Source of the DNA: Gemmatimonadota bacterium
Lineage (GTDB): Bacteria > GCA-2686955
Assembly (NCBI GenBank): GCA_002686955.1
Contig: NYZA01000183.1
Coordinates: 1-10,269 of the forward strand
Direction of reading: 5' to 3'
Length of the DNA stretch: 10,269 nt
The position numbers were made by a program, and so were the translations under genes. Of this stretch, positions 1 to 10,269 are shown one piece after another (position 1 is the first letter of the stretch; each line of letters begins with the position of its first letter). A model generated the notes under the pieces. The model was not told where the DNA came from and made no database searches. It saw only the letters and a program-made list of their open reading frames with translations.

Positions 1-7
1 CGCGAAA

Positions 8-22
8 CGGTGCGAAGCACCG
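8..22. other. Perfect short hairpin near the window start
   Basis: CGGTGC and GCACCG form a perfect 6-bp stem around a GAA loop, containing the core GCGAAGC, which is known as an exceptionally stable mini-hairpin in single-stranded DNA. No T-tract follows, so it does not look like a rho-independent terminator. The first 67 bases may be the tail of an upstream gene or a leader of serS. I could not recognise a protein in any frame there. Confidence 0.3.
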
Positions 23-163
23 CCAGGGCACGAATCTGCGCCGCCTCGCGACGAAAGTTGGTGAGAAATGCGGGCTAGCGACGTCGAGATTGAATCGGAT
101 CCTTCCACTCACGTAGCCTGCCCTCCTCCACCGCTCCCCAGAAACCAGGCAGATCAGGCAGAC

Positions 164-1453
164 ATGCTCGACATCAAAGCGATCCGCGCCAACTCCAAAG
201 AGATAGAGGCGAGGCTCAGGCGGCGCGCACCCGACATCGATCTGAGCGAGATCGAGACCCTCGACCGCGATCGCCTCGGGCTGCTCCAGTCGGTCGAGAG
301 GCTGAAGGCGCGCCGAAACGAGATATCGAAAGAGGTGGGGAAGAGGAAGAAGGCGGGGGAGGATGCCGACTCGCTCATCGCCGACACCCGCGCCCTGGGA
401 GAGGAGCTCGCCGGTGGGCAGGACCGACTCGTCGAGTTGGAGAAGCGGATCGACGAAATCGTCATCGCGCTGCCGAACCTCCCCCATCCCGACGTGATCC
501 CGGGGGGGGATCCAAGCCAGGCTCAAACGATCCGCGAAGAGGGCGATCGCCTGACGAAGAGCGCCACGGGCGAGAACCACGTCCAGATCGCGACCCGCCT
601 TGGCCTGCTCGATTTGGCACGCGCCTCCCGCCTCGCCGGCTCCCACTTCGCGCTCCACCGGGGATGGGGCGCGCGCATCGAGTGGTCCCTCTTGCGTTTC
701 ATGATCGACCTGCACGTGGGTGAATCCGGCTACGAGCTGATCCTCCCTCCTTTCGTCGCCAACACCGAGACCCTCACCGCATCGGGCCAGCTCCCGAAGT
801 TCGCCGATCAGGTCTACCGCTGCGCCGATGACGACCTCTACCTGATCCCCACGGCCGAGGTCCCCCTCACCGCCTTCCACCGTTCGGAGATCCTCGACGA
901 AGCCTCGCTCCCTCTCCGTTACTGTGCCTACACTCCCTGTTTTCGCAGAGAGGCGGGCGCCCACGGTGCATCGGAGCGGGGGCTGATCCGCACCCACCAG
1001 TTCAACAAGGTCGAGATCTACCGTTTCACCACCCCGGAGAGCTCATACGAGCAGCTCGAGATCCTGGTGCGCCAGGCCGAAGAGGTCGTGCGCCGCCTCG
1101 GGCTCCATTTCCGCACCGTGCGGCTGGTCGCGGGGGATCTGGCGCAGCAGGCGGCGATGACCTACGACGTCGAGGTGTACATTCCGGGCCAGGAGCGCTA
1201 CTACGAAGTCTCGTCGATCTCGAACTGCGAGGAGTACCAGGCGAGACGTTCCCGGATCCGCTATCGTCCCATCGGTGGGGGCAAGGCGCGCTATGTCCAC
1301 ACACTCAACGGCTCCGCCCTCGCGACCTCTCGTCTTTTGGCCGCGATCATCGAAACCTATGCTCGGGCGGATGGCGGCCTCGATATTCCGGAAGTCCTGC
1401 GCCCGCATCTGGCCGAGGCCAGCGTGATCCACCCCGACGGGAGCACGTCATGA
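164..1453 (+). CDS. serS: Seryl-tRNA synthetase (class II)
   Basis: This cytoplasmic enzyme charges tRNA-Ser with serine in an ATP-dependent reaction and also charges tRNA-Sec where that tRNA is present. Residues 1-105 are the N-terminal arm, starting MLDIKAIRAN and continuing into a long charged coiled coil that grips the tRNA long variable arm. The catalytic domain has the serine-binding loop TAEVPLT (230-236), class II motif 2 around CFRREAGAHG to GLIRTHQFNKVE (259-284), a TYDVEVYIPGQ segment (333-343) and motif 3 TLNGSALATSR (380-390). The length of 429 residues is normal for the family. An in-frame ATG at 68 would add 32 residues of low-complexity sequence (MRASDVEIES...). Its GGTGAG lies only 2 nt from that ATG, so I prefer the ATG at 164, where homologues begin. 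The gene ends in ATGA, overlapping the next gene, so the two are probably co-transcribed and translationally coupled. Confidence 0.96.
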   Translation: MLDIKAIRANSKEIEARLRRRAPDIDLSEIETLDRDRLGLLQSVERLKARRNEISKEVGKRKKAGEDADSLIADTRALGEELAGGQDRLVELEKRIDEIVIALPNLPHPDVIPGGDPSQAQTIREEGDRLTKSATGENHVQIATRLGLLDLARASRLAGSHFALHRGWGARIEWSLLRFMIDLHVGESGYELILPPFVANTETLTASGQLPKFADQVYRCADDDLYLIPTAEVPLTAFHRSEILDEASLPLRYCAYTPCFRREAGAHGASERGLIRTHQFNKVEIYRFTTPESSYEQLEILVRQAEEVVRRLGLHFRTVRLVAGDLAQQAAMTYDVEVYIPGQERYYEVSSISNCEEYQARRSRIRYRPIGGGKARYVHTLNGSALATSRLLAAIIETYARADGGLDIPEVLRPHLAEASVIHPDGSTS

Positions 1454-2370
1454 TTCGTTCCGCATCGGTGGCCGCCACACTGATCGCGGGTCTTGCCGGT
1501 GTGGCCGGAGCCGACGCCGTAGAGGGTGCCGGAACCCAGGGATACGCCTGGGTCACCAATATCGAGGGCACACGAGCCGCGGGCATGGGCGGAGCGATGA
1601 CCGCCGCCGCGGACCCTCTCGATGCCCCCTTCTTCAATCCGGCCGCACTCGGAAATGCCGGCCTCCCCGAGTTCGAAATCGGCTACCGAACCACCTTCTC
1701 CGGCGCGAAGAGCGCCCATCTGAGCGCCGTTCAGCCGATGGGCGCCGGTGGGATCGGCTACTCGATCGCCGCCACCTCGTACGGCGCTCTCGACGAGGTC
1801 AACGACACCGGAGTGCCGACAAATCGAACCTTCACGCCGTACACGATCGCCGGCGGCTTCAGCTATGCGATTCCATCCGGCCCGTGGATGTTCGGCGGAA
1901 CGACCCGCGTGTTGACGCAATCGATCCACGAGAATCGATCGACCGCGCTCGCCCTCGATCTGGGAGCGATCTGGACATCGGCTCCGCTGGCGGTGGGAGC
2001 CGCCATCCGCCACCTCGGCATCGAGCTGGATCCGCTCGTCGAAGAGAAAGAGGCGCTCCCCCTCACCGGCTCGATCGGGGCGATGTGGAGCGAAGACGAG
2101 CTCAGTTTGGCGGCCGATCTCGAGTACTCCGAGAGCGCGGGCTTGCTCCTGCACGCCGGCGGGGAGTACATCTACCAGGAGACCTTGGCGTTGCTCCTCG
2201 GCTACGGATCGGTGGGTCGCGACCAGGCATTCGATCCCTCGATCCTCGACGGGCTCTCGATCGGCGCCGCGGTTCTCCTCGCCCGCGGGATGACCTTCCG
2301 CTACGCCGCGACCTTCCAGGGCGATCTCGGAGTCGGACACCGTGCATCGATGGGGTATTCATTCCGCTGA
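1450..2370 (+). CDS. PorV/PorQ-like outer-membrane beta-barrel protein
   Basis: A probable outer-membrane protein of the PorV/PorQ (UPF0164/FadL-like) type, 306 residues. It starts with a Sec-type signal peptide (residues 1 to about 22: MIRSASVAATLIAGLAGVAG). The family signature follows: GMGGAMTAAADPLDAPFFNP (45-64), matching the G-M-G-G-A...D....NPA pattern at the N-terminus of these barrels. The rest is alternating hydrophobic/polar beta strands with repeated G-aromatic turns (GYRTTF, GIGYSIAATSYG, GGFSYAIP, LGYGSVG). The chain ends in a short strand, MGYSFR, as barrels often do. PorV proteins in Bacteroidota serve type IX secretion, but relatives across FCB bacteria have no proven role, and nothing here shows a type IX link. 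The ATG at 1450 lies in the serS stop (ATGA). The 3' end overlaps the sigma-like gene by 29 nt. Family assignment is good; the precise function is unknown. Confidence 0.85.
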   Translation: MIRSASVAATLIAGLAGVAGADAVEGAGTQGYAWVTNIEGTRAAGMGGAMTAAADPLDAPFFNPAALGNAGLPEFEIGYRTTFSGAKSAHLSAVQPMGAGGIGYSIAATSYGALDEVNDTGVPTNRTFTPYTIAGGFSYAIPSGPWMFGGTTRVLTQSIHENRSTALALDLGAIWTSAPLAVGAAIRHLGIELDPLVEEKEALPLTGSIGAMWSEDELSLAADLEYSESAGLLLHAGGEYIYQETLALLLGYGSVGRDQAFDPSILDGLSIGAAVLLARGMTFRYAATFQGDLGVGHRASMGYSFR

Positions 2371-3553
2371 CGATTTCCCCTCCTCGGTCGCCAACTACCT
2401 TCGGCCTTCGTTCGAGCTCGCATACCGTCTGACCTGCGATCTCGACCACGCGGCGACCGTCGCCGAGGAAGCCTTGCTCCGGGCCGCGCGCTCCGGTCTT
2501 TCATCGGGCCGCGAGGCGCTGACCCTCTGCTTCGAAGAGGTCGTGGTCTCTTGCCGCGGAACAGGGGGTCGGGCGCTGCCGCCTGCTCGGTGGGATCTCG
2601 ACGGCAATCCGGCTGAGCTTCGCAGGGCTGTAAGGAGCGCCATACCGGGGCTTCCGATGCCCGCGCGGGCCGCGCTGATTCTCAGAGAGGCGTTCGAGCT
2701 CGGTGATGCGGACGTCGCCCGGATCCTGTCGGTGGAGACGGGCGGGGTCGCCGAGCTGGTCGACGAGGCGCGGATCGCTCTGGCCAGCCCCACCACCTGG
2801 TCGAGTGGCGCGGCTCCGCCACCCTCGTGGCGGCCGGCCGCTCTGGGAGTCGCCCCGGGAAGCCCCTGCGCCCGTGTTCGCGCCTCACACAACGCGGAGG
2901 TGGACGGATCGGTGCCGGCCATCGAGGGCTCGGAGGCTCAGGAGCACAGGTCGTCCTGCGATGCCTGCCGCGAGCACCGGGAGCTGATCCAGCTGGCCCA
3001 CGCACTCACGCGTCACGCAACTCCCCCCTCGCTCCAGGAGGCGTTCTGGCGGGAGCGCAGACGTGCGATCGAAGAGGCCTGGACGCGCGAAAAGGTGGCC
3101 GCCCCAGCGAAGCCCTCCATTCGAGCCGCCTGGCCGGTGGCGGCGATCCTGGCCGGGATCGTGCTTGTGACCTGGCTGCTCTCGCGCGGACCGGAGCAGA
3201 CCACGGAGCCACAGGAATCCCAGGCCGCCGCGCCTCGGATCGAGCCCGAGCAGCCCGCCCCACCGGTGATCGATCGGCCCCCGCGTCCCCGCGCCCCCGA
3301 GCCCCCCATCGAGGAGCGGCGCCTGCCGCCCCCTCGGAGCACCGAGCCGGTCGAAAAGGAGCCCCAGCCGGAACTCCCCGCGGCCCCAGCCGAGCAGGAG
3401 TCGACCCGGGAGGCCCCACCCGATAGCGCAAGCGCCGACTCCGCGGCACCGGCGCTCGACGAGCTCTACCGCAGGCTCGAGGCTCTGCCCCGTATCAGTC
3501 CGGGAAGTGCCACCCTTCGGCCCTTGACCCGGACCGGGGAGAGGGTTGACTGA
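2342..3553 (+). CDS. Fused degenerate ECF sigma / zinc-finger anti-sigma-like membrane protein
   Basis: 403 residues with a composite architecture. Residues 12-50 (FELAYRLTCDLDHAATVAEEA) resemble sigma-70 region 2 of ECF factors. Residues 94-148 (IPGLPMPARAALILREAFEL, then an ADVARILSVETGGVAELV helix-turn-helix) resemble region 4. The middle (51-90), where regions 2.3-2.4 should lie, is poorly conserved. Next come C176, H202, C206 and C209, spaced C-x25-H-x3-C-x2-C, the layout of zf-HC2 anti-sigma zinc fingers. A transmembrane helix follows at about 263-281 (WPVAAILAGIVLVTWLL), then a proline/glutamate-rich tail (283-370) and a short helical end (DELYRRLEAL). By the positive-inside arrangement the sigma-like part would be cytoplasmic and the tail periplasmic. 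The GTG start has GGAG 9 nt upstream and overlaps the previous gene. The role is inferred: either a membrane-held regulator or a sigma relic acting as a scaffold. It is unlikely to be an ordinary sigma factor. Confidence 0.75.
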   Translation: MHRWGIHSADDFPSSVANYLRPSFELAYRLTCDLDHAATVAEEALLRAARSGLSSGREALTLCFEEVVVSCRGTGGRALPPARWDLDGNPAELRRAVRSAIPGLPMPARAALILREAFELGDADVARILSVETGGVAELVDEARIALASPTTWSSGAAPPPSWRPAALGVAPGSPCARVRASHNAEVDGSVPAIEGSEAQEHRSSCDACREHRELIQLAHALTRHATPPSLQEAFWRERRRAIEEAWTREKVAAPAKPSIRAAWPVAAILAGIVLVTWLLSRGPEQTTEPQESQAAAPRIEPEQPAPPVIDRPPRPRAPEPPIEERRLPPPRSTEPVEKEPQPELPAAPAEQESTREAPPDSASADSAAPALDELYRRLEALPRISPGSATLRPLTRTGERVD

Positions 3554-3570
3554 GCACTGACTCGCCGATC

Positions 3571-3585
3571 GCCGTGATTCACGGC
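3571..3585. other. Small hairpin in the convergent intergenic gap
   Basis: GCCGTG-ATT-CACGGC forms a perfect 6-bp stem just after the sigma-like gene and before the end of the opposing dehydrogenase gene. No run of T follows on either strand, so a rho-independent terminator cannot be claimed. The remaining roughly 120-nt gap is GC-rich and shows no other feature that I can support. Confidence 0.25.
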
Positions 3586-3675
3586 CAGGCCCGCCCCGCG
3601 GCTCCGCTCCCCCCGAACCTCCCGCCCTCGCAGCGGCGGATCCTGGCCAAGCTGATGGGCCGGCCGCGCCCCACC

Positions 3676-4836
3676 TCACGCTTGTTTCGTCTCGTTCGAG
3701 CCCGTGAGGGGATGTGGATAGTCGGGCGACCTTTTCTGAAAGCTCAGAATCTTGGGATTGGCGATCACCCCTTCGCGGATCTCGATGCTGCGTCGAATGG
3801 TCTCATCATTGTCCCAGCCATCCGGTCCCCGCAGCACGACCGGCAAGAAAGGGAGGAGGGCGGTGGAGACTTCCCACGACGCGGCCCGCCAGAGATGCGA
3901 AGGAGAGTGGTCGACCGCGTAATAGTGTATCGAACCCACATCGAACATCGGTTCTTCGAAAGAAGTCGGCCTGGCGAATGGGAAGCCCATCGCGTCGTCG
4001 GCGCTGATGTCGATGATCAAGGTGTCGGTCTTGAGTAGGGGGATCTCGTCCTCGGTGACGAAATCGAGCACCCGATCGGTGTCCTGGAGAATCCCGTTGA
4101 CGATGATATCGGACTCCGCCAGAACCTCGATGAAGGGACAACGCGCACCGTCCGGCGCCACGGCCATGAGATGCGCCTCGCCGGGTTTGCCGCGGGACAT
4201 CTGCCCGTAGCGGCAACCGAGGACTTGATCCTTGACCAGGTGGCTCGGTCGCTGAGTGAAGACCGTGATATCGGTGAAGCCCCTGCCTTGCAGGGCGTAG
4301 ACAGCCCCCCGACTGACCGAGCCCAAGCTGATGATCGTGGCCCTCCGTCGTGGACCGTATGATCCGTCCATGCCGGCCAGGCCGAGCGCGTGGATCACGC
4401 CGCAATAACCAGCCATCTCGTTGTTCTTGTAGAAGCTATGAAGGTCTTTGACTCCCTCTCTCGTCCAGCGAAACATCGCCTCGAAAGCGATCAGAGTGAG
4501 CCGCTTGTCGATGGCCGTCTGGGTGAACGCCCTTTGTTGTACGCAGTGAGGCCAACCCCAAAGCACCCGGCCCGCCCGCAACTCTTCGAAATCTTCCATC
4601 ACAGGTTTTGGTAGCAGCACAATGTCATGGTCGGTGAGGAGCTCCGACCGGGTGGCGCTGGCGAAACCGATCTCGGTCAATTCGCGGTCGTGGACTCCAA
4701 AGGGCTCGGCGTAGCCCTTCTCGAAGGCGATGGCGCCGCGCAACTCCGCCGGGATCAGCCTGATATGCTCCGGGTGAATGGGAACACGCTGCTCGTTCTC
4801 TTTTCTCGACGTGCCGACGACTCCGAGGCTGAGCAT
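3676..4836 (-). CDS. Alanine dehydrogenase / N5-(carboxyethyl)ornithine synthase family enzyme
   Basis: A cytoplasmic NAD(P)-dependent enzyme of the AlaDH/PNT fold, 386 residues. The N-terminal domain has KENEQRVPIHP (12-22; R17 matches the substrate-binding arginine), LLPKP (K77 matches the catalytic lysine region) and WGWPHC (H97 matches the catalytic histidine region). The nucleotide-binding domain has ATIISLGSVSRGAVYALQGR (166-185), a loose glycine-rich loop. The later segments IIVNGI (244-249), LIIDISADDA (273-282), EEPMF and YYAVDHSPSHLWRAAS (305-320) resemble N5-(carboxyethyl)ornithine synthase more than classical alanine dehydrogenase. The reaction is therefore either reductive condensation of pyruvate with an amino acid or amino-acid deamination; substrate not determined. 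It is longer than the roughly 310-residue lactococcal enzyme, with an extra C-terminal tail. AGGAG sits 5 nt before the ATG. It stands alone between + strand operons, and its GC content looks lower than theirs. Confidence 0.85.
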   Translation of the reverse strand: MLSLGVVGTSRKENEQRVPIHPEHIRLIPAELRGAIAFEKGYAEPFGVHDRELTEIGFASATRSELLTDHDIVLLPKPVMEDFEELRAGRVLWGWPHCVQQRAFTQTAIDKRLTLIAFEAMFRWTREGVKDLHSFYKNNEMAGYCGVIHALGLAGMDGSYGPRRRATIISLGSVSRGAVYALQGRGFTDITVFTQRPSHLVKDQVLGCRYGQMSRGKPGEAHLMAVAPDGARCPFIEVLAESDIIVNGILQDTDRVLDFVTEDEIPLLKTDTLIIDISADDAMGFPFARPTSFEEPMFDVGSIHYYAVDHSPSHLWRAASWEVSTALLPFLPVVLRGPDGWDNDETIRRSIEIREGVIANPKILSFQKRSPDYPHPLTGSNETKQA

Positions 4837-5111
4837 TCTTGCTCCTGGTTTTCGATTGGACTGGACGAGGGCGGAATGCCCGCGCCACTCCCGAGGTAGC
4901 GATTATGCTTCAGTTCGCTATGAGGTAGAAGCGTGCTCTTCCAAAGAACCCTGCCCGGAGGCAGAGAGGGACCGGGGGAACGGGATTCCCGAGCGACTGG
5001 AGCTATGGTGAAACGTCAGGCGTGGAAAGAGCCCCTTGCCACCCCCCGCGATTCCGTGTCACGCTGACAACATCAAGTAGAAGAGGCGTTGTCTTCCCAG
5101 AGGAGGGAAGT
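4837..5111. promoter_or_regulatory. Divergent intergenic control region
   Basis: This 275-nt non-coding stretch separates the divergent dehydrogenase gene and the 5112 gene group, so promoters for both should lie here. On the minus strand CATAAT (complement of 4902-4907) is a fair -10 element with no convincing -35. On the plus strand CTGACA (5064-5069) resembles a -35 but lacks a good -10 at the right distance. A hairpin CTGCC-CGGA-GGCAG lies at 4951-4964. GAGGTAG occurs twice about 30 nt apart, near 4892 and 4922. I saw no tRNA or small gene here. Confidence 0.4.
5066..5110 (+). promoter_or_regulatory. Two adjacent inverted repeats enclosing the Shine-Dalgarno
   Basis: GACAAC (5066-5071) is complementary to GTTGTC (5088-5093) with a 16-nt loop. 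CTTCCC (5093-5098) pairs perfectly with GGGAAG (5105-5110) around a 6-nt loop. The second stem holds part of the AGGAGGG ribosome binding site (5101-5107) of the ORF that starts at 5112. The two stems share base C5093. In RNA this could modulate initiation, and in DNA the first repeat could be an operator. Function is inferred. Confidence 0.4.
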
Positions 5112-5264
5112 ATGATCGGTCGTCGCTTTGCTCCTTGCGATTGCGAAGAGAGCGCTTCTTCGGGGGAGGAGAATCTCTTCGAGATCGTCATCCCCTACGA
5201 GGCGCTGCAAGCGGTTGGCGACCGCAACGCCCTTCGTCTGCGCATACCGCGGAGCTCGACCTGA
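5112..5264 (+). CDS. Small ORF of unknown function with a strong ribosome binding site
   Basis: A 50-residue ORF starting ATG ATC GGT CGT CGC, preceded by AGGAGGGAAGT, the strongest Shine-Dalgarno sequence in the window. The product is MIGRRFAPCDCEES followed by a glutamate-rich stretch and then LFEIVIPYEALQAVGDRNAL. The second half has mostly G or C at third codon positions, as expected for coding sequence here, while the first third is less biased. I see no signal peptide, and I do not recognise a family. A C-x-C pair (residues 9 and 11) is present. Its TGA lies one nucleotide before the ATG of the beta-propeller gene, so it may couple translation of that gene. Alternatives are a leader peptide, a real small protein, or the remnant of a longer decayed gene. 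It may not be expressed. Confidence 0.5.
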   Translation: MIGRRFAPCDCEESASSGEENLFEIVIPYEALQAVGDRNALRLRIPRSST

Positions 5265-5265
5265 G

Positions 5266-7275
5266 ATGGGCGCCCATTGGATCGGGATCGGGGCGTTGCT
5301 CATCACCATGGCGGGGGTTCCGGGCGCCGCCGCCCAACCCCCTTCCGGCTGCTCCGACGACTCCCTGACTCTGGTCCAGTGGTTGCCGCTCTTTGGGTGG
5401 GGGCCGCCGACGGCCGAGGGTGATATCGCGGTCATCGGTGGCCAGGGCGCCAACCCGGTCCTCGACCTGAGCCGCGGGCCGGTCGGCGACCGGGAGCGGA
5501 TGATCGGCCGGCTCGGAGATCTCGCAATTCCATTGCTGCACCGAGGGTTCCTATACGGCATTCCGGTGCATAAGAGCGCCCCTGCCCGGCTCGAGGCGTA
5601 CGATCTGACGAACCCGGCGTCACCGGTGCTGATCCAACGCATCGACGAACTGAGGTATCTGCATCCGACTGCCGACGAAGACCTGCTCGTGGTCGGCGGG
5701 ACAATTTCCGGTGGCGGCGGACCGCTGATCGCCTTCCGCATTCTGCCCGACGGGCGTCTGGAGCGCGCCGGCGACTTCGGCGAGCAGGGCACGTACGGTG
5801 CGAATCTGATCGAGGTCTGGAGGAACTTCGTCTATGCCGGCTACGATCGGCGGAGCGCCCAAGAGCCGGGCCATCTGAACATCCACGATCTGAGGGACCC
5901 GGAGAACCCGCTCGACGTTGGCCGGATCGACGGGCCGGGCGATGCGAAATCTTCGACCCTGGTCGACTCGATCCTCGTCGTATCGTGGCATCTGGACTAC
6001 CCGCTCTCTTTCACTGGGATCGAGGCCTACGATCTGAGCGTCGATCCGACAGAGCCCCCGAAGGTTTTTTCGTGGGAGTTCGAGGATCACTTCGATTTTC
6101 CTTGGTCTCTGGCCTCCGACGATCGCTTTCTCTACACCGTCGCTGAGTGGCCGCAGTCGAATCTGAGGGTCTACGATTTCGCTGCTCCCCAACCCTGGCG
6201 CCCGATCCAAGAGCTGCCTCTGTGGTGGGGCTCTGTCCATGGCGAGATGGCGGTTGCCGATCACGCGTTGGTCCGCAATGACAACGGGTGGCCCTATGGC
6301 ACCACGATCTTCCCGCGGCGGGCCGACGGCACCCTCGGTCCCCGCACTCGTGTCGGGTTTTACGGCTCGACCAGCAGCGTCGCGATCGTCGGCGACCATC
6401 TCTACTCGGACGCCGATGAGTCAGGGGTACTGGCGTTCAAGATAGGTCCGACCGGGTCGCTCCGGCCGGTGCAGAGGATCCAGGGTTGGTTCTCCGCCGA
6501 CATCGGCGGCTTTTCGCCGAACGGTCCGCTTCTGGTGCGAGGCCTTTCAAGAATGGCGCTCGTCCCACTATCGCCTACGGGCGAGATGGGTGAGTTCAAG
6601 GAGCTAGATGAGTGGTCGCCTCACCTCTATCCACAGACCGTGGGTTCACATGCATTCATGGCCGGAGACGGTGCCTTGGTGGCCGCCGACCTCGTCGATG
6701 GCGACACCTTGATCGTGAACAGTACCTGGCCCTTCGGGGGCTTCTCCAGCGATCTGGACAGTCAGGCATTCGGTCCCGACACCCTGCTGGCCCTCACCAC
6801 GGGCAGCCGCCTGCGCGTCTTCCGATTTACCACGAGCGCCGGCCTAGATCTGATCGCGGAAGAGCGCACCGGCTACGACACCGCCTTTCCCGGTCTCTTC
6901 TACGATACGACCGCCGGTCCCAGCGTCATCGTGCATGGCGACGATGGTGGGCTCGAGACGTACTCGATCGATCTCGCCAACCGCGAGCTCCTCCTGCTGG
7001 ATTCGCTCCGCTTCCGCCCGCGTTTTCAAGCCTGGAGCTGCTCGGTCGTCGGGGATCAGGCCTGGTTGGGCGCCAGCGACAGTCTATTCGTGGCGCAGCT
7101 CTTGCCTGGCGGCCGGATCGGCGAAATCCTGCGCCAAGAGTCGCTCAACACGGTCTGGGGGCATGCCACGGGAATCGGAAGCACGAACCGTGTCGCGCTC
7201 CCCTCCGGCAACGCCGGGGTCGTGATCTATGAGCAGCCGGATCTCGGCGATCGGAAAGCAGGTCTGCTCCAGTGA
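5266..7275 (+). CDS. Secreted beta-propeller-like protein with LVIVD/lactonase-like repeats
   Basis: 669 residues from the ATG at 5266, giving a typical Sec signal peptide (MGAHWIGIGALLITMAGVPGAAA, probable cleavage near 23). An in-frame ATG at 5128 is open but would bury the signal peptide and run across the upstream small ORF, so I reject it. Two repeat styles alternate. LVIVD-like strands are LEAYDLTNPASPVLIQRID (109-127), LNIHDLRDPENPLDVGRID (204-222), IEAYDL (252-257) and LRVYDF (300-305). Lactonase-like strands are AFRILPDGRLER (156-167), AFKIGPTGSLRP (390-401) and AQLLPGGRIGEI (610-621). The pattern suggests one or two beta-propellers exported to the periplasm or surface. No catalytic motif is visible. 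Two cysteines, C29 and C592, could pair and close the structure. The stop overlaps the next start (GTGA), so the two are co-expressed. Function is unknown; a binding or scaffold role is an inference. Confidence 0.8.
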   Translation: MGAHWIGIGALLITMAGVPGAAAQPPSGCSDDSLTLVQWLPLFGWGPPTAEGDIAVIGGQGANPVLDLSRGPVGDRERMIGRLGDLAIPLLHRGFLYGIPVHKSAPARLEAYDLTNPASPVLIQRIDELRYLHPTADEDLLVVGGTISGGGGPLIAFRILPDGRLERAGDFGEQGTYGANLIEVWRNFVYAGYDRRSAQEPGHLNIHDLRDPENPLDVGRIDGPGDAKSSTLVDSILVVSWHLDYPLSFTGIEAYDLSVDPTEPPKVFSWEFEDHFDFPWSLASDDRFLYTVAEWPQSNLRVYDFAAPQPWRPIQELPLWWGSVHGEMAVADHALVRNDNGWPYGTTIFPRRADGTLGPRTRVGFYGSTSSVAIVGDHLYSDADESGVLAFKIGPTGSLRPVQRIQGWFSADIGGFSPNGPLLVRGLSRMALVPLSPTGEMGEFKELDEWSPHLYPQTVGSHAFMAGDGALVAADLVDGDTLIVNSTWPFGGFSSDLDSQAFGPDTLLALTTGSRLRVFRFTTSAGLDLIAEERTGYDTAFPGLFYDTTAGPSVIVHGDDGGLETYSIDLANRELLLLDSLRFRPRFQAWSCSVVGDQAWLGASDSLFVAQLLPGGRIGEILRQESLNTVWGHATGIGSTNRVALPSGNAGVVIYEQPDLGDRKAGLLQ

Positions 7276-9044
7276 GAAGCCTCCAACACATCGCATCCGC
7301 GGCGCTTCTCTGCGCACCGGCGCTCTGCGCCACCATCGATGTTCCCGGCGATTTCGCTCTGATCCAAGACGCCATCACGGCGGCGCAGGACGGCGACACG
7401 GTGCTCGTGAATCCCGGCACCTACCATGAGCATGAGATCGACTACCTGCGCAAGGCGATCGTCGTGACCGGGGTCGACCCCGACGATCCAGAGATCGTCG
7501 CGACAACGGTTGTCGACGGCGATTCGGCCGGTAGTGTGTTCGTCTTCTCCCTTTCGGTGGATACGACGAGCGTGCTGGCGGGATTGACCGTGACCGGGGG
7601 GATTGCGGAGTATGGTGGCGGGATTCGTTGCGAAGGGGCGTTCGGCGCTCCCTTGATCGACCGATGTGTTGTTAGGGGGAACGCAATACCGCATCACCTC
7701 GACCTGCGGGGCGGTGGTGGCATCTACTGTGGCGGGCAGAGGCTGGCGATCATCCGTGGTTGTGTGATATCAGACAACTACGCTGCAAGAACCGGTGGTG
7801 GAATCGAGATCGCCGAGGGGGCAAGGGCCCGGATCGAAGATACCCGCATCGAGCGGAACTCGGCCGGCAGAGGCGGCGGCATTCACATCGAGGGCGCGGA
7901 GTCCTCGCTTGAGATCTATCGCTGCACGATTGTGGAGAACGAGGCCTTTGATGGGGGCGGGATCAACGGCAGCGTGACGCGGGCGGATTCGTGCGAGATC
8001 CAACGAAACACCGCCCATAACTTTGGCGGTGGCTTTCTAGGCTGTGAGATCTGGGCGACGCACTGTCTATTCGAAGGCAACTACAGTGGCATCGACGGCG
8101 GCGGCATCAGCGTTTGTGACGGGTTCGCCCCAACGATCTTCGAGGATTGCTCCATCGTCGGGAACGGAGCGGAATCCGGTGGTGGGGGAGTCTGGGCCTT
8201 CTGGGCGGATCCGATTCTGGCACGTTGCGATGTGCGGGCGAATACAGCCGCCTACGGCGCCGCGATCGGCTGCGGCCAGGCGAGTCTGGAGCTCGCCAAC
8301 TGCACAGTGACCGAGAACCGAGCCAGCGAGGACGGGGCCGCGCTCTGGTTTGAGAGTCACCTCTTCGGCGGTGTGATCGCCTCGATCTCAGGAACGACGA
8401 TCTCGGCAAATCGGGCTGGAGGCGCCGGTGGTGCGATCTACGCGGAAGAACATGACCGCGACATCGATATCGACATCGAAGCCGTTGATCTGCGCGACAA
8501 CTTCGCCGATGGGGACGGCGGCGCGGTCTTCTGCCTCGATGCTGCGATCGACTTGGTGGGCTGCATTCTCACAGGCAACAGCTCCGGCGGAAAGGGCGGC
8601 GCGATCCACGTCGCCGGCGAGGCGAGTCCCTCCGTACAGCTCGCGAGCTGCACGGTCACGGAAAACGAAGCGGCGGTCGCCGGCGGCGCCCTGTTTGTCG
8701 ATGCGGGCTCCTGGCGCACCGAGAGCGACTCCGCTCCGATCGCGGCGATCGGTTCGATTTTCTGGGCCAATCAACCCGACGAGTTTCTCGGGGACGGAAT
8801 CGTGACGCGCTATTGCGATGTCCTCGGGGGCCGGCCTGGCCTTGGCAACATCGACGCCGATCCCCGATTCACCTCTTTTCACGGTGTGGACCTCTTGCTG
8901 GCTCCAGCTTCTCCCTGCATCGACACCGGCCCGCCTTTTCTCGCCGACGATGTGCCATGGCCGCCCTGGTATCGCAACGATCCGGCGCTGGCGGACATGG
9001 GGGCGTTCGGCGGGCCGGGGGCGGCGCTACGGTGGCCGGAGTGA
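7272..9044 (+). CDS. Secreted right-handed parallel beta-helix protein with Pmp-like repeats
   Basis: 590 residues with a signal peptide (MRSLQHIASAALLCAPALCA, cleavage near 20). It then has TIDVPGDFALIQDAITAAQD and GDTVLVNPGTYHE, the usual opening of pectate-lyase-like beta-helix proteins. From about residue 100 to 475 roughly a dozen coils recur, each with a variant of GGGI followed by a cysteine- and asparagine-rich strand (for example C-T-V-T-E-N). This is the pattern of polymorphic outer-membrane protein repeats. The C-terminal part has GNIDADPRF, a PASPCIDTG element (545-553) and ADMGAFGGPG, common at the end of such proteins. No autotransporter barrel, type IX or FlgD-like sorting domain follows, so surface attachment is not explained. 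It starts at a GTG overlapping the propeller stop by 4 nt, with only a weak ribosome site, consistent with coupling. Likely an extracellular adhesin or carbohydrate-binding protein, but no catalytic residues can be assigned. Confidence 0.85.
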   Translation: MRSLQHIASAALLCAPALCATIDVPGDFALIQDAITAAQDGDTVLVNPGTYHEHEIDYLRKAIVVTGVDPDDPEIVATTVVDGDSAGSVFVFSLSVDTTSVLAGLTVTGGIAEYGGGIRCEGAFGAPLIDRCVVRGNAIPHHLDLRGGGGIYCGGQRLAIIRGCVISDNYAARTGGGIEIAEGARARIEDTRIERNSAGRGGGIHIEGAESSLEIYRCTIVENEAFDGGGINGSVTRADSCEIQRNTAHNFGGGFLGCEIWATHCLFEGNYSGIDGGGISVCDGFAPTIFEDCSIVGNGAESGGGGVWAFWADPILARCDVRANTAAYGAAIGCGQASLELANCTVTENRASEDGAALWFESHLFGGVIASISGTTISANRAGGAGGAIYAEEHDRDIDIDIEAVDLRDNFADGDGGAVFCLDAAIDLVGCILTGNSSGGKGGAIHVAGEASPSVQLASCTVTENEAAVAGGALFVDAGSWRTESDSAPIAAIGSIFWANQPDEFLGDGIVTRYCDVLGGRPGLGNIDADPRFTSFHGVDLLLAPASPCIDTGPPFLADDVPWPPWYRNDPALADMGAFGGPGAALRWPE

Positions 9045-9048
9045 GCAC

Positions 9049-9732
9049 CTATCGGTCGCTCAACCCCAAGCGATCACCCGCCAGGCTCCCCCACGCGGCG
9101 AGGGCCGAATAGGCGCTCCGCTCGCGCCACTCTTCAGGGAGCTCGGGGGGAGGGGCGGAGCGATCCAGTGTGACCGATCGGGCCCGGCAGAAGGTCGCGA
9201 GGCCGGCCGGAAGGCGTGAGTCGGGTGGGAGCCCGATCCGGTCGGCGCCGAGCTCGGCCGCGATCCGGCCCAAGGTCTCGCCGGCGGGGAGAGAGCCGAG
9301 CCCGTCGCTTTTTGCGTGGCGATCGAGCCGCTCTGAGACCAACTCAATGCGTCCCCCAATCCCCAATCCCCGGCAGAGCAGAGCGAGAAGATCGCGATTC
9401 AGGTGGGCCGGGCGGGTCGCGTCTTCGATCAGCGCGGCCACGTCGTCCCGCAGGCACTCGTGGTAGGGGAGGCCCGCGTGGGCATGGTCGAGCGCGGCGA
9501 TCAGCTTGCGTCTCCAGCGGCGTTCGGGCGGAAGGCGAAGCTCGGCGATCGTTAGGTGTGAGCCTCCGAGCACGGGGACGGAGAAGAAGGTGCCGGCGAT
9601 CGGCACGCGGGTGACCGGGGTTCTGCGGCGGTGGCCGATGTGGTCGGCGAGCAGGATCACGCCGGCCTTCTCGAGCCCGAAGAAGAAGGGGAGGAGCGGG
9701 AGGCAATCGGGGCGGCGGGCGGCGAGGAACAG
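9049..9732 (-). CDS. WbqC-like family protein, apparent CTG start
   Basis: A WbqC-family protein (PF08889), about 227 residues. The family is found with O-antigen, glycolipid and other envelope polysaccharide genes; its biochemical role is not firmly established. The read-out begins MFLAARRPDCLPLLPFFFGL, matching the family opening A-H-Q-P-x-x-L-P-W-L-x-F-F. Next come VILLADHIGHRRRTPVTRVP, FFSVPVLG and WRRKLIAALDHAHAGLPYHE, then HLNRDLLALLCRGLGI and a LGADRIGLPPDSR end. These correspond to the expected LDDVQ, NR-I, VPV, WRRKHL and LN-x-LI elements. The first conventional start is the GTG at 9660, but 24 conserved-looking residues precede it. An in-frame TAG (9754-9756) limits extension, and the only start-like codons in between are CTG at 9732-9730 and ACG. 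The stop lies 4 nt from that of the beta-helix gene, and the gene diverges from the GH57-like gene. Only the start is uncertain. Confidence 0.75.
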   Translation of the reverse strand: MFLAARRPDCLPLLPFFFGLEKAGVILLADHIGHRRRTPVTRVPIAGTFFSVPVLGGSHLTIAELRLPPERRWRRKLIAALDHAHAGLPYHECLRDDVAALIEDATRPAHLNRDLLALLCRGLGIGGRIELVSERLDRHAKSDGLGSLPAGETLGRIAAELGADRIGLPPDSRLPAGLATFCRARSVTLDRSAPPPELPEEWRERSAYSALAAWGSLAGDRLGLSDR

Positions 9733-9752
9733 GGCGAGACTCGTTTCGAAAG

Positions 9753-9760
9753 GCTATAGT
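9753..9760. promoter_or_regulatory. Candidate bidirectional -10 element
   Basis: CTATAG (9754-9759) is a perfect palindrome. It reads TATAGT on the plus strand (toward the GH57-like gene, ATG at 9799) and TATAGC on the minus strand (toward the WbqC-like gene). Both are near the TATAAT consensus. No convincing -35 is visible on either side. On the minus strand, transcription would start within a few bases of the apparent first codon, suggesting a very short leader. This is a sequence-based guess. Confidence 0.35.
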
Positions 9761-9798
9761 TCAGGCTGGGAGTGTGGTTCGCGCCATCGAGAGATTCC

Positions 9799-10269
9799 AT
9801 GCAAATCGCACGCACCGGCACGCACCTCTCCATTCTCTTAGTCGCGGCCCTAATCGTATCGACCGCCGCTAGGGCCGGCACGGCCAAGATCGCTTTCGTG
9901 CACCACGCGAACCAGCACCTAGCCGGCAACGGCCTGCTCGCAGGCGCCCACGACACACGTCCCGGCTACTGGGCGACACTCGACAGCCACAACTACAACG
10001 GTGTTCCGGTCGATCTGCACGTTTCGGGCACCCTCGCGCAATCGTACGCCTGGAACCAGGACGGCGGGGGGCTGCTCCATTCGATCGGGGCGTCGTCGCG
10101 CGTCGAGGTGGTCGGCGGCTCCTATTCGGAGCACATCCTGCCCTACACCGATGAAGACATCAATTTTTTCAGTCTCGGCTACTTCGACGAGATCATGGAG
10201 AATGTCGTCAACCCCGTGGGGAGTGTAGGCGGCTGGGCCACCAATCGCCCGAAGACGGTCTGGATTCCC
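9799..10269 (+). CDS. Secreted glycoside hydrolase family 57-like protein, 5' part
   Basis: The first 157 residues of a gene cut by the window end; the frame stays open. It begins with a signal peptide (MQIARTGTHLSILLVAALIV, cleavage probably after STAARA, near 26). The mature part resembles the N-terminal barrel of GH57 enzymes: IAFVHHANQHL (31-41; GH57 proteins usually show an H-x-H-Q near here), then VDLHVSGTLAQSYAW (71-85; the family has H-x-S-G-x-L) and LLHSIGASSRVEVVGGSYSE (92-111), ending ILPYTDEDINFFSLGYFDE. GH57 enzymes act on alpha-glucans such as starch or glycogen by a retaining mechanism. The catalytic glutamate and aspartate would lie beyond the window, so activity cannot be checked. 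The start has GAGAG about 5 nt upstream. Export suggests polysaccharide use outside the cytoplasm. It diverges from the WbqC-like gene. Confidence 0.75.
   Translation, partial: MQIARTGTHLSILLVAALIVSTAARAGTAKIAFVHHANQHLAGNGLLAGAHDTRPGYWATLDSHNYNGVPVDLHVSGTLAQSYAWNQDGGGLLHSIGASSRVEVVGGSYSEHILPYTDEDINFFSLGYFDEIMENVVNPVGSVGGWATNRPKTVWIP

Follow-up and report, generated by a model that had tools for sequence, protein, structure and literature searches.

Introduction

Sigma factors and their anti-sigma partners are normally separate proteins, and the anti-sigma factor is the inhibitor of the sigma switch. Fusions of the two have been described for the actinobacterial groups ECF48, ECF52, and ECF53 (PMC8999054, PMC5826349) and for IutY of Pseudomonas (PMC5411451), and activation by proteolysis has been proposed for all of these (PMC8999054, PMC5826349, PMC5411451). 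ECF52 (SCO4117 in Streptomyces coelicolor) has been reported from Actinobacteria only (PMC5826349, PMC8999054). In the current view, such fusions, known mainly from ECF48/52/53 of Actinobacteria and from IutY of Pseudomonas, set an active sigma factor free. Here, we describe a protein of this general build from a Gemmatimonadota bacterium, in which the sigma half is degenerate. With a probability of roughly one half, it can be read as a membrane-anchored pseudo-sigma/anti-sigma fusion that is still in use.

Gene Organization and Related Genomes

The window, that is, the whole stretch of 10,269 nucleotides that was analysed, carries the fused gene at positions 2342–3553 of the + strand, on which all of the features given below also lie. 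It encodes one protein of 403 amino acids from a GTG start to a TGA stop at 3551–3553, and an earlier note made from the letters of this DNA had both the coordinates and the frame right. A GGAG motif is found 9 nt upstream of the GTG codon. The start of the gene overlaps by 29 nt the end of a PorV/PorQ-family outer-membrane barrel gene (1450–2370), which matches the NCBIfam model NF033709 with E=1.4e-24 and 87.3 bits, for a cut-off of 90, and which overlaps serS by 4 nt. The serS, barrel, and fusion genes (68–3553), overlapping head to tail, are likely to form one transcript and to be translationally coupled. The 403 codons of the fusion gene are uninterrupted by a stop or a frameshift, and GC3 is of the coding type in its own frame over most of the length; the signal is weakest at 2500–2649, a stretch that corresponds to the degraded sigma region 2.3–2.4. 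Further along the window, a gene at 5128–7275 encodes a long predicted protein matched by no Pfam or NCBIfam model, and the gene immediately after it (7272–9044) specifies a right-handed beta-helix protein that carries chlamydial PMP repeats.

The collection searched includes two genomes of the phylum and of the family, that of the window (G000) and JALXCG01 (G001), which is labelled Gemmatimonadetes and contains contig C799 with the relative of the tail described below. The latter is the nearest genome by SerS; the two SerS proteins are 74% identical, and all others reach at most 52%. A scan of 85,000 named genomes with the target protein returned no relative. Of the G001 contigs, one breaks off within serS and another within the tail, so that the G001 copy stands at a contig end and the middle of the locus is absent. 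A WbqC-like gene runs toward the tail-bearing gene in G001, and in the window a gene of this kind, likewise oriented relative to the fusion gene, lies 5.5 kb further on. Contig C852 of G001 was considered as the missing piece of the locus and rejected, as it encodes a different, soluble sigma/anti-sigma pair in overlapping genes; there, an ECF sigma gene (3–587 of locus L035, 3–850) overlaps the beginning of the frame of a soluble zinc anti-sigma factor (554–850, with an ATG also at 584). Among 80 SerS loci, no sigma or anti-sigma gene like the fusion stands beside serS, the sole sigma gene being an unrelated one in L057, and the serS-linked homologues of the same order for which the earlier note had proposed a search did not turn up.

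Homology and Fold of the Sigma-Like Half

The N-terminal half consists of a sigma-2-like part (residues about 8–72; 2363–2557), placed by profile and PDB alignments and by an AF2 model, and of a sigma-4-like helix-turn-helix (residues 91–148; 2612–2785), placed by TIGR02983, an ECF profile, a charge test, and PDB fold matches. The NCBIfam model TIGR02983 (SigE family) matches residues 77–147 with E=5.7e-7, and a dozen more ECF models of NCBIfam match the sigma-4 part behind it, all of them, TIGR02983 included, under their curated cut-offs. The Pfam match to Sigma70_r4_2 (PF08281) is sub-threshold, with E=0.017 for the whole chain and 0.0027 for residues 1–148 alone; PF22233 (PhyR sigma-like) is weakly matched with E=0.012, and PF04542 (sigma region 2) was absent from the Pfam search of the protein. 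PDB sequence matches to SigH/AlgU, SigW, and RpoE, individually non-significant and mutually consistent, place sigma-2 (16–68) and sigma-4 (92–147) collinearly. A profile of ECF sigmas from other phyla scored the fusion frame with E=2e-12, residues 8–51 being covered, and neither this profile nor the anti-sigma profile scored any other frame of the window. Of the two sigma-like stretches that the earlier note had named, the sigma-4 part is thus borne out, and the sigma-2 part is carried by a weak but collinear signal.

An AF2 model from the single sequence was poor (pLDDT 47). A second model was built on a shallow alignment with seven distantly related ECF sigmas, taken from viral contigs and genome contigs, and no anti-sigma sequences. 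It places the helices as in ECF sigmas, with three helices retained in the sigma-2-like part, and its pLDDT is 71–83 over most of sigma-2 and 83–92 over most of sigma-4. Because an alignment of ECF sigmas only steers the fold of this half, the model is support rather than proof, and fold matching is informative for the sigma half alone, the rest of the model being poor. The top structural matches are ECF sigmas in complex with anti-sigma factors; the best is RsiW-bound SigW (Z 13.7, rmsd 3.4 over 136 residues), and the PhyR sigma mimic also ranks high (Z 11.3, 2.3 Å over 119 residues).

Loss of Functional Residues in the Sigma-Like Half

Conservation was scored over the 20 most conserved columns of 44 reference ECF sigmas. 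The sigma half retains 6 of these 20 positions, whereas the references retain 10–19. In region 2.2, the consensus DAEDLAQETFLRAYR has become HAATVAEEALLRAAR, with the changes D to T, Q to E, and F to L, and no residues correspond to the W and N that are conserved in region 2.3–2.4. The net charge of region 2.3–2.4 is −1, compared to a reference mean of +5.4 (sd 2.1). The earlier note had called this region degraded, which is correct, and the same is true of the sigma-4 recognition helix: it is acidic (GGVAELVDEARIAL), the stretch VKSRLHRAR reads VAELVDEAR, and the wider recognition stretch has a charge of −2 against +3.8 (sd 1.7) in the references, none of the 44 being as low. A hidden frameshift in region 2.3–2.4 was considered and rejected, since the other frames contain stops and no sigma motif. 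Among the features expected of a functional ECF sigma, the sigma-4 homology is present, and the conserved residues of region 2 and a basic −35 helix are absent. Judged from its sequence, the protein has lost the residues for core RNA polymerase binding, −10 melting, and −35 reading, and has kept the helical scaffold. With these residues lost, the sigma half has most likely become a pseudo-sigma incapable of initiating transcription.

The loss bears directly on the possibility of a working ECF sigma factor like ECF52 or IutY, with all parts in a single chain: the tail would sense a signal, cleavage close to the membrane by site-1 and site-2 proteases would release the sigma half, and the latter would start transcription at a small and unusual set of promoters. 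ECF52 has the same order of parts, a proteolytic activation model exists for ECF48/52/53 and IutY (PMC8999054, PMC5826349, PMC5411451), the frame is intact, and the end of the tail is conserved; very divergent ECF sigmas might also function with unusual residues. Nevertheless, with nearly all invariant residues of region 2.2–2.4 lost and an acidic recognition helix, we consider an active sigma factor unlikely, at somewhat above a one-in-five chance.

The Anti-Sigma Half

A Pro/Ala-rich linker (residues 149–175; 2786–2866) joins the two halves and leads into a zinc anti-sigma domain (residues 176–262; 2867–3127), assigned by ligand alignment and by a spacing equal to that of RsrA. The pattern C176-x25-H202-x3-C206-x2-C209, with codons at 2867, 2945, 2957, and 2966, is exactly as the earlier note had it and aligns with the invariant C, H, C, and C of anti-sigma factors; the Hx3Cx2C motif with an upstream Cys/His, by which class I ZAS proteins are recognised, is present. 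An anti-sigma profile, whose alignment extends from the four ligands as far as the membrane helix, gives E=4e-11, a value that is partly circular because its seeds were found with the query itself. With a profile from seeds not derived from the query, the anti-sigma half tops 2000 shuffles by a narrow margin, which makes it a weak test. Of the 10 loci matched by the anti-sigma half alone, 8 adjoined ECF sigma genes. Pfam zf-HC2 (PF13490), the family to which the earlier note had referred the pattern, gave no match at E up to 10 with the protein, nor at 0.1 in the genome search, and HMMER filters can lose weak matches; a PF13490 match is a criterion of the library, not a defining trait of the zf-HC2/ZAS fold. 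The assignment as a zinc anti-sigma domain rests on the anti-sigma profile, the sigma-adjacent matches, and the weak independent profile, and not on Pfam zf-HC2. In the AF2 model, pLDDT over the zinc-ligand region is about 45–50, and the anti-sigma half is poorly modelled. A scan of viral contigs with the zf-HC2 DNA pattern yielded 15 stretches, and at E 0.05 none of them showed homology to sigma or anti-sigma factors.

Membrane Helix and Conserved Tail End

The transmembrane helix of the earlier note is confirmed as a single hydrophobic segment at residues about 262–281 (3125–3184), with a hydropathy of 2.17 and a helix in the AF2 model. Its flanking charges, +3 before and −2 after, predict a cytoplasmic N-terminus and a periplasmic tail. 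This tail (residues 283–403; 3188–3550) of about 120 residues contains 22% Pro and 15% Glu, which agrees with the TonB-like composition suggested earlier; in Pfam it matches no recognised domain, neither a TonB domain nor a carbohydrate-binding module. The tail end ELYRRLEALPRISPGSATLRPLT aligns with ELHRLLSELPEVSPAAAGLRPLT of G001 with a score of 99, compared to a shuffle mean of 47 (sd 7.3), and none of 2000 shuffles scored as high; about 45 C-terminal residues are conserved on contig C799. In another locus (L173, 1474–2583), an anti-sigma factor with a membrane helix ends in a TonB_C-like domain (PF03544, 24.2 bits, just below cut-off).

The conservation of these C-terminal residues in the lone related genome counts against a plain pseudogene, and together with the intact frame and the coding-type GC3 it suggests that some function of the protein is probably still under selection. 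This bears on a second possibility, a decaying relic, in which the fusion inactivated the sigma factor and the sigma half now drifts unselected, the membrane and tail part being perhaps useful or perhaps of no use at all. The weak sigma-2 part, the degenerate sigma-4 part, and the weaker GC3 frame signal at 2500–2649 could be explained in this way. They have to be set against an open frame of 403 codons free of stops and frameshifts, GC3 of the coding type in the remainder of the gene, four retained zinc ligands, a preserved helical scaffold, and the conserved tail end, and decay seems to us improbable, on a par with an active sigma factor. The earlier note had suggested a membrane-tethered relic; the membrane anchor and the lost functional residues agree with this, but the relic itself is not borne out.

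Origin from a Two-Gene Operon

Searches with the fusion protein covered 98 and 386 genomes across bacteria. In both sets, the best matches span the sigma-4 and anti-sigma parts of adjacent but separate genes in other phyla, running through the intervening stop. Fourteen matches other than the gene itself span both parts in the 386 genomes, and 13 of them cross at least one stop between genes. Since such matches read through the stop codons of neighbouring sigma and anti-sigma genes, the fusion descends from a gene pair of this kind: by sequence comparison, it derives from an operon of an ECF sigma and a membrane anti-sigma factor whose two frames were joined. No in-frame ATG, GTG, or TTG occurs between residues 131 and 187, and thus the anti-sigma part with its first zinc ligand is not made separately from a normal start.

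The lone spanning match free of stops (L165, 1087–2028, in genome G226) encodes a genuine one-chain fusion of sigma and zf-HC2 that is soluble and whose sigma part is intact. Proteins of its family (L165, L183–L194) are about 300 amino acids long; the single-chain form is maintained in about 40 of 150 genomes from one bacterial order, matches PF04542 and PF08281 above cut-off, and has no membrane helix and no tail. Given this family and the published ECF48/52/53 and IutY, the view of the earlier note that a sigma/anti-sigma fusion is exceptional was overstated.

That assembly or base-calling joined two separate genes by mistake is very improbable: the gene comes from a single contig of a metagenome-assembled genome (84.5% complete, 270 contigs), but a lost stop would be insufficient, as the anti-sigma gene would also lack an ATG, GTG, or TTG at residues 131–187, the linker is long, and the missing pieces are found in no other frame.

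Possible Mechanism

The architecture, the parentage, the lost residues, and the conserved tail end are the observations from which the reading as a pseudo-sigma/anti-sigma fusion still in use starts. The sigma-like and zinc anti-sigma halves would lie in the cytoplasm, the chain would be anchored in the inner membrane, and the Pro/Glu-rich tail would extend into the periplasm, as the predicted topology suggests. Within the chain, the anti-sigma domain probably binds the pseudo-sigma in cis and would be occupied by it. A dual interface, with helix 1 of an anti-sigma domain at sigma-4 and helix 4 at sigma-2, has been reported (PMC7406223). An envelope or redox signal, the nature of which is a guess, could then reach the sigma/anti-sigma module by way of the tail or of the CHCC zinc site and open or cleave it. 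Once exposed, the anti-sigma domain, or else the pseudo-sigma once set free, might shift the balance between a genuine sigma factor and its anti-sigma factor elsewhere in the cell, a guessed partner; this partner-switching step, taken alone, is speculative, with perhaps one chance in five. Equally tentative is a more specific form, a self-capped anti-sigma factor, in which the dead sigma copy plugs the membrane anti-sigma domain in cis and an envelope or redox signal turns that domain on against another sigma factor, so that mimic and inhibitor of a partner switch would be united in one membrane protein. If the reading as a fusion still in use is true, it would show that transcription factors of the sigma/anti-sigma fusion kind can evolve into mimics of sigma factors, a state that PhyR reached by a different route, and the protein of the window would offer a compact test case for this idea in a barely sampled phylum.

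Comparison with Known Systems

Compared by description, the protein shares with ECF52 a sigma part, a zinc finger, a transmembrane part, and a proline-rich extracytoplasmic tail in one chain (PMC5826349, PMC8999054). ECF52 has a recognisable sigma domain and a C-terminal carbohydrate-binding module, whereas the protein of the window has a degenerate sigma part, no carbohydrate module, and a host that is not an actinobacterium. With IutY of Pseudomonas putida (ECF243), it has in common a sigma factor and a membrane anti-sigma factor in one chain (PMC5411451). The sigma part of IutY is active, and IutY acts together with a siderophore receptor; the protein of the window combines a degenerate sigma part with a zinc-type anti-sigma domain, and a PorV-type barrel is encoded next to it.

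In RsrA, His37 is a ligand of the CHCC zinc site. The CHCC spacing of this ZAS protein is identical to that found here, Cys11, Cys41, and Cys44 plus 165 giving C176, C206, and C209 (PMC4960319); RsrA is a separate soluble protein, and the domain of the window is fused and membrane-anchored. The likeness to PhyR lies in a sigma fold used as a mimic and not for transcription, in line with its high structural rank and the weak PF22233 match. PhyR differs in its receiver domain, its solubility, and its binding to NepR rather than to a fused zinc anti-sigma domain. The soluble fusion family likewise combines an ECF sigma and a zinc anti-sigma domain in one chain, with the sigma intact and neither helix nor tail. 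The fusion architecture itself is already known from ECF48/52/53 and IutY, and it is the degenerate sigma half that sets the protein of the window apart.
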